NCBI GenBank assembly: GCA_900316575.1
Contig: ONDJ01000001.1
Span: forward strand, 62,001-126,000
DNA length: 64,000 nt
Direction: 5' to 3'
DNA from: an uncultured Prevotellaceae bacterium
GTDB taxonomy: Bacteria; Bacteroidota; Bacteroidia; Bacteroidales; Bacteroidaceae
A program made the position numbers and the translations under genes. Of this stretch, positions 1 through 64,000 are shown in pieces (the first letter of the stretch is position 1; every line of letters begins with the position of its first letter). The notes under the pieces were generated by a model, which had not been told where the DNA came from, ran no database searches, and was given only the letters and a program-made list of their open reading frames with translations.

Positions 1-1572
1 CTCATTAGCCCCTACGCCCCTACGCCGACCATTGTTGAAGCCGCTCGAACGCTCTACGAGAACCACTCCGTTGAAGATATCACCCGCCATGAGGCTGACA
101 AGGCTTCGACCGACAAAACAATCCATTTTCTTCTTCAAACCATACAACGAACCAAGGACCAAGGCCGCAAGAGCATTTGTTTCGTTACAGGTGTGCCCGG
201 GGCTGGCAAAACGTTAGTAGGGCTCGACGTTGCTATCAAGCAAACCTATAAAGAAGGAGAGCTCGACAAAGAAAACGGCGCAGTATATCTCTCTGGCAAT
301 GGACCTTTGGTGGCTGTATTGACCGAGGCTTTAGCAAGAGATAATTATCAAAAATGTTCACTAAGAGGCGAACGCAAGAATCTTTCAGACGCGCGCCGAG
401 AAGTGCGCGAGTTTATTCAGATCATCCACCGCTATCGCGACAACATGCTTGCCAAAATCAAAAATCCCGTTGAGAATGGCGTTGTTGAAATCGACCCCGT
501 AAAAGCCGTAAAACTTGAAGCCACGGGTTATGGCGAGGTGGAGCATGTAGCAATCTTTGATGAAGCACAGCGCAGTTGGACACATAAGCGCATTGCTGAC
601 TACCTCAAGCGCGGCGGCACTTATGGCAACAAGCTGAAAGTGCCCAACTTCCCCATGTCAGAGGCCGAGTTCCTGATTTGGTCGCTCGACCAACGCGAGG
701 ACTGGGCGGTCATCATCTGCTTGGTAGGCGGCGGACAAGAGATCAATACGGGCGAAGCGGGTATCACCGAGTGGATCAATGCGCTAAACAACAAGTTTCG
801 CCACTGGGACGTGTATATTTCCGACAAGTTGATTGAACCCGAATACGCTGAGGGACGAGTCAGCGAGATGCTTCAGCACAACAACAAGGTTCATTTTGCT
901 GAACAACTCCATTTGGCCGTAAGTATGCGCTCCTTCCGAGCCGAGAATTTGTCGGCATTCATCCATGCCCTCCTTTCTTTTGCGCCCCACGCTCCGTCGC
1001 TCTATAAGGAGGTCGAAGACAAAGGATATCCCATCATGCTCACCCGCGACATGCGCAAAGCGCGTGCATGGCTCAGGAAAAAAGCGCGCGGAACGGAGCA
1101 AACTGGAGTTCTCGTGACAAAAGTAGCCGCTCGATTCAAACCCTTAGCGGTACACATTCTCGGCCAAGGCGACGAAAATGCAGTGCATTGGTTTCTAGAA
1201 GACAAAACAGATATTCGCTCTTCAAACTACCTTGAAGACGCTGCTACTGAAATTCAGGTACAAGGGCTGGAGCTTGACTACGCTTGTGTGTTGTGGGACG
1301 CTGATATGCGCTATGAAAACAGACAGTGGGGGTTCTACAAGTTTAATGGCAAAAACAAATGGAACCCTGAGCGCAACACTGAAACTCAGAAATACATGCT
1401 CAATGCCTACCGCGTATTGCTCACCCGTGCACGCCAAGGCATTGTCATCTGCGTGCCCTTTGGCAATCATCGCACCACACCCGAAGGCTTCCCGCAAGAC
1501 CCCACGCGCTTGCCCGAGTTCTACGACTACACATACAATTACCTCAAGTCCTTAGGCCTCCAAGAACTATGA
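1..1572 (+). CDS. DUF2075 helicase-like ATPase (5' end outside window)
   Basis: The frame is open from the first base of the window, so the gene starts upstream; 523 residues are visible. It belongs to the DUF2075 group of predicted DNA/RNA helicase-domain ATPases. The Walker A motif GVPGAGKT lies about residues 61-68, a Walker B-like IFDEAQRSW follows about residues 184-192, and a superfamily-1-type C-terminal motif (YRVLLTRARQGIVI) is near the end. A GTG at 193 sits inside the P-loop and cannot be the true start. Homologues are often found near accessory or defence genes, but the cellular role is not established. The 3' end overlaps the following NUDIX gene by an ATGA, so the two are probably co-translated. 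Confidence 0.88.
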   Translation, partial: LISPYAPTPTIVEAARTLYENHSVEDITRHEADKASTDKTIHFLLQTIQRTKDQGRKSICFVTGVPGAGKTLVGLDVAIKQTYKEGELDKENGAVYLSGNGPLVAVLTEALARDNYQKCSLRGERKNLSDARREVREFIQIIHRYRDNMLAKIKNPVENGVVEIDPVKAVKLEATGYGEVEHVAIFDEAQRSWTHKRIADYLKRGGTYGNKLKVPNFPMSEAEFLIWSLDQREDWAVIICLVGGGQEINTGEAGITEWINALNNKFRHWDVYISDKLIEPEYAEGRVSEMLQHNNKVHFAEQLHLAVSMRSFRAENLSAFIHALLSFAPHAPSLYKEVEDKGYPIMLTRDMRKARAWLRKKARGTEQTGVLVTKVAARFKPLAVHILGQGDENAVHWFLEDKTDIRSSNYLEDAATEIQVQGLELDYACVLWDADMRYENRQWGFYKFNGKNKWNPERNTETQKYMLNAYRVLLTRARQGIVICVPFGNHRTTPEGFPQDPTRLPEFYDYTYNYLKSLGLQEL

Positions 1573-1955
1573 AACATATCGCTGTCGTTGCTGCCGTCAT
1601 ACACAACGATGCAGGACTTATTCTTGCCACCCAACGCGCCACAGGCGAGTGGAAAGACTACTGGGAATTTCCTGGCGGAAAGATTGAGCCCCATGAAACA
1701 CCCCAAGATGCGCTCCGCCGCGAGATTTGGGAGGAACTTGAAGGCCGCATCTTTGTTGACCGATTGATACAAACCGTTGAATACGACTACCCCAAATTTC
1801 ATTTGACGATGCACTGCTACTGGTGCCGATTCAAAAGCAAACAATTCGTACTAAAAGAACACCTCTCTGCGCGCTGGTTGCAACGGGAGGAGTTAGATAC
1901 CTTAAACTGGCTACCTGCCGACGAAGAACTCGTGCGTTCACTCAAACTATCATAA
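1569..1955 (+). CDS. NUDIX hydrolase, MutT-like (deoxy)nucleoside triphosphate pyrophosphohydrolase
   Basis: This 128-residue protein is the usual size for the MutT/CTP pyrophosphohydrolase group, which hydrolyses nucleoside triphosphates to monophosphate and pyrophosphate, often to clean damaged pools. The NUDIX box begins at G37 (GGKIEPHE) and continues RREIWEELE at residues 50-58. The Gly that normally follows EEL is Glu here (E58), a departure from consensus. The ATG lies inside the stop of the DUF2075 gene (ATGA). The TAA stop falls on the left TA target site of a MITE-like element. Removing the element and one TA would still leave TAA, so the insertion need not have shortened the protein. 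The substrate cannot be told from sequence. Confidence 0.88.
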   Translation: MKHIAVVAAVIHNDAGLILATQRATGEWKDYWEFPGGKIEPHETPQDALRREIWEELEGRIFVDRLIQTVEYDYPKFHLTMHCYWCRFKSKQFVLKEHLSARWLQREELDTLNWLPADEELVRSLKLS

Positions 1956-2135
1956 GGGGTGTTCTATAAATTAGGAAAATCGTTCTTTGATTATACTTGA
2001 TGCTTTTAAGCTCTCATGAGCATCTTCCCAAACTAACTTCTTGCCACGTAGCCCGCTACGCGGCTGCGAACTTAATTCAAAATTTGCATCATGATAGCTC
2101 AAAAATCATTCAAGCCTAATTTATAGAACACCCCT
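1955..2135. mobile_element. MITE-like element, 181 bp, 21-bp perfect terminal inverted repeats, TA target duplication
   Basis: The ends are exact inverted repeats: AGGGGTGTTCTATAAATTAG plus G at 1955-1975, and its reverse complement at 2115-2135. Both are flanked by TA (1953-1954 and 2136-2137), the duplication made by IS630/Tc1-mariner transposases. The interior has no reading frame, carries a short hairpin at 2047-2060 (CGTAGCccGCTACG), and is partly self-complementary further in (AGCTnTCATGA on both sides). No transposase is present, so it would depend on one encoded elsewhere. Confidence 0.72.
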
Positions 2136-2138
2136 TAA

Positions 2139-2222
2139 ACCAAAGGCCAAGAGCATGGCCACAAGTTCCTTCAAAACAACATTCAGTACATTGCCGACTA
2201 CATGTTTGCGCAACATCGGTAA
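2139..2222 (+). pseudogene. possible 3' remnant of a coding sequence cut off by the MITE
   Basis: Directly after the element an open frame runs to TAA at 2220-2222 and reads like a genuine protein tail (GHKFLQNNIQYIADYMFA near its end). It has no plausible start codon or ribosome site. It may be the end of a third gene once linked to the DUF2075-NUDIX pair. I do not recognise the family, and chance is possible for 27 codons. Confidence 0.3.
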
Positions 2223-2253
2223 ACCCACATTCTACCCACCGTTTTAGTAAAAT

Positions 2254-2294
2254 CTACAACAAAGGCGCTCCACTATGGTGCGCCTTTGTTGTAG
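2254..2294. terminator. bidirectional hairpin terminator
   Basis: A perfect 15-bp stem (CTACAACAAAGGCGC, with its complement at 2280-2294) encloses an 11-nt loop. It lies between the rightward NUDIX region and the leftward barrel gene that ends at 2301, so it can serve both. Confidence 0.7.
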
Positions 2295-2300
2295 TAAGTT

Positions 2301-3023
2301 CTACTTTAGAATATCCGTCAAATACGTAAGTTTGGCAAAGATTGTGCCGTGGGCAGAGCGTCCGAAAACGTCTTTCTTGGCATTGCCGTAAATGTCGGCA
2401 AGCCCAAAGTAGTAGCGTCCTTCAAGCATGAAGTGCCCTATGCTGGTGTTCCATTCCAATCCAAGACCACCCGCAATGCCGTAGTCAAATTTCTTTTCTA
2501 TGTCCATTGAGTATTGCGCCACAAGGCTGTTAGGTCGGTCGGGAATGCCTTCGCCATTGAGGGTCCAAGTGCTACTTTGGCGCGCATGGTCGCCGATGCA
2601 AAAACCGATCTGCGGACCTGCCACAATGTAGAACATCACACCTCGGCGCTCCCTGCCCCACCCTAATCGAGCCAACAGCGGCACTTGTATGTAGTCCAAA
2701 TCACGACTATACGTGTCGGGAAGGGGCACACCCGCACTGCTCTGTATCTCTTCCGTCCAGCCCAATCGTGTGAAATTAACCTCGGCTTGCAAAGCACAGT
2801 AGGTACTGAAATACTTCTCACACGCATAACGCAGCGTCACACCGAATGTCGGCGCGGTGTGCAACGTTTGCTTGATACTCGGGTCGAAATCAATGCGATT
2901 GAGCGCCACACCGCCGCTACCGCCTATAGCCAAGTCGCTGCGAGGCTCCCCTACTTGTGCTAAAGCCATACAAGTGAAGCACTGCAGGGCGCAAGAGCAT
3001 AAAAACAATAATATCCTTTGCAT
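2301..3023 (-). CDS. PorT-like outer membrane beta-barrel protein
   Basis: This is a 240-residue secreted protein. I chose the start at MQRILLFLCSC because it opens a clean signal peptide ending near CMALAQ; a longer frame to 3101 would put 26 non-signal residues in front. After cleavage the chain shows alternating polar/hydrophobic strands typical of the Bacteroidetes outer-membrane barrel family (PorT/OMP_b-brl_2), such as the strand beginning FMLEGRYYFGLAD and a C-terminal strand. The ligand or role is unknown. It is followed by a strong hairpin terminator at 2254-2294. Confidence 0.75.
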   Translation of the reverse strand: MQRILLFLCSCALQCFTCMALAQVGEPRSDLAIGGSGGVALNRIDFDPSIKQTLHTAPTFGVTLRYACEKYFSTYCALQAEVNFTRLGWTEEIQSSAGVPLPDTYSRDLDYIQVPLLARLGWGRERRGVMFYIVAGPQIGFCIGDHARQSSTWTLNGEGIPDRPNSLVAQYSMDIEKKFDYGIAGGLGLEWNTSIGHFMLEGRYYFGLADIYGNAKKDVFGRSAHGTIFAKLTYLTDILK

Positions 3024-3101
3024 AATCTTGGCGGCAAAGATAGTAAGAAAAACATAGAACGCCCCTAAGTGCATAAGCGGAACGCCCCTTTTTTCGCACA
3101 C

Positions 3102-4049
3102 TTACGCTTCAGGTTGCTCTTTGTCTGACAAACGACTTGCAAACACACGGGCTGCAATGGCTCCACCTATGTTGTGCCACACACTGAAGACGGCACCTGG
3201 AATGGCTGCCATTGGGTAGGCTGCAAAATGTGTCACAGCCAGCGTTGAAGCAAGACCGCTATTTTGCATACCGACTTCGATGCTCACCGCCACACGCTGC
3301 TTACTTTCCAAATGCAGCAAAAGCCCTGCCCCATAGCCTACAACAAAGCCCATCACATTGTGGAGCATCACGCACGTCACCACCAAGACACCGCACGTAA
3401 GTAGTTTGTCTGCGGTGTGCGACACGATGAGTGCCACCACCCCCGCAATCACCAACGAAGAAAAGGCTGGCAAATACGTTGCAGCCTCTTTCGTAAACTG
3501 AGGAAAAAAGTGCTGAACCAAGAAGCCTGCCAATATGGGCAGAATTACTACATAAACGATAGAAAGCAACATGCCCATCGTGTCCACGTTCACAAACGTT
3601 CCTGCCATGAGCCACACCAATGCGGGTGTTACCAACGGCGCAAGCAATGTGCTTGTAGCCGTGATACCAACACTCAACGCAAGGTCTCCCTTAGCTAAAT
3701 AGGTAATAACATTCGAGGCAGTGCCGCCTGGGCAGCAACCTACCAAGATAACGCCTAAAGCCAAGTCCTCGGGCAGGGCAAACACCTTTGTAAGCAACCA
3801 AGCCAACAGCGGCATCACGATAAATTGCAGCAACGTGCCTATAAACACGTGCTTGGGATGGCTCAATAGCACACGAAAATCTGACGGCTTCAGCGTCAAT
3901 CCCATACCAAACATGATCAGCCCCAGCAACGGACTAACCACCCACATATCTACCCCGCCCAACACGCCTGGAAACGCCAACGACAAAAGGGCAGTCAATA
4001 GAACGATCGCGCCCATCCAGCGGGCAATAAAGTCGCAAAGATTTTTCAT
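3102..4049 (-). CDS. bile acid:sodium symporter (BASS) family transporter
   Basis: This 315-residue integral membrane protein has about nine to ten hydrophobic segments. The family signature CCPGGTASNVITYLAKGD (residues about 105-122) and the later EVGMQNSGLA mark the sodium-binding crossover region of BASS/SBF transporters. Members move bile acids, keto acids or other organic anions with Na+; the substrate here is not predictable. The start at MKNLCDF overlaps the upstream DUF3089 stop by four bases (ATGA), so the two genes are translationally coupled. A start 10 codons upstream is possible but would overlap more. Confidence 0.88.
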   Translation of the reverse strand: MKNLCDFIARWMGAIVLLTALLSLAFPGVLGGVDMWVVSPLLGLIMFGMGLTLKPSDFRVLLSHPKHVFIGTLLQFIVMPLLAWLLTKVFALPEDLALGVILVGCCPGGTASNVITYLAKGDLALSVGITATSTLLAPLVTPALVWLMAGTFVNVDTMGMLLSIVYVVILPILAGFLVQHFFPQFTKEAATYLPAFSSLVIAGVVALIVSHTADKLLTCGVLVVTCVMLHNVMGFVVGYGAGLLLHLESKQRVAVSIEVGMQNSGLASTLAVTHFAAYPMAAIPGAVFSVWHNIGGAIAARVFASRLSDKEQPEA

Positions 4050-5011
4050 CGGATTTTTTCGGAATGTACTTGCCACCATGCCTTTACGCGTTCGGCTATG
4101 TTTGCGCGCAGCGAAGCGGCATAGAGAGGTATTTCTAATGTGTGATAGTTTCCCGCTTTGCCCACGTAGGGAACTACGTTATACTGGTCGCGAAAGCCAC
4201 TGACCCGCACGAGGTGCGTCATGGTGTCGAGCGTTGCGGTCAATGTGTCAAACAGTACGGCAGGCATAGCATCTGTCCGCCAGTTCACGGGATTGATACC
4301 AACGGCTGTCCCACCGCTCAAAATGGGGATGGCGGCATCGGGCATTGCCACGCTGTTGTAGCAGATGGTCACTCCCGTGTCGTCAGCACGTGTTGCAGGC
4401 TTAATGTAGGGACAAGCAAGGTCGGCACCGGTCACTTTGTAGCCTATGACGTAAGCCGCCACCATGCGGTCAGCCACTTCTGCCGACAAGCGTTTCAGGA
4501 GTTCCACCACGATGCCCCCGCCCTGCGAATAACCCATCAACACGAAGGGACGGCCTTGGTTCATGTGCTCAAGGTAGTAACGAAACGATTGTTCCACATC
4601 CTCGGCTGCCACGTGCAAACGTTTCTCAAATTTGCTGGTATCGGCAAGCAAACCATCTATTGTGGCTTGGCGATAATAAGGCGCAACGAAACGACACGCG
4701 CCCGCAAGCAAGGTGTCCACACCCAGCATTTCGCCGTAGAGCGCCTTGCGGTCGTCCTCGCGGCTCATGTCTGCAAAGTGGATGGTGTCGCCGGTCGCGG
4801 TGTCAACGTGGCTGGCAGTCTCCGTAGAGCAAACATAGAAGATGTCTGCATGCTGCCCCGTGGCGTCGTGTTGTGCAATGTACCACATCGTGGTATCGCC
4901 ATAGTCTGGTGCAGACGGCATAGCGTCAGCCGCAGCAACGGTCTTCCCGCCGTTGCAAGAAGCGAGGGCCGCGCAAAGCGACAGTGCCGCGAGCAAATTT
5001 TCTACACTCAT
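4046..5011 (-). CDS. DUF3089 alpha/beta-hydrolase lipoprotein
   Basis: This is a 321-residue predicted lipoprotein. The signal peptide MSVENLLAALSLCAALASC ends in a lipobox with Cys19. The hydrolase core carries the nucleophile elbow GYSQGG and a C-terminal FRDQYNVVPYVGKAGNYHT segment typical of DUF3089. It is probably an esterase or acylhydrolase at the outer membrane; the substrate is unknown. The start was placed at the Met that opens the signal sequence. It overlaps the BASS transporter gene downstream (ATGA), suggesting a joint role, perhaps hydrolysing an ester and importing the acid; that link is inference. Confidence 0.8.
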   Translation of the reverse strand: MSVENLLAALSLCAALASCNGGKTVAAADAMPSAPDYGDTTMWYIAQHDATGQHADIFYVCSTETASHVDTATGDTIHFADMSREDDRKALYGEMLGVDTLLAGACRFVAPYYRQATIDGLLADTSKFEKRLHVAAEDVEQSFRYYLEHMNQGRPFVLMGYSQGGGIVVELLKRLSAEVADRMVAAYVIGYKVTGADLACPYIKPATRADDTGVTICYNSVAMPDAAIPILSGGTAVGINPVNWRTDAMPAVLFDTLTATLDTMTHLVRVSGFRDQYNVVPYVGKAGNYHTLEIPLYAASLRANIAERVKAWWQVHSEKIR

Positions 5012-5040
5012 CTTTATTTCTATATATATTGTATGCACGC

Positions 5041-5556
5041 TCATGCTCGGGTGAGCATTTCGTAGCATCGGAAGAGTTCGCTGACGATTTGCTCCTCGGT
5101 GGCGTTTTCACTTAGTCCATAAAGCGCGAGCACGGTGCGGTCGTTGGCTTGGTGTGCTCGGCGCAGTGCTGGGGGCATGGTGAGGTCATCGTAGAGGTCG
5201 GCGAGTGTGCTGTCGGGATACTCGGCGCGGGCATCAAGGATGGCTTGTGCTGTTTGGGTGAGGAGCGTTATTGTTGCAGGCGAGGACGCCTGCGCTCCCA
5301 ACGCTTGCGGCCAAGGGAAGTTGTTATAAACCACGTCTTTGGAGTAGCGATAGCGCATCTCAAGCCTACCGCATACGGCGCGCAACCATGCCATGTGCAC
5401 ACTGCTGGTCAATACAGCAAAGTGAGCAAGCGTGGCGTTGGGGATGATAAATACAAGGTTTGACGCAATGGCTTCGCTGTCCATGAAACCGATCGGGACG
5501 TATAAACGTCGTTCGCTACTGACGCTTGGCACAAGGAGGTAGTTGGTAGTAGGCAT
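5041..5556 (-). pseudogene. C-terminal fragment of a type IIG (MmeI-like) DNA methyltransferase
   Basis: The 171-residue frame matches only the last part of class I SAM-dependent methyltransferases of the MmeI/YeeA type, normally 900 residues or more. Recognisable pieces are VPSVSSERRLYVPIGF, IIPNATLAHFAVLTSSVHMAW, RYSKDVVYNNFPWP, TAQAILDARAEYPDSTLADL and MPPALRRAHQANDR. The catalytic NPPY motif and the SAM site are absent. The fragment begins five bases after the LysM gene stop, so the front was deleted. A copy of a dispersed palindrome (5274-5301) is inserted in frame, adding GAQASSPAT in place of the usual linker. A functional short protein is unlikely. Confidence 0.78.
5274..5301. repeat. 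dispersed palindromic repeat, copy 1 (in frame in a decaying gene)
   Basis: It reads TTGCAGGCGAGGACGCCTGC then GCTCCCAA, with the hairpin AGGCG/CGCCT. It matches the inverted copy at 39942-39969 in 27 of 28 bases, and the hairpin at 9081-9124 in its core. Confidence 0.6.
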
Positions 5557-5560
5557 GTTT

Positions 5561-7072
5561 TCAGCGCACGCCGATCAAGTCGATGGCACGGGCTTTCTTG
5601 AAGTGCATCAGCCAGATGTTGGTATTGACATATCCACCTGTTGGATGGGTTCTTTCAAAACGCAAGTGGGACTGCACGCCCGCAATGTCGCGCGCCTCTT
5701 GCCCGTGGTACTGCGAGCCATGGGTGAGGAAACCGCTCATGGTCTGCAAACCAACGTCGTAGCCCAATGTACCGTAGCGGGGATAGAACGCGAGGAGGTC
5801 GGTGTGGTAGCGGTCGCGATATTTGCGCACAAAGACTTTTACCTGATCGTCATAGGGGTTATAAAAGGCGGGGCAGAAGAGGTATGTGTCGCAGGCGTAC
5901 CACGTCATGCGGTCTTCGTCTTGATACTTTTGCCAATCGGGATACGCCAAGAGGCTGGTGCTTAGTAGCGGCATGTCGGCACGCAGGCGGTCGAGGCGTT
6001 TGATGACGGCGCGATAGGCTGCTTCGTCGCTGCCATCGGGCACAAAGAGCACACGGTCGTGACGACTGAACACGTTGAGCAACTGGGCATCGGTGAATGC
6101 TGTGGGCAAGGTGGTAAACGTAGCACCCTGCGCGGCGGCCTTGGCCTTGAGTGTCTGCACAAAAGCGGCCTCGTTGGCCGAGGTGGTCTGAAGCACCACC
6201 AGGTGGGTCGTGCCAAACTGCCGCGCGATGACCTCGGCGGCGGCACGGTTGCGATAGGCCTCGGGCGTATTGACCACATAGACGGCGGGATTCTGCTCCA
6301 CTTCCGCCACTTTGCTGCTAAAAGGCACCACAAGCCGCACACCGTTGCGCCGTGCATAGTCGGCCAGGATGGGGAAGTGGGCGGGATAGAGCGGCCCATA
6401 AATGATGTCAAACTGATTGCTTCGCAGTTTGGCAAGAAGGTCGGTGAGCGTTGGGTCGTTGGGGTACTCCTCGCACACATATATATATACGGAGCGTCCC
6501 TGCCGCTTGAGTTCGTCGGCTGCGAGGAGCAAACCATTGTAGAACTCCACGCAGCGTTCCACCTCGGGACGGTTGGCTTTGAGCGGCAACACCACTGCCA
6601 CACGCACACCCATATTCCACGCGGGCTGCGTGGCGGGCTGACCGCCAGCCGGTATAACCAGCGTTGCCCCGATGGGCAACACATAGTCGGGTGCTGACAT
6701 GGGCGGATTGGCGGCGCGCAGTGCCTCGACCGAAATGCCATAGCGATGGGCTATGCCCCAAATGGTCTCGCCCGCCGCAACGATATGCGTACCAGCGGCT
6801 ATAACGGGCGCAGCTGGCTGCACAGATGTGGCTGCCTCGCGGGTAGAGGGAATGTTGATAACCTGACCACGGCGGAGATTTCCTGGAGTGAGCCCTGGAT
6901 TGGCAGCCAAGAGGTCGTCAATCTTCACGTCAAAACGGCGGGCTATGCCATAAATGGTCTCCTGCGACTCTACGGTGTGCTGAATATAAACGCTCTGAGC
7001 CATGACGCTCAGGGGCAGAAACAACAAGAGGCAACACAACACTGCTGTTGCCAGAGGGCTAAACTTTTTCAT
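5561..7072 (-). CDS. LysM-domain protein with periplasmic-binding-protein fold
   Basis: This 503-residue exported protein has a signal peptide (MKKFSPLATAVLCCLLLFLPLSV... ending AQ), two LysM peptidoglycan-binding repeats (residues about 30-75 and 94-142; YGIARRFDVKIDDLLAANP and WGIAHRYGISVEALRAANP), then a type-1 periplasmic-binding fold (about 155-500; AVVLPLKANR, FYNGLLLAADEL, IIYGPLYP). Bacteroidetes carry many such proteins annotated as amino-acid-type substrate-binding proteins, but no permease is nearby. A cell-wall-anchored sensor or scaffold is as likely as transport. It lies upstream of the methyltransferase fragment in the same direction. Confidence 0.83.
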   Translation of the reverse strand: MKKFSPLATAVLCCLLLFLPLSVMAQSVYIQHTVESQETIYGIARRFDVKIDDLLAANPGLTPGNLRRGQVINIPSTREAATSVQPAAPVIAAGTHIVAAGETIWGIAHRYGISVEALRAANPPMSAPDYVLPIGATLVIPAGGQPATQPAWNMGVRVAVVLPLKANRPEVERCVEFYNGLLLAADELKRQGRSVYIYVCEEYPNDPTLTDLLAKLRSNQFDIIYGPLYPAHFPILADYARRNGVRLVVPFSSKVAEVEQNPAVYVVNTPEAYRNRAAAEVIARQFGTTHLVVLQTTSANEAAFVQTLKAKAAAQGATFTTLPTAFTDAQLLNVFSRHDRVLFVPDGSDEAAYRAVIKRLDRLRADMPLLSTSLLAYPDWQKYQDEDRMTWYACDTYLFCPAFYNPYDDQVKVFVRKYRDRYHTDLLAFYPRYGTLGYDVGLQTMSGFLTHGSQYHGQEARDIAGVQSHLRFERTHPTGGYVNTNIWLMHFKKARAIDLIGVR

Positions 7073-7090
7073 CTTCGAGGGGAAATTAAA

Positions 7091-7570
7091 CTATAAAAAA
7101 CTCTCGTCGAAAGCGAATGGCAACAAACCGCTCACACCTTCAATCAAGTAGGTGCCTGCTGTGCCATAGAGCAACACACGCAGCGACTTGCCATAACGAT
7201 GTTCGGTCTCGGCCAAGACCTGACGACACATGCCGCAGGGCGAAATGGGACGCTCGGTAAACGCACCCGATGTGTCGCGCGCTGCTATGGCAATGGCTTG
7301 AACCGCTACTTTGGGCCAAGTGGCATTGGCATGAAAAATGGCACAACGCTCTGCACAAATGCCATTGGGCGTAGCGGCGTTCTCCTGATTGCTACCACTG
7401 ACCACCACGCCATTGTCGAGCAACACAGCTGCTCCTACACGAAATTGGGAATAGGGAGCGTAACTGGTTTCGGTGGCTTGCTTGGCCGCTTCAACTAACT
7501 GGCGGTCGGCTTCGCTCAGTTCGGCATCGTCAAGACGCACGTAGGGAATATGAAATGCGAGTTTTTCCAT
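7091..7570 (-). CDS. cdd: cytidine deaminase
   Basis: This 159-residue protein converts cytidine/deoxycytidine to uridine/deoxyuridine in pyrimidine salvage. The zinc site is complete: C72-A-E74 (GICAERCAIFH), in which the Glu is the proton shuttle, and C112/C115 in PCGMCRQ, as in the homotetrameric three-Cys class. SQFRVGAAV at residues 41-49 contributes to substrate binding. I chose the Met at MEKLAFHIPYV; the frame extends 30 codons upstream but that part is a hydrophobic, unrelated stretch. It lies 18 bp upstream of the LysM gene and could share a transcript. Confidence 0.93.
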   Translation of the reverse strand: MEKLAFHIPYVRLDDAELSEADRQLVEAAKQATETSYAPYSQFRVGAAVLLDNGVVVSGSNQENAATPNGICAERCAIFHANATWPKVAVQAIAIAARDTSGAFTERPISPCGMCRQVLAETEHRYGKSLRVLLYGTAGTYLIEGVSGLLPFAFDESFL

Positions 7571-7731
7571 GATTATCAAAATGATTGCGAAGCAAAGTAA
7601 AGTAAAAACGATGAAAGTACAAAGAGAAAGCCTCTGTTTTTGCGTATTTTTGCAGCACATAAGGCTCTTTTGGGCTGAAAGGGGTTTTCTCCTTTTCTTG
7701 ATTGTTTATCTCCAAAGACTCGCTCCAACAC

Positions 7732-9063
7732 ATGTCAGCATCACCTCTCTACACCCCACTCCATCGCAAACCACGCCGGCACGGACTACTGGCTTTGAGC
7801 CCTTTGGCCGTAATGGCTGCCCTCTTCGTAGGTTTAGGATTGCTCTGCGGCGGCGTGTCGCAAGCCCCAGTTCTGATCGTCTTTGTGCTCACAGCCTGCT
7901 ACTCCCTGCTGATACTGCGCGGATTGCCGTTAGAAATTCGCCTAAACTGCTTTGCCAAAGGCGCAGGCGCGCCCGAAATGTTGATGATGCTCTGGATATT
8001 TATCCTTGCAGGCGCTTTTGCCGCTACAGCCAAAGCCATGGGAGCCGTTGATGCCGCAGTCAGCATGACACTGGCTGCCTTGCCGCCGTCGATGCTCCTG
8101 GCGGGCGTATTCATCGCAGCCTGCCTCGTTTCGTTCAGCATCGGGACAAGCGTGGGTACCATCGTTGCCATCGTGCCCGTCGTGGCAGGATTGGCCGAAC
8201 CCAGCGGCATCGGCGTTGCCACACTAACGGCGGCAGCAGTGGGCGGTGCGTTCTTTGGCGACAACCTGAGTTTCATCAGCGACACTACTATCGTGGCAAC
8301 ACGCACACAAGGCTGCCTATTGAGCGACAAGTTTCGCGCCAATGTGCGCATCGTGCTTCCTGCAGCACTGTTCACCCTGGCCATCTACCTCTTCGTAGGC
8401 CAAGGACACACCTACGCTGTTGCGGCCACCGACATCACGCTCAACGAATGGCTCAAAGTGCTGCCCTACGTGCTGGTAGTGGTGCTGGCTATGAGTGGTA
8501 TGAATGTACTGGGCGTGTTGCTCATCGCCAACGTGGTTACAGGCATAGCCGGACTCTTTACGGGCGCGTTCAGCGGCGCGGGCTGGATGAGCGCTGCCAC
8601 AGACGGCATCACAGCCATGGGCGAACTCATCATTATCTCAATGCTGGCAGGCGGACTGCTCGAAATCATACGCCGAGGCGGGGGCATCACGTATCTCATC
8701 CACCGACTGACACGCCGCGTGCGCACCACACGAGGAGCCGAACTGACGATTGCCGCACTCGTGAGTTTCACCAACCTCTGCACCGCCAACAACACCGTGG
8801 CTATCCTCTCCGTGGGACGCATCAGTTACGACATTGCCGAACGCTATGGTGTGGACAAACGCAAAAGTGCCAGCATCCTCGACACCTTCTCGTGCGCCGT
8901 ACAGGGATTGCTGCCCTATGGAGCACAACTGCTCATGGCTGCCGGCCTCGCCGCTGTGAGCCCCATGGAAATCATTCCCGCGCTCTACTATCCCATGCTC
9001 ACCGCCCTGGTAACACTGATTGCCATTCTGCTGCGCCTGCCGCGTAAGTATTCTGCAAATTAG
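7732..9063 (+). CDS. Na+/H+ antiporter, NhaC family
   Basis: This 443-residue polytopic inner-membrane protein has about 10-12 hydrophobic segments. Conserved NhaC features include SIGTSVGTI (residues about 134-142), GAFFGDNLSFISDTTIVATRT (about 173-193) with the acidic residues expected for cation exchange, and FTNLCTANNTVAI. It would expel Na+ in exchange for H+, though NhaC relatives also exchange malate or lactate. The start is the ATG of MSASPLYTP; an upstream TTG at 7702 is less likely. A TATTTTTG box at 7645-7652 could be its promoter. Two strong hairpins follow the stop. Confidence 0.87.
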   Translation: MSASPLYTPLHRKPRRHGLLALSPLAVMAALFVGLGLLCGGVSQAPVLIVFVLTACYSLLILRGLPLEIRLNCFAKGAGAPEMLMMLWIFILAGAFAATAKAMGAVDAAVSMTLAALPPSMLLAGVFIAACLVSFSIGTSVGTIVAIVPVVAGLAEPSGIGVATLTAAAVGGAFFGDNLSFISDTTIVATRTQGCLLSDKFRANVRIVLPAALFTLAIYLFVGQGHTYAVAATDITLNEWLKVLPYVLVVVLAMSGMNVLGVLLIANVVTGIAGLFTGAFSGAGWMSAATDGITAMGELIIISMLAGGLLEIIRRGGGITYLIHRLTRRVRTTRGAELTIAALVSFTNLCTANNTVAILSVGRISYDIAERYGVDKRKSASILDTFSCAVQGLLPYGAQLLMAAGLAAVSPMEIIPALYYPMLTALVTLIAILLRLPRKYSAN

Positions 9064-9072
9064 GTCAATCCA

Positions 9073-9134
9073 CTGCCGCCAAAGATTGGGAGCGCGGGCG
9101 GGGACGCCCGCGCTCCCAATCTTTGCGGCGGTAG
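9073..9134. repeat. dispersed palindromic repeat, copy 2 (20-bp perfect stem)
   Basis: Arms at 9081-9100 (AAAGATTGGGAGCGCGGGCG) and 9105-9124 are exact complements around a GGGA loop, with further imperfect pairing outside (CTGCCGCC against GCGGCGGTAG). The core GCGGGCGGGGACGCCCGC followed by GCTCCCAA is the same as the copies at 5274 and 39942 except for a covarying pair (G-C here, A-T there). It lies between convergent genes and may act as a terminator. Confidence 0.65.
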
Positions 9135-9143
9135 GATAAAACC

Positions 9144-9183
9144 AATGAAGTCCGCTCTACGAAGATGTAGAACGGACTTCATT
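9144..9183. terminator. terminator downstream of the NhaC-type antiporter gene
   Basis: AATGAAGTCCG at 9144-9154 pairs with CGGACTTCATT at 9173-9183 and is followed by CTTTTTATTT, a classic intrinsic terminator for the rightward gene. Confidence 0.75.
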
Positions 9184-9220
9184 CTTTTTATTTCCCTAAG
9201 GGAAAAGCAGGCGTTGCTCC

Positions 9221-10780
9221 TTAGAACTTAAAGCCCAAGGTGAGCATAAAGTTGTTGCGATTGAGGTCGAAATCCTTGCCTGCAAGCTGTGCGCCGTGGG
9301 CTTCGTCGTAAACGCGGAAGGCATAGACGGTGCCAGTCTGTGCTTGGTATTGATAAGCAAAGTCGGCATAGAAATTCTTGTGGCGATAGCCGAGACCCAC
9401 CGTGAAGCGGTTGATTTCGCCAAGGTTGACGAAGTCTGTGCCGCTGGCATAGTTCGAGGACTGCCCGTCAACCAAGAGGTTGAGGAAAGCATCGTCCTTC
9501 ATGGGAGCACTGACGAAGTTGTAACCAGCACGCAGGAAGAAACCTGGTAGGATGTTGGCTTCAGCACCCACGCGAACAGTGCTCTGACCTTTCAGACATT
9601 CCTTCATCTCGTCTTTGAGCGAATAGTCGCGATTGCCATTCCCATAGGAATACCAGTCGTCGTAGTCGGGATAAGAAACACTGGCTGTGCTCAAGTCGCT
9701 GTATTCGTATTCAACGTCGATAGCCACGCGGTTGGCAATGGTCGTTGCGGCTGCGAGAGAGAACTTCCACGGCGTGCGCACCTTGTAGTCGTAGGGCTGA
9801 ATGCCGTCCTGCGCTTCGTTGAAGGTGACTTGACCGCCATTGTATTCGGGCACGCTCACGAAGTTGAACGACTCGTAAGTGAGGTTGTACCAAGTGGGCG
9901 TGTGAACAGCCAAACCAATGCGGAAGGGGCTCTCAGCGATGGGGCGAAGTATAACACCTGCCTTCACGTCGAAACCGCTACCAGTGAGTTTCTCTTCGTT
10001 CTGGAACAGATAACCGTCGGGGTAACCACTCTGAAACTCAAAGTAGTCAACCGCACTGTGAAAATTGAGGTCGTAGAGCCCAAACGACACACCGGCATAA
10101 ATCTGGTCGTCGAAATTCATAGCAAGGCTGAAGTCGAACTGTGAGATACCGCCCCACTGTGCACGCTTGAACGTATAACTGTCGGCATTGAGCGGTGAGT
10201 AGTCGGTGACTTTGCCATCCTGATCGCGCACGGCCTCAATAGCACCGGCATCATAGCCCACACCCGTAAAGAGCGGCACGCTGTTGTAGCCTTGATCCGT
10301 GGCAAGGTCAGCACCACGGAAGTAAGCCAAGTCGGCCATGGTTTGCGTCTGCGAGAGACCGCCCGTCAGTCCGTCAACACCAATGAATTGCTTGAAGTTG
10401 CGACGCTTCTGATAGTTGAAACCAAAGTTGATAAACTTGAGACTGTTGCCGCCGAGGTTGGTCTTGAGCACAAGGCCAGCCTGGTCGAACGAAGCGCGGC
10501 TCTTGTCGATATCTACGAAGCTTTCGCCATTGGGCTGAGAGGTAAAACTACCCGTAAGGGCAAAGTCGTTGCGACGATACAAGCCAATGGCGGCAGGGTT
10601 AGTACCCATGGTGCTCAGGTCGGCACCGAGCGCATTCATCGCACCACCCATGCCCACAAAGCGGGCGGTACCATTGAGGTCTTGGTCAGTGAGGGCTTGC
10701 ACCTTATAGATGTCCTGCGCCAGAGCGGGCGCAAAGGCCAAAGCGAAGAATAAGGCTGAGGAAATAATTCTGGTTTTCAT
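9221..10780 (-). CDS. FadL/OMPP1-type outer membrane transport protein
   Basis: The 519 residues include a signal peptide (MKTRIISSALFFALAFAPALAQ). The N-terminal hatch-like segment (DLNGTARFVGMGGAMNALG... then NPAAIGLYRRNDF) and the long run of amphipathic strands ending LGFKF match the OMPP1/FadL/TodX family, annotated in Bacteroidetes as hemin-receptor-like or hydrocarbon transport proteins. Members pass hydrophobic compounds across the outer membrane; the substrate is not predictable here. It lies 91 bp downstream of nothing in its own direction but upstream of the NhaC terminator pair, so it is probably transcribed with or after the Gly-rich protein gene at 10872-12119. Confidence 0.82.
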   Translation of the reverse strand: MKTRIISSALFFALAFAPALAQDIYKVQALTDQDLNGTARFVGMGGAMNALGADLSTMGTNPAAIGLYRRNDFALTGSFTSQPNGESFVDIDKSRASFDQAGLVLKTNLGGNSLKFINFGFNYQKRRNFKQFIGVDGLTGGLSQTQTMADLAYFRGADLATDQGYNSVPLFTGVGYDAGAIEAVRDQDGKVTDYSPLNADSYTFKRAQWGGISQFDFSLAMNFDDQIYAGVSFGLYDLNFHSAVDYFEFQSGYPDGYLFQNEEKLTGSGFDVKAGVILRPIAESPFRIGLAVHTPTWYNLTYESFNFVSVPEYNGGQVTFNEAQDGIQPYDYKVRTPWKFSLAAATTIANRVAIDVEYEYSDLSTASVSYPDYDDWYSYGNGNRDYSLKDEMKECLKGQSTVRVGAEANILPGFFLRAGYNFVSAPMKDDAFLNLLVDGQSSNYASGTDFVNLGEINRFTVGLGYRHKNFYADFAYQYQAQTGTVYAFRVYDEAHGAQLAGKDFDLNRNNFMLTLGFKF

Positions 10781-10871
10781 CGGATATATGTTTATAACGT
10801 ATGTCGGATTTTGAATGTGAAATGTTTACTCACAATGTTTCTAAATTGTTTATAGGCAGTAGGCGTGCCGC

Positions 10872-12119
10872 TTATCTGCGACCACCACGTCCGCCGCCGC
10901 CACCTGAGCGACCGCCGCCACTGAAGCCGCCACCACCGCCATAGCTGCGACCACCACCACTGCTGAAGCTGCCACGCGATGAAGACGAGGACGAACGTGA
11001 GGGCGAATAGCTGCGACTGCTGGAACTGCTGCTACCACTGTTGTAGGAACGGCTCGAACTGCGGCCAGAACTTGAAGATTGCGTCTGCTGGCGAGAGGTA
11101 GAACCCGTGTTGCCCGAGCGATAGGAACGTTGCGTGGTGCCCGTGCTGCCAGAGTTATAAGAGCGTGAGCTACTGTTGGTACTGCCCGCGTTTCCATAAC
11201 TACGGCCCGAAGCACGTCCGCTGCTCGTAACACCCGTGCCACGATTTGAGCCATTGCGACCCGTTGTGCCGCGAACGCCCTGCGTCTCAGTTCCATGAGT
11301 GCCGCCGTTGCCGGCCACAACACCGCCGCCACCGCCGTTGCCATAACTGCTACGGCCACCGCCAAAACCTCGGCTGCGACTGTCGAAACTGCGCGAACCG
11401 CGACCGGTAGCCGTGCCGCGTCCGCCGCGACCGCCACCAGCCCAAAGACCACGATTGCCACCGCGCCCACTGGCACCACGTCCGTTATAAGCGTGCCAGT
11501 TGCCATGGGGATGATGGCCCCAACCATAGTAGCCACCATAGTAGCCACGATAGCCATACCAGCCACCGTACCAACCCGTGTGCCAAGCCCAGGGACGCCA
11601 ACCCCAGGGACGCCAACCCCAGCCGCCATACCAGCTATAGCGCCAGCCATACGGACGATACCAACCGCCATACCAGCCATCGTACCAAGGGTCGTACACA
11701 TAGTCAAACCAAGGGTCGTAGAGATAATCATAGTAATAAGGACTGGCTACATAAATGCCCAGACGCGGCGAGTGGAAGCGCACAATGCGCGAAGTGTAGC
11801 TGCAATCCTCCTGCCCGTCCTCGTAGCCATAAAGATAAGAAAGGCTGTCGAGCACTACACTGTCGGGCAACACCTGCGCACGGCGGTTGTAAGCATCGAC
11901 ATCAATACCGCCCAAGCGACCGTCAGCCCAAGCGTCGTAACTGCCCCAAGCTTCATCAGCGTCTATGTAATCGTAATCGCTCTGATACTGCTGGCGAGCG
12001 GAGCCCTGCTGTGTGCGTTGCGATTGGGAAGGAACGAAGTAAACATCATCGTCCTGCGCGTAGCTCATTCCAGTAGCCATGAGCCATGCCAATCCGTAGG
12101 TAAAAAACTTCTTCATCAT
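10872..12119 (-). CDS. secreted low-complexity protein: aromatic-rich middle, Gly/Ser/Arg-rich tail
   Basis: This is a 415-residue exported protein (signal MMKKFFTYGLAWLMATGMSYAQ). Residues about 40-110 are an ordinary, probably folded segment (WADGRLGGIDVDAYNRR, VLDSLSYLYGYEDGQED). Residues about 125-205 are packed with Tyr, Trp, Gly and Asp/Arg (YDPWYDGWYGGWYRPYGW), and the last 200 residues are Gly/Ser/Arg-rich with (S)RSY and SSGR repeats. Similar proteins are widespread in Bacteroidales as uncharacterised secreted proteins. The composition suggests a surface coat, adhesive or phase-separating role, but that is inference. The repetitive DNA also makes long open frames on the other strand; I treat those as shadows. 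Confidence 0.72.
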   Translation of the reverse strand: MMKKFFTYGLAWLMATGMSYAQDDDVYFVPSQSQRTQQGSARQQYQSDYDYIDADEAWGSYDAWADGRLGGIDVDAYNRRAQVLPDSVVLDSLSYLYGYEDGQEDCSYTSRIVRFHSPRLGIYVASPYYYDYLYDPWFDYVYDPWYDGWYGGWYRPYGWRYSWYGGWGWRPWGWRPWAWHTGWYGGWYGYRGYYGGYYGWGHHPHGNWHAYNGRGASGRGGNRGLWAGGGRGGRGTATGRGSRSFDSRSRGFGGGRSSYGNGGGGGVVAGNGGTHGTETQGVRGTTGRNGSNRGTGVTSSGRASGRSYGNAGSTNSSSRSYNSGSTGTTQRSYRSGNTGSTSRQQTQSSSSGRSSSRSYNSGSSSSSSRSYSPSRSSSSSSRGSFSSGGGRSYGGGGGFSGGGRSGGGGGRGGRR

Positions 12120-12576
12120 GATTTTTTAAAATCTTTTATGCCCTGCCTGCAAAACCTCTCTCAGAGAAGCTTTCAGCGACAAGAACTGTTTTTACAATAA
12201 ATTCTAAATGCGCAAACGCCCGTCTTTGGTATGCGTTTCTACTGCAAAGATATGTAAAAAACCAAAAGGTTTAAGAAGGTTTACAGTGCCAAGTCACTTT
12301 TTGGCGCGTTTTTTTTAGTTTTGTTAGTAAACTGAAGTGTTTTTTTAACGTTTGCAAGAGCGCAGAGCTTTTTTCAAGATAGCACAGAGCGTTTTTCAGT
12401 ATAGCACACAACACCACAAACGTTGACTGCACACCAACACCAATGAAAGCGTGACGGATAGTAACCACAAGCGGCGCCTCAGGCGAACATCAAGCGTGTC
12501 TCATGAACCACGCTTCCCGTTCGCATGCGACACGCAGACATCGAGAGATCTCCTAAGGAGTTTCGCAAACACATCA
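12120..12576. other. intergenic region, no gene seen; imperfect 22-bp tandem repeat
   Basis: This is AT-rich leader/intergenic DNA between the secreted-protein gene and the XRE gene terminator. It contains a tandem pair of 22-mers at 12365-12386 and 12387-12408 (GAGCnTTTTTCAnnATAGCACA, 3 mismatches) and a GC-richer part at 12450-12560 without a convincing reading frame. Confidence 0.5.
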
Positions 12577-12613
12577 CAAAAAATCCGCGGCGGAGAAAAA
12601 GCTCCGCTGCGGA
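12577..12613 (-). terminator. intrinsic terminator of the XRE regulator gene
   Basis: On the minus strand TCCGCAGCGGAG-ctttt-CTCCGCCGCGGA forms a 12-bp stem with one G-T pair and is followed by TTTTTTG, a textbook terminator about 100 bp past the gene end. Confidence 0.8.
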
Positions 12614-12715
12614 CAACAAAAAAGGAATTAAGAAAAAGGAAAAAAATTGTCTGAAAACCTTTCCCCGCGCCTTCACATTTCATTCAAAATAGAATTCGCT
12701 GGGAACAAATTGGAA

Positions 12716-13300
12716 TTAACTGCTCGGCGAAGGGAAAAAAGACTCGTACGTCCCGTTGTCATAGAACACACGAATCTCCGTAATGCTCCGCTCTTGTTTG
12801 TCAAAACTATTGGTCATTTCGCGCAACGCCTCCAAGGGGCTTTTTTCAGACACTGAAGGCTCAGCCGGCTGCTGCGCACGATCAGCATAACGCGAACGGC
12901 GATGGCGATTTGAAGGATTGGGCGTCGCTAAGTCTAAGAGCTGGTCGGCTGATACGTTATTCGCACTTCCATTTGACGACGACGGGGAGTCAACTTGAGG
13001 CGACTTGCTGAGCGTTTCGCTTGCGACTTGCTGCGTGGACTGACTAAACAAATCTGTAGCAAGAGCTGTGTAGTCCGTCGTAGGCAAAAGCATCTGCCCC
13101 TCACCAAACATCAACCAGTTTACACTGATCTGAGGAAACTCACGATGGATGGCAGAGATATATAAACTGGTAGGGCGGGTGCGTCCGGAAAAAACACTAC
13201 TCAGCGACGCTGGAGAAACTTGGAGCTTCTCCGCAAACTCTTGCTGAGACATATTGGTCCATTCCATGACTTGCCTAATCCTATCCTTGGTGTCTTGCAT
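12716..13300 (-). CDS. XRE-family helix-turn-helix protein
   Basis: The protein has 194 residues. The N-terminal HTH (residues about 5-60; MSQQEFAEKLQVSPASLSSVFSGRTRPT) matches a Bacteroidales XRE group that continues with ISVNWLMFGEGQML. The remainder is a Ser/Gln/Pro-rich linker and a short conserved-looking tail (EIRVFYDNGTYESFFP) about residues 172-187. It is probably a DNA-binding regulator; the target is unknown. The gene stands alone with its own terminator, beside almost 1 kb of AT-rich DNA holding inverted AT-rich motifs that could be operators. Confidence 0.8.
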   Translation of the reverse strand: MQDTKDRIRQVMEWTNMSQQEFAEKLQVSPASLSSVFSGRTRPTSLYISAIHREFPQISVNWLMFGEGQMLLPTTDYTALATDLFSQSTQQVASETLSKSPQVDSPSSSNGSANNVSADQLLDLATPNPSNRHRRSRYADRAQQPAEPSVSEKSPLEALREMTNSFDKQERSITEIRVFYDNGTYESFFPSPSS

Positions 13301-14132
13301 CCTTCAAGTGAATAATATAACCTCCGAAAACATTCGCGCTTACAGCCGCATTGCGTTAAGCGTGGCAAAAATAAGTAGGAAATCTGAACACACCAAGAAA
13401 AAAATAACAAATTAAAACTTTTACAACTCTAAACAACAAGCAGCGGCAACAATTTTTCTTTTGTGAATTTACAAACAAAAACAAGAATTTACAGACATAG
13501 TTCCAAATAGCAAAGAACACGCAGCTTATCTACTTGAACATACTCTACTTAACTATTGATTTTAATTTACTTATATCTGTACTTACACAGAGAAAAGCCC
13601 ATGTTTTCAGCACTTTTGCCACACCAGCCAAATAACCAAGCCTTTCCAATTTAATAAACAGGCAAATCGCATTGATTTATAAGGCAACAGCATGTACAAA
13701 TAAGCATTTTTCAACAACATCAAAGCACCAAAGCAACCACCACGAAAACATTTGTAAATTTACTCTTGTTTTGTTAATTTCCAAGCTCTCTGTATGCTTT
13801 ACACTACAAAACAAAACTAAATTTAGCAGCAAAGCGCGTTTTCTTTTGTAAAGTTTGAAGCTAAAGAGCCTCAAACTTTACGTCTTTGAAATGCTTTCGG
13901 GTCAATCCTTAGAGGAACAAAAAGAATGAAATCTCGCGGCGTTTATTTTGGCGAAAGCTTCTGATTTATAGGCTGTAGAACCCCAAAAATCGTGTATCGG
14001 ATTTTGGCGCTAAAAAATAGGGAAATGGGCTTTTGAGCCCCCAAAACCAGCTTTCACTACCCTATATAGGCCTTGCGGGAAGGGTCTTTCGCCCTACCCT
14101 AAGGAAGAATTTACATTTTCTGGTCAGCATCC
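13301..14132. other. large AT-rich intergenic region, no gene seen
   Basis: About 830 bp lack a credible reading frame. Two similar AT-rich blocks lie in opposite orientation: AATTTACAAACAAAAACAAG near 13465-13485, and near 13748-13775 a block whose complement reads AACAAAACAAGAGTAAATTT. A short hairpin GGGCTTTTGAGCCC is at 14028-14041. The segment 13890-14100 is less AT-rich and could hold a small RNA, but I could not build a convincing fold. Confidence 0.4.
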
Positions 14133-14160
14133 GCGCTCCCGCTGCATCAGTTGGGAGCGC
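14133..14160. repeat. possible degenerate copy of the dispersed hairpin
   Basis: GCGCTCCC at 14133-14140 and GGGAGCGC at 14153-14160 form an 8-bp stem with the same outer sequence as the copies at 5274, 9081 and 39942 but a different loop. It lies just beyond the 3' end of holA. Confidence 0.35.
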
Positions 14161-14289
14161 GTTATTAAGATTGGGCTAAGACATCTTCGACAGATAAAAA
14201 CTTCCCTTGTGTTATATCTATATGAACGCAAGGGAAGTTGGTATGTGAAGTGTTATTACGTTTCTATTTGCTGCCCCACCCCTACTCGA

Positions 14290-15339
14290 TCAGTGCAAGA
14301 TATAGAAAAGAAGTTCGCGGAGGAGTTCGCCGTCGGGCGTAACGGGATTGTCGATACCTTTAGAGCGTGCGTCTGTGCGACGAATGGCAGTGATGATTTG
14401 CATGAGTTTTTTCGCAGTATAGTTGCGAAGTGCAGGCACGATGGTCCTATCTGCTTGCCATTCCGACATGCCCAAATAGTTTGCTAAGGTGCGCGGAGTT
14501 TGGTCGGGCGCATACTTCGCCAAGAAGAGATTTGAGAAGTAACGAAACAGCACGGGCAACGTGCGCTGTATGGGGTTTGCCTTCGGATTATTGTCAAAAT
14601 ACTTGGCTATCTGAAACGCTTTCTTCACGTTCTTTTCGCCCAGCGCGTCCGTGAGCTCAAAAACATTAAAACTCTTGGAGATGCCTATATGCTCTGCCAC
14701 GAGGTCTATACCGATGGTTGTTTGCCCCTCAGGTAATGCTACGGCAAGTTTCTCGATTTCGGTAGCGATGCGCGAGAGGTCTGCCCCGATGTGTTCTGCC
14801 ATGAGTGCTGCCGCCTCGCGCGAAATTTTCAGTCCCTTCTCGGTGCAAAAGTTTGCAACAAAGGTGGGGAGCTTGTTTTCGTAGATGCGTGGCGTTTCGT
14901 AAACGACGCCTATTTTTTTTATAAGCGTATAGGCTTTCCAGCGCTTGTCCACAGTCCCACCGCGATAGGTGATGATGAGCACGGTGGTCGGTTGTGGCTG
15001 CTTGAGATAGGTTTCTAAGCGAGCAAAGTCTTCCAAGTTTTGCGCCTCCTTGAGCACCACCACCATTCTGTCACCTCCCATTGGGAAAGCACGCGCAGTG
15101 GTCACCACCGTTTCCACATCTGTTTCAGCTCCGAAGAGCGTGATCATTGCCCAGTCGCGCATACCTTCAGGCACGAGCGCATCTATGAGTTGGCTTTCCA
15201 AGCGGTCGAGGTAGAAGTTTTCTGCGCCCATCAGGAGATAGACGGGTTTGATGTCGCCGCGCTGCACATCGGCCAGGATACTTTCGGGTGTGACACCGGC
15301 TGAAGCTGCAGACTTGCGGGAAGAAGAGGCTGGAGGCAT
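14290..15339 (-). CDS. holA: DNA polymerase III subunit delta
   Basis: This 349-residue clamp-loader subunit opens the beta sliding clamp in the gamma/tau complex. Matches to the family include the N-terminal KPVYLLMGAENFYLDRL (residues about 31-47), the central EIEKLAVALPEG with the EHIGISKSFNVFELTDALGE segment, and the C-terminal collar helices (LFRYFSNLFLAKY, YTAKKLMQIITAIRRTD). The normal P-loop is absent, as in all delta subunits. The start is at MPPASSSRKS; a short Ser/Ala-rich tail precedes the domain. In relatives the gene often lies divergent from an HsdR-N-type gene; here a small lipoprotein gene lies there and the HsdR-N gene is at 41567. Confidence 0.9.
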   Translation of the reverse strand: MPPASSSRKSAASAGVTPESILADVQRGDIKPVYLLMGAENFYLDRLESQLIDALVPEGMRDWAMITLFGAETDVETVVTTARAFPMGGDRMVVVLKEAQNLEDFARLETYLKQPQPTTVLIITYRGGTVDKRWKAYTLIKKIGVVYETPRIYENKLPTFVANFCTEKGLKISREAAALMAEHIGADLSRIATEIEKLAVALPEGQTTIGIDLVAEHIGISKSFNVFELTDALGEKNVKKAFQIAKYFDNNPKANPIQRTLPVLFRYFSNLFLAKYAPDQTPRTLANYLGMSEWQADRTIVPALRNYTAKKLMQIITAIRRTDARSKGIDNPVTPDGELLRELLFYILH

Positions 15340-15504
15340 TTTACAGAGGATTAGGAATTAGGCGTGAGCCCTATTGACATAGTGTATCATTCGTGGAAGC
15401 GTGTAGGCAAGAAATGCTATGACACACCTCACTTGCGCACGCAAAGGTACACAAAGTTTCTTTGCCTTAAACCCCTATCGGCCATTAGACTTTGGATTAA
15501 AGCA

Positions 15505-15532
15505 TTGTTTTCCCGTTTTCTACCTACCTTTG
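15505..15532 (+). promoter_or_regulatory. Bacteroidetes-type promoter for the small lipoprotein
   Basis: TTG at 15505-15507, a 17-bp spacer, then TACCTTTG at 15525-15532, matching the -33/-7 (TAnnTTTG) consensus and ending 26 bp before the start codon. The spacer is slightly short. Confidence 0.45.
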
Positions 15533-15558
15533 CCACACAACAACCAAACGCTAATGCC

Positions 15559-15930
15559 ATGATTTTATCTAAGAATACACTGACCGCCATGGCTCTATCT
15601 GCAATTTTCTTGTTGTCTTGCGGCAACAAAGAGCCTCAACCCGCCGATTTTTTTGATATAGAGCAATACGAATCATCTATGTCAGTTGACTCACTGGACA
15701 GTCCCTATATCCCGCCCCGCGACAGTGTCGTGACACCGCCGCCTGCCGCCACCACTCCGCAACAGTCTGCTTCTTCGTCGCGCTCGTCGTCTTCCTATAA
15801 CTATGAAGATAACAGCCGCGAAGACGATGACGACAACATGCGCGGCTGGGACCCGCCTTCAGAAGACGACTTGGACGACAACGGCATGAGCCGCTATATG
15901 GAGAACAACGACGACGAGGGTTGGGAGTAA
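15559..15930 (+). CDS. small acidic lipoprotein of unknown function
   Basis: This 123-residue protein has a lipoprotein signal (MILSKNTLTAMALSAIFLLSC, Cys21). The mature part is disordered-looking: Ser-rich (SASSSRSSSSYNYEDN) and then strongly acidic (REDDDDN, SEDDLDDN, NNDDEGWE). I chose the Met that opens the signal; the frame extends 65 codons upstream without family resemblance, and a good promoter ends at 15532. No catalytic domain is visible and I do not recognise the family. Confidence 0.6.
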   Translation: MILSKNTLTAMALSAIFLLSCGNKEPQPADFFDIEQYESSMSVDSLDSPYIPPRDSVVTPPPAATTPQQSASSSRSSSSYNYEDNSREDDDDNMRGWDPPSEDDLDDNGMSRYMENNDDEGWE

Positions 15931-15994
15931 CACGCACGCCTCATGGGATATGGGTCGTGGCGCGTTCTTAGGGCACTGCGGACTAGGATCAAAA

Positions 15995-16243
15995 ATTTTG
16001 TATTGCGCGCCGTTTGTGTGGCTTTGGCGTGTGCCGCCCTCCGGGGCAGGCACCACGCCGCAGCCCACACGAACGGCTACGATAAACACACGTTCTTTTT
16101 TCTTTTTTTCCTCTTTCTCTTTTCTTTTCTCCTTTACTATAAAACTATAGAGAGAAACCTTAAACTATGGAGCAAGCACTAGGCGCAGCCCGTAGTTGAA
16201 GTACCTGAAGTCGGGAAAGCCGTCGTAGCGAAAAGCGACACGG
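15995..16243. repeat. 250-bp direct repeat, copy A (hairpin, T-rich tract, FGE gene end)
   Basis: It aligns with 17071-17320 over its whole length. The outer 200 bp (hairpin, polypyrimidine tract, and the final codons plus stop of an FGE gene) differ at only a handful of sites. The remaining 53 bp (16191-16243) differ at about a dozen codons, the variable-region pattern described in the findings. Confidence 0.85.
16009..16077 (-). terminator. long hairpin downstream of FGE-fold gene 1
   Basis: GCCGTTTGTGTGGCT at 16009-16023 pairs with AGCCCACACGAACGGC at 16062-16077, and the interior (GGCGTGTGCCGCCC against GGGCAGGCACCACGCC) pairs around TCCG. This imperfect stem of about 30 bp lies 90 bp past the stop, beyond a polypyrimidine tract. 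It is probably a terminator; a cruciform role in DGR homing is an alternative. Confidence 0.55.
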
Positions 16244-17043
16244 CAGTTCTGCGCGTAATTGAACCAGCTACCACCACGAAGCACGCGGTAGGAGGCTGAC
16301 TGCGTGTTGCACGGATTGGAATTAGGGCTATTACCATAGTAAGAAGAACTATACCAATCTTGGCACCATTCATAAACATTGCCACTCATGTCGTAAATGC
16401 CAAGTTCGTTAGCCTGCTTCGTACCAACGGGATGTGTTTGCGTTCCCCCTTGACTCATATTGCTGTTGCCATCATACCATGCCACATCATTAATATTGTT
16501 CGAACCGCTGTACTTATACCCTCGGCTTTTACTACCGCCGCGAGCCGCGTATTCCCACTCGGCCTCGGTGGGCAGACGAAACTTCCAATGAGGATAATCA
16601 CCAAGGTCCATTTCATTACGGCGATTGTTTAAACGATTGATAAATTCTTGGCAATCATCCCACGAAACATTCTCTACGGGAAGTTCGCGCCAGCGGCTAC
16701 TAAAGGCAGAGTTACTACCTTGAAAGTCGGAAGGATTTGTACCCATCACGTCATACCATAAGCCTTGGGTAACTTCTGTTTCACCGATAAAAAAATTACC
16801 AACGGAAACTCGGTGCGCAGGCTTTTCGTCACTATCAGCTTCACTGCCTTGTTCACTTGTGGCTCCCATCATGAACGTGCCACCCTCAACAGGAATCAAC
16901 GGATAGATGAGACGATTTGTGACATGAACTTCAAGACGCTCCATGTTTTGAAACTGACGCTGTGGGCGAGCCAAGGAAAGAAATAACAGCAAGCTTATCA
17001 ATAAACTTGGAGATGTAATAAGAAGAATGTGTTGACGTTTCAT
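16165..17043 (-). CDS. FGE-fold (SUMF1/EgtB/PvdO) protein 1, putative DGR target
   Basis: This is a 292-residue protein with an N-terminal membrane anchor (residues 6-25) and an FGE-sulfatase/C-type-lectin-like domain about 50-292 (EGGTFMMGAT, IGETEVTQGLWYDVMG, VENVSWDDCQEFI, RLPTEAEWEYAARGG, GIYDMSGNVYEWCQDWY, RVLRGGSW). No sulfatase is nearby, so a ligand-binding role fits better than sulfatase maturation. Residues 269-284 (V-A-F-R-Y-D-G-F-P-D-F-R-Y-F-N-Y) hold the variable positions. Nearly every variable codon ends in C or T, and compared with the remnant at 17242 only first and second bases change. The gene ends in the shared sequence GLRLVLAP-stop. Confidence 0.85.
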   Translation of the reverse strand: MKRQHILLITSPSLLISLLLFLSLARPQRQFQNMERLEVHVTNRLIYPLIPVEGGTFMMGATSEQGSEADSDEKPAHRVSVGNFFIGETEVTQGLWYDVMGTNPSDFQGSNSAFSSRWRELPVENVSWDDCQEFINRLNNRRNEMDLGDYPHWKFRLPTEAEWEYAARGGSKSRGYKYSGSNNINDVAWYDGNSNMSQGGTQTHPVGTKQANELGIYDMSGNVYEWCQDWYSSSYYGNSPNSNPCNTQSASYRVLRGGSWFNYAQNCRVAFRYDGFPDFRYFNYGLRLVLAP

Positions 17044-17084
17044 ACACTATTTTGCTTTATTGTATATTATATTTTGTATTGCGC

Positions 17085-17154
17085 GTCGTTCGTGTGGCTT
17101 TGGCGTGTGCCGCCCTCCGGGGCAGGCACAACGCCCAAAGCCCACACGAACGGC
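17085..17154 (-). terminator. long hairpin in repeat copy B
   Basis: GTCGTTCGTGTGGCT at 17085-17099 pairs with AGCCCACACGAACGGC at 17139-17154. It is the counterpart of the hairpin at 16009 and lies just downstream of the orphan variable-region remnant and upstream of the FGE gene 1 start. Confidence 0.5.
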
Positions 17155-17241
17155 TATAGTAAACACGCTTTCTTTTTTTCTTTTTTCCTCTTTCTCTTTT
17201 CTTTTCTCCTTTACTATAAAACTATAGGGAGAAACCTTAAA

Positions 17242-17320
17242 CTATGGAGCAAGGACTAGGCGCAGCCCGATGAAGTTGATCCTGCAGTCGGGATCGAGGT
17301 AGTCGCGATGAGCGGCACGG
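17242..17320 (-). pseudogene. orphan variable-region remnant of a third FGE gene (repeat copy B 17071-17320)
   Basis: Only the last 26 codons of an FGE gene remain, ending at TAG (17242-17244). It reads RAAHRDYLDPDCRINFI and then GLRLVLAP, against RVAFRYDGFPDFRYFNY and GLRLVLAP in gene 1. The surrounding 200 bp are nearly identical to 15995-16190. Upstream of 17320 the similarity stops at once. It is either debris of a deleted target gene or a duplicated landing cassette. It is not the DGR template: many variable codons lack A at positions 1-2. Confidence 0.7.
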
Positions 17321-17370
17321 TGATAAACTTCATTTGTAGCATGTCTCTTTCTATTATTTATTTTTTTCGA

Positions 17371-17429
17371 AAAACATCTTTCTTTCCCGCTGCGGCTACC
17401 GCCGCTTAGCGGGGAAAGTATGATGTTTT
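17371..17429 (-). terminator. hairpin downstream of FGE-fold gene 2
   Basis: AAAACATC at 17371-17378 pairs with GATGTTTT at 17422-17429, and inside that CTTTCCCGC pairs with GCGGGGAAAG with a one-base bulge. It lies about 120 bp past the gene 2 stop. There is no good U-run on the minus strand, so termination is uncertain. Confidence 0.45.
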
Positions 17430-17545
17430 TCTATGGCTACACCATTATTTCTAAAAGACGTGGCGCGCCTCAGCGCGCTCACGAATTATGTTTTTTCTTT
17501 GAAGACTTTTTAGAGAGAGGGAATAACTCGCAAAACTAGGCGGAA

Positions 17546-18370
17546 CTACAGCGCCAAGCGGAAGCCAAGGCTGCCGTAGCGGGTGCCGGGCGAGTTCCAG
17601 TAGCGATACGCGACGCGGCAGCTCCTGGCATCGCTCCACCCGCCGCCGCCACGATCGACGCGGTACGAGCCCGAAGTAGGACCCTGCGGATTCGTCTGCG
17701 CATTAGAAGAGTAAGAGCCATACCAATCTTGACACCATTCCCAAACGTTGCCACTCATGTCGTAAAGGCCAAGTTCGTTAGCCTGCTTCGTCCCGACAAC
17801 GTGAGTCTGATTGCCACTATTACCATCATACCATGCTACGTCCCCGATGTTGTTCGAACCGCTGTATTGATAGCCACGGCTCTTATTCCCACCACGTGCA
17901 GCATATTCCCACTCAGCCTCAGTAGGCAGACGAAAACGCTGACCAGTCATCTGATTGAGTCGCGAAATAAAGCGTTGGCAGTCGTCCCACGAAACTTGTT
18001 CCACGGGATTGCGGCTGTTGCTCTTGTTTTTACTCGGATTTTCGCCCATTACATGTTGCCACAAGGCTTGCGTCACTTCAAAGCGCCCAATGTAGTAGTC
18101 GCCAAGCGTCACGCGGTGCGTGGGACGTTCGTCGCTGTCGGGATTTTGCTGCTCACTCGTGGCACCCATCGTAAACGTACCGCCATCAACTGGCTCGAGC
18201 ACAAGGTCGGGAATGCCTGCCATACGACTGAAGTCCAATGCGGCGTGCTGACGCTTCAATTCATTCACCTCTGTAGTCAGCGAACTTCCCCAAGGGCGAA
18301 ACGAATGCAGCGAAGTCAAGGCTACTATCAGCAACGAGGCTGGTAATAAAAGATATACGTGTCTTTTCAT
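17546..18370 (-). CDS. FGE-fold (SUMF1/EgtB/PvdO) protein 2, putative DGR target
   Basis: A 274-residue paralogue of protein 1 with the same layout: membrane anchor (residues 6-23), coiled linker, FGE domain about 58-274 (DGGTFTMGATSEQ, YIGRFEVTQALWQHVMG, VSWDDCQRFISRLNQ, RLPTEAEWEYAARGG, YDMSGNVWEWCQDWYG). The last 35 residues (RGGGGWSDARSCRVAYRYWN, SPGTRYGSLGFRLAL) keep the R-V-A-x-R-x4-P-x2-R-x4-G frame of the variable region but with different residues at the x positions. The final codons differ from gene 1 (GFRLAL), so it would need its own template. It starts 36 bp after the kinase gene and is probably in one transcript with it. Confidence 0.83.
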   Translation of the reverse strand: MKRHVYLLLPASLLIVALTSLHSFRPWGSSLTTEVNELKRQHAALDFSRMAGIPDLVLEPVDGGTFTMGATSEQQNPDSDERPTHRVTLGDYYIGRFEVTQALWQHVMGENPSKNKSNSRNPVEQVSWDDCQRFISRLNQMTGQRFRLPTEAEWEYAARGGNKSRGYQYSGSNNIGDVAWYDGNSGNQTHVVGTKQANELGLYDMSGNVWEWCQDWYGSYSSNAQTNPQGPTSGSYRVDRGGGGWSDARSCRVAYRYWNSPGTRYGSLGFRLAL

Positions 18371-18406
18371 TTTAAGATAAGAATATTTTATTTCAAAAAA
18401 GGAGAA

Positions 18407-20332
18407 TTATCGGAAGTCCATCGTGCGTCGATTAGAATTGCTACTTCCCGAGGATGAAGAAGCATTGCCCTGCGAAGAGGTCGAGGAGGCTCCACTGCTT
18501 CGGAAGTCAAGCGTTTGGCGCGAAGAATTACGACCCGAGGAAGTTGAAGCATTAGAAGTATTGCTTTGTGGTCTCGCTGTTGAATGGGAAGCAGAGGAAG
18601 TGTTGCTTGAACTTGTATAAGCGTTGCCGTTATTTGCGCTACTTGCCTGCGAGCGTGAAGAACTCGAGGTTCCTGCGGTGTTTTGGCGCGTGGACTGGGA
18701 ACGGTTTGACGAAGCGGCGGGCGCGGTCGTGGTTTGTCGGCCTGAATTGGAAGGCGCTGCACCAAGGGGTTCGGGAGCGGCTGAAGGAGCTGGGGTGACG
18801 GGCGTTTCGTTGGCGAGGGTGTCGGCGGGCTCCACTGCGGTGCTGTCAAGCGTAGTACTGTCGGCGGCTTCGTCTAAGGAATAGGCAGGTGCAGCTTCAT
18901 TGCCGCAGCTGCGGAAGGCGAGGACACCGCCTATAACGAGCACCATGCCTGCGAGCACGGAAAGGAGCAGCATGCGGCTTGACTTTCGTTTCTCTTGCGG
19001 GGCGATCGGCGTTGCGGGCTGGGGCGCGGGCTTTGGCCGCTCATTGGGGTTGGTGACGATTTCGGAGTCGCTGTAGTAATCGGAGTTATCGGAGTAATCC
19101 GAGTTTTCCGAGGGATCAAAAGTTCCGCCATGGCTGGCGTCACTATCGGGCGCGTCTTCGGGCTTGGGAGCAGGTTGCTGCGGTTTGGGCTGCCGAGGCG
19201 TTGGTGCGGTGGGTGCCACAACGATTGACTTTGCTTCCTCGGGAATAACGATCGACTTTGCTTCCTCGGGCTCTTCGGCGGGATCAATGGGCTCGCCTGG
19301 AACGAGTGGCACAGAGTCGTCTTTATTCTCGTCGAGGGAGAAGAGCGGTTGGGGCACGGGCTCGTTGCTGGGGGTTGGAGGCGTAGCGGGCGCGGAGACT
19401 GCGTCGGGGTTGATTTCTATGACTTCGGGCGCAAGGCAGCGATCGGAGGGGTTGGTATGGTTGAGTTCGTAGAGTGCCTCTGGCACGCTGTGCGGCCGTT
19501 TGGATATGTCGCTCTGCATACAGTGGAACACAAAGGCACGCACACTAGGATCAGCCTCGTCTAAGCCGACGAATGCACTTTCTTTCTTCATTCCCAACAC
19601 ACTGGGCGAAGGGGGTTCTTTGCCAGTGAGGAGGTTGTAGAGCGTGGCTCCCACGGCGTAGAGGTCGGTCCATGGGCCGATGAGCTCCAAGTCGCGATAC
19701 ATCTGCTCGGCGGGGGCATAGCCTTTGGTATAGAGGATGGTGCTGCTGAGGGTGTTGCCATCGGGTCCGCCTATCATTTTGCTAGCGCCAAAGTCGATGA
19801 GTATGGCGTTGTCGTACTTGTCGAGCATCACGTTGGCGGGCTTGAGGTCGAGGTGGTAGAGCCCTTCCTCGTGCACCACGTCGAGGGCTTGGAGCACTTG
19901 GCGGACGTATTTCACGGCCTGCTGCTCGGTGAGCTGACCGGCACGCTCGTTGAGCGAACCGCCCGAGATGAAGTCCATCACGTAGTAGCTCGTATGGTTG
20001 GCATCGAACACGTCGCTCACGCGAACGATGTTGGGATGTTTGAGCTCGTTGATGCGGTCGGCTTCGTCGCGAAACTTTCGGCGCAGTTTTTCGAAGAGGG
20101 CAGCGTTGTCTTGATTGCTGACGATGACGCGCGAGGTGTGTTGGTCGCGATGGGTGATGCCGTTGAGGAAAAACTCTTTGACCACCACGCGGCCTTTCTT
20201 TCCCGAGAACTTGGTGTCTTTGGCCAGATAGGTGTTGCCACAGCCGCCGCTCGAGAGATAGCGTTCGATGCGATAACGTCCTTCGAGCAAGGTGCCGGCG
20301 GGGAGCATGTTTGTTGGGTTGATTTTGGGCAT
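18407..20332 (-). CDS. transmembrane Ser/Thr protein kinase (PknB-like) with Ser-rich extracytoplasmic tail
   Basis: The protein has 641 residues. The kinase domain spans about 16-290: Gly loop LSSGGCGNTY (26-35), Lys52 (VVKEFF), catalytic loop HLDLKPANVML (160-170), DFG 180-182, and APAEQ (206-210) in place of APE. A Pro-rich/acidic linker (300-450) leads to one membrane helix (about 454-473) and an Ala/Ser/Thr-rich tail. The tail ends in two copies of R-(Q/R)-T-(L/M)-DFR, the last at the C-terminus, which could be phosphorylation or docking sites. FGE gene 2 follows 36 bp downstream, which suggests the kinase and the variable proteins work together; that is inference. Confidence 0.87.
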   Translation of the reverse strand: MPKINPTNMLPAGTLLEGRYRIERYLSSGGCGNTYLAKDTKFSGKKGRVVVKEFFLNGITHRDQHTSRVIVSNQDNAALFEKLRRKFRDEADRINELKHPNIVRVSDVFDANHTSYYVMDFISGGSLNERAGQLTEQQAVKYVRQVLQALDVVHEEGLYHLDLKPANVMLDKYDNAILIDFGASKMIGGPDGNTLSSTILYTKGYAPAEQMYRDLELIGPWTDLYAVGATLYNLLTGKEPPSPSVLGMKKESAFVGLDEADPSVRAFVFHCMQSDISKRPHSVPEALYELNHTNPSDRCLAPEVIEINPDAVSAPATPPTPSNEPVPQPLFSLDENKDDSVPLVPGEPIDPAEEPEEAKSIVIPEEAKSIVVAPTAPTPRQPKPQQPAPKPEDAPDSDASHGGTFDPSENSDYSDNSDYYSDSEIVTNPNERPKPAPQPATPIAPQEKRKSSRMLLLSVLAGMVLVIGGVLAFRSCGNEAAPAYSLDEAADSTTLDSTAVEPADTLANETPVTPAPSAAPEPLGAAPSNSGRQTTTAPAASSNRSQSTRQNTAGTSSSSRSQASSANNGNAYTSSSNTSSASHSTARPQSNTSNASTSSGRNSSRQTLDFRSSGASSTSSQGNASSSSGSSNSNRRTMDFR

Positions 20333-20558
20333 AAAAGCTAAAATCTATTGTTTTACTTTCTCTGTTGCGCAAAAATAAGTGTTTTCGCACAAAAAGCCTG
20401 CAAAGCGCGTCACTTTCAGTACGAAATGGTGGGTTTTAGGTACGAAATTGTGTGTTTTTGTGTTTATGATGCGGCGGTGATTGGTTGGAGGGGAAGAAAT
20501 GTTTTTTTGACGCTATTCTGACGAAAAGTGTGACATTGTAACAAAAAAAGTACGTACC

Positions 20559-20678
20559 ATGATCATAAAGAGAGACAGATACTTGAAACAAGTCATTGCC
20601 AAAAAGCAGGATGGCATGATTAAGATTGTGACGGGCATACGCCGATGTGGTAAGTCATACCTATTGAATGTATTGTTC
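20559..20678 (+). pseudogene. N-terminal remnant of an AAA/DUF4143-type ATPase
   Basis: The first 40 residues (MIIKRDRYLKQVIAKKQDG..., KIVTGIRRCGKSYLLNVLF) match the start of the Bacteroidetes AAA_14/DUF4143 ATPases including the P-loop GIRRCGKS. The match stops there and runs into a terminator hairpin at 20691. Normal length is about 380-440 residues, so this is a stub. A similar family leaves only its C-terminal end at 53438-53731. Confidence 0.7.
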
Positions 20679-20690
20679 CTCTCTTTATCA

Positions 20691-20722
20691 CAAAGCCCCG
20701 GCTTGAAAAAGTCGGGGCTTTG
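20691..20722. terminator. hairpin terminator downstream of pepT
   Basis: CAAAGCCCCG at 20691-20700 pairs with CGGGGCTTTG at 20713-20722 and the stem continues inward (GCTT/AAGT) to a GAAAA loop. It is placed to end the leftward pepT transcript and marks the break in the ATPase remnant. Confidence 0.65.
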
Positions 20723-20792
20723 CCATATCGTAAACTGTTGATTGCGGGAGTTATTTGCGCAAGACGCTCCCCGCGCATTGCAAACGGGGCTA

Positions 20793-22025
20793 TCAGTCGT
20801 TGAAGCGACCGGCGAGTTCGCAGAGGTTTACCACGACGTTCATGGCTTTTTCTAAGGAGGGAACGGGTAGGAATTCGTGAGGCCCGTGGAAGTTGAGTCC
20901 GCCGGCAAAGATATTGGGACAGGGAAGCCCACGGAAGGAAAGCTGAGCGCCGTCGGTGCCGCCGCGTATGGCTTGAACGCGCGGTGAAACGCCGGCTTTC
21001 TCCATGGCTTTGATGGCCATGTCGATGACGTGAGGTACGGGTTCTACCATTTCGCGCATGTTGCGATACTGGTCGCGCAGTTCCAGACGCACAACGTCTT
21101 CGCCGTATTGGGCATTGAGTTCTTCGGCTAATTGCTCCATGAAACGCTTGCGCTCGTGGAATTTGCGGGCATCGTGGTCGCGAATGATGAAGGAGAGGGT
21201 GGCTTGTTCGCAACTGCCCTCGATGGAAAGCAGGTGGTAGAAGCCTTCGTAGCCTTCGGTGGTTTCGGGCAGGTCGGTCGTGGGAATGCGGCTAACGAGT
21301 TCGGCGGCTATACGCCCAGCGTTTATCATCTTTCCCTTGGCATAGCCTGTGTGAACGCTCACACCTGTGATGGTAAACTTGGCGGCTGCGGCGTTGAAAC
21401 ATTCGTATTCGAGTTCGCCCACCTCGCCGCCGTCCATGGTGTAGCCCCACTCGCAGCCAAATTTCTCAACGTTGAACTTGTGGGCTCCGAGACCTATTTC
21501 TTCGTCGGGGTTGAAGGCTATGCGTATTTTTCCGTGCTTGATTTCGGGATGTTGCTGGAGATAGACCATGGCTTGCACGATTTCGGCAATGCCGGCTTTG
21601 TCGTCGGCTCCGAGCAGGGTATGGCCGTCGGTGACAACGAGGTCTTCGCCGATGTGACGCTTGAGCTCTGGGAAGGTGGCTACGTCGGTAACAATACCAG
21701 CCTGGGCATCGAGCACGATGTCGGTGCCATCGTAGTTCTCGACGATGCGCGGCTTGATGTTAGCTCCTGAGCAATCGGGGCTAGTGTCGTAGTGGGATAT
21801 GAAGCCTATGACGGGAGCTTCGGGTTTACCGTTGGCGGGAAGGGTGGCATAGATGTAGCCTTCGTCGTCGAGTTCTACGTCTTCGAGCCCTTCTTCGCGA
21901 AGCTCATCGGCCAGAAAACGTGCAAAGATGAGTTGCTTGTCGGTGCTGGGTGTTTTGCCTGCGTCTTCGGCAGACTGGGTGTCGAACTGCGTGTAGGCAA
22001 GGAAGCGTTCAAGGATGGTTTTCAT
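20793..22025 (-). CDS. pepT: peptidase T (tripeptide aminopeptidase)
   Basis: This 410-residue cytoplasmic zinc enzyme of the M20 family removes the N-terminal residue of tripeptides. Di-zinc site motifs are intact: [12 protein letters not shown] (His78, Asp80), [10 protein letters not shown] (bridging Asp), [13 protein letters not shown] (catalytic Glu), and the C-terminal [13 protein letters not shown] His ligand. The dimerisation lid carries [15 protein letters not shown]. Length matches the E. coli enzyme. It is the last gene of the leftward cluster, 44 bp after apbE, and is followed by a hairpin terminator. Confidence 0.95.
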
Positions 22026-22069
22026 GGTGTTTTATGTGTTTTTGTGTACGAAAGAAAAGCTAAAGGTTT

Positions 22070-23104
22070 TTATTGATGCATGGCAGCAACGGCGGGCGAT
22101 TGCCACACGCGATGCTGTCCCTTGGCATCTTCGTAGATAAGATAAGCTTCAAGCTCCTTATGGCTCTCCACAACCTTGCGTGCACTGTCGAGGCCGAGCA
22201 CCATGAAGGCTGTGGCAAAGGCATCGGCTGTGGCACAATTGGGGGCAAGGACGGTTGCGGAAAGGATGTTGCGCTGCACGGGCTGACCGGTGCGCGGGTC
22301 AATGGTATGGCCTATGCGCTTACGGCCTTGTTTGTGGAAGTTGAGGTAGTTGCCGCTTGTGGCCATGGCTCCTGTTCCGAGCGAAAGTACTTGTTGCACG
22401 AGGCCTGCGGTAGCGTCTTCGGTGGTGGGTTTCACAATGCCCACAGTCCATGGTCTGCCTTCGGGATTCGTTCCCTGAGCTACAATCTCGCCGCCTATCT
22501 CTACCATAAAGTTTTCTACACCGTGAGCCCGCAGCACAGCGGCAATTCTATCCACGGCAAAACCTTTGGCGATGGCTCCGAGGTCGATTTGCACCCGTGG
22601 GTCGGACTTTAAGAGTTGCTCTCCTTGGAGTCGCAATTTGCTGAAGCCGACAACTTGGCGCAGGCTGTCGAGCGTTTGGACACTGGGGGCTTGCGGTGTG
22701 CCATCGGGTCCAAAGCCCCAAGCCTTTACCAACGGGGCAACGGTGATGTCGAAAGCCCCGCCTGTGGCTTGGCTCACCGTGCGAGCTATGGCGAAGACGC
22801 TGCGAAAGAGGGTGTCGGTCTGCTGTGTTTCGCCCCTATTGAGTCGAGAAAGGAGGCTTTGGTTGTTGAAGAGCGAAAGTGTGCTGTCTAAGCGAATGAG
22901 CTCCGCTTGGATAAGGGGCTGCAAGTCTTCGTCGCACTGGTATTGGATGTGAAAAAACGTGCCAAACACGGGGCCTTCGTTGGTTTGCCACGCTTGCCCT
23001 GCATGACGACGCACGATCCACACGGTGCCTACTATCAGAAAAAGGAGAAAGCTTGCGGCAAGGATTTGTCTGAGCCTTGAGGATTGCGGATTTGGAGTGC
23101 TCAT
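22070..23104 (-). CDS. apbE: FAD:protein FMN transferase
   Basis: This 344-residue protein attaches FMN from FAD to Thr residues of proteins such as Na+-translocating NADH-quinone reductase (NqrB/C) and RnfG/D, outside the cytoplasmic membrane. An N-terminal membrane anchor (residues about 12-30) fits this. Family motifs are GTFFHIQY, DSTLSLFN, TGGAFDITVAPLVKAWGFG, IDLGAIAKGFAVD, GGEIVAQG, and TSGNYLNFHKQGRKRIGHTI with the Mg2+-binding region ATADAFATAFMVLG. Its ATG overlaps the DUF6048 stop (ATGA). Confidence 0.93.
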   Translation of the reverse strand: MSTPNPQSSRLRQILAASFLLFLIVGTVWIVRRHAGQAWQTNEGPVFGTFFHIQYQCDEDLQPLIQAELIRLDSTLSLFNNQSLLSRLNRGETQQTDTLFRSVFAIARTVSQATGGAFDITVAPLVKAWGFGPDGTPQAPSVQTLDSLRQVVGFSKLRLQGEQLLKSDPRVQIDLGAIAKGFAVDRIAAVLRAHGVENFMVEIGGEIVAQGTNPEGRPWTVGIVKPTTEDATAGLVQQVLSLGTGAMATSGNYLNFHKQGRKRIGHTIDPRTGQPVQRNILSATVLAPNCATADAFATAFMVLGLDSARKVVESHKELEAYLIYEDAKGQHRVWQSPAVAAMHQ

Positions 23105-23826
23105 AGTTCAAAGACGAGGTTAAATGTTCCGCCAAAGGTGCTGGTGTCGTTCTTGCCAAAGCCTGGCACATACCAAGCCTGTCCAGGAGAGCTCACTTTC
23201 TGATGGAAGCGATGTTTGTAGCGAGCGGTCCAACCGAGGCGGAAGTTGCGCCATATTTTGGTTTCTATGCCAAAGACCAGCTCTCCCCAAAACATATTGC
23301 TCTTTACATCGGTGTAGTGGAACGGCACGGGGTCGTGCCACACGGGGTCGGTCAGGGAGGAGGAACTGATGTCGTAAGAAAACGAAGTGTATGCCAGACG
23401 CAATCCGCCGAAGATGCGGTTGCGGCTCTTGACGTTTTTCAGGAAATTGTAGTCGCAGCCGAGGCGGAAATAGGGCGCAGAGACTTTGAGGTGGATGTCG
23501 GTGGCATCGTCGGTGCGGTCGCAGGAGCCTAAGCCCACTTCAATGATGGGAAAGAACTTTTGCTTCAGACAAAGACGCGCCATCACTCCGTATTCGCCAT
23601 ACGTGGAAAAGGCTGCCAACCCGCTGCCAAGGACATCAACGCCCACGGCAACGCCACCAAAAAAGGGTTCATCGACGGGTGTCAACCGGCTGATTAGTCT
23701 GCCCACGACATTCCTACCCCGAGCGGTATCGGGCGGAACGACTGGCTCGCCCGTCGGCAGGGCGTGCAGTGAGAGGCTACTCAATAAAGCTGCGCAAATA
23801 AATACGGATATTCTCCTGCGTTTCAT
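23101..23826 (-). CDS. DUF6048 family outer-membrane-type protein
   Basis: The 241 residues include a signal sequence (MKRRRISVFICAALLSSLSL..., cut near HA-LPTGEP). The rest is strand-rich and ends in a barrel-like C-terminus (TFGGTFNLVFEL), as in Bacteroidales DUF6048 proteins, which are nearly always found next to a DUF6452 lipoprotein gene as here. The function is unknown. The chosen start overlaps the end of the DUF6452 gene by 50 bp. The next Met upstream is seven codons away, so the overlap is real either way. Confidence 0.78.
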   Translation of the reverse strand: MKRRRISVFICAALLSSLSLHALPTGEPVVPPDTARGRNVVGRLISRLTPVDEPFFGGVAVGVDVLGSGLAAFSTYGEYGVMARLCLKQKFFPIIEVGLGSCDRTDDATDIHLKVSAPYFRLGCDYNFLKNVKSRNRIFGGLRLAYTSFSYDISSSSLTDPVWHDPVPFHYTDVKSNMFWGELVFGIETKIWRNFRLGWTARYKHRFHQKVSSPGQAWYVPGFGKNDTSTFGGTFNLVFEL

Positions 23827-24286
23827 AGTTGACTTGCGGATAAACAAGCTCTACACGCTCCAAGGCGTGCGTAGTGGAGGTGACTTCGGTAATGGTGTGG
23901 AAATAACAAAGCGGACAGTCCATCGACTCAAAGTGGGCTTCGTTGGTGTGGCTCACACAAAGCGTGTCGAACATTTCGTCGCCCTCGGTGTCGGAAAAGC
24001 GCAGAATGAAGCTGTCCCTTTCGGCTGTGTAGTGCACAGGGAGGAGGAAGGAGGAAATGCCTTGTCCCTTGTTGAGGAGAATGCTGTCGGTGCCAATGGC
24101 TGTGACGATGAGTGTGTCTTGGAGCGTTACGGGAGTTTCGTCGTCGTAGTAGAGTCCATATTGCACCGCCACCACGTTGCTCAGTGGGCAGTCAATCTCC
24201 GAACATCTGCCCATGAAAAGCAGGGAAAGGCAGAGCAGAAACAAGGGCGCGAGGCGCTTAAATCGTCTTTTCAATCTGATATTCAT
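23777..24286 (-). CDS. DUF6452 family lipoprotein
   Basis: The 169 residues begin with a lipoprotein signal (RFKRLAPLFLLCLSLLFMGRC, Cys28 followed by SEIDCPLSN). The body matches the Bacteroidales DUF6452 family: EIDCPLSNVVAVQYGLY, DTLIVTAIGTDSILLNKG, and CPLCYFHTITEVTSTTHALE. The function is unknown; a paired role with DUF6048 at the outer membrane is likely from constant co-occurrence. The start overlaps the glycosyltransferase stop by 29 bp, which supports one polycistronic unit. Confidence 0.78.
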   Translation of the reverse strand: MNIRLKRRFKRLAPLFLLCLSLLFMGRCSEIDCPLSNVVAVQYGLYYDDETPVTLQDTLIVTAIGTDSILLNKGQGISSFLLPVHYTAERDSFILRFSDTEGDEMFDTLCVSHTNEAHFESMDCPLCYFHTITEVTSTTHALERVELVYPQVNYETQENIRIYLRSFIE

Positions 24287-25220
24287 TGCGCGTATCAGCG
24301 TTGCGACTGATCAGTTCTCCGATAAATCCAGCGAGGAAGAGCTGTGTGCCCAGCAGCATCATGGTCAGCGAGATATAAAAATAGGGCGAATTGGTTACAA
24401 GGGGCGCAGGCGTTCCGCTCCAGAGGTGAACAAGTTTCACTCCGCCCACAACCAAAACGGCTATGAAACCTATCAGGAACATCAGGCTGCCCAAGAAGCC
24501 AAACACGTGCATGGGTTTCTTGCCAAACGTGCCGAGGAACCAAAGGGTGAGCAAGTCGAGGTAGCCGTTGACAAAACGATTGAGGCCAAACTTGGTCTTG
24601 CCATACTTGCGGGCTTGATGGTGAACGACCTTTTCTCCGATCTTGTCGAAGCCCGCGTTTTTGGCCATATAGGGGATGAAGCGGTGCATCTCGCCAAAAA
24701 CTTCAATGTTTTTCACCACGTCCTGGCGGTAGGCCTTGAGTCCGCAGTTGAAGTCGTGCAGATTGTGAATACCGCTGACTTTGCGGGCTGTTGCGTTGAA
24801 GAGCTTGGTGGGCAGGGTTTTTGAAAGCGGGTCGTAGCGTTTCTGTTTGTAGCCGCTCACGAGGTCGTAGCCCTCCTCAGTGATCATGCGATAGAGCTCG
24901 GGGATTTCATCAGGACTATCCTGCAAGTCGGCATCCATGGTGATGACCACATTGCCCTTTGCGGCTTTGAAACCGCAATAGAGCGCGGGCGACTTGCCAT
25001 AGTTGCGGCGGAACTTGATGCCATGCACGTTGGTGTCTTCCTTGGAGAGGTCTTCGATGACCTGCCACGAAGTGTCGGTGCTGCCATCGTTGACAAAAAG
25101 AATTTCATACGTAAAACCGTTTGCGTGCATCACACGCTCAATCCACGCGTGAAGCTCAGGCAAACTTTCGGCTTCGTTGTAGAGAGGAACGACAACGGAG
25201 ATATCAAGACTGTTTTCCAT
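24258..25220 (-). CDS. family 2 glycosyltransferase, polyprenyl-phosphate type (DPM1/GtrB/ArnC-like)
   Basis: The protein has 320 residues. The GT-A domain is complete: VVVPLYNEAESLPELHAWI (about 9-27), FVNDGSTDTSW, GNVVITMDADLQDSPDEIPEL with the DxD-like DAD, and the polyprenyl-phosphate-sugar synthase region RKYGKTKFGL. Two membrane helices follow near the C-terminus (about 233-255 and 270-292). It should move a sugar from a nucleotide donor to undecaprenyl phosphate at the inner membrane. The start MENSLDIS is preceded within 20 bp by an unusual TACAATATATATAATAT stretch. Confidence 0.88.
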   Translation of the reverse strand: MENSLDISVVVPLYNEAESLPELHAWIERVMHANGFTYEILFVNDGSTDTSWQVIEDLSKEDTNVHGIKFRRNYGKSPALYCGFKAAKGNVVITMDADLQDSPDEIPELYRMITEEGYDLVSGYKQKRYDPLSKTLPTKLFNATARKVSGIHNLHDFNCGLKAYRQDVVKNIEVFGEMHRFIPYMAKNAGFDKIGEKVVHHQARKYGKTKFGLNRFVNGYLDLLTLWFLGTFGKKPMHVFGFLGSLMFLIGFIAVLVVGGVKLVHLWSGTPAPLVTNSPYFYISLTMMLLGTQLFLAGFIGELISRNADTRNEYQIEKTI

Positions 25221-25270
25221 GCTTACAATATATATAATATGGTATAGACTATTTGTGGAGATAAAGAAAA

Positions 25271-25852
25271 TTAGCAAGGCCGCTGTGGAGACTTGCGGCA
25301 GAAGGCTGCAACGACGAGCGAGAGCACTGGTGCAGCGAAGAGGTTCATATAAATGAGCGACGCTGCATAGTTGGCTGGCGGCACCTCGCGAAGCTCGCCG
25401 ACGATTTGTACCATCGTTTTGCCACCCGATGCCAATTCAAACTGCTTGTCCATGCCGCTGGCTTTCATCTGGGCTACGACATCGGGACGAGTGAGCAAAG
25501 CTTCGTAGGCATCAAAGGTGCTACCATGGTCGAACCACGTCATATAAACAGCGACCGCCACTGCTACGATTATGCCTGCATAAAAGCCCATCAACAATGC
25601 ATGAATATATGCGCGGGCAAAGCTGAAACCAAGTTCGGGCACCATCACTTCGTCGCGAAAACGACGCGTAAGCCTTATGGCAACGATGGGCGAAGCGAGC
25701 ACAACCAAATAGGCCAACATACCCGTCCATTCATAGCTGAACGATAGGCGCATCAAGGCTACGCTGAACACACCCACAAGACCGAAATACAGTCCGTGGA
25801 GCATGGCAAAGGAATTGGCTTGAGCAAAAAGAGTGTTACGGGGAGTAGCCAT
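25271..25852 (-). CDS. DUF4199 family membrane protein
   Basis: This 193-residue protein has four hydrophobic segments (about 15-35, 40-60, 80-105 and 165-185) separated by a polar loop (FDHGSTFDAYEALLTRPDVV). The layout and YPELGFSFARAY-like segment fit Bacteroidetes DUF4199, of unknown function and often near polyprenyl-phosphate glycosyltransferases. I chose the Met of MATPRNTLF. It lies between purC and the GT2 gene in the leftward cluster, with gaps of 23 and 50 bp. Confidence 0.75.
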   Translation of the reverse strand: MATPRNTLFAQANSFAMLHGLYFGLVGVFSVALMRLSFSYEWTGMLAYLVVLASPIVAIRLTRRFRDEVMVPELGFSFARAYIHALLMGFYAGIIVAVAVAVYMTWFDHGSTFDAYEALLTRPDVVAQMKASGMDKQFELASGGKTMVQIVGELREVPPANYAASLIYMNLFAAPVLSLVVAAFCRKSPQRPC

Positions 25853-25875
25853 ACTTAATTGAAGGTTACTAATTC

Positions 25876-26823
25876 TTAGCGCGAAGCGAGCCACTGGCGA
25901 ATGCTGGCATCGATGCGCTGTTCGTTTATGTCGGTTGCTGGAACAAAGGTTTCGCCGGTGAGTTGTTCGTAAAGTTCAACGTAGCGCGCCGTGATGCCCG
26001 CCACGACTTCAGTTGTCATTTCGGGAACTTGCTGACCAGCCTGACCGGAGAAGCCTTCGCTCATCAGCCACTCGCGAACAAACTCCTTAGAGAGCTGACG
26101 CTGAGGTTCGCCCGCCTCAAAACGCTCTTGGTAACCATCAAGGTAGAAATAGCGACTGCTGTCGGGCGTGTGGATTTCGTCCATCAAGCATACTGTTCCG
26201 TCAGAGAGCTTGCCAAACTCGTACTTGGTGTCAACCAGTATCAAACCACGCTGAGCGGCTATCTCGGTGCCGCGTGCAAAGAGTTTGAGCGCATAGTCTT
26301 CCATCGTGGCATATTCTTCAGGGGTGGCCAAGCCTTGGCGCAGGATTTCTTCTTTTGAGATATTCTCATCGTGCAAGCCAAGTTCGGCTTTCGTTGTAGG
26401 CGTTACGATGGGCTGAGGGAAGCGCTCGTTTTCGTGCATCCCATCGGGCAGCTGAACACCACAAAGTTCGCGTTCGCCTGCCTTGTATGCCCGCCATGCA
26501 CTACCACAAAGATAACCGCGTACAATCATCTCAACGGGAAAACCCTCGCAGCGCACACCAGCAGTCACCATGGGATCGGGAACGGCACGCTTCCAATTGG
26601 GGCAAATGTCGGCAGTAGCATCAAGGAAGCGGGCTGCAATCTGATTGAGCACCTGACCCTTGCAGGGAATACCCTCGGGCAACACCACGTCAAAGGCACT
26701 GATACGGTCGGTTGCGACCATCACGAGCGTGTCCTCGCCAATGGAATAAACGTCGCGAACTTTACCGTGGTAAACGGCAGTCTGTCCAGGAAGCAATAAG
26801 TTAGTTTGAGTTAAGGCTTTCAT
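25876..26823 (-). CDS. purC: phosphoribosylaminoimidazole-succinocarboxamide synthase
   Basis: This 315-residue enzyme joins aspartate to CAIR with ATP in purine synthesis. Motifs include [26 protein letters not shown] (about 20-45), [19 protein letters not shown], the ATP/Mg site [11 protein letters not shown], and [12 protein letters not shown]. It is the longer Bacteroidetes/yeast-like form rather than the 240-residue E. coli form. The start [10 protein letters not shown] overlaps the phoH 3' end by 23 bp; longer frames upstream read into phoH and are not used. Confidence 0.95.
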
Positions 26824-27790
26824 CGTTGTATGGTTTTTTGTTTGTTTCATGTTGCTGAGCCACGTTAGCAGCTTCGTAGGCATTGACAATGCGTGTAACC
26901 AAGCGATGGCGCACAATGTCGCTACGATCTAAGTCAATAAAAGCGATTTCATCAATACCCGCCAACACACTCCGAGCGTCAACCAAACCACTGCGCTGCA
27001 CAGCGGGAAGATCTATCTGCGTCACATCGCCCGTGACAATCATCTTCGTACCATGCCCGAGGCGGGTGAGAAACATACGCAACTGAGCCCGCGTGGTATT
27101 CTGCGCCTCGTCGAGTATCACCACTGCATCATTCAACGTGCGACCTCGCATAAAAGCAAGCGGTGCTATCTGAATGACACCCGTTTCTATGTAGTCTTGG
27201 AGTTTGGCCATGGGCAACATTTCGCCCAAAGCATCATAGAGTGGTTGTAAATAAGGGTCAACCTTGTCCTTCATGTCGCCAGGCAAAAAGCCTAACTTCT
27301 CCCCTGCTTCCACAGCAGGGCGGCTTAAGATAATACGCTTTACCTCCTTTTGCTTCAGCGCACGCACCGCTAAGGCTATGGCAACATACGTTTTGCCCGT
27401 ACCTGCAGGACCTATAGCAAAAACGAGGTCGTGGCCCTCGAAAGCCTCAACGATACGTTGCTGACCAGAGGTTTTAGGAGCGATAGGCTTACCACTGGTG
27501 CTATAAACAATGGCGGTTCTATTCTCCTCGCGAGGCTGCAAGCCACGCACGGTAGCAAGGATATCTTCCTCACTTAAAGAATTATAACGAATGCAATGCG
27601 CCTTGAGCCGTTCAAAAAGCGTTTCAAACTGAGCAACATCAGTTTCATCACCCAAGACCTTGATGACATCGCCACGAGCCACAAGCCTCACTTTGGGTTG
27701 CAGCGAACGAAGCATACGCAAGTTGGCATTGCCCACCCCATAAAAGAGCATAGGATCAGCCTCGTCAAGCAAAAAGTGGCGTTCTATCAT
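26801..27790 (-). CDS. phoH: PhoH-family ATPase
   Basis: This 329-residue cytoplasmic P-loop protein is related to superfamily-1 helicases and linked to RNA metabolism (PhoL/YbeZ type). It has Walker A GPAGTGKT (about 127-134), [25 protein letters not shown] (about 158-182), Walker [15 protein letters not shown], and the sensor [15 protein letters not shown]. An N-terminal KH-like segment (residues 20-75) is usual. It heads the leftward cluster ending in pepT; the next gene purC overlaps it. No YbeY gene is visible nearby. Confidence 0.92.
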
Positions 27791-27946
27791 CGGCGACGGA
27801 AGTAGATTCTTTCTATTTTTCGAAGCAAAAGTAACTAAAAACCATAAGAACGTCTATAAAACGCCTTTTATTTGTGGTTCTTTTATATAGTATTATGCTT
27901 TTAATGCTCTAACTTTGCACTCAATAAATATCTAAACAAGACCAAC

Positions 27947-28369
27947 ATGACTATTGGAAGAATCAAAGAATTGTTTGAAGGGAAAGAGCATACGCTTTGT
28001 CCACTAACAGAAAAGTTAGTAAAAGCTGGTTATCAACAAAAAAGTGGCGGATATATAGATCGTGCCAAATCTGAAGGTTTAAAGGTTCGTTATCAAGAAA
28101 ACAAACCTTCTCAGTATTGGCATTTAATGTCATATTGCAACAGTCGCGATTTAAAGAAATGTTTTCCTAAAAGTATCGTTTGCGGCGAGCTCATTCTTTG
28201 GATGGCAGAAGTTTCAGAAGCTGTCTCAAAGCAGGAACTGGAAGATTTAGTAAATATCATCATAAATAGCATAGAACCAACAACAGAACTAAAGCGGCCT
28301 ACATTTGACAGAAAAAAATGGAATCAAGAAATTCATAATTTATGCTTTGAAAAGATAATAACGCTCTAA
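27947..28369 (+). CDS. orphan protein, AT-rich gene
   Basis: This is a 140-residue protein without signal or membrane segment that I do not recognise. It contains a KAGYQQKSGGYIDRAKSEGL segment that could be a small winged-helix or HTH-like fold, and two regularly placed Cys (about residues 68 and 79). Codon use and base composition are clearly more AT-rich than its neighbours, suggesting acquisition. TAACTTTG at 27910-27917 is a fair -7 box 30 bp upstream of the ATG. It stands alone between divergent phoH and pyrF. Confidence 0.6.
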   Translation: MTIGRIKELFEGKEHTLCPLTEKLVKAGYQQKSGGYIDRAKSEGLKVRYQENKPSQYWHLMSYCNSRDLKKCFPKSIVCGELILWMAEVSEAVSKQELEDLVNIIINSIEPTTELKRPTFDRKKWNQEIHNLCFEKIITL

Positions 28370-28471
28370 AAACAGACTTACAAGCAAAAACTCTATATCA
28401 AATAGTTTTCATCAAAAAGGCGAATTAGTTCATAAAACGGCCTTACAGACGAATAGAAACATGGAAACGTC

Positions 28472-28500
28472 TTGAAATGTTTGTTTTTATCGTACTTTTG
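28472..28500 (+). promoter_or_regulatory. promoter of pyrF-miaA
   Basis: TTG at 28472-28474, 18-bp spacer, TACTTTTG at 28493-28500; the start codon is 31 bp further. It fits the Bacteroidetes -33/-7 consensus. Confidence 0.55.
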
Positions 28501-28531
28501 CGGCATATAACCAACAAATCTGCAACGCTTT

Positions 28532-29359
28532 ATGAACTACCAACAACTCGTTTCTTTCATTCGGAGGCAACGTAGTTTCCTCTGCGTTGGTCTTGACACC
28601 GACCTGCGCAAAGTGCCTGCCCACCTCTTGAATGAGGAAAGCCCTATCTTCACTTTCAACCGTGCTATCATTGATGCTACTGCTCCCTATTGTGTGGCCT
28701 ACAAACCCAACTTAGCATTTTATGAAACCTACGGCGTAAAGGGTTGGCAAGCTTTTGAGGATACTGTGCGCTACATTCGCCAACATTATCCAAGCCACTT
28801 CATCATTGCCGATGCCAAACGTGGTGACATCGGCAACACCAGTGCAATGTATGCCCGAGCTTTCTTTGAAGACCTTGACGTTGATGCACTCACGATTGCT
28901 CCCTATATGGGCTGCGACAGCGTAGAACCTTTCTTAGGCTACGAGGGGAAGTGGGTTGTGCTTCTTGCACTAACAAGTAATAAGGGCTCTGCCGACTTCC
29001 AGCTTACAGAGGGTACGGATGGCATGAAGCTCTTTGAACGTGTGCTCAAAACCTCTCAATCATGGGCCGACGCTTCGCAGATGATGTACGTAGTAGGTGC
29101 TACACAGGGCGCGAAGTTTGCTGACGTGCGCCGCTTGGTTCCTTATCACTTTCTGCTTGTTCCTGGCGTTGGTGCACAGGGTGGCTCGCTACAAGAAGTT
29201 TGCCAGTATGGTATGACGGATGATTGCGGACTTTTGGTTAATTCTTCGCGCGGAATTATCTATGCCGACAACACGCCGTGCTTTGCCGAAGCCGCTGCTG
29301 CCGCTGCTCATGCGCTGCAAGAGGAAATGGCTGTAGAATTGGAAAAAAAAGGTTTATAA
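28532..29359 (+). CDS. pyrF: orotidine 5'-phosphate decarboxylase
   Basis: This 275-residue enzyme makes UMP from OMP in pyrimidine synthesis. It is the longer type-2 (mycobacterial-like) form: [14 protein letters not shown] at the start (about 16-29), YKPNLAFYE, the catalytic [15 protein letters not shown] (about 91-105, Lys-Asp pair), [15 protein letters not shown], and the phosphate-binding [10 protein letters not shown] near the end. The ATG follows a good promoter. miaA begins 12 bp downstream. Confidence 0.95.
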
Positions 29360-29371
29360 ACTGACAGTAGC

Positions 29372-30283
29372 ATGTCTATGCTCCTTACCATTCTTGGCCC
29401 AACTGCTTGCGGAAAGACACGGTTAGCGTGCGATGTGGCACGTGCTGTTGACGGTGAAATCATCAGCGGCGATAGTCGGCAGGTATATCGCGGTATGGAT
29501 ATCGGAACAGGGAAAGACTTAGCCGACTATGGAACGGGAGCATCGGCGGTTCCCTATCATCTCATAGACATTCATCCTGCGGGCTACCACTATACTGTTT
29601 TTGAGTTTCAGCACGATTTCCTACGGGTTTACGAAGACATTACTTCCCGACAACGCCAACCTATCCTTTGCGGCGGTAGCGGATTGTATATTGAGAGCGT
29701 TGTTCGCGCCTATCGCCTCTCACCGGTGCCGCAAAATCCTGAACTTCGCCAAAAACTCATAGGAAAGAGCTTAGAAGAACTTACTGAAATTCTTGCTTCT
29801 TACAAAACACTTCACAACACCACAGACGTTGACCTTCCCGCACGTGCCATCCGTGCCATAGAGATTGCTGATTACAACGCGCGCCATCCCCTACCCGACC
29901 GGCCATTTCCTGTAATTCCTAACATCGTCGTAGGTATAGACGTTCCGCGCGAAATACGCCGTGAGCGCATCTCAAAACGATTGGATGCGCGCCTCAGAGA
30001 AGGCTTGATTGAAGAGATACAAGCCTTGTTACAAAGCGGTCTCACCGAAGAACAACTTACATATTATGGTTTGGAATACAAGTTTGTAACCGAACACGTT
30101 TGCGGACACACTACTTACAACGAAATGCTCAATCGCTTGGAAATAGCCATTCATCAGTTTGCCAAACGACAGATGACGTATTTCCGTGGTATGGAACGGC
30201 GCGGTGTCAACATTCATTGGATTGACGGCACACTCGCACCCAAAGAACAAACGGAACAAGTATTGGTGCTGTTGCATCATTAG
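29372..30283 (+). CDS. miaA: tRNA dimethylallyltransferase
   Basis: This 303-residue enzyme adds a dimethylallyl group to A37 of tRNAs that read UNN codons. P-loop LGPTACGKTRLA (about 8-19), SGDSRQVYRGMDIGTGK (33-49) with the catalytic Asp, GGSGLYIESVV, and KRQMTYFRG (about 263-271) for tRNA binding are all present. It is co-directional with pyrF with a 12-bp gap. Confidence 0.95.
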   Translation: MSMLLTILGPTACGKTRLACDVARAVDGEIISGDSRQVYRGMDIGTGKDLADYGTGASAVPYHLIDIHPAGYHYTVFEFQHDFLRVYEDITSRQRQPILCGGSGLYIESVVRAYRLSPVPQNPELRQKLIGKSLEELTEILASYKTLHNTTDVDLPARAIRAIEIADYNARHPLPDRPFPVIPNIVVGIDVPREIRRERISKRLDARLREGLIEEIQALLQSGLTEEQLTYYGLEYKFVTEHVCGHTTYNEMLNRLEIAIHQFAKRQMTYFRGMERRGVNIHWIDGTLAPKEQTEQVLVLLHH

Positions 30284-30383
30284 GACTTCGGGCGGGTTTC
30301 TTTTGTAAAAAAAGAGCCACAAAACATCTATGGTCGTACAAAACAGCGTATTTTTGCCCCATAAATCAATTATTCGCAAGACT

Positions 30384-30629
30384 ATGACTGCACTACAAAT
30401 GAATGCTGAACTCTTTCGTTCACTCGGTGTGATTGCTGAAGACGAAGGGCTCATGGCCAAAGCCGTTAAGTATCTCAAGCGTCTGGCTGCCAAGAAAGAA
30501 GACTCGACCCTGCTTACACGCGAAGAATTCTTTGCCAACATCGAAAAGGCAGAACAGGAGTTGGCCGAGGGAAAGGGGATAACGTTTACTAATCTTGACG
30601 AGATGAATGCTTGGCTTGAAGCAATCTAA
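30384..30629 (+). CDS. antitoxin of a YoeB/RelE-type toxin-antitoxin pair
   Basis: An 81-residue acidic, mostly helical protein (MTALQMNAELFRSLGVIAED, then LAAKKEDSTLLTREEFFANI) without a recognisable DNA-binding fold beyond a helical N-terminus. Identity as antitoxin rests on its place: its stop codon overlaps the toxin start by one base, and Bacteroidetes RelE/YoeB-type toxins have such partners. The Met at 30384 lies about 28 bp after a TATTTTTG box (30349-30356). A start 18 codons earlier is less likely. Confidence 0.7.
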   Translation: MTALQMNAELFRSLGVIAEDEGLMAKAVKYLKRLAAKKEDSTLLTREEFFANIEKAEQELAEGKGITFTNLDEMNAWLEAI

Positions 30630-30910
30630 TGGCAATCATGTACAGAATTACCTATACTCCTGAAGCTGAAAAAGGCCTTGCTAAGCTTAAACGTTCAGAA
30701 CCTTCAAGTTTCAAGAAAGCCGTTCGACTGCTCAACGAAATAGCCCTCCACCCGCGCACAGGCAGCGGACACCCCGAACCATTGCGTGGTGCTCCAGTTG
30801 ACCGTTGGTCACGGTGTATCACACAAAAGCACCGCCTCGTTTATCGCATTTTTGAGACCGAGGTACACGTAGAGATACTCACCACATACGGACACTACGA
30901 CGATAAGTGA
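30629..30910 (+). CDS. Txe/YoeB-family mRNA interferase toxin
   Basis: The 93 residues match YoeB-type endoribonuclease toxins: YRITYTPEAEKGLAKLKRSE at the start, a middle HPRTGSGHPEPLRG, then WSRCITQKHRLVYRIFE (about 57-73) with the conserved Arg/His, and a C-terminal TTYGHYDDK like the YGHY of family members. Such toxins cut mRNA at the ribosome when the antitoxin is lost. The ATG overlaps the antitoxin TAA by one base; MYRITY three codons later is an alternative start. Confidence 0.88.
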   Translation: MAIMYRITYTPEAEKGLAKLKRSEPSSFKKAVRLLNEIALHPRTGSGHPEPLRGAPVDRWSRCITQKHRLVYRIFETEVHVEILTTYGHYDDK

Positions 30911-30981
30911 CACCATCTTGATAAACGCCACCCACACCATACAAGTCCCCTCCCCACTTCTATAATCATTCTACCCTGACT

Positions 30982-31923
30982 ATGCAAAACAAATGGGGCG
31001 TTATCTATTGCCCAAAGACTGCTTCGCGACGCGCGGCTTGCCGATGGAAGAGAATTCTTCGCACGCTGCGCAATGAAGGCATTGCCTTTGACCACGCTGT
31101 GAGCGACAGCCGTGGTGCAGTGGAGCGTCTCGCAGCCATGATGACCAAAGCGGGCTATACCACAATCGTCGTAGTGGGTGGAGACTCTGCTCTCAACGAA
31201 GCCCTCAACGGCATTCTCAGTGTGAGTGGCACAAGCGAAAACGCGCCTGATAGGGCCAGAATTAAGCGTCCGCTCCTGGGCATTATTCCCAATGGATACG
31301 GCAATGACTTTGCTCGCTATTGGGGCTTTGAAGAGGGCCGCTACCGCGAAGCCATCCGAAAATTGATACTCCACCAGCGGCGCCGAGTTGATGTAGGGCG
31401 TGCTCGGATCACCACTGAAGCGGGTGAAGAAACACGCTACTTCCTTAATTGTGCCAACGTGGGACTTGCTGCCACACTCATCCAACTGCGCAAGAAGACA
31501 CGTACCTTCTTCGGTATGACCACGCCCGCCTATATCGCCTCAGCCTTAGCACTACTGTTTAAGCGGATGCGCTACCACATGTCGTTCAGCGTCAACAGCG
31601 AAAACATCAGCCACGACGAGATGACCGTTTGCATCGGGTCGGCAACTGGCTACGGACAAACGCCGAGTGCTGTGCCCTACAATGGCGCGCTTGACGTCAC
31701 AGCCGTTAGTCATCCGCAACTGCTCAGTCTCTTCAATGGGCTTTGGTTGCTTTTTACCAATCGGTTTCTTACTCACGAAAGCGTCAAAGTGTGGCGCACA
31801 CGACACATTGCTTTCACCGATACAGGCAAAGCTACAATCAGTCTTGACGGAAAGATTGTACACGGCCACGTTAGTCAACTTGACATAGACATTTTGCCCG
31901 AAGAACTCGACTTCCTTATATAG
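30982..31923 (+). CDS. diacylglycerol/lipid kinase family protein
   Basis: This 313-residue protein has the DAGK catalytic domain: VVVGGDSALNEALNGIL (about 72-88), a variant of GGDGTxNEVxNGL with Asp-Ser in place of Asp-Gly, and LGIIPNGYGNDFARYWGF (about 102-119), a variant of PxGTGNDFAR with Tyr in place of Thr. The C-terminal half (about 140-310) is the beta-rich YegS/DgkB-like domain ending SLDGKIVHG. It probably phosphorylates a lipid at the inner membrane. The changes in both motifs leave activity and substrate uncertain. Confidence 0.82.
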   Translation: MQNKWGVIYCPKTASRRAACRWKRILRTLRNEGIAFDHAVSDSRGAVERLAAMMTKAGYTTIVVVGGDSALNEALNGILSVSGTSENAPDRARIKRPLLGIIPNGYGNDFARYWGFEEGRYREAIRKLILHQRRRVDVGRARITTEAGEETRYFLNCANVGLAATLIQLRKKTRTFFGMTTPAYIASALALLFKRMRYHMSFSVNSENISHDEMTVCIGSATGYGQTPSAVPYNGALDVTAVSHPQLLSLFNGLWLLFTNRFLTHESVKVWRTRHIAFTDTGKATISLDGKIVHGHVSQLDIDILPEELDFLI

Positions 31924-31950
31924 TTTCCGCTTTAAGCCGAAGTCAAGAAA

Positions 31951-31986
31951 AGAAGCCTGCGCAGCAAAGAGGTTGCACAGGCTTCT
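31951..31986. terminator. terminator downstream of the lipid kinase gene
   Basis: AGAAGCCTGCGCA at 31951-31963 pairs with TGCACAGGCTTCT at 31974-31986 (one G-T pair) and is followed by CGTTGTTTCTT. Confidence 0.65.
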
Positions 31987-32048
31987 CGTTGTTTCTTAGG
32001 TTAGACGAGCTAATGAGCAAATGTCTCAGCAGTTGGAGTGACTGCTAT

Positions 32049-33623
32049 TTACTGCATCTCACGCTCGTCGTGCATGAATATCTCCTGACCATCTTCGTCG
32101 TAGAAACGATACTCAAGGTAGGAAAGGCTTTGGTTGGGCATGATTTTCCATCCCCATCCATAGCGGGCGCGCCATTTATGAGCAAGGCTAATAAAACCCT
32201 GGTTCACATAAGCGGCTACAAACGGATGAACGTGTAGTCGGAACTTCTTGATACCGTGCTTACGAGTAAGCACGCTGATTTTTTCTTCAAGCACATCGGT
32301 GAAAAGAAGGCTTGACTTGATTTTTCCTGTGCCCTGACAGGTGGGACACTGCTCTTCAACGCTGACTTCTTGCGGTGGACGCACACGCTGCCGCGTGATT
32401 TGCATCAATCCAAATTTTGAGAGCGGCAGGATGTTGTGACGTGCGCGGTCGTTTTGCATATTTTGCGACATGCGCTCGTAGAGCATCTGACGATGCTCGG
32501 GCTCTGTCATATCGATGAAATCTACGATGATAATGCCGCCCATGTCGCGCAGACGCAGCTGATGAGCTATTTCGTCGGCTGCTCCTAGGTTTACTTCCAA
32601 CGCATTGGCTTCTTGTCCGCCATCGGTTTCGCCCATGTTGCGATTGCCGCTGTTGACATCGATGACGTGCATCGCCTCGGTGTGTTCTATGACGAGATAT
32701 GCTCCGTGCTTGTAAGTTACGTTTCGCCCAAAAGCCGATTTGATTTGTCGCGTCACATTGAAGTTGTCAAAGATAGGCACGCTGCCTTTATAATGTTTGA
32801 CAATCTCTGTGCTCTCGGGTGAAATTACTGCCACATAGTCGCGTATCTCTCGGTAGATAGCTTCGTCGTTGATGTAGATGCTTGAGAACGAGGGGTTGAA
32901 AAGGTCGCGCAAGAGGGCTACTGCACGTGTTGTTTCTTCATAGATGAGCTTCGGACGCTCGGGCGACTGTGTCAATCGGTCTACGGCTTTCTGCCAACGC
33001 TGATAGAGTTCACGTAGTTCGGCATCAAGTTCAGAAGCGCCTTGCCCTTCAGCCACTGTGCGAACGATGACCCCTACCCCTTCGGGTTTCAGGCTCTGAA
33101 TGAGTTGTTTGAGCCGAGCACGCTCGCCGCGCTTCTTAATCTTGGTCGAAACATTGATTTTGTTGCTGAAAGGCATCATTACGAGGTAACGCCCTGCAAA
33201 AGAGAGTTCACAAGTGAGGCGCGGTCCCTTGGTTGAGATAGGCTCTTTGACGATTTGCACGAGCACGTCTTGCCCCACGCGCACTGCGTTCTGTATGCTG
33301 CCTTCTTTGTCGAGGTCGGGCTGCGGCGGTATGCGCGAGAGCTTCGGCGACTTGCCGCGACCTGTTTGTTCAAGAAGTTTTTGGTACGAATAAAAATGCT
33401 CTCCGAGGTCTAAATAGTGCAGGAAAGCATCGCGTTCGTACCCGACATTCACGAAACATGCGTTGAGCCCAGTCATAATTTTCTTGACTCGTGCTAGATA
33501 GATGTTGCCCACCGAGAAATGCTCGGCGCGCCCTTCCTGCTGATACTCGGCAAGCCGCTTATCTTCAAGAAGGGCTATTGACATCTGCGTAGCACTTACG
33601 TCAACAATAAGTTCGCTGGTCAT
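32049..33623 (-). CDS. rng: ribonuclease E/G family protein
   Basis: This 524-residue endoribonuclease takes part in rRNA maturation and mRNA decay. It has an S1-like segment with VGNIYLARVKKIMTGLNACFVNVGYERDAFLH (about 38-69), the 5' sensor/RNase H-like region, the catalytic metal site (VIDVNSGNR and VDFIDM), and the Zn-link Cys pair CPTCQGTG. It is the short RNase G form without an RNase E degradosome tail, apart from about 90 extra C-terminal residues. The start MTSELIVDV fits; the frame extends 22 codons upstream without support. Confidence 0.93.
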   Translation of the reverse strand: MTSELIVDVSATQMSIALLEDKRLAEYQQEGRAEHFSVGNIYLARVKKIMTGLNACFVNVGYERDAFLHYLDLGEHFYSYQKLLEQTGRGKSPKLSRIPPQPDLDKEGSIQNAVRVGQDVLVQIVKEPISTKGPRLTCELSFAGRYLVMMPFSNKINVSTKIKKRGERARLKQLIQSLKPEGVGVIVRTVAEGQGASELDAELRELYQRWQKAVDRLTQSPERPKLIYEETTRAVALLRDLFNPSFSSIYINDEAIYREIRDYVAVISPESTEIVKHYKGSVPIFDNFNVTRQIKSAFGRNVTYKHGAYLVIEHTEAMHVIDVNSGNRNMGETDGGQEANALEVNLGAADEIAHQLRLRDMGGIIIVDFIDMTEPEHRQMLYERMSQNMQNDRARHNILPLSKFGLMQITRQRVRPPQEVSVEEQCPTCQGTGKIKSSLLFTDVLEEKISVLTRKHGIKKFRLHVHPFVAAYVNQGFISLAHKWRARYGWGWKIMPNQSLSYLEYRFYDEDGQEIFMHDEREMQ

Positions 33624-33665
33624 GTTTCTGAATGGTAGTAATGAAGTGTGTTTGTGTTCTTTACG

Positions 33666-33715
33666 AAAAATTAAAAGTAAAAGTCCCACTTGTGGCCTTT
33701 TACTTTTAAATTTTT
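33666..33715 (-). terminator. AT-rich hairpin between the mS38-like gene and rng
   Basis: AAAAATTAAAAGTAAAAG at 33666-33683 pairs with CTTTTACTTTTAAATTTTT at 33697-33715 with one extra A. It lies just past the small basic gene and just before the rng start. Confidence 0.5.
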
Positions 33716-33739
33716 CTCGTAGGCCATGAAAGCACGTTT

Positions 33740-33829
33740 TTACTTGCTCTTGTGCCTGTTCTTGCGCAGTCTTTTTTTGCGCTTGTGAGTGGCCATCTTG
33801 TGCCTTTTCTTTTTCTTTCCGTTTGGCAT
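33740..33829 (-). CDS. 29-residue basic protein, AURKAIP1/COX24 (mS38)-like
   Basis: The minus strand encodes MPNGKKKKRHKMATHKRKKR then LRKNRHKSK-stop; 17 of 29 residues are Lys or Arg. The KMxTHKRKKRxRKNRxK pattern is the one shared with the C-terminal motif of AURKAIP1/COX24, the mitochondrial small-subunit protein mS38, and is found as a free micro-protein in Bacteroidetes. It is therefore likely a ribosome-bound peptide. It lies between the HU gene and rng and has an AT-rich hairpin directly downstream. Confidence 0.8.
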   Translation of the reverse strand: MPNGKKKKRHKMATHKRKKRLRKNRHKSK

Positions 33830-33887
33830 AGTTGTGGTGATTATTAGTTTTTAATACGATAAAAAATCAAACGTCGTTTCAATCAGA

Positions 33888-34160
33888 TTAATTCAAGCGC
33901 ACTGCCAATTTCTTGCTGGGCTTGAAGGCTGCAATCTGGTGCTCTGGAATAACGATAGAGGTATTCTTCGTGATGTTGCGCCCCAGCTTCTGCTTACGTG
34001 TCTTGAGAATGAAGCTTCCAAAACCACGAAGATATACGGGCTCCTTTTCTACGAGCGAATTGCTCACAGCATCAATAAAAGCTTCTACACACGCTGATAC
34101 AGTCACTTTGTCAATGCCAGTATTGCGATTGATCTGGTTTACAATGTCTGCCTTAGTCAT
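33888..34160 (-). CDS. HU/IHF-family DNA-binding protein
   Basis: This is a 90-residue nucleoid protein with the standard fold: helical dimer core (MTKADIVNQINRNTGIDKVTVSACVEAFID), GFGSF loop (about 46-50), and the DNA-gripping beta arm where the usual RNPxT is replaced by GRNITKNTSIVIPEHQIAAF (about 60-79). It may be closer to the Bacteroidetes IHF-like group than to classical HU. A promoter-like CAAAAGTA (complement TACTTTTG) at 34250-34257 lies upstream. Confidence 0.9.
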   Translation of the reverse strand: MTKADIVNQINRNTGIDKVTVSACVEAFIDAVSNSLVEKEPVYLRGFGSFILKTRKQKLGRNITKNTSIVIPEHQIAAFKPSKKLAVRLN

Positions 34161-34249
34161 TTCTTTTTTATTTTAATAAATGTATAAGTCTATTCGTTTT
34201 GGAGAGCTCTTTCGTAAAAGAAAGGCGCTCCTTGCTTGTTCAGCGGCTG

Positions 34250-34300
34250 CAAAAGTAATGATTTTCCGATATTTCCGACATTTATTTTGAGGAAAATCAT
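34250..34300 (-). promoter_or_regulatory. putative HU promoter with inverted repeat
   Basis: On the minus strand TACTTTTG (34257-34250) resembles the -7 element. A perfect 10-bp inverted repeat, ATGATTTTCC at 34258-34267 and GGAAAATCAT at 34291-34300, covers the spacer and -33 zone and could be an operator. I see no clear -33 element. Confidence 0.35.
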
Positions 34301-34450
34301 TGTTTTGCGCTTCTTTTCTGAAGTTTGCCGCTGTTTTTCGCGTTTTATGATGGCAAGAAAGGAAAAAGACTGTTTGGCGTATAACGATTTTTCACTCCGA
34401 AAGAAACTCACTACGCAGTGGCTTCATGTTGGTATCTTTAACTATTAAGC

Positions 34451-34480
34451 TTGTCTTATATGTAATTTTGACTATCTTTG
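34451..34480 (+). promoter_or_regulatory. promoter of the 170-residue lipoprotein gene
   Basis: TTG at 34451-34453, a 19-bp spacer, and TATCTTTG at 34473-34480 form an excellent Bacteroidetes promoter. It gives a leader of about 200 nt, which contains one arm of an inverted repeat (34510-34530). Confidence 0.6.
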
Positions 34481-34509
34481 CACCGACTTCAAACATTTAA
34501 ACCGAGAAA

Positions 34510-34530
34510 TCCTAATGACCGATTTGGGTT
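34510..34530. repeat. 21-bp repeat arm flanking the lipoprotein gene (partner 35378-35398)
   Basis: TCCTAATGACCGATTTGGGT plus T is matched in reverse by AACCCAAATCGGCCATTAGG plus A at 35378-35398 with one mismatch. A weaker copy (17 of 21) is at 15470-15490. The right arm contains the rpiB stop codon. Confidence 0.55.
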
Positions 34531-34689
34531 AAAGCAAAACAATGAAATACTAAACTACAAAACTTTCAATAATTGTGAAAAAGCTTTTTTCTTTTACCCA
34601 CGACTTTAACACTACAGGAAAAGAGCACGAATAATATCTTCATAACAAGAAGTAAAACCAATCAACTAACTTAAATATAACAAAACAGT

Positions 34690-35202
34690 ATGAAGAAACT
34701 TATCATTTTTGCAGCAGCAATAGTTGCATTGCCACTCACATTCAGTTGCGGACCAAGCAAAGCAGAGCTCGCTGAAAAGGCACGTCAAGACAGCATACGC
34801 GTTGCCGACAGTATCAAACAGGCGGAAGAGAAGGCTGCTGCCGAAGCAAAAGCAAAGGCAGAGGCAGACAGTATAGCACGCGACAAGAAAGTGGCAGACT
34901 TTCTTACCGATATGTATAACTCACGCAAGTTTGAAAACTATCAGTGGCTAAAAGCCCACTGCACACAGAAGGTTATAAGCAAACTCCAGCGAGACTACGA
35001 CTATGATGACGGCGGGCTTGCCACTTGGGACTTCAGAAGCGGTGCACAAGACGGACCAACCAATGCTCACAACATCACAGAAGTGAAACCCATGGGCGAA
35101 GGATGGTATCAATATTCATTCGTTGATATGGGTGTGAATGGCTCACACAAGGTTCTCATCATTGACGATGGCGACAGTTTCAAGATAGACGGACTGAAAT
35201 AA
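34690..35202 (+). CDS. lipoprotein with Lys/Glu/Ala-rich coiled linker
   Basis: The protein has 170 residues. The signal MKKLIIFAAAIVALPLTFSC ends in a lipobox (Cys20). Residues about 25-75 are an Ala/Glu/Lys-rich predicted coiled coil (EKARQDSIRVADSIKQAEEK). The remainder (LTDMYNSRKFENYQWLKAHC..., HKVLIIDDGDSFKIDGLK) resembles the DUF3828/NTF2-like C-terminal modules of Bacteroidetes lipoproteins, with low certainty. It has its own strong promoter and terminator, so it is a single-gene unit. Confidence 0.72.
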   Translation: MKKLIIFAAAIVALPLTFSCGPSKAELAEKARQDSIRVADSIKQAEEKAAAEAKAKAEADSIARDKKVADFLTDMYNSRKFENYQWLKAHCTQKVISKLQRDYDYDDGGLATWDFRSGAQDGPTNAHNITEVKPMGEGWYQYSFVDMGVNGSHKVLIIDDGDSFKIDGLK

Positions 35203-35227
35203 TCGTTCAGAACACAACGTTGAGAAA

Positions 35228-35270
35228 AGCAAATTAAGTTGAATTGCTGAGCAAATCAACTTAATTTGCT
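35228..35270 (+). terminator. terminator of the 170-residue lipoprotein gene
   Basis: AGCAAATTAAGTTGA at 35228-35242 and its exact complement at 35256-35270, followed by TTATTGTATGTTT. Confidence 0.75.
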
Positions 35271-35392
35271 TTATTGTATGTTTCCTTTTTCATCGCTATA
35301 TATACATTGTAGTAAAGCTATATATGTAGTTATGACCACCGCGTGATGTGTTTTTTGCTGTTTAATATTACCTTTTAAACCCAAATCGGCCA

Positions 35393-35848
35393 TTAGGACT
35401 TGGGGTTTACAGTCATCTTTTCTATTCGGCGAATGTGCCTGCCGCCTTCGAAGGCTGTGCTAAGAAACTGGTCAAGGCAGGCTTCGGCGGTGGCTTCGTC
35501 CATATAGCGACCTGGGAGCACGAGCACGTTGGCATCATTGTGCAGGCGTGTCATGTGGGCTATCTCGGGTTGCCACACGAGGGCTGCGCGCACTGCTTGG
35601 TGCTTGTTGAGCGTCATAGCCATGCCTTCGCCACTTCCGCATACACCAATGCCTCGCCCTACTTGTCCGCTCTCAATAGCCTCGGCCAGCGCATGGGCAA
35701 AGTCGGGATAGTCGCAACTCGCTTCGCTGTGCGTGCCGAAGTCAAGGACATCGTATCCGCGTGTTTCAAGAAGATGCTTCACGTATTCTTTCATCGCAAA
35801 GCCGGCGTGGTCGCTGGCCAGACCTATGCGCTCTTTGTTTTCAGTCAT
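35393..35848 (-). CDS. rpiB: ribose-5-phosphate isomerase B
   Basis: The 151 residues interconvert ribose-5-P and ribulose-5-P in the pentose phosphate pathway. RpiB/LacAB motifs are IGLASDHAGFAMKEYV (about 8-23), DFGTHSEASCDYPDFA (about 36-51), and GIGVCGSGEGMAMTLNKHQAVRAAL with the catalytic Cys. It starts inside the 3' end of the transketolase gene (8-bp overlap), which gives a natural pairing of two pentose-phosphate enzymes. The TAA stop lies in a dispersed 21-bp repeat. Confidence 0.95.
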   Translation of the reverse strand: MTENKERIGLASDHAGFAMKEYVKHLLETRGYDVLDFGTHSEASCDYPDFAHALAEAIESGQVGRGIGVCGSGEGMAMTLNKHQAVRAALVWQPEIAHMTRLHNDANVLVLPGRYMDEATAEACLDQFLSTAFEGGRHIRRIEKMTVNPKS

Positions 35849-37862
35849 TGAGATAGGCTTTGATTTCGTGATAAATGTTTTCGGCGGTGAAACCGAGTTT
35901 CTCGTCAAGCACTTTGTAGGGGGCGCTAAATCCAAAACTTTCCAAGCCAAAGACTTTTCCATTGCTTCCCACCAGTCCTTCCAGATTTACGGGCAATCCG
36001 CTAGTCAGGCCAAAGGTCTTCACGTCGTGAGGAATGAGCTGTTCTTGATATTCTTTGCTTTGCCGACGGAAGAGTCCCTCGCTCGGACAACTTACCACGC
36101 GATAGCGTATGCCGTCTTGCTTAAGCAATTCGCCTGCGGCAGCAAGTGTGCTGATTTCCGAGCCGCTCCCTACGAGCACCACATCGGGATTGTCTTCGGG
36201 AATAACGGCGTAAGCTCCTTTTGACACTCCGCTATAGTCGGTGCCATGGGGCAGGTCGTCGATGTTCTGACGACTGAAGATGAGCGCAGTGGGCGTGTCT
36301 TGGTTCTCTATGGCTTGCTTCCAGCATTGTGTCGTGGCATGTACGTCGCAAGGGCGGAATACGCGCACGCTGTCGCGCCCGCTGTGGTTCTTGAGCTTTT
36401 CCATCAGGCGGATTTGTGCCTCTTGCTCTACGGGTTCGTGGGTAGGTCCGTCTTCGCCCACACGGAAGGCGTCGTGGCTCCATACGAACTTGATGGGCAC
36501 TTCCATCAATGCTGCCATACGAATAGCGGGTTTCATGTAGTCGCTAAATACGAAGAACGTGCCACAGGCGGCTACAATTCCGCCGTGAAGCATGGCTCCA
36601 AGGCATACGCAGGCCATGGTCAATTCGCTCACGCCGGCTTGCAGGAAACCGCCGCTGAAGTCGTCGCGTGTGATCACGCTGCTATGAGCAAGGAAGCCAT
36701 CGGTCTTGTCGCTGTTGCAAAGGTCGGCTGACGACACGAGCATGTTCTTCATGTATTTCGAGAGCATTTGCAAGCATACTTTCGAGCCTTGACGTGTACT
36801 TTGATTGGGTTTCTGCTCCACTTCGTCCCAAGGAAGCTCGGGCAGTCGGCCTGCAAACCAGTCGTCAAGCTCTTGCGCCTTTTCGGGATTGGCCTCGGCC
36901 CAGGCTTGTTCCTCTGCGCGACGCTCGGCCACGATGGTACGTAGCTCTTCGCGCCGAGCTTCGTAGATGTCTTGCACTTCTTCGCGAATGGCAAACCCAT
37001 CTTCGGGGTCGCCGCCGAGGTTGCGCACCGTATTTATATAGGCATCGCCACCAAGCGGACAGCCGTGCGTGCCTGGGTCGTGCTCATAACTTGTGCCATC
37101 TGCGCGACGTGCCCCCTTGCCCATCACGGTGTGGCCTATGATGAGCGTGGGGCGGTCTTCTTCAGTTTGAGCTTGTGCCAAGGCGGAGCGTATTTGAGTG
37201 ATGTCGTTGCCGTCAATCTCTATGACGTTCCAGTTCCACGCGCGATATTTCTGAGCGGTATCTTCGCTGATTACCTCGGCGGTCATGGTGGAAAGCTGCA
37301 CATCGTTGGCATCGAAGAACATGATGAGGTTGTTCAGCCCAAGGTGACCTGCCAGCCTACCCGCGCCCTGCGACACTTCTTCTTGTACACCGCCGTCGCT
37401 GATATAGGCATAAATCTTTTCTTTCTCAAATCCTGGATTGCCTGTGCGCGCATAGAGCATCTTGGCTGCAATAGCTGCACCCACGGCATAGGTATGTCCT
37501 TGTCCCAAGGGGCCGCTGGTGTTTTCGATGCCGCGCTGCAAGTTGCGCTCGGGGTGACCGGGTGTAGCACTGCCCCACTGGCGGAAGGCTTTGAGGTCGT
37601 CCACGGTGAAAAAGCCGCTGAGGGCCAACACGCTGTAGAGCATGGGCGACATGTGTCCGGGGTCGAGATAGAAGCGGTCGCGGCACATCCATTCTTGGTC
37701 GTCGGGGTCGTAAACGATTTGCTCGGCATAGAGCGCGTTGCAATAGTCGGCTCCGCCCATTGCGCCGCCAGGGTGTCCGCTCTTGGCCTTTTCTACCATC
37801 GTGGCTGCCAACACGCGGATATTGTCGGCGGCGAGGTTCATCAGTCGTACGGGATTGTTCAT
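35841..37862 (-). CDS. tkt: transketolase
   Basis: This 673-residue thiamine-diphosphate enzyme moves two-carbon units in the pentose phosphate pathway. Evidence includes EKAKSGHPGGAMGGADY (about 22-38), LSGPLGQGHTYAVGAAIAAK-like cofactor region, the ThDP motif GDG replaced by ISDGGVQEEVSQGAG with its Asp, and the pyrimidine domain (TYGGF-type FSDYMKPAIRMAAL, WSHDAFRVGEDGPTHEPVEQ). The start is MNNPVRLMNL; longer frames upstream are AT-rich non-coding. rpiB overlaps its end. Confidence 0.95.
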   Translation of the reverse strand: MNNPVRLMNLAADNIRVLAATMVEKAKSGHPGGAMGGADYCNALYAEQIVYDPDDQEWMCRDRFYLDPGHMSPMLYSVLALSGFFTVDDLKAFRQWGSATPGHPERNLQRGIENTSGPLGQGHTYAVGAAIAAKMLYARTGNPGFEKEKIYAYISDGGVQEEVSQGAGRLAGHLGLNNLIMFFDANDVQLSTMTAEVISEDTAQKYRAWNWNVIEIDGNDITQIRSALAQAQTEEDRPTLIIGHTVMGKGARRADGTSYEHDPGTHGCPLGGDAYINTVRNLGGDPEDGFAIREEVQDIYEARREELRTIVAERRAEEQAWAEANPEKAQELDDWFAGRLPELPWDEVEQKPNQSTRQGSKVCLQMLSKYMKNMLVSSADLCNSDKTDGFLAHSSVITRDDFSGGFLQAGVSELTMACVCLGAMLHGGIVAACGTFFVFSDYMKPAIRMAALMEVPIKFVWSHDAFRVGEDGPTHEPVEQEAQIRLMEKLKNHSGRDSVRVFRPCDVHATTQCWKQAIENQDTPTALIFSRQNIDDLPHGTDYSGVSKGAYAVIPEDNPDVVLVGSGSEISTLAAAGELLKQDGIRYRVVSCPSEGLFRRQSKEYQEQLIPHDVKTFGLTSGLPVNLEGLVGSNGKVFGLESFGFSAPYKVLDEKLGFTAENIYHEIKAYLND

Positions 37863-37977
37863 GGAGAGAATTGAAGAAGAAAGAAAAAAAAACGTTTCGT
37901 GTGCAAAAATACTGCTTAGTGGCAAGGGGGGCAACTTCAAGCGTACATTTTTGCGCTTCGGTTGCAAAAAGAAAAGA

Positions 37978-38009
37978 CAAACGCGCAGGTTTGTCGTCCT
38001 GCGCGTTTG
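37978..38009 (-). terminator. terminator of the tryptophanase-like gene
   Basis: CAAACGCGCAGG at 37978-37989 pairs with CCTGCGCGTTTG at 37998-38009. On the minus strand the stem is followed by TCTTTTCTTTTTG. Confidence 0.75.
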
Positions 38010-38019
38010 ATTTTATGAT

Positions 38020-39471
38020 TTAGAGACTATCGCCAAAGTCTTCGCGGAACTTATTGACAAGTTCTTCCTGCCAGTGGCCTATCTCCTTCATGCGTCCGAA
38101 GAAGAAACGAAGCACCTTGGGCTCCTCGGTCCACTTCAATCCGCCGATGATGCTACGATTGTCGTACATCCACTTCACACGGTCGGCGCAGTATTTCACC
38201 TGCGAGAGGGTAAACACGCGACGGGGCATAGCCAATCGCTGCAACTCCAGCTCGGCATAACGCTCTGTGCCATCGGGCTCACGCTGTTCGCTCACCGTGC
38301 CACGCTCCATACCGCGAATACCGCCGGCAATGTAGAGCGCAGCTCCCACAGCGGCAGCGGGATATTGGTTGTGAGGAATATTGGGAACGATCTCCGAGCA
38401 GTTCAGGTGGGCACCCAGTCCGCCAGCGGGCTTGATAACAGGCACGCCATAGTCGTCGAGCTCCTTCACAAGATACTCAATAAACTCTGGACCCTGGCTG
38501 ATGTATTCCATATCAAGGCTCTCAAGCAAGCCCTGAGCTGCGGCTTCAATGCTGCGCACTTCCATACCACCGTAGGTGAGGAAGCCTTCAAACAATGGCA
38601 CGTACTCCATCATCATTTGCGTCCACTTAGCATCCGTTGAAAGGATGAAACCACCGCGTGAGAAACCCAGCTTGCGCGCCGAGAAGTAGATAATATCAAA
38701 GCGTGAGGCCAAGAGATGGTAAATGTCTTTCACTTCCATGTAGTTGCAGCGGGGCTCGCGCTTCTTCATGAAGTAAACGTTGTCCTGCAAGAGCGATGCG
38801 TCCAACACGCTCACTACGCCCGTCTGATGACAAATGTCGGTCACTGCCAACATATTTTCGAGGCTCACGGGCTGACCGCCGATAAGGTTCGTACCTGCTT
38901 CTACACGCACGAAAGCCACGTTTTCAGCACCATGCTCTTCTATCGAAGCACGCAGGGCATCGAGGTCAAAGTCGCCCTTGAAGGGGTCGTCGCTCTGGGG
39001 GATGAGACCTTTCTTGTCGATGAGCTCAATGACCTCACCGCCGAGGCGTGTGATATGAGCCTTCGTCGTGGTGAAGTGGAAGTTCATCAGCGCCACCTTG
39101 CCAGGCTTCACGAACGTCTCAGCCAAAATATTTTCAGCGGCACGTCCCTGGTGAGCGGGCAAAACATTGTCCACGCCAAACACGGTCTTGATGGCGGCCT
39201 TGGCACGGTTCCACGTTTCCGAACCGGCATAGCTGTCGTCGGCTATCTGCATGGCGGCATTTTGAAGGTCGCTCATAGCGTTCACGCCCGAGTCGGTAAT
39301 CATATCCATGTAGATGTCGCGGTTCTGCAACAGGAACGTATTGTTACCCGCCTGCTGAATGGCACGCAGACGCTCCTCAACGGGAATAAGGTTTAACTTC
39401 TGAACAACACGCACTTTGTGCATTTCGAGAGGCACTTGGTGCTCCTCGCGATAGAATTTTACGCTTGGCAT
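38020..39471 (-). CDS. beta-eliminating lyase, divergent tryptophanase/tyrosine phenol-lyase relative
   Basis: The 483-residue PLP fold-type I protein aligns end to end with TnaA/Tpl: AGNNTFLLQNRDIYMDMITD (about 41-60), SDDSYAGSETW-like region, LPAHQGRAAENIL (about 104-116), IGGQPVSLENM, PLP Lys267 in FSARKLGFSRGG, and EGFLTYGG. Two residues near the cofactor depart from TnaA/Tpl. The Arg of DxxR that binds PLP is Leu227 here (LDASLLQDN), and the Asp after the Lys-Lys pair is Leu268. It may still eliminate amino-acid side chains, but indole or phenol production should not be assumed. A triple palindrome repeat lies about 350 bp upstream of the start. Confidence 0.78.
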   Translation of the reverse strand: MPSVKFYREEHQVPLEMHKVRVVQKLNLIPVEERLRAIQQAGNNTFLLQNRDIYMDMITDSGVNAMSDLQNAAMQIADDSYAGSETWNRAKAAIKTVFGVDNVLPAHQGRAAENILAETFVKPGKVALMNFHFTTTKAHITRLGGEVIELIDKKGLIPQSDDPFKGDFDLDALRASIEEHGAENVAFVRVEAGTNLIGGQPVSLENMLAVTDICHQTGVVSVLDASLLQDNVYFMKKREPRCNYMEVKDIYHLLASRFDIIYFSARKLGFSRGGFILSTDAKWTQMMMEYVPLFEGFLTYGGMEVRSIEAAAQGLLESLDMEYISQGPEFIEYLVKELDDYGVPVIKPAGGLGAHLNCSEIVPNIPHNQYPAAAVGAALYIAGGIRGMERGTVSEQREPDGTERYAELELQRLAMPRRVFTLSQVKYCADRVKWMYDNRSIIGGLKWTEEPKVLRFFFGRMKEIGHWQEELVNKFREDFGDSL

Positions 39472-39818
39472 AATTAGGAAGTCTGTATATAAATTAAATA
39501 AACTGCAATAAACGAAAGAACAAGGACAAAATGCCCTGTCTCAGAAACGCCTGCAAATGTAAAGCAAAAAGCCTTAACGAGCGACAAAAGGCATGTTTTT
39601 CTTTCATAATCAGAACATTTTGCAACGCAACCAACCATAAGCACAAAGTTTCATTCCATTTTGCATGCATAACACAACGGAAGACTCCTTTCATTACCAA
39701 ACTTCAAATTTTCTTTATTCATTCTGTGTATATAAACAAGGCACTTCCAGGCTACGAATATACCCGAGAGTGCATCACAATATCGCATTTCGTAAGTTCG
39801 CCAAACCAACCTTTCAGA
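39472..39818. other. intergenic region upstream of the lyase, no gene seen
   Basis: This is AT-rich DNA without a credible frame or clear hairpin; it precedes the tandem palindrome array at 39819. Confidence 0.4.
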
Positions 39819-39881
39819 CTTTTCATGGCCATGAACTGAACTTTTCATGGCCATGAACTGAACTTTTCATGGCCATGAAAA
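39819..39881. repeat. triple 22-bp tandem repeat, each with the 14-bp palindrome TTCATGGCCATGAA
   Basis: The unit CTTTTCATGGCCATGAACTG plus AA begins at 39819, 39841 and 39863 (last copy partial at its end). The palindromes are at 39822-39835, 39844-39857 and 39866-39879. The exact 22-bp spacing puts sites on about two helical turns, as in operator arrays. Confidence 0.85.
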
Positions 39882-39941
39882 ATAGAAAACATCGGACAAA
39901 AGCTGTAGGAAAGTCCCATCAATAAAGGCGCAGCCCCCTCC

Positions 39942-39969
39942 TTGGGAGCGCAGGCATCCTCGCCTGCAA
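39942..39969. repeat. dispersed palindromic repeat, copy 3
   Basis: TTGGGAGCGCAGGCATCCTC followed by GCCTGCAA is the reverse complement of the copy at 5274-5301 with one mismatch in the loop. Confidence 0.6.
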
Positions 39970-40019
39970 TGAAGCTTTGGCTGTAAAACCTTTTATGCTC
40001 TTGCTGTATTAAGATGCAC

Positions 40020-41189
40020 TTATACTCTTCCTCCACAAATTATAGCTGTGAAGCGAGGAAGGTAGTGTGCTAATAGCTTATAACAGATAACGCACAATGC
40101 TGTTGCTATTATTGGATTAGCAAAGCACATAATTATTGCCGTGAATTCAGAAGTAGGAATTCCAAAGAAAAGAATTAGTAATTTGCGACTCCATTGAAGT
40201 GCTCCAAGGTAACCAAAGGCGTGAGCAGCAAAAATAAAGAAAGATGCCGATGAAAGCCATATCATGAACTTTACTCTTCCTGCACGCTGCAATAATGTAA
40301 ATACTCCTATAAATGCTACACATCCTGCTATTATAAAGATATTTTTCCAAATATCTTCTGTTTGAAAATTGAAAGCCTTTGCGTAAACAACTATAATAAA
40401 GAATAAAGCGGCGAGAGGGACAAAGTATTTTAAGCTTTTAACGCTTAGATTTGTAAAGTCTATGTTTTTCAAGGATGCCCAAGCCCCTATGCTATAAAAA
40501 AAGAATGCCACGGTTGAAAAGCCTTGTATATTCAATCTTATATCCAGTATAAAGAGCGGGAAAAGCAACAAGGGCAACCAAAGTCCGATCTTTTTTATCA
40601 CAAAATAGAATAAAGGCGCCAAGACTATCATGACCATTAAATCACGTACAAACCATAACGGCGCATCTGCAGGATAATCTAACATAAACTGCATTCCTAA
40701 GATATTCATTTGCTCATCACAATGCACACCACTTTGCCAAAAGTGTTTCAAGAATCCCCAAATTGTATAACCACTAAAATAATCATTTAGTGAATGTCCA
40801 AGCCTATATTCGTTTTGTGCCCAGTCTATTGCTCCAATCACATTCCAAATAATGTAAGGTATTAGCAATGTATATACCCTGCGATGGAGCTTTTCTTTAT
40901 AGGAGTCCCATGACCAATGTTCTCGAAAGCTTCTAAAAAAGAGATAGCTACTAATCATAAAGAACAAAGGCACTGCAACTGAAAAAAGCACGTTTATCCC
41001 ATCATCATAGGTTCGAAGCATCCACCAGATGCCTTCATCTACTTTTACCTTTACTTCTTCAGAAAGTAAACCTGCGTGAAAAAACACTACGCCTAAAGCC
41101 ATAGGAAATCGCAAGGAATTGATGACCTGTGAACGTTCTTGTTGGAGCTCAATAAATGTTGTTTGAGCACCTACACTTGTTTTAGACAT
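40020..41189 (-). CDS. acyltransferase 3 family membrane protein
   Basis: This 389-residue protein has about ten membrane segments. The family-3 pattern is clear: INSLRFPMALGVVFFHAG (about 23-40, the conserved R..A...VV..H), FSVAVPLFFMISSYLFFRS, LLIPYIIWN, and APLWFVRDLMV (about 172-182). Such enzymes O-acylate surface polysaccharides or other envelope sugars. The DNA is more AT-rich than its surroundings and the gene has no linked glycan genes, suggesting acquisition. The start MSKTSVGAQ is 54 bp past a terminator-like hairpin of a candidate RNA (41243-41400). Confidence 0.85.
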   Translation of the reverse strand: MSKTSVGAQTTFIELQQERSQVINSLRFPMALGVVFFHAGLLSEEVKVKVDEGIWWMLRTYDDGINVLFSVAVPLFFMISSYLFFRSFREHWSWDSYKEKLHRRVYTLLIPYIIWNVIGAIDWAQNEYRLGHSLNDYFSGYTIWGFLKHFWQSGVHCDEQMNILGMQFMLDYPADAPLWFVRDLMVMIVLAPLFYFVIKKIGLWLPLLLFPLFILDIRLNIQGFSTVAFFFYSIGAWASLKNIDFTNLSVKSLKYFVPLAALFFIIVVYAKAFNFQTEDIWKNIFIIAGCVAFIGVFTLLQRAGRVKFMIWLSSASFFIFAAHAFGYLGALQWSRKLLILFFGIPTSEFTAIIMCFANPIIATALCVICYKLLAHYLPRFTAIICGGRV

Positions 41190-41242
41190 TTTTAATGCGT
41201 TTGGAGCGCAACTTGGTTTCGGATGCAGGCAACTTAAGGGCA

Positions 41243-41400
41243 TAAGAAAAGCGCGGACGATAAATCCGCACTCTAAGGCCCTCAGAATAGCCTGCTCAAA
41301 CGGATAAGCCGCGTCCACTCTTCGCGCAGACGTTCATCAGGCCTATTCAAAGTTTGAGCTTTCATGAATTTCTGAGGTTCTAGAGTAGCTCCGAATAAAC
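41243..41400 (-). ncRNA. structured RNA candidate, 6S-like
   Basis: On the minus strand three separated helices nest in one long hairpin: ACTCTAG (41386-41380) with TTAGAGT (41276-41270), CCTCAGAA (41377-41370) with TTCTGAGG (41287-41280), and GCTCAAAC (41359-41352) with GTTTGAGC (41301-41294), then a further GAATAGGCC/GGCTTATCC helix. Asymmetric internal loops lie between them. It ends in an intrinsic terminator, AGTGCGGA-tttatcg-TCCGCGCT followed by TTTTCTT. A long rod with a central bubble, about 155 nt and its own terminator, is the architecture of 6S RNA, the RNA polymerase regulator. A cis-acting attenuator for the acyltransferase is the alternative, since the terminator arm overlaps the closing helix. 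Confidence 0.5.
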
Positions 41401-41566
41401 AGCAAACGCTAAGTTAATAATCTTCGCCCGCGCCGCTGCACGGGCTTATGTCGGTGGCAAAAGTACAAAGAAATGGCAATGCGCCTTGTGGCTCGTTTGG
41501 ATTTTTGCGATTCGTGCCACAAATATGAGGCGAAAGGCCTATCTTTGCAAACAAAATTCTGAGAAG

Positions 41567-42022
41567 ATGCTCCCAACGCTCAACCTCCCCCCTGCCCCAC
41601 TTCGCATCCGCGAGAACGAAGGAAGAAAAGAAGTGTGGTGCACGTTGCGAAGACGCTACGTGGCACTCACGCCCGAGGAATGGGTGCGACAACATTTTGT
41701 GTACTTCCTCACGCTGTACCGAGGCTATCCCGCTGCGCTGATGGGCAACGAGGTAAGTATTCGTGTGGGAAACGCTGTGCGCCGCTGCGACACCATATTA
41801 TATAATAAAGAGGGAGGAACGCCCCGCGTGGTGATGGAATACAAAGCACCCGACGTTCCTATCACACAGGCTGTATTCACACAAATCAGTTCCTACAACA
41901 GTGTGCTACGCACGGATTATCTCTTCGTATCAAACGGACGGCAAACCATCGTTTGCCACATAGACCAAGCGGCAGGTACCTATCGTTTCCTGCCCGACGT
42001 GCCACGCTACGAAGAACTCTGA
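41567..42022 (+). CDS. stand-alone HsdR N-terminal-like nuclease-fold protein
   Basis: The 151 residues match the HSDR_N_2 domain found alone in Bacteroidetes: RKEVWCTLRRRYVALTPEEW (about 20-39), VRQHFVYFL, then a PD-(D/E)xK-like core with RRCDTILYNKEGGTPRVVMEYKAP (Asp about 78, Glu-Tyr-Lys about 94-96). No helicase, methylase or specificity subunit accompanies it, so it is not a restriction system. The start MLPTLNLPP follows a TATCTTTG -7 box (41540-41547) by 20 bp; upstream codons are not needed. Confidence 0.8.
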   Translation: MLPTLNLPPAPLRIRENEGRKEVWCTLRRRYVALTPEEWVRQHFVYFLTLYRGYPAALMGNEVSIRVGNAVRRCDTILYNKEGGTPRVVMEYKAPDVPITQAVFTQISSYNSVLRTDYLFVSNGRQTIVCHIDQAAGTYRFLPDVPRYEEL

Positions 42023-42043
42023 CCTATAAGTGTTCTATAAATA

Positions 42044-43048
42044 TTATTTGAACATAGGCTGACGGCCTCGTTCGTGGCGGCGGATACTATCGAGTATTCG
42101 CCGCTCGCCTTCTTGGCGCGAAAGGCGTGGCCCTTGGTCGGGAACACGGATAGGCATCGTGTCGATGGCTGACTCTGTAGTATCGAGCTTGAGATTGCGA
42201 CGCGGGGCAACAGCTTGGCTGTCGGGCTGTGAAGCATCAAAGCCCGCTGGCTGTGAAGAAGATTTGCGAATATGCTTCATCGCAACGTTTGAAACTACAA
42301 GCAAACAGGCTTTTGTGTTCCAAGCGCAATCTTGATAGATGAACCCACTGATGCGCTGCGGTTTCACCGCACCAATGGGAGCGATGAGCGTTTGTCGGCC
42401 CGTGCCATAGAGCGGTTGAGAGAACGTTGCTGTGCTATCGTTCTCAAAATGTAGCACCAACAAGGCATTGCCGTTCTTGCGTCCTTCGGGATAAATCCAC
42501 TGAAGGTCGAATGTCCACTCAAGGCGGTCGCCCTTGTTGAAGTCTTGTGGTGCAGCAAAGTCGAAATCGTAGCGATTGACTTCGCGCGATGAATGCACAA
42601 AGAAGCGCGAAGCTGGCCAAATATCGGAACCCTGGCGCGCGTCGGGCGCGTTGGCGGTTTGTTGAGCGGGAGTGGCTGCCGTGCCACCAAAACGTTCGTT
42701 GAGGTTGGCATAAATCTTAGCCAACTCTTTGGGATGGGCTTCGTAATAACGCACTGAAGCATAAAACTCTTCAGCCGTGATGCCGTACTTAGCAAAGACG
42801 GCTTCCTCATAGCGGCGGTCGCGCTCGGCCTCGGGCTTGCCTTCGCTCTGCGCAATGGCTCGTGCCAAGTGGTAATCATAGAGCACATCCTCCATCTTTC
42901 CTGCCCGCATCACGCCATCTGGCCGGCTGCTACACGAAGCTGCTATGAACAAGCCCAGCATCAGAACAAGACCTTGTCCTGCTTGCTTCCACAAACATTG
43001 CAGAGAAGCCAAAACGTTATGAACAGAGAGGAAAGAATAGATGCGCAT
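42044..43048 (-). CDS. DUF4296 lipoprotein
   Basis: The protein has 334 residues. A hydrophobic segment ends in a lipobox (LMLGLFIAASC, Cys39 from the first Met). The N-terminal third matches DUF4296 (MEDVLYDYHLARAIAQSEGK, FAKYGITAEEFYASVRYYEAHPKELAKIY). The remainder is a less conserved beta-rich region and a charged C-terminal tail (RQEGERRILDSIRRHERG). Its function is unknown. Position as last gene of ileS-dksA-lspA-DUF4296, three bases after lspA, is the standard Bacteroidales order; the gene product is itself a substrate of LspA. Confidence 0.82.
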   Translation of the reverse strand: MRIYSFLSVHNVLASLQCLWKQAGQGLVLMLGLFIAASCSSRPDGVMRAGKMEDVLYDYHLARAIAQSEGKPEAERDRRYEEAVFAKYGITAEEFYASVRYYEAHPKELAKIYANLNERFGGTAATPAQQTANAPDARQGSDIWPASRFFVHSSREVNRYDFDFAAPQDFNKGDRLEWTFDLQWIYPEGRKNGNALLVLHFENDSTATFSQPLYGTGRQTLIAPIGAVKPQRISGFIYQDCAWNTKACLLVVSNVAMKHIRKSSSQPAGFDASQPDSQAVAPRRNLKLDTTESAIDTMPIRVPDQGPRLSRQEGERRILDSIRRHERGRQPMFK

Positions 43049-43051
43049 AGC

Positions 43052-43735
43052 CTATGCTTCTTGTGTTTCTTCGGACGCGGAAGTATCTTTCGCTTGCTTA
43101 CTCTCGCGGTAAGCGTGAATGTAATAGAGCACCAGCAATGCCACAGCACCGCAACTGATCGCAGCATCAGCCACGTTGAAGACGGCATTGAAGAACACCT
43201 GACCACCTACGAGGGGCATCCCTTCGGGCCAACGCCACAAGGGAAAATAGAACATATCCACCACGCGCCCCGAGAGAAACTCTCCATATCCTTGCCCAAT
43301 GGGTACAAGCGAGGCTGGCCCTTGAAAGAGGTAGGCTTCGGGGCTCTCACTGAAGATTAGGCCATAGAAGCAGTTGTCTATCACGTTGCCCGCAGCTCCA
43401 GCTATCACCAAAGACAGACAGACGATAACCGCCAAGGAAGCCTTGCGCTTAATGAGCCGCATGAGGTAGTAAATAAAAAAACCTATGGCCACGACGCGAA
43501 ATAGCGTGAGCACCATGGTTCCCACGAAGTCCATGCCAAAAGCCATGCCCTCGTTTTCGGTAAAAAAGATTTGAAACCAAGACGTCACGGCGATGTGCTC
43601 GTGGAGCGGCATGGTGGTTTTCACAGCCACTTTCACGGCTTGGTCTATCAGGATGACGGACAGAATAACCGCCAAAGCAATGATGGAGCGTTTGCGCACG
43701 GAAAAAGTTTTGACAAAAAGAAAACCAAGCAACAA
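43052..43735 (-). CDS. lspA: lipoprotein signal peptidase (signal peptidase II)
   Basis: This 227-residue inner-membrane aspartyl protease cuts prolipoproteins at the lipid-modified Cys. Four hydrophobic segments and the two catalytic Asp motifs are visible: GAAGNVIDNCFYG (about 112-124) and FNVADAAISCGA (about 190-201). It carries the longer Bacteroidetes insertion between these motifs (SESPEAYLFQGPASLVPIGQ). The start is uncertain: ATG at 43735, or GTG at 43699 (VRKRSIIAL), which looks more like other LspA N-termini. Confidence 0.92.
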   Translation of the reverse strand: MLLGFLFVKTFSVRKRSIIALAVILSVILIDQAVKVAVKTTMPLHEHIAVTSWFQIFFTENEGMAFGMDFVGTMVLTLFRVVAIGFFIYYLMRLIKRKASLAVIVCLSLVIAGAAGNVIDNCFYGLIFSESPEAYLFQGPASLVPIGQGYGEFLSGRVVDMFYFPLWRWPEGMPLVGGQVFFNAVFNVADAAISCGAVALLVLYYIHAYRESKQAKDTSASEETQEA

Positions 43736-43775
43736 CCATAAATCACAGTATGGTTATTGCTTGGCAATGAATGGT

Positions 43776-44162
43776 TCAACGTTTGTGGTCGCGCATTTGC
43801 TTGGCTTCAATGCTCAGCGTAGCATGAGGCACAGCGCGAAGACGCTCTTTGGGAATGAGTTTTCCAGTGACGCGACAAACGCCGTAGGTTTTGTTCTCTA
43901 TACGAACCAACGCAGCTTGCAGCCCTTGAATAAACTTTTGCTGACGGGCTGCCATATTGGTAAGTTCTTCTTTGGACTGTGTGAGCGAGCCTTCTTCCAA
44001 AGCCTTGTAGGTGGGAGACGTGTCGCTAACGTCGTTGGTGTTGCGGCCCGTGAGCGTGTCCATAATTTGATTGTAGTCAGCGCGGGCCAACTCGAGCTTC
44101 TGCATAATCAGCTCTTTAAATTCCTGCAACTCTTCGTCGCTATAACGAGTTTTTTCTGCCAT
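43776..44162 (-). CDS. TraR/DksA-family protein without a full zinc finger
   Basis: The 128 residues have the coiled-coil (about 5-85, KELIMQKLELARADYNQIMD) and the C-terminal globular part of Bacteroidetes TraR/DksA proteins. Of the four Cys of a DksA C4 finger only one remains (YGVCRVTGKLIPKERLRAVP), so zinc binding is unlikely. Such proteins enter the RNA polymerase secondary channel. The gene sits between ileS and lspA in the conserved operon. Confidence 0.88.
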   Translation of the reverse strand: MAEKTRYSDEELQEFKELIMQKLELARADYNQIMDTLTGRNTNDVSDTSPTYKALEEGSLTQSKEELTNMAARQQKFIQGLQAALVRIENKTYGVCRVTGKLIPKERLRAVPHATLSIEAKQMRDHKR

Positions 44163-44240
44163 AACGGTAAAACAGTTGAATGAAGGTTAGTGTTGTTTGT
44201 TTTTATATTGAGAATTGTTTGAACGTACGCTTGACGGCAG

Positions 44241-47200
44241 TCAGACTTTCTTCACGTCTGCTCCTGCCTTGAAGTCTTCGAACTCAAAGGTAACGGCCTC
44301 TTGAGGTGTGCCGAAAGTAATCTCTTCGGCCAATACTTGCGAGGCGATATAGTCATGGTGGGCTTCAACAGCGGCGCGAAGCATGGCATTGTCTTCAAAA
44401 AGAATGCTGATGCGGTCGGTAATGTCAAAACCGCTCTCTTTGCGATAGGCCTGAATGCGCTTAACGACTTCGCGTGCCAAACCCTCGCGACGAAGCTCGT
44501 CGGTGAGCGTCAAGTCGAGTGCTACGGTCAACGCGCCATCGTGCTCCACAGACCAACCAGGAATGTCCTGCGAGATAATGTCAACGTCATCGCGTTCTAC
44601 TACAATGTCCTGCCCATCGGCTTGCAAGGAAATCTTTCCTTCTGTTTCCAAACGGGCAATATCGTCTTGGCTTAACGCGCCTACGACAGTTGCCACGGCT
44701 TTCATTAGTTTGCCAAACTTCTTGCCCATCACGCGGAAGTTGCACTTCACACTCTTCTGAAGCAAGCCTGTCTCTACAAACTCCAATTCTTTGACGTTCA
44801 CTTCGTCCAAGATGAGTTGGCGCACGGCTGCAATATCAGCTTTGAGGGCTTCATCGTTAGCGGGGATGGCAATGCGGCGCAAGGGCTGACGCACAATGAC
44901 GCGTTCTTTCTTGCGCAAGGCGAGCACCATTGACGTGATGCGCTGTGCAAGTTGCATACGACGTTCTAGTTCTTTGTCGATAAGTGCTTCGTCGGCTTCG
45001 GGGAAGCGGTCGAGGTGAACGCTCTCGCAGCCGCCATCCACGGTTCCCTCGGTGAGGTCTTTATAAAGGCGGTCAGCAAAGAAAGGTGCGATGGGAGCCA
45101 TCAGTTTCGACACGGTGAGCAAACAGGTGTAGAGCGTCTGATAAGCCGAGAGTTTATCTTGGCTCATCTCGCCTGCCCAGTAGCGTTTGCGACTGAGGCG
45201 TACAAACCAGTTGCTGAGGTTTTCAACCACAAACGAAGAAATCATACGTCCAGCGCGTGTAGGCTCATAGTCGTCGTAAGCGGCTGTAACGTCCTTGACG
45301 AGTGTGTTGAGCTCTGAAAGTATCCAACGGTCAATCTCGGCGCGCTCGCCGTGGGGCACTTGCGGCTGGCTGTTGTCAAAACCATCTACGTTGGCATACA
45401 TCGTGAGGAAAGAATACGTCTGAAACAGTTTACCAAAGAAACTGCGCGCTATTTCTTCCACACCAGCTTCGTCAAACTTGAGGTTGTCCCACGGAGAAGA
45501 GTTCGTAATCATGTACCAACGCAAGGGGTCGGTACCGTGTTTGCGAATGGCTGCAAAGGGGTCAACCGTGTTACCTAAGTGCTTAGACATCTTTTCGCCT
45601 TTCTTGTCGAGCACAAGGCCGTTGCTGATAACAGCTTTGAAAGCTACGCTGTCAAACACCATTGTGGCAATGGCATGGAGCGTAAAGAACCAGCCGCGAG
45701 TTTGGTCAACACCCTCGGCTATGAAGTCGGCGGGATAAACGGTGCGTGAATCGAGTAGTTCTTTGTTCTCGAATGGATAGTGTATCTGCGCGTAGGGCAT
45801 CGAACCGCTGTCGAACCAAACGTCAATGAGGTCAGCCTCGCGTTTCATAGGCTCGCCCTTGCTGCTGACCAGAACAATACGGTCAACATAGGGACGGTGC
45901 AAGTCTATCTTCTTATAGTTGTCGGCTGCATAGTCGCCTGGCTTGAAGCCAGCATCCTTCAAAGGATTGCTTTCCATCACACCAGCGGCTACGGCTTTTT
46001 CAATTTCGTTGTAGAGCTCTTCGATGGAGCCGATGCACTTCTCTTCTCCGCTCTCACTGCGCCAGATGGGTAACGGCGTTCCCCAGAAGCGCGAACGACT
46101 TAGGTTCCAGTCGTTAAGGTTTTCAAGCCACTTGCCAAAACGTCCTGTGCCCGTGCTTTCGGGCTTCCAAAGGATAGTTTTGTTGAGTTCTTGCATCCGC
46201 TGCTTGGCTGCTGTGGAGCGAATAAACCACGAATCGAGCGGATAGTAGAGTACAGGCTTGTCCGTGCGCCAGCAATGAGGATAGCTGTGCACGTGCTTCT
46301 CTATGCGGAAAGCCTGACCGCGTGCTTTCATGTCCATACAAAGACTGACGTCGAGTGTTTCGTCTTTATCGGTCAAAGCGGGGTCGTATGCATTCTTCAC
46401 AAAGCGTCCAGCAAACTCACGATAGCGTTCCACATTGACACGCTCGCTGACGAACGCTTCGTCCAAGTCTTCAATGCGATAGAAACGACCTTGAGGGTCA
46501 ACCATCGGCACTTGCTTGCCTTGCTTATTGACAAGGAGCATAGCGGGTACGTTGTTCTGTCGCGACACCTGCATATCGTCGGCACCAAAGGTTCCAGCGA
46601 TGTGCACGATGCCCGTACCGTCTTCGGTCGTTACATAGTCGCCAGGAATTACGCGAAACGCGCCTTCGCCAGGATTGACCCAGGGCATCAACTGCTCGTA
46701 GTTTAGGCCGAGAAGTTCCTCGCCCGTCCACGAAGCAACAATTTCATAGGGAATGACTTTGTCGCCTTTCTCGTAACTGTCCAAAGGCTTGTTTGCTCCC
46801 TCTGGATTGAGATAGGCAGCTACGCGAGCTTCAGCCATCACAGCACTGACGGGTTCGCCTGTATAAGGATTGTAGGTGCGTACGCAAACGTACTTTATCT
46901 TCGGACCAACGCAGAGCGCGCAGTTTGAAGGTAAGGTCCAAGGCGTTGTGGTCCAAGCCAAGAAAGCGGCCTCGCCCCACCCTTGCATAGCGGGCAGTGG
47001 GTTCAGGATGCGAAACTGTGCCGTGACGGTAGTGTCTTTCACCTCACGATAACAGCCCGGCAAATTCAGTTCGTGCGAAGACAGACCCGTGCCTGCTGCT
47101 GGACTATAGGGCTGAATGGTATAGCCTTTATAGAGCAGCCCCTTCTCATAGAGCTGACGCAACAACCACCACAGCGTCTCAATGTAAGCATTGTCATACG

Positions 47201-47654
47201 TGATATAGGGATGCTCCATATCCACCCAATAGCCCATCAAATGGCTTAGGTCGGTCCACTCTTCGGTGAACTTCATCACATTGGTGCGGCAAGCCTTGTT
47301 GTAATCTTCGATGCTGATGGTACGACCGATGTCCTCCTTAGTAATACCCAGCTCTTTTTCCACGCCAAGTTCCACGGGCAGTCCGTGTGTGTCCCAACCC
47401 GCTTTGCGCTTCACCTGGAAGCCTTTCATCGTTTTATAGCGGCAGAAGACGTCCTTGATGGTGCGTGCCATCACGTGGTGGATACCAGGATGTCCGTTGG
47501 CCGATGGCGGCCCTTCATAAAACACGTAGGACGGACAGCCCTCGCGTTCGCTCATTGATTTATGAAACAAGTCTTGCGCATCCCAATCGGCCAACACCTC
47601 TTCGTTCACTTTAAAGAGATTAAGCCCACTGCGCTCTGTGAATTTCTTTGCCAT
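44241..47654 (-). CDS. ileS: isoleucyl-tRNA synthetase
   Basis: This 1137-residue class I synthetase charges tRNA-Ile and edits valine. The ATP-site HIGH-type motif reads GHPGIHH (about 54-60), the KMSKS motif is KMSKHLGN, the CP1 editing domain contains WTTTPWTLPSN (about 229-239) and GTGIVHIAG, and a C-terminal anticodon-binding domain follows. Length and sequence follow the eukaryote-like (type 2) lineage, in which mupirocin insensitivity is common; that is inference. The start MAKKFTER is preceded by a palindromic AT stretch (47676-47701). It heads the operon with dksA, lspA and DUF4296. Confidence 0.96.
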   Translation of the reverse strand: MAKKFTERSGLNLFKVNEEVLADWDAQDLFHKSMSEREGCPSYVFYEGPPSANGHPGIHHVMARTIKDVFCRYKTMKGFQVKRKAGWDTHGLPVELGVEKELGITKEDIGRTISIEDYNKACRTNVMKFTEEWTDLSHLMGYWVDMEHPYITYDNAYIETLWWLLRQLYEKGLLYKGYTIQPYSPAAGTGLSSHELNLPGCYREVKDTTVTAQFRILNPLPAMQGWGEAAFLAWTTTPWTLPSNCALCVGPKIKYVCVRTYNPYTGEPVSAVMAEARVAAYLNPEGANKPLDSYEKGDKVIPYEIVASWTGEELLGLNYEQLMPWVNPGEGAFRVIPGDYVTTEDGTGIVHIAGTFGADDMQVSRQNNVPAMLLVNKQGKQVPMVDPQGRFYRIEDLDEAFVSERVNVERYREFAGRFVKNAYDPALTDKDETLDVSLCMDMKARGQAFRIEKHVHSYPHCWRTDKPVLYYPLDSWFIRSTAAKQRMQELNKTILWKPESTGTGRFGKWLENLNDWNLSRSRFWGTPLPIWRSESGEEKCIGSIEELYNEIEKAVAAGVMESNPLKDAGFKPGDYAADNYKKIDLHRPYVDRIVLVSSKGEPMKREADLIDVWFDSGSMPYAQIHYPFENKELLDSRTVYPADFIAEGVDQTRGWFFTLHAIATMVFDSVAFKAVISNGLVLDKKGEKMSKHLGNTVDPFAAIRKHGTDPLRWYMITNSSPWDNLKFDEAGVEEIARSFFGKLFQTYSFLTMYANVDGFDNSQPQVPHGERAEIDRWILSELNTLVKDVTAAYDDYEPTRAGRMISSFVVENLSNWFVRLSRKRYWAGEMSQDKLSAYQTLYTCLLTVSKLMAPIAPFFADRLYKDLTEGTVDGGCESVHLDRFPEADEALIDKELERRMQLAQRITSMVLALRKKERVIVRQPLRRIAIPANDEALKADIAAVRQLILDEVNVKELEFVETGLLQKSVKCNFRVMGKKFGKLMKAVATVVGALSQDDIARLETEGKISLQADGQDIVVERDDVDIISQDIPGWSVEHDGALTVALDLTLTDELRREGLAREVVKRIQAYRKESGFDITDRISILFEDNAMLRAAVEAHHDYIASQVLAEEITFGTPQEAVTFEFEDFKAGADVKKV

Positions 47655-47971
47655 GGTGTTTTGTTGTCTGTTGTGCCTTATACAATATATTATATATAAG
47701 GCCGCTTTGTATAATTGCGCGCAAAGATAATGCTCTACGTTTGCAACACAAAAACAAAGTAAAAGTTTTTTGCCCCCACGTCGCTGAAGCATCCTCGTTT
47801 CTTGCAACTGACTTAGCGGCAGAATTGGCACGAAGGCGGAAGCAGAGCGCGTAGTTTCTTACCACAACGCACGCCCCATTACAACGAATGAGTGAGCAAT
47901 AAAAAGGGGCTCTTTCTATTGAAAAAGCGACATCAGCAAAGCCTTATAGTCCTTTTTTCATTATTTTTCAC

Positions 47972-48001
47972 TTGGTCGTTTGAGATTTTACCCTATTTTT
48001 G
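47972..48001 (+). promoter_or_regulatory. promoter of rho
   Basis: TTG at 47972-47974, 19-bp spacer, TATTTTTG at 47994-48001. It matches the Bacteroidetes consensus and predicts a leader of about 180 nt. Confidence 0.6.
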
Positions 48002-48004
48002 CAG

Positions 48005-48188
48005 CGCATTTGGTTGAAGGGCGATGTTTTTCTTGCTTAGAAAGCCCTGCAAATGTTTTCCCTTGACAAGAATTTTTCACGTTCTACTTGAACACACCAA
48101 TCGTGCCTCAATGCATTTGCTTATTGGTGCGCTGCGTTAAAACGTGAATGTTCCCAGCAAGACTTTTTTATTCCTTACATTTTTCTGA
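48005..48188 (+). promoter_or_regulatory. structured 5' leader of rho
   Basis: Two two-part hairpins follow the promoter. Hairpin 1 pairs CATTTG (48007-48012) with CAAATG (48050-48055) and AGGGC (48018-48022) with GCCCT (48044-48048). Hairpin 2 pairs TTCACGTT (48076-48083) with AACGTGAA (48141-48148) and CACCAAT (48095-48101) with ATTGGTG (48123-48129). It may mediate autoregulation of Rho. Confidence 0.45.
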
Positions 48189-50174
48189 ATGGAAATCTTA
48201 ACCAAAGAAACTCTCGAGAGCAAGACGCTCGAAGAGTTGCTTCCCATCGCAGCGGGACTTGAAATCAAAGCTGGCCCTGCTGCTGACAAACAAACCCTTA
48301 TCTACGCCATCTTGGACCATCAAGCTACGCAGGTCGCGCAGGAAAAATCTGTTCCTAAGCCTAAGCGTGCCCGAATTGCCAAACCCGCTCCCGACCGCCT
48401 TTTCACAGCCACTCAGGACGGCAAGTTCGAAGAAGCTTCGAAAGAAGCCGCTGCACTGGTTCCCACAAAGCGAAAGCGCGGGCGCCCATCGAAGTTAGAA
48501 TTGGAACGTAGAGCACTCGAAGCCGCACGATTTGCTGCCGAACAAGCACTCACAGAGCCTTTGAAACTTCCTTCAAAGGATGAGTTAAAGGACAAAGTCA
48601 CCGAACAACCCTCGTTGTTCGAAACAGAGGAAAGCACTTCCGAAAAACCGTCAGAAGAGCCCATACCCGTAGCACAGCCTGTGGAAGAATCCATCGCAGC
48701 GGCCAAAGATGAACTCGCCGCAAAGGAGCAGCCCGACACACCTCTTGAACCTGTAGCAGCCAACACGCCTGAAAGCCAAAAGGAAGCCAGCCCATCCACC
48801 GAGAGTGCGAACAACAAAGCATTGTTGGCAAAGCTCAATTCACGCGACATGATTATCATCCGCGATGTGCCAACCATCCATGGAAGCGGTGTATTTTATA
48901 ATCAGCCCGAGCCCTCACGCTTTCGCCGTTTCAAAGACGATCCTACGGTTCAAGAACTCAACAAAGAAGGTGCTGCAGGGAAGACAGAAGCTTCGACATT
49001 CCCTATTCCCCCGACAACTTCACCTTTGCGCAACGCACAGACCCCGCGTCAACAGCAATCCATCACACTGAAGGCGGGCGGTGTGCTGGAAATCTTGCCC
49101 GACGGAAGCGGTTTCTTGCGTTCTTCAGACTATAATTACCTCACGTCGCCCGACGACATTTTTGTAGCACCCGCTCAGATACGCACGTATGGTTTGAAGA
49201 CCGGCGACATCATTGACTGCCAGGCTCGTATTCCGCGCGAAAGCGAACGCCACTTTACGCTTCAAAGCATCAACACCATCAATGGGCTTGAGCCTTCAAA
49301 GATACGCGACCGCATAGCCTTTGAGCATCTCACGCCACTCTTCCCCGATAAGAAATTCACACTTTGCAGCAGTCCAAGCGATAGTCTCTCGCGACGCATC
49401 GTTGACCTCTTTGCTCCTATCGGCAAGGGACAACGTGCGCTCATCGTGGCACAGCCCAAGACAGGTAAGACGCTTTTGATGAAAGACATTGCCAACGCCA
49501 TTGCGAAAAACCATCCTGATGCCTACATCATGATGCTACTCATTGACGAGCGTCCTGAAGAAGTAACCGACATGGCTCGCACCGTGAATGCCGAAGTTAT
49601 TGCCAGCACGTTCGACGAGCCAGCCGCCCACCATGTGAAAATAGCCGGATTGGTTTTGGAAAAGGCGAAACGCATGGTGGAATGTGGTCACGACGTTGTG
49701 ATTTTCCTCGACAGCATCACGCGCTTGGCTCGCGCCTACAATACGGTTGCTCCTGGTAGTGGCAAGGTGCTCAGCGGTGGTGTGGACAGCAATGCGCTGC
49801 AAAAGCCTAAACGCTTCTTCGGTGCCGCGCGCAACATTGAAGGCGGCGGTTCGCTCACCATCATAGCCACGGCCTTGATAGACACTGGCTCAAAGATGGA
49901 CGAAGTAATTTTTGAAGAGTTCAAGGGTACGGGCAACATGGAACTGCAACTCGACCGCGCACTTGCCAACAAGCGCATCTATCCTGCCATCAACCTCGTT
50001 GCCAGCAGCACACGCCGTGAGGACTTGCTGCAAACCCAAGAGGTGATAGACCGCATGAATTTCCTCAGAAACTATTTGGGCAACATGAACCCACAGGAAG
50101 CAATCAACTTCCTTTTCGAACACATGCGAGGCACAAAGGACAACACAGAATTCCTCATCAGCATTAACTCTTAA
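48189..50174 (+). CDS. rho: transcription termination factor Rho with long N-terminal insertion
   Basis: This 661-residue hexameric RNA helicase ends transcription (E. coli Rho: 419 residues). A Rho_N SAP-like segment (about 1-45) is followed by about 240 low-complexity residues, including an AT-hook-like KRKRGRPSK (94-102) and an acidic Glu/Pro/Ala stretch. After that comes the cold-shock-type RNA-binding domain (about 295-358; [15 protein letters not shown]) and the ATPase core with Walker A PKTGKT (423-428), Walker [18 protein letters not shown]-loop and R-loop regions intact. It has a structured leader upstream and a bidirectional terminator downstream. Confidence 0.95.
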
Positions 50175-50195
50175 GCGTTGCTTAGAACACATGAT

Positions 50196-50236
50196 AGCGG
50201 AGCGCAATCTTATAATTGACAAGATTGCGCTCCGCT
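50196..50236. terminator. bidirectional terminator between rho and cdaA
   Basis: AGCGGAGCGCAATCTT at 50196-50211 and its exact complement at 50221-50236 flank a 9-nt loop. Confidence 0.78.
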
Positions 50237-50278
50237 TATTGATATATCCCGCTGAGAAATTGCCTCACACAAAGAGGC

Positions 50279-51043
50279 TCAAGCCCATTTCTCGATCAGG
50301 AGACTCTCAAGTTGGTCGGGAGTGACGGCGCGTGTGAGGTGTCCGGCCTCGGCCACGCTGATACCGCCCGTCTCTTCACTGACGATGATGGCCAGCGCAT
50401 CGCTCTTTTCGGTAATGCCCACACCGCTGCGATGGCGCAGACCGAAGTTCTTAGGCAGATTGGGGTCGTGGCTCACGGGAAGAATACATCCCGCCGCCCA
50501 CAAGCGGTGGTGGCTGACGATAAGCGCACCGTCGTGAAGCGGACTATTCTTGAAAAAAATATTTTCAAGCAGGCGGCTACTAATCGCTGCGTCGATGACT
50601 TCACCAGTTTGGGCTTCTTCTTTCAAACCCACACTGCGCTCAATAACGATAAGGGCCCCTACCTTTTGTTTTGACATTGAAGTACATGCAAGCACTAAGG
50701 GCATGATGTCATCATTGCGCTGTTCTTGGTCGTCGCGGTCGCGAAAGAGTGTCAAGAACCAATTGAAGCCTCGCTTCGTGCCGATGTTACTGAAAAAGTG
50801 GCGTATCTCTTCTTGGAACAACACCACCAAAGCAATGACACCGATGTTCACCAGCTGGTCCATAATGCCGCCCAATAAGCGCATACCCAAAACGCGCGAC
50901 ACAATAATCCAAACAAACATGAAAATCATGATGCCGCTGAACACACCTGCCGCACGCGTGGAACGCATCAGGCGGTAAAGATAAAAGAGCAGAAAGCCGA
51001 CGGCCAATATATCGAGCGCGTCTTTGAAACCAAAGGAGAGCAT
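50279..51043 (-). CDS. cdaA: diadenylate cyclase
   Basis: This 254-residue membrane enzyme makes cyclic di-AMP from two ATP. Three N-terminal membrane helices (about 8-80) precede a DAC domain with the signature motifs FFKNSPLHDGALIV (DGA) and LRHRSGVGITEKSDALAIIVSEETG (RHR). It lies 23 bp downstream of folP in the same direction, a common Bacteroidetes pair. There is no CdaR-like regulator next to it. The start MLSFGFKDALDILAVG puts the first helix at the N-terminus as usual. Confidence 0.95.
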   Translation of the reverse strand: MLSFGFKDALDILAVGFLLFYLYRLMRSTRAAGVFSGIMIFMFVWIIVSRVLGMRLLGGIMDQLVNIGVIALVVLFQEEIRHFFSNIGTKRGFNWFLTLFRDRDDQEQRNDDIMPLVLACTSMSKQKVGALIVIERSVGLKEEAQTGEVIDAAISSRLLENIFFKNSPLHDGALIVSHHRLWAAGCILPVSHDPNLPKNFGLRHRSGVGITEKSDALAIIVSEETGGISVAEAGHLTRAVTPDQLESLLIEKWA

Positions 51044-51066
51044 ATCGCAGGTGATGGAATGTGGAT

Positions 51067-51918
51067 TTAGATTTTTGTTTTTACTTTTTCATATAGTTTG
51101 ACGGCTTGCACGGCTTCTTTCACATCGTGAACGCGCAGGATGTTTGCGCCAGCCTGCAACGCCAGAGCGTGTAATACGGTCGTTCCGTTGAGTGCCTCAT
51201 TGGGCGTTATGCAGAGTGGTTTCCATATCATTGACTTACGCGAAACGCCTACCAGCAACGGCTGTTCCAATCGCCGAAACTCGCCCAGGCAGGCAAAGAG
51301 GCGATAGTTGTCGTCCACGGTTTTACTAAAACCAAAGCCTGGGTCGAGTATCACGTCGGCCACGCCCATGGCTTGCAACTGCGCCAATCGCTCAGCCAAC
51401 GCGCGAAACACTTCTGTAGCACAATCGGTGTAAGCGGGCGGTTGGTGCATCGTTTGCGGCGTACCGGCAATGTGCATTAAGACGTAAGGCACACGCAAGG
51501 CAGCAATGGTGGCAAACATCTTATCATCGAAAAGCCCACCGCCAATATCATTGACTATATCGGCACCATATTCCTCCACGCAAGCCCGCGCCACATCAGC
51601 CCGAAACGTATCTACACTCACAATGGCTTCGGGCCATTCGCGCCGCACGATTTGGAGTGTCCCGCTAAGTCGTCTCAGTTCCTCTTCGCTGGAAACATCG
51701 TCAGCCCCAGGGCGTGTGCTATAGGCACCAACGTCTATAATAGACGCTCCTTCATCGCGAATTTGGCAGACGCGCTCTATGATTTCGTGCTCGGTCTGCT
51801 TACGACTCGCAGCATAAAAGCTATCGGGCGTAGCATTGAGTATGCCCATCACTTGGGGCGAGGCCAACGAAAGCAAAGAACCGCGAATGTTGAGTGAAAG
51901 GGAATTGCCTGTCTGCAT
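51067..51918 (-). CDS. folP: dihydropteroate synthase
   Basis: This 283-residue enzyme joins p-aminobenzoate to dihydropterin pyrophosphate in folate synthesis and is the sulfonamide target. Motifs are VMGILNATPDSFY (about 23-35), GASIIDVGAYSTRPGADDVS (about 55-74), VSVDTFRADVA, DIVNDIGGGLFD, DVILDPGFGFSKTVDDNY, and the C-terminal ILRVHDVKEA. A divergent murF gene starts about 100 bp away. Confidence 0.95.
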   Translation of the reverse strand: MQTGNSLSLNIRGSLLSLASPQVMGILNATPDSFYAASRKQTEHEIIERVCQIRDEGASIIDVGAYSTRPGADDVSSEEELRRLSGTLQIVRREWPEAIVSVDTFRADVARACVEEYGADIVNDIGGGLFDDKMFATIAALRVPYVLMHIAGTPQTMHQPPAYTDCATEVFRALAERLAQLQAMGVADVILDPGFGFSKTVDDNYRLFACLGEFRRLEQPLLVGVSRKSMIWKPLCITPNEALNGTTVLHALALQAGANILRVHDVKEAVQAVKLYEKVKTKI

Positions 51919-52022
51919 TGTGAACGAAAGAATTTGCCCACAAAAGTAATACTTACTCGCGAAAATAGCACACGTTAAGCCCTTTTTGGCTACTTTTGCA
52001 TACGCAAAATCAAATCATTACT

Positions 52023-53342
52023 ATGGACAACAACCTACTCCAAAGCCTCTACGCCATATACCTGTCGCACCCCGAGGTGACAACCGACACCCGCGCAATT
52101 ACCCCAGGGGCACTATTCTTTGCCCTACGCGGAGAAAACTTTGACGGCAACAAATTTGCTGCCGATGCCTTAGAAAAAGGCTGCGCCGCTGCCGTGGTTG
52201 ACGATGCTGAAGTGGCCCAAAAGGATAGTCGCATGGTGCTCGTGCCCGATGTCTTGGAAGCCATGCAAACACTTGCTGCTCACCACCGCCGCCAATTAGG
52301 GCTGCCAGTCATAGAAATCACGGGCACGAATGGTAAAACCACAACCAAAGAACTTTGCGCCGCTGTGCTTTCCCGAAAATACAACGTGCTCTATACCCAA
52401 GGTAACCTCAACAACCACATCGGCGTTCCCCGCACATTGCTTCGCCTCACCAAGGAACACCAAATAGCCGTAGTGGAGACGGGAGCCAACCACCCTGGAG
52501 AAATACGCGACCTGGCCGCCATCGTTCAGCCCGATGCAGGACTTATTACCAACGTAGGCATGGCCCATCTGGAAGGCTTCGGTTCGTTTGAAGGAGTGGT
52601 CAACACCAAGTGCGAACTCTACAACCAATTGCGCAAAACAGGCGGAAGCATATTCCTCCATGCCGACAACGAAATTCTGAAAGAACGCTCCGCCGGCCTG
52701 CCCTGCCACACCTATGGCTCGCCCGAAAGCGGTGCGATGGTACAAGGCGAGGCCGTCAGTGGAGAAACCTTCCTGCGGTTGCATTGGCGCATGGGCGAAG
52801 GTGCATGGCACGACACACCGATGCAACTCATTGGTGCCTACAATGCACCGAACGCATTGGCTGCAATTGCCGTAGGAGTGCACTACGGCGTGAACGAAGC
52901 CGACATAGAAGCAGCACTCTCGGCCTACAAACCCACCAACAGCCGCAGCGAACTGCGCCACACGCCCAACAACGACCTCATCGTTGACGCCTACAATGCT
53001 AACCCCACCAGCATGGCAGCCGCCTTGAAAAACTTTGCCACCATCAAGCACGCCCACAAATGCGTCATCCTCGGCATGATGGGCGAATTAGGCACAGCCA
53101 CACAGCAAGCACACCAAGATGTGCTCCAACAGCTCAACACGATGAACCTCGAATCAGCTTGGCTTGTAGGCGATGCGTTCAAAGAAGCCGCGCAGACCAT
53201 CAGCACTCCCCCCACGTTTCGCTATTTCGCCGATGTCAATGCCGTGCGCAAAGCCATAGAAGAAACCCAACCAAGCGGCTACCTCATCCTTATCAAAGGC
53301 AGCAACAGCAACCGACTCTTCACCCTGCCCGAACTGCTCTAA
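52023..53342 (+). CDS. murF: UDP-N-acetylmuramoyl-tripeptide--D-alanyl-D-alanine ligase
   Basis: This 439-residue cytoplasmic ligase adds D-Ala-D-Ala to the UDP-MurNAc-tripeptide in peptidoglycan synthesis. It shows the N-terminal TDTRAITPGALFFALRGENFDGN (about 20-42), ATP-site EITGTNGKTTTKEL (about 98-111), NLNNHIGVPRTLL, GANHPGEI, and the C-terminal DAYNANPTSM region. The ATG at 52023 is chosen; a TTG nine codons upstream lies inside the -7-like TACTTTTG (51991-51998). A palindromic element follows the stop. Confidence 0.95.
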   Translation: MDNNLLQSLYAIYLSHPEVTTDTRAITPGALFFALRGENFDGNKFAADALEKGCAAAVVDDAEVAQKDSRMVLVPDVLEAMQTLAAHHRRQLGLPVIEITGTNGKTTTKELCAAVLSRKYNVLYTQGNLNNHIGVPRTLLRLTKEHQIAVVETGANHPGEIRDLAAIVQPDAGLITNVGMAHLEGFGSFEGVVNTKCELYNQLRKTGGSIFLHADNEILKERSAGLPCHTYGSPESGAMVQGEAVSGETFLRLHWRMGEGAWHDTPMQLIGAYNAPNALAAIAVGVHYGVNEADIEAALSAYKPTNSRSELRHTPNNDLIVDAYNANPTSMAAALKNFATIKHAHKCVILGMMGELGTATQQAHQDVLQQLNTMNLESAWLVGDAFKEAAQTISTPPTFRYFADVNAVRKAIEETQPSGYLILIKGSNSNRLFTLPELL

Positions 53343-53361
53343 GCTCCTGCAAGAACAAAAT

Positions 53362-53435
53362 ATAGTAGGATATTTTTCCAACTCCGACGAAATTTCATAG
53401 GAAATTTTACCGCGATTGGAAAAATATCCTACTAT
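53362..53435. repeat. palindromic element with 20-bp perfect inverted repeats
   Basis: ATAGTAGGATATTTTTCCAA at 53362-53381 and its exact complement at 53416-53435 enclose 34 bp that hold a second inverted pair (AAATTTC ... GAAATTT). It can act as the murF terminator, but the length and nested symmetry also suit a small mobile palindrome. It abuts the truncated ATPase fragment. Confidence 0.7.
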
Positions 53436-53437
53436 TA

Positions 53438-53731
53438 CGCATCAACAAGTCAACGATGCTAAAACTATGGCGCAAACGCCAAGCAGCCGACAGCATTTAT
53501 TTCTATCGCACAACGAACGGTACAGAAGTGGACTTTATCTTTGATGGCTCACTGCGCAAATTTGCCATTGAATGTAAGTTTCGGCGTTTCGAAAAACCAC
53601 TCCGCATACCTGCCCTAACCGCCATCAAGGAACAAGAAAACTTGCAAGAGAGCATCGTAGCCAACATCAACCTATCTGCCACCGAAAACGGAATACACTA
53701 CACGCCAGCTATATTCATCGAGCGCATATAA
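53438..53731 (+). pseudogene. C-terminal remnant of an AAA/DUF4143-type ATPase
   Basis: About 97 residues are recognisable as the end of a DUF4143 ATPase: LWRKRQAADSIYFYRTTNGT, EVDFIFDGSLRKFAIECKFR, and LTAIKEQENLQE. The EVDFIF/ECKF pattern is the nuclease-like DUF4143 core. The AAA domain and most of the protein are missing. The open frame runs back into the palindromic element without a start; a Met occurs at 53456. A terminator hairpin follows at 53751-53794. Confidence 0.7.
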
Positions 53732-53750
53732 TGCCAAACTTACGAACAAA

Positions 53751-53794
53751 AAAAGCCGCCCGCCTGCCAATTTGTCGCATAGCGGGCGGCTTTT
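53751..53794. terminator. hairpin terminator after the DUF4143 remnant
   Basis: AAAAGCCGCCCGC at 53751-53763 pairs with GCGGGCGGCTTTT at 53782-53794. Confidence 0.75.
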
Positions 53795-53948
53795 CTGTCA
53801 AAAAGTCAGCCAACAACCACCTCAAAACACTTGGCACACCGTTTGCGAAATAAAAGGGTGAAAACCTCCCGAAGGCACACCGCTAAAAGCAGTAAGCTAA
53901 CAGAGGAAAACAAAAACGAATGTTACACCTTAAAAAACAAACACAATT

Positions 53949-54383
53949 ATGACTACTATTCGCAAAAACTACCCGACAAGCTGGATCCCCAGCATTTTCG
54001 ACGACTTTTTTGACACCGCAATGCCACGTCGCAACACCACCACTGCACCTGCTATTAACGTGATAGAGGCCGACAAGGAATATCGCGTGGAAGTAGCTGC
54101 ACCAGGAATGAACAAGGACGATTTCCACATCCACCTCGATGAAGACGGAAACCTCGTTATCCAACTCGAAAAGCAAGAAGAAAAGAAGGAAGAGCAAGAA
54201 AAGCCACGCTACCTGCGCCGCGAGTTCTCCTACACCAAGTTCCAACAAACCTTGCTCCTACCCGATGACATTGAGAAGGAACAGATTGCAGCCCGCGTGA
54301 GCGACGGTGTACTCACCATCACCCTGCCAAAACTGCAACCAGCCGAAAAAGCTCAGCTCAAGCGCCATATCGAAGTGCAGTAA
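53949..54383 (+). CDS. Hsp20/alpha-crystallin small heat-shock protein
   Basis: This 144-residue ATP-independent holdase has an N-terminal arm (WIPSIFDDFFDTAMPRRNTT, about 13-32), an alpha-crystallin domain about 36-130 (IEADKEYRVEVAAPGMNKDD, then the A-x-x-x-G-V-L-like VSDGVLTITLPK), and a short tail. A Lys/Glu-rich insertion (KQEEKKEEQEKPRYL) lies in the beta5-beta6 loop. It forms a single-gene unit with a strong terminator 37 bp downstream. Confidence 0.93.
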   Translation: MTTIRKNYPTSWIPSIFDDFFDTAMPRRNTTTAPAINVIEADKEYRVEVAAPGMNKDDFHIHLDEDGNLVIQLEKQEEKKEEQEKPRYLRREFSYTKFQQTLLLPDDIEKEQIAARVSDGVLTITLPKLQPAEKAQLKRHIEVQ

Positions 54384-54420
54384 ACGCACCATAGGGCTAC
54401 CACGTAGCCAACATAAAACC

Positions 54421-54460
54421 AACGAAGTCCGATTTGCTCCGCAGCAGATCGGACTTCGTT
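54421..54460 (+). terminator. terminator of hsp20
   Basis: AACGAAGTCCGAT at 54421-54433 pairs with ATCGGACTTCGTT at 54448-54460, followed by TTGTTT. The stem shares GAAGTCCG with the terminator at 9144. Confidence 0.78.
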
Positions 54461-54819
54461 TTGTTTACATCATTATCCCTACAAAGAATATAGGTAGGAA
54501 AAAGCCTCGAGTGTTTTGTCAGCTCCTGCACCATAGGCTGAAAATTGATTTTCAAGCACAGGAAACTGAACGTCAAGCACAGACGATCGATTTTCAAGGG
54601 ATGAAAAAAGAAGGACATCAGCAGTGTGCTGTGAGCGTTATGTAGTTTCACGATTTAGGTTTACTACTCTTGGCCTTATTCACACTATAGGTTGACCCTG
54701 GTTAAACTAATTTTTGGAATACGTATGGAGGGGTGGACGCATTGCCCGCGCACCCCCCAAACGTAATGCTTGTTCAATTATTTTCGTCGGATTGATTCAT
54801 GACGTGGGAAGCTTTCGCC
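54461..54819. other. intergenic region, no gene seen
   Basis: About 360 bp of mixed composition between convergent hsp20 and mscS. No frame with family resemblance is present. Three AGCACAG/AAGCACAG words occur at 54556-54583 (GATTTTCAAGCACAGG..., GTCAAGCACAGAC), perhaps a degenerate repeat. Confidence 0.4.
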
Positions 54820-55647
54820 TTAATCCTTAGCCATGTGGACGGTGGTTTGTGGGAAGGGGAACTCTATGCCAGCTTTGTTGAACTCGTCGTAGATAAGTCG
54901 GTTAACGGCATAGTTCACCGTCCAATAGTCTTCAGTTTTTGCCCAGGCGCGAATGAGGATGTTTACGCTGCTTTCGGCCATTTCATCAACAAACACTTCG
55001 GGAGCAGGGTCGTTGAGTACTTGAGGCACTTGGGAAAGGAGAGAAAGCACGGTGGTTCTAACCTTTTCAATATCTTCTCCGTAACTCACTCCGATGGTCC
55101 AATCAAGACGGCGGGTCTGTTGGCGGGTGCGGTTTACGATGACGCTAGTGCTCATCGTAGCATTGGGAATATAAACCACGCGATTGTCGGGCGCGACAAG
55201 TATACTGTGGAAGATTTGTATTTCACGCACTGTGCCGATGGTGCCTTGAACTTCAACCATATCGCCCACTCGATAAGGCTTCATCAAGAGGATAATAATG
55301 CCGCCCGCGAAGTTTTGCAACTGTCCGCTCAGTGCCATGCCCACTGCTACGCCTGCCGATGCGAGAAGGGCGGCAAAGGAGGTTGTTTCGATTCCGAGAG
55401 CCCCAATCACGGTGATGACGAGCAACACGGTGAGCAGGATGTTTACCAACGAGTGCAGGAAGGTTTGTACCTCGGCATCAACCTTAGTGCGCATCATCAT
55501 GCGGGCAAAGAGCATGTTGAGCAGTTTCACCAAGTAGCGGCCTACAATGAATATCAGCGCGGCTACCAGGATGTTTTTACCGGCAGCAATGCCCATTTCG
55601 ATGAGGCGTTCTAGCCAAGCGGGATTGTTAGTCATGAGTGTTTCCAT
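54820..55647 (-). CDS. mscS: small-conductance mechanosensitive channel (MscS family)
   Basis: The 275 residues have the MscS core: three N-terminal membrane helices (about 20-105), the pore helix ASAGVAVGMALSGQLQNFAGGI (about 98-119), then the beta domain (RVGDMVEVQGTIGTVREIQI, about 129-148; IPNATMSTSVIVN) and the C-terminal mixed domain. It opens on membrane tension to release solutes during osmotic downshock. The size equals E. coli MscS (286). The first Met or one four codons later may be used. Confidence 0.93.
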   Translation of the reverse strand: METLMTNNPAWLERLIEMGIAAGKNILVAALIFIVGRYLVKLLNMLFARMMMRTKVDAEVQTFLHSLVNILLTVLLVITVIGALGIETTSFAALLASAGVAVGMALSGQLQNFAGGIIILLMKPYRVGDMVEVQGTIGTVREIQIFHSILVAPDNRVVYIPNATMSTSVIVNRTRQQTRRLDWTIGVSYGEDIEKVRTTVLSLLSQVPQVLNDPAPEVFVDEMAESSVNILIRAWAKTEDYWTVNYAVNRLIYDEFNKAGIEFPFPQTTVHMAKD

Positions 55648-55700
55648 GCTGCAAAAGTACGAAAAGCGGAGCGACGGGCAATAGCACTAACAATAGAAAA

Positions 55701-55734
55701 TCGGGAGGAAAACCCTGAATGGCTTTCCTCCCGA
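55701..55734 (-). terminator. terminator of the 1162-residue secreted protein gene
   Basis: TCGGGAGGAAA at 55701-55711 pairs with TTTCCTCCCGA at 55724-55734, 40 bp beyond the gene end. Confidence 0.65.
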
Positions 55735-55772
55735 TAGGAATTAGCTGTTCGCTGTAGTCAGCGAAGCGAAAT

Positions 55773-58700
55773 TTACTTCACAAGTACCTTGCGACCGTTG
55801 ACGATGTAAACGCCTGCGGGCAGGTTGCGCGTGTTGGCTACCTTCTGTCCTTGGAGCGTGAAGACACCCTGGCGTGCAGGAGCTACGGGCTCAGCAAGGA
55901 TAGTTTCGATACCAGTCTGCATAGCTTCGCTCAATGCGAGCATCACGTCAGTTGCTGGAACGGCGGGCATCTCTTGGAGCGTTGCCCATACGAAGTAACC
56001 GCTGTTAGGAGCAATAGCTTGGTAAGCAGGGCTACCAGCGTAGGTGAGCTCTGTGCACAGATTGTTCATCACGAGACAAGTCTCGTCAATGGTGTCGGGC
56101 TCGAGCGTACCAGCAAGGCCGTTTACGGTGAGAGCTTCACGCGCATAGGCGATGCTTTCGGCATCGTTAGCTACGAGGAAGGCCTGAACGGTCTTAACCA
56201 CTGAAGTATCAGCTACGATAACGAACGGAGTACCTGCGGGAATGTTTTCAGTAATTGGCTGAAGAGCAACGGCAGTACCGTCGTCGGTGATACCAGCTAC
56301 TTGATAAGCTTTCTGAACGCCCATTACTTCGTAAGGAAGTGTGTGAACGCTGACAGGCTTGTTGAGCTGGATGGTCATGGTGCCTTCGTAGTAAGCAGGC
56401 ATGAAGGTGAACGCACTGTTGTCGTTACCATTAGCAGAATTCCAAACTACGAATACACTACCACCGGGCTGTGCGTTACCATAGTAACCAAGTTCGTCGC
56501 TGATGATGAAGTTGAGACCGATACCTGCGGTGTCGCGTGCAGCGCGGAGGCCGATTTCAGCGGGTTCTGCGCCCTGAGCAATAGGACCGCTGAGTGCTGT
56601 TTGGCTGTTCTGCATGTAGTAGCCAGTAGCAACGTTCTTGAAGGTGAACTTACCATTTTCAAGTTTCTGAACGTACCACAAGGTGTTCACGTAGTCGCTT
56701 GTATTTGCGCCTGCATAGCCCCAACCGAGACCGCTAGTTGCAGACTTCGAACCTGTGCTGCTGTTGCGAGCCACGAGGTAAGCATCCTTAGCGGCACCCT
56801 TAGTGAGGCTCTGGATGTTGTAGTAACCCGTTTCGGGCAGGATGAGGTTGGCAGCAAATGCTGAAGTAGCAGCGGTGAGGTTGCTCATAGCGGTGTTGTA
56901 AGTTGCGTAAGTGAGGACACCGTCGGCAGCAGCCTGAGCATCGCTGATGGTAGCGTTGAATGTGCTAACGGAACCAGGAATGTAGTTACCTACGTCAACG
57001 CCTTCAACGGCATAAGTTGTCCAGCTCTTAGCCTCGTTGATAGCGGCCTGAAGCTTGTTCTTGTCGGGGAATACAGCCATGAAGGCTTCGTAAGCGGCTT
57101 TCAGGGCGTCGATTGTACGCTGAGTAGCGAGTTCGTTAGCAAGCTCGGTCTTAGCTGCTGCAAGGCTACTTTCGAGTGCATTGATTGCAGCTTCGTCCAT
57201 GTGGGCATATACGCAGTCGGGATCGTACTCTGCGCTGTAAGCACGGAGTTCGGAGATACACCAGTAGTCAAATCCGTCGCCATTGGAACGCAAATTACTA
57301 GTGCTAGCGTGCTGAATGTTGGTGTTCACAGCCATACGTACATACTGATAGCCTTTGGGGAGTTCAAAGGAAGTGATACCTGCGCCTTCAGCATCGGAAA
57401 TGAGTGAGCGCATGTTACCACGCATTGCTACGCTTACAGCATTGCCATCAGCGTCGAGCAGTGGGTGCTGCCAGTTGAGCGTGTAGTCGCCGAGGTTTTC
57501 CCATTCGCTGCTGGGAATAGTGTCGGTGTCGGAAGAGAGCAGAGAAGCATCGTTTGTACCATAGAGGGTTACGGTGTAAGGAACGTCGGGCGTACCTGCA
57601 TCGCTACGAACGGCATACTTCAGCACGAGGGTGGTTACTTCCTCGCCGAGGTCCATCTGGATGTAGTGGGGCTCTGTGCCTTGTACTGATGCGTGCCAGC
57701 TGGTGTGGAGGAAGGTTGTGGTACCACTGAATTCGCCATCAAACAGACCTGCGGTATGGTTTTCATCGGGGTCAGCGGGATAAACCCAAACCTGACTCTC
57801 GTCGAGCAACAGACCTTCGCCAACAGGGAACTTACCATCGTTGGTGCCGTCGAAGGTGAACGTACGACCGGCTTCGCGAGCTGCGACAGCGTTAGCATAG
57901 TACTTCTGCAGCGTGTCGTTGAGTGCCTTCTGAGCAGCTTCAGCGCGCATGTCGGCAATCTTATCGTCCATCAAAGCGACGGTCTCGTCGTCAACAGGAA
58001 CTACGTACCAAGCACTGGCACCAGCAGCGGCGGTCCAGTTTACGATGGCCTTGCCTGAAGTGGCAGCGTGGAGGGAGTTGTTGGCTGTGGTAACAGCTGA
58101 GTTGCTGAAATAAACGAAACCTGCAACAGCGGCGCTCGTACCTACGGTGAACTTAGCAGCGTCAGAAGTATTGGCGGTGAAGCCGTAAGCGGTGGAAGCG
58201 GATGTCTGGTTGGCAAGATACTGGTCGAAAGCGAGGTTCTTGATGGTGTAGAGATTCTCGCCACCTTCGGTAGTGCCAGCTGCTTCAATCTTCCAGATGT
58301 AAGCGGGATTGGCATCCTCGCCCATGAGTGTAGCATCGAAGTTTTCTTCCCAAACGGCTTTGGTGCCATTGCTGTAAGCGGCATCAACTGCGCTGAGGTC
58401 TTCGTAGCTGTCGAGCATGTTGTTGGAAGTACCGATACGTGCACTTACCAAGTAGTAGTTACCAGCGCTAAATTCAACTTTGATTTGGCCAGCAAGCAGT
58501 GCTTCATAGGCATTCTTGAGTGCATTGGCAGCAGCGACGATTTCTTCTTCAGTGTATGCGCCGTAGTCGTCTTGCACCATGCAAGCATTCTCGTAGGCTT
58601 CGCTGCAAGCGTCAATCAAAGTACCAGGATAACCGCCAGGAACGTCGCGGGGATAGAGTGTCTCGTCGAACTGGATGTTCATAAGCACTTCGTCGAGCAA

Positions 58701-59261
58701 CATTTCGGCTGTTGGGTCGCCGAGTTCAATGTAAACGAAGCGGAAAGCACCGTTGCCACCTGCAGAGCTCTTTGTACCCCAAGCAGAGATGTTAGGAGCG
58801 TTGGCATCCAGATACAAGCTGCTGGTGTTTGTGAACTGGAGCGTGAACTCGCCATCACTACCCTCGATAGGCTCGATGAGGAACGATGCGGGCTCAAATG
58901 CGCTTGATTTGAACGTACCACTACCTGTGCGCTGGGGGAAGTAGTTTCCCGTAATGGTCTTGATGCGCACGTGGGTCTCGTCAACCAACTCAAATTGGAA
59001 AGCAGCGTTGGAACTGTGTCCTTCGGCCACTGCCTCAAAGAGGAGGTCTTTGCTTTCTGTCTCATAGAGATATTGTCCGTCGGTGTTGTGACGGCCTACA
59101 CTCGTGATGAGATAGAATGCATTCGGGTCAATTTCGTCTACCGAAACAATGGGGTCGCCAATGACGTCGATCACCTTGTTCGAGTAGTCTTCTTGAGCCT
59201 GAACACTAATGCTTGCCACAAAGCAAAGCAAGAGTGCGAACAAAGAAGTAAACTTTCTCAT
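55773..59261 (-). CDS. large secreted multidomain protein with discoidin-like domain and type IX-type C-terminus
   Basis: The protein has 1162 residues. The signal peptide (MRKFTSLFALLLCFVASISV, cut after AQ) is followed by beta-trefoil/ricin-like modules (about 45-180 and 265-425, YYLVSARIGTSNNMLDS), a discoidin (F5/8-type) module (about 495-675, AGLFDGEFSGTTTFLHTSWH), helical FIVAR-like segments (about 690-830), and further beta modules. The last 30 residues (VFTLQGQKVANTRNLPAGVY, IVNGRKVLVK) are the sorting signal of the Bacteroidetes type IX secretion system. It probably binds carbohydrates at the surface; no catalytic domain is recognised. Confidence 0.82.
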   Translation of the reverse strand: MRKFTSLFALLLCFVASISVQAQEDYSNKVIDVIGDPIVSVDEIDPNAFYLITSVGRHNTDGQYLYETESKDLLFEAVAEGHSSNAAFQFELVDETHVRIKTITGNYFPQRTGSGTFKSSAFEPASFLIEPIEGSDGEFTLQFTNTSSLYLDANAPNISAWGTKSSAGGNGAFRFVYIELGDPTAEMLLDEVLMNIQFDETLYPRDVPGGYPGTLIDACSEAYENACMVQDDYGAYTEEEIVAAANALKNAYEALLAGQIKVEFSAGNYYLVSARIGTSNNMLDSYEDLSAVDAAYSNGTKAVWEENFDATLMGEDANPAYIWKIEAAGTTEGGENLYTIKNLAFDQYLANQTSASTAYGFTANTSDAAKFTVGTSAAVAGFVYFSNSAVTTANNSLHAATSGKAIVNWTAAAGASAWYVVPVDDETVALMDDKIADMRAEAAQKALNDTLQKYYANAVAAREAGRTFTFDGTNDGKFPVGEGLLLDESQVWVYPADPDENHTAGLFDGEFSGTTTFLHTSWHASVQGTEPHYIQMDLGEEVTTLVLKYAVRSDAGTPDVPYTVTLYGTNDASLLSSDTDTIPSSEWENLGDYTLNWQHPLLDADGNAVSVAMRGNMRSLISDAEGAGITSFELPKGYQYVRMAVNTNIQHASTSNLRSNGDGFDYWCISELRAYSAEYDPDCVYAHMDEAAINALESSLAAAKTELANELATQRTIDALKAAYEAFMAVFPDKNKLQAAINEAKSWTTYAVEGVDVGNYIPGSVSTFNATISDAQAAADGVLTYATYNTAMSNLTAATSAFAANLILPETGYYNIQSLTKGAAKDAYLVARNSSTGSKSATSGLGWGYAGANTSDYVNTLWYVQKLENGKFTFKNVATGYYMQNSQTALSGPIAQGAEPAEIGLRAARDTAGIGLNFIISDELGYYGNAQPGGSVFVVWNSANGNDNSAFTFMPAYYEGTMTIQLNKPVSVHTLPYEVMGVQKAYQVAGITDDGTAVALQPITENIPAGTPFVIVADTSVVKTVQAFLVANDAESIAYAREALTVNGLAGTLEPDTIDETCLVMNNLCTELTYAGSPAYQAIAPNSGYFVWATLQEMPAVPATDVMLALSEAMQTGIETILAEPVAPARQGVFTLQGQKVANTRNLPAGVYIVNGRKVLVK

Positions 59262-59488
59262 TGTGATGAAAGGTTTGGTTAATAATGTGAATTGTAAATG
59301 TGTTTTCTCTGATGGAAGTTCTGTTTTTCTTGACTGATGTTAGGGGCTTTGTTGGTGCCGTTGTAACAATCGCGCCAAAAATTTCCGCTGCAAATATAAC
59401 GTTTTGCAAAACATTCAGTACTTTTTTTACAAAAAAAACGGCGCAAAGTGCATTTTTCTTCTAAAAAGGAACCTGAGAGGGTATGTTT

Positions 59489-61171
59489 TCAACTGTTTTT
59501 CGATGTTGGTAGAAGCAAAATGCTGCCTCCGTAAGCTGGCACATTGATGGAAACAAAGCCATCGGGGATGAGCGTGAGACTTTGCGTCTCGTCCGAAATT
59601 GGATTTTGTGCTTGGCACGTGCCGGTTTGCAATTGCGCAAAGTCGAAAGCATGGGCTGGGATACGCACTTCCACCTCATGCGGCTCACTACTGAAATTGG
59701 CAACACAGAGCATCACGCCTTTGCCTGGCAATGAACGCAGGAAAGCGTAGTGACGGGAGGCGTTGAAGGTCTCGGGATGGTCGAAGTTGGCATACATCAG
59801 GTCGAAGAAGGTGCCTTCACGGACGATTTCGCTTTCGCTGCAAAGGCGCGTAATAGTAGCATATTGTTCATAGAGACTGCGTTCTTCCTTACTCAAAGAG
59901 GTTAGACCGCGCGAGCGTCTGCAGATTTTATTCACGCGCCAATAATCGAAGATGGTGGTGCGCCCGTCAAGCCCGCTAAATCCTTCGGCTTCCATGCCTG
60001 GCTCGCCCACTTCCTGCCCGCTGTAGAGCATCACGGCGGCTTTGTTCATCAATGCGGCTACGAAAAAGGCGGGAACGCCTGCCTGGGCGTTGCCAGCGAA
60101 GAAGTCAGAGGCGATGCGCTGTTCGTCGTGGTTTTCGAGGAAATGGAGCATGTGGTCGGCTATGTCGCTAGAGGCTTGCCAACATGGGGTGATATCGGCA
60201 GCCCATTTTGTGCCTTGCACGATGGCACGGAGGGTGTCGTAGAGACCTACTTTGTCGTAGAGGTAGTCGAAGCCGCCTTGGTGGATATAGTCGCGATAAC
60301 GTTCGGGATTATAAACTTCGGCAATGAACTGCACTTGGGGATACTGCTTTTTGACTTCGGCAATGGCGTATTGCCAAAAGGCTACAGGCACCATCTCGGC
60401 CATGTCGCAGCGAAAAGCATCTACGCCGCGGGAGGCCCAATGCAGAAGGATTTCGGTCATTTTGAGCCACGTTGAGGGAAGGGGCTGAAAATAGGTGCGT
60501 CTGCCGCTGAGGTAATCTACGCCGTAGTTGAGCTTGATGGTTTCGTACCAGTCGTTGGCAGAGGGGAAGGCGTGGAAACAGTCGTTGCCTGTGACGCGGG
60601 CGGGTTGTTCTTGATAGTCGCTCCCTGGGGCGAAGCCATCGGTGTGGAAACATTGGTCGGGGATGTAGTAGAAATTGTTTTGCGGCGAAAAGGCTTGCGC
60701 TGTATTGTCGCCACTGCCGAGCCCTACTATGCCTTTGGGGGCGGCTATGCTGTGATACTGCCGTGCTACGTGGTTGGGCACGAAGTCCATGATGAACTTG
60801 AGTCCGACCTTGTGGGTGCGAGCAACCAATTTGTCGAATTCCTCTTGTCTCTGTTCGGGACAGTCTGAGAGGTCGGGGTCTATGTCGTAGTAGTCGGCAA
60901 TGGCATAGGGCGAGCCGGCTTTTCCTTTGACGACAGCGGGATGGCTACGAGGGATGCCTATAGATGAATAGTCGGTCTGAGTGGCGTGGCGCAAGAGGCC
61001 TGTGTACCAAATGTGGGTATAGCCATCGTTGCGAAGACGACGAAGGAAAGGGAGCGTAAAAGCCGAGAGTTTGCCGCTGCCGTTTTGTTGGAGCGTGCCG
61101 TTTAGGATGTTTTTGCCTTTCTCTCGATTGCCGAAAAGGCGGGGCAGTACTTGGTAGATAATGGGTTTCAC
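59489..61171 (-). CDS. alpha-amylase family (GH13) glycoside hydrolase
   Basis: The 560 residues have the GH13 barrel and C-terminal beta domain. Conserved regions are FIMDFVPNHVARQ (region I), VDAFRCDMAEMVP (region II, nucleophile Asp), FIAEVYNPERY (region III, acid/base Glu), and HFLENHDEQRIAS (region IV, Asp). No signal peptide is seen, so it probably acts inside the cell on alpha-glucans or trehalose-like sugars. I chose the GTG of V-K-P-I-I-Y-Q-V because homologues begin with IIYQ; the only upstream Met would add a 31-residue unrelated stretch encoding part of the AT-rich motif at 61201. Confidence 0.87.
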   Translation of the reverse strand: MKPIIYQVLPRLFGNREKGKNILNGTLQQNGSGKLSAFTLPFLRRLRNDGYTHIWYTGLLRHATQTDYSSIGIPRSHPAVVKGKAGSPYAIADYYDIDPDLSDCPEQRQEEFDKLVARTHKVGLKFIMDFVPNHVARQYHSIAAPKGIVGLGSGDNTAQAFSPQNNFYYIPDQCFHTDGFAPGSDYQEQPARVTGNDCFHAFPSANDWYETIKLNYGVDYLSGRRTYFQPLPSTWLKMTEILLHWASRGVDAFRCDMAEMVPVAFWQYAIAEVKKQYPQVQFIAEVYNPERYRDYIHQGGFDYLYDKVGLYDTLRAIVQGTKWAADITPCWQASSDIADHMLHFLENHDEQRIASDFFAGNAQAGVPAFFVAALMNKAAVMLYSGQEVGEPGMEAEGFSGLDGRTTIFDYWRVNKICRRSRGLTSLSKEERSLYEQYATITRLCSESEIVREGTFFDLMYANFDHPETFNASRHYAFLRSLPGKGVMLCVANFSSEPHEVEVRIPAHAFDFAQLQTGTCQAQNPISDETQSLTLIPDGFVSINVPAYGGSILLLPTSKNS

Positions 61172-61251
61172 TGAATGATTTGTAGCAAAAGAGGTCGTTA
61201 TACAATATATATTATATAAAGAGCGCGTGCTTTCGGCTCCTCCACTAAAGA

Positions 61252-61315
61252 AACAAAGAGACACAAAGTGTCATAGTCCTATCAGCCTATGAATTTCGCT
61301 TTGTGTCTCTTTGTT
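61252..61315 (-). terminator. terminator downstream of fabD
   Basis: AACAAAGAGACACAAAG at 61252-61268 and its exact complement at 61299-61315 form a 17-bp stem with a 30-nt loop just past the fabD stop. Confidence 0.6.
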
Positions 61316-61326
61316 TTAGGGGAGTC

Positions 61327-62229
61327 TTATAATGCTTCCGCTGCGCTACAAACGGAAACGTCTGCGCCTTTGCCGATTTTGGCTATGAGGCCTTGCAACA
61401 CTTTTCCGGGGCCACATTCTACGAAGGTCTTTGCTCCGGCGGCTATCATGTTTTGCACCTCGGTGGTCCACAGGACGGGGGCGGTGAGTTGGCGGGCGAT
61501 GTTTTCCTTGATAATGGCTGTATCGGTGGTTGCCTGGCCGCTGACGTTCTGATAAACGGGACAGCGTGGTGTGGAGAACGTGGCGGCGTTGATAGCGGCC
61601 TCGAGTTCCACCTTGGCGGGCTCCATCAGTGGGGAGTGGAACGCTCCGCCTACGCTGAGCATCAGGGCGCGCTTGGCTCCTGCTTCTTTGAGTTTCTCGC
61701 AAGCGGCTTCAACGGCGGCTACTTCGCCGCTGATAACAATCTGTCCTGGGCAGTTAAAATTGGCGGGAACGCATACACCGTGGTCTTTGCTCACTTCGCT
61801 GCAAACTTGCTTGACGGTGTCGTCGGCTAAGGCTATGATTGCTGCCATTGTTCCTGGGGCGGCTTCGCAGGCTTTCTGCATGGCTTCGGCGCGACGACTC
61901 ACGAGTGTGAGGCCTTCTTCGAAACTCAACGCACCGGCTGCCACGAGGGCCGAAAATTCGCCCAAGGAATGGCCTGCCACCATGTCGGGCTGAAAGGCGT
62001 CGCCAAGGCTCAGGGCTGTAATCACGCTGTGGAGGAACACGGCGGGCTGCGTCACGCGGGTTTGCTTCAAGGCTTCGTCCGTGCCTTCAAACATGGTCTG
62101 TGTGATGGAGAAACCGAGGATTTCATCGGCTTTGTCGAAATATGCTTTTGCTAATGGGTGCTTCTCGTACAGGTCGCGCCCCATTCCTACAAACTGCGCT
62201 CCCTGACCGGGGAAAACGAATGCTTTCAT
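61327..62229 (-). CDS. fabD: malonyl-CoA:ACP transacylase
   Basis: This 300-residue enzyme loads malonate onto acyl carrier protein for fatty acid synthesis. The N-terminal FVFPGQGAQFVGMG (about 4-17), the catalytic GHSLGEFSAL (about 85-94, Ser87), RAEAMQKAC with the CoA-carboxylate Arg, and GGAFHSPLMEPA with the catalytic His (about 192-203) are present. It is a single gene here with its own terminator, divergent from metF. Confidence 0.96.
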   Translation of the reverse strand: MKAFVFPGQGAQFVGMGRDLYEKHPLAKAYFDKADEILGFSITQTMFEGTDEALKQTRVTQPAVFLHSVITALSLGDAFQPDMVAGHSLGEFSALVAAGALSFEEGLTLVSRRAEAMQKACEAAPGTMAAIIALADDTVKQVCSEVSKDHGVCVPANFNCPGQIVISGEVAAVEAACEKLKEAGAKRALMLSVGGAFHSPLMEPAKVELEAAINAATFSTPRCPVYQNVSGQATTDTAIIKENIARQLTAPVLWTTEVQNMIAAGAKTFVECGPGKVLQGLIAKIGKGADVSVCSAAEAL

Positions 62230-62484
62230 CGTTAAATCTGAAAAAAAGGATTTTAGATAATTGTGTTTGTTTTTACTTTCGGGTGCGAAGATATATCAAC
62301 ACGAAAGCTTTAGCAAACAAAACGCGCTTTTTCTTACTTTTCAGCCATGGCATGGTTAGCCGCTTTCCCACGAAAGTGAGCAAAAACGACCGCTAAGTAT
62401 AAACAAAACGCTTCGCTTTGTGAGCGAAACCGAATAGTTTTCTTTACTTTTGCGCAGATTTTCATGGCGATAGTTTTCTAAGAG

Positions 62485-63435
62485 ATGTCACAGATAGGTG
62501 TTAAGAGACCTTCGTTTTCGTTTGAGATACTTCCGCCGCTCAAGGGCGCGGGGCTCGACCGTTTGCGCTCGGTGGTAGAAATGCTCCGCGAATTTAATCC
62601 TTCCTACATCAACATCACGACGCACAGTTCCGAATATAAATATACGGAGTTGCCAGGTGGGTTGATGCGGCGCACGGTGTTGCGAAGGCGGCCTGGCACA
62701 GTGGCAGTGGCAGCGGCTCTGCAATATGAATACGGCATCCAGGTGGTGCCCCACATTCTTTGTCAGGGCTTTACGCGCGAAGAAACGGAATACGTGCTAC
62801 TCGACCTCCAGTTTCTGGGCATGACGCACGTGCTTGCCCTGCGCGGCGACAAGGCTCGTGTGCCTCATCTGACTAAGCCCGACCAACCTGCCGACAGCAA
62901 CCTACACGCCACCGACCTCATTGCTCAAATCAACGATTTCAACGCCGGGCGATTTATCGACGGCAGCGAGCGCGAGCCCTTGGCCGTGCCTTTCACTTTT
63001 GGCGTGGCCTGCTATCCTGAGAAACACGAGGAAGCACCCAATAGGGAAACAGACCTCGCTTATTTCAAACAGAAAGTGGAACTCGGCGCGAAGTATGGCG
63101 TGACGCAACTCTTCTACGACAACGAGGCTTACTTCAACTTTACGCAACGAGCCCAAGCTGCGGGCATCAATGTTCCCATCATTCCAGGCTTAAAACCTTT
63201 CACCAAGATTTCTCAACTCACCACCATCCCCAAAACGTTCCACTGCTCGCTTCCCGAAGCGCTTGTCAGCGAGGCTGCCAAGTGCAAGACCGACGACGAT
63301 GCACGCTCATTGGGCATAGAATGGGGCATATACCAAGCGCGCGAACTCTTAAGCAAGGGCAACGTTTCGGGTCTGCACTTCTATTCCATGGGAGCAGCCG
63401 AAAGCATTCGCGAAATAGCTCGAGCGATTTTCTAA
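62485..63435 (+). CDS. metF: 5,10-methylenetetrahydrofolate reductase
   Basis: This 316-residue flavoprotein reduces methylenetetrahydrofolate to methyltetrahydrofolate for methionine synthesis. Motifs include the N-terminal FSFEILPPLKG (about 11-21; the Glu is catalytic), LGMTHVLALRGDK (about 111-123, FAD-binding), FTFGVACYPEKHEEA, and the C-terminal GLHFYSMG (about 298-305). A TACTTTTG -7-like box is at 62445-62452. holB starts 29 bp after its stop. Confidence 0.95.
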   Translation: MSQIGVKRPSFSFEILPPLKGAGLDRLRSVVEMLREFNPSYINITTHSSEYKYTELPGGLMRRTVLRRRPGTVAVAAALQYEYGIQVVPHILCQGFTREETEYVLLDLQFLGMTHVLALRGDKARVPHLTKPDQPADSNLHATDLIAQINDFNAGRFIDGSEREPLAVPFTFGVACYPEKHEEAPNRETDLAYFKQKVELGAKYGVTQLFYDNEAYFNFTQRAQAAGINVPIIPGLKPFTKISQLTTIPKTFHCSLPEALVSEAAKCKTDDDARSLGIEWGIYQARELLSKGNVSGLHFYSMGAAESIREIARAIF

Positions 63436-63464
63436 CCGACACAACTTTTAATCCACCAAAGCCC

Positions 63465-64000
63465 ATGCTCTTCAGCGACGTTATCGGACAAGACGACATA
63501 AAAGCCCAAATGCTCACGCAACTCAGCACACGGCGTATTCCCCATGCCCAGCTCATCAGCGGGCCTGCCGGATGCGGCAAGCTGCCCTTGGCGTTGGCCT
63601 ATGCCACAGCGCTACTGTGTCAAGAACCCGTGGGGGGCGAGGCTTGCGGACATTGTCGCGGATGCAAGATGACGCAAAAATTAGAGCACCCCGACCTCCA
63701 CTTTGTCTTCCCCGTCAAGGAGTCGAAAAAAGTGAGCGACAACCACCTCAGCGAGTGGAAGCAACTACTCTTAGAAACGCCCTATTTTGACACGAAAGAC
63801 TGGTATGCCACACTCGGCGTAACCACCCAACAACCACACATCTACGTGGCCGAGAGCGACCAAATCCTGCGCAAACTGAGCCTCTCCTCCAATCAAGGAG
63901 GTTATCGCGTCGTTATCCTTTGGCACCCCGAGCAAATGATGCCACAAACGGCCAACAAACTCCTCAAGATACTCGAAGAACCCACGCCAGGCACCGCTTT
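63465..64000 (+). CDS. holB: DNA polymerase III subunit delta' (3' end outside window)
   Basis: The first 178 residues are visible. MLFSDVIGQDDIKAQMLTQL opens the clamp-loader AAA+ domain; the P-loop GPAGCGKLPLA (about 37-47) has Leu where active ATPases have Thr/Ser; a Cys cluster CGHCRGCKM (about 66-74) forms the zinc module; and the RVVILWHPEQMMPQTANKLL segment (about 149-168) is the Walker B/sensor part with the DE-box replaced by WHPE. These changes fit the non-hydrolysing delta' subunit. It continues past the window edge. Confidence 0.92.
   Translation, partial: MLFSDVIGQDDIKAQMLTQLSTRRIPHAQLISGPAGCGKLPLALAYATALLCQEPVGGEACGHCRGCKMTQKLEHPDLHFVFPVKESKKVSDNHLSEWKQLLLETPYFDTKDWYATLGVTTQQPHIYVAESDQILRKLSLSSNQGGYRVVILWHPEQMMPQTANKLLKILEEPTPGTA

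Follow-up and report, generated by a model that had tools for sequence, protein, structure and literature searches.

The window analysed here, a stretch of 64,000 nucleotides from an assembly of 34 contigs that is 91.8% complete (G000), carries two FGE genes and the remnant of another, and the question it raises is which process rewrites the C-terminal ends of such genes while sparing their third codon positions. The earlier note on this DNA had proposed the adenine-specific mutagenesis of a diversity-generating retroelement (DGR). The 3'-terminal part of FGE gene 1 (minus strand, 16165-16243) was aligned codon by codon to the remnant (17242-17320); 11 of the 18 codons of the block differ between them, and not 12 as first counted. 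Position 1 and position 2 account for 9 changes each and position 3 for none; every variable codon ends in C or T as well, so that both of these earlier statements hold. Extending the count through the stop codon gives 12 differing codons in 26; the additional difference (GTG/GTC) is at a third position and falls outside the 18-codon block. The duplicated 3' flank was fairly described as almost unchanged, since only ~8% of it differs (13 mismatches and one gap in the 171 columns past the stop codon). The remnant starts inside the variable block, the 100 bases just upstream being unlike the FGE gene, and the remainder of this class B target gene is missing (Table 1). Where the remnant meets unrelated DNA upstream (17242-17350, minus strand), a short reading frame in a shifted phase arises that looks signal-peptide-like by eye and is probably accidental. 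The flank past the remnant contains an imperfect 22-base inverted repeat (17087-17152; 77% complementary, 22-base loop), perhaps a terminator, unlike the matching flank after FGE gene 1, which is not listed as an inverted repeat.

Table 1. Features of the window around the FGE genes (positions counted from the first base of the window)
Feature	Position	Strand	Basis
FGE gene 1, 292 aa, FGE-sulfatase fold, class B target	16165..17043	-	Pfam PF03781, E 2.8e-52
Variable region of FGE gene 1, 29 codons, RGG...G	16192..16278	-	Block and codon comparisons
Remnant, 3' end of a second class B target	17242..17320	-	Variable-region fragment, conserved end and stop
3' flank of FGE gene 1, duplicated after the remnant	15995..16164	-	Direct repeats D1/D4 and alignment
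3' flank of the remnant, copy of the FGE gene 1 flank	17071..17241	-	Direct repeats, alignment
FGE gene 2, 274 aa, FGE fold, class A target	17546..18370	-	Pfam PF03781, E 4.1e-48
Variable region of FGE gene 2, 29 codons	17567..17653	-	Block comparisons
Ser/Thr protein kinase gene, 36 bases upstream of FGE gene 2; probable partner of FGE gene 2	18407..20332	-	Pfam Pkinase, E 2.2e-33

The same footprint was found genome-wide in G000, where 15 FGE-domain matches were obtained, some of them pieces at contig ends. Codon alignment and all-pairs comparison placed six FGE genes (seven FGE domains) and the remnant in three template classes: class A, with FGE gene 2 and two contig-end genes of the same genome that have its block in common (L027 and L030); class B, with FGE gene 1 and the remnant; and class C, with L032 and both FGE domains of a kinase-FGE fusion protein (L022/L026). 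Within a class, third positions differ at ~19-60% in the bodies and at 1-4 of 26-30 in the C-terminal blocks. Thus, 77 of 148 body third positions separate FGE gene 2 from L027, as against 2 of 26 block third positions, and 14 first or second positions of that block are changed; for the fused class C domains, the least diverged class pair, the third-position counts are 35 of 189 (body) and 2 of 30 (block). Four pairs of equal length (three of class A, one of class C) show 1 or 2 third-position differences in 26 within the block against 23-60% in the bodies (Fisher p = 1e-5, 7e-8, 0.03, and 3e-5); the L027/L030 pair is only weakly significant, and its body also has a 26-codon window without third-position change, both of which count against the DGR reading. 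The third class C sequence, of 30 codons with one extra, was included in the codon alignment and omitted from the adenine-site and Fisher tests. Since third positions are alike between genes whose bodies have widely diverged, the blocks appear to have been copied from common templates. The class C fusion (L240:5171-7714) is an 847-aa protein with a Ser/Thr kinase domain and two FGE domains, each with a class C variable block. Several G000 contigs are broken within FGE genes (ends of L241, L242, and L238; start of L237).

A whole DGR is present in G012, a genome of the same genus, with an FGE target, an HRDC gene (PF00570; overlapping the RT gene by 4 bases according to the coordinates), a reverse transcriptase (RT) with the motifs GLPIGNLTSQ and YMDD, an A-rich template, and then a Ser/Thr kinase gene on one strand. 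The best 90 bases of this template contain 13 AAC/AAT codons. Relative to the template, the core target is changed at 15 of 28 A's and at 0 of 50 other bases; for a second target, located on a different contig, the counts are 17 of 28 and 0 of 50. The third target, L180, is changed at 18 of 28 A's and also at 9 of 50 other positions, which counts against the pattern; because of these non-A differences, L180 may belong to another template. In all, seven FGE-type DGR loci have an RT motif and a template (G012/L039, L016, L019, L070, L089, L105, and L140), unlike G000, in which neither was found. The set of adenine positions was taken from these seven real templates of relatives, each with the RT motif in the same locus. 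The variable sites of G000 fall on 50 of 77 A sites and on 14 of 130 non-A sites, the latter counting against strict adenine specificity (p = 4e-16). The sites thus track template adenines, and the earlier note was right on the mechanism. Most template peptides of the seven loci read RGGSWNNN...NRNNNxPDNRNNNLG and align with the blocks of the window. The template deduced in the earlier note from the window was largely correct: over 13 of its codons it matches the L089 template of a named relative (AAT CGT AAC AAC AAC AAT CCC GAC AAC AGG AAC AAC AAC) bar one synonymous base, the following codon being CTT and not a fourth AAC. Its second codon was guessed as GAC; none of the seven templates seen has an A position there.

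Altogether, adenine-directed mutagenic homing is supported as the sole explanation, among those considered, that fits. We are highly confident that both FGE genes and the remnant are or were targets of an FGE-type DGR, rewritten by such homing from shared templates. In the proposed mechanism, the RT would copy an A-rich template RNA with misincorporation at adenines, and the cDNA would replace the final ~90 bases of each target. Positions 1 and 2 of AAC/AAT codons would thereby be randomised during homing, and repeated homing from a common template would hold third positions alike between genes. A cassette of the G012 type presumably acted in G000. The competing view, that no DGR was involved and that paralogues underwent gene conversion together with diversifying selection on the ligand-facing end, could draw on the many paralogues, some with near-identical stretches. 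We consider it very improbable: gene conversion would homogenise positions 1 and 2 too, selection would not spare third positions given the widely diverged bodies, and the variable sites match template adenines.

The third-position pattern expected from mutagenic homing extends beyond G000. Blocks were read in 15 of the 58 genus genomes, picked mainly for having several FGE genes among the matches listed, and 68 blocks were obtained from 14 of them, G080 yielding none; FGE matches of the other genus genomes and the long type (profile positions 61/62-255) stand outside this count. Of 131 equal-length pairs from within one genome, 29 show no more than 6 third-position differences in 26. Counted over 130 pairs of 29-codon blocks, the distribution has these 29 in a hump at 0-6, then 8 pairs spread over 7-9; all others lie between 10 and 24, most often at 16-17. 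The 29 low pairs are spread over six genomes (G008, 14; G079, 6; G000, 4; G012, 3; G019, 1; G069, 1). In a body-window control on these pairs, which had been selected for few third-position changes, 0 of 3,415 windows was as extreme as the pair's own block. The low third-position divergence of the blocks exceeds chance. Between genomes, 34 of 1,477 pairs stayed within the same limit of 6 third-position differences.

Two cases stand out by their freshness. Three G008 genes have 0/26 third-position differences among their blocks. Moreover, one orthologous FGE gene of G008 and G019, two species (L235:9154-10029 and L236:396-1277), is near-identical over ~600 bases except in the variable block, its 150 body codons (450 bases) differing by 2 bases and its 26-codon block by 13, and the N-terminal part being more diverged. 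Other matching stretches in its surroundings are ~76-89% identical, bar one 52-base inverted stretch, and the locus sits between core genes with no RT nearby.

The family sample consisted of 298 genomes at ≥95% completeness with G000 added, G012 (94% complete) not being among the genomes with a match. Thirteen candidates per genome were scored, and weak cases may be missed; within these limits, 17 of the genomes had target-level matches (E 1e-4) and none a template-level match, the best reaching 53.3 bits. Nine of the 17 were read at this step, G000, G004, and G081 having been read earlier, and G229, G257, G271, G325, and G360 were left unread; an upstream-motif filter dropped one G089 block (L248) and chance matches of G131. 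Footprints were found in G324 (10 of 10 pairs), G270 (1 of 1), G089 (1 of 1), and G294 (2 of 15), all 99% complete.

Where, then, is the machinery? The G000 assembly gave no RVT_1 match and no match to the DGR RT profile A1 even at E 0.01. Class A and class B template patterns with ≤3 mismatches retrieved only the three and two variable copies, respectively, and template profile R1 gave 8 target-level matches and no template-level match, class C being covered by the profile alone. These negatives count against the DGR reading. The earlier note had held that its reading would fall if neither an RT nor an A-rich template copy existed in this genome or in close strains: both are missing from G000 as assembled, at 91.8% completeness, and both are present in G012 of the same genus. 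Across the 58 genus genomes, a G012-type RT was found only in G012 (E 2e-177; next, 7e-34), as was a template-level match (95.7 bits; the next, at 53.9 bits, being its own target). No G012-like RT was found in G324, G089, G270, or G294; G324 does have an RT, a distant one. In G131, a decayed FGE-type template fragment (L259, about 5480-5600) sits in 12 kb devoid of RT motifs, and the best RT match of the whole genome is distant (E 1.9e-25).

Other candidates were set aside. The RTs L002, L003, L005, L006, and L007 of the same genus look, as we read them, like group II intron RTs. In G004, G006, G028, and G072, RT matches are accompanied by DGR-like RT motifs or by A-rich repeats of different types, which are not FGE templates; in G270, G123, G336, and G268, too, RT matches have A-rich repeats of a different type close by. 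Loci L044, L045, L265, L257, L258, and L260, from several same-family genomes, show such AAC/AAT-rich repeats, not FGE-like, by their RT matches. Hairpins after the stop codon are known from some DGRs. As a homing signal here, a downstream hairpin gained no support from enrichment past the stop codon: over the next 120 bases, the perfect stems of 31 footprint genes do not exceed those of 52 other FGE genes in length (p = 0.27).

We tentatively entertain the loss of the machinery, the targets then being relics of a DGR that worked until recently. Neither RT nor template was found in G000, and nine of the ten same-family footprint genomes lack matching machinery, including the four at 99% completeness, the exception being G012, which has both. 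The decayed template fragment of G131 would also fit, and a precedent is published for T. denticola isolates (PMC4891356). Against loss, the 0/26 among the three G008 genes and the G008/G019 orthologue (2 body versus 13 block bases) require recent activity, so that the losses would be many and recent.

It is about as plausible that the DGR is present and active in G000 and was missed through gaps in assembly or binning. MAGs can miss accessory regions, G000 is incomplete, five of its contig ends lie inside FGE genes, three of them with an identical 99-base end, and the complete cassette of G012 belongs to the same genus. Absence from nine genomes, four of them 99% complete, is nevertheless unlikely by random omission alone.

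It seems unlikely that the RT and template are carried by a mobile element that is gained and lost, or are supplied in trans from elsewhere than the chromosome, while the chromosomal targets stay. Matching machinery in one of ten footprint genomes, and the position of the G008/G019 target among core genes away from any RT, would agree with such a supply. Against it, plasmid and phage records match the G012 RT at <60% identity throughout (best, ~35% among the matches listed), viral contigs match it at ≤36%, and no mobile genes stand out by eye around the G012 cassette. A mobile origin of the G012 RT was set aside, no close relative being found among phages, plasmids, and viral contigs. A related and doubtful idea is that the targets form a standing, vertically kept sensor repertoire, the cassette being a transient or external helper that rewrites many targets and is then gone; if so, variable genes would greatly outnumber machines.

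Targets without machinery are not new. According to the T. denticola report (PMC4891356), DGRs of this species have several FGE-fold targets per genome, many of them lipoproteins, HRDC accessory genes overlapping the RT gene, and adenine-directed changes, as here. The same report describes isolates with 2 to 6 targets and neither RT nor template, which its authors regard as likely leftovers, and the G000 set is a further instance of such orphan targets. What differs is the lineage, the three template classes in one genome, the kinases beside or fused to targets, and the duplicated remnant. Multi-target DGRs and DGRs with broken RTs (PMC3521204) as well as sulfatase-modifying-factor targets (PMC6642488) are already in print. 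A literature search by titles and abstract openings found no paper on Bacteroidales FGE targets without machinery. The third-position test makes DGR activity readable from the paralogues of one genome, with no need for template or RT, and RT-anchored surveys will miss genomes like G000. If the machinery is truly absent from 99%-complete genomes with fresh footprints, DGR gain and loss become a testable question.

The products are probably secreted or surface proteins of the FGE/C-type-lectin fold with a varying C-terminal part. The solved structure closest in sequence to FGE gene 1 is TvpA (2y3c, E 9.5e-41), which is the variable protein of the T. denticola DGR, the best true FGE in the PDB being at 4e-23. 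With an FGE-sulfatase domain nearest TvpA and a variable C terminus, its product is, as judged from sequence, of the TvpA kind. By eye, FGE genes 1 and 2 encode N-terminal hydrophobic signal-like segments. Two other FGE copies have lipoprotein starts with an acidic run after the cysteine, which we take to resemble the Bacteroides surface-export signal.

Related Ser/Thr kinases occur upstream of FGE gene 2, at the contig end of L032, fused to the class C domains, and by the G012 cassette; the kinase upstream of FGE gene 2 and that of G012 are 33% identical over 663 columns (blastp, low-complexity filter off). By analogy with cyanobacterial DGR kinase-CLec proteins (PMC7517822), the FGE targets would probably be variable ligand sensors feeding kinases. 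In the cyanobacteria, too, target paralogues are scattered, many of them tied to Ser/Thr kinase domains, and vary at the 3' end; the genomes surveyed there contain DGR components, unlike G000, where RT and template were not found. Among named sequences, those closest to FGE gene 1 come mostly from Bacteroidales MAGs, many of them from animal guts, so the bacterium itself probably also comes from an animal gut.
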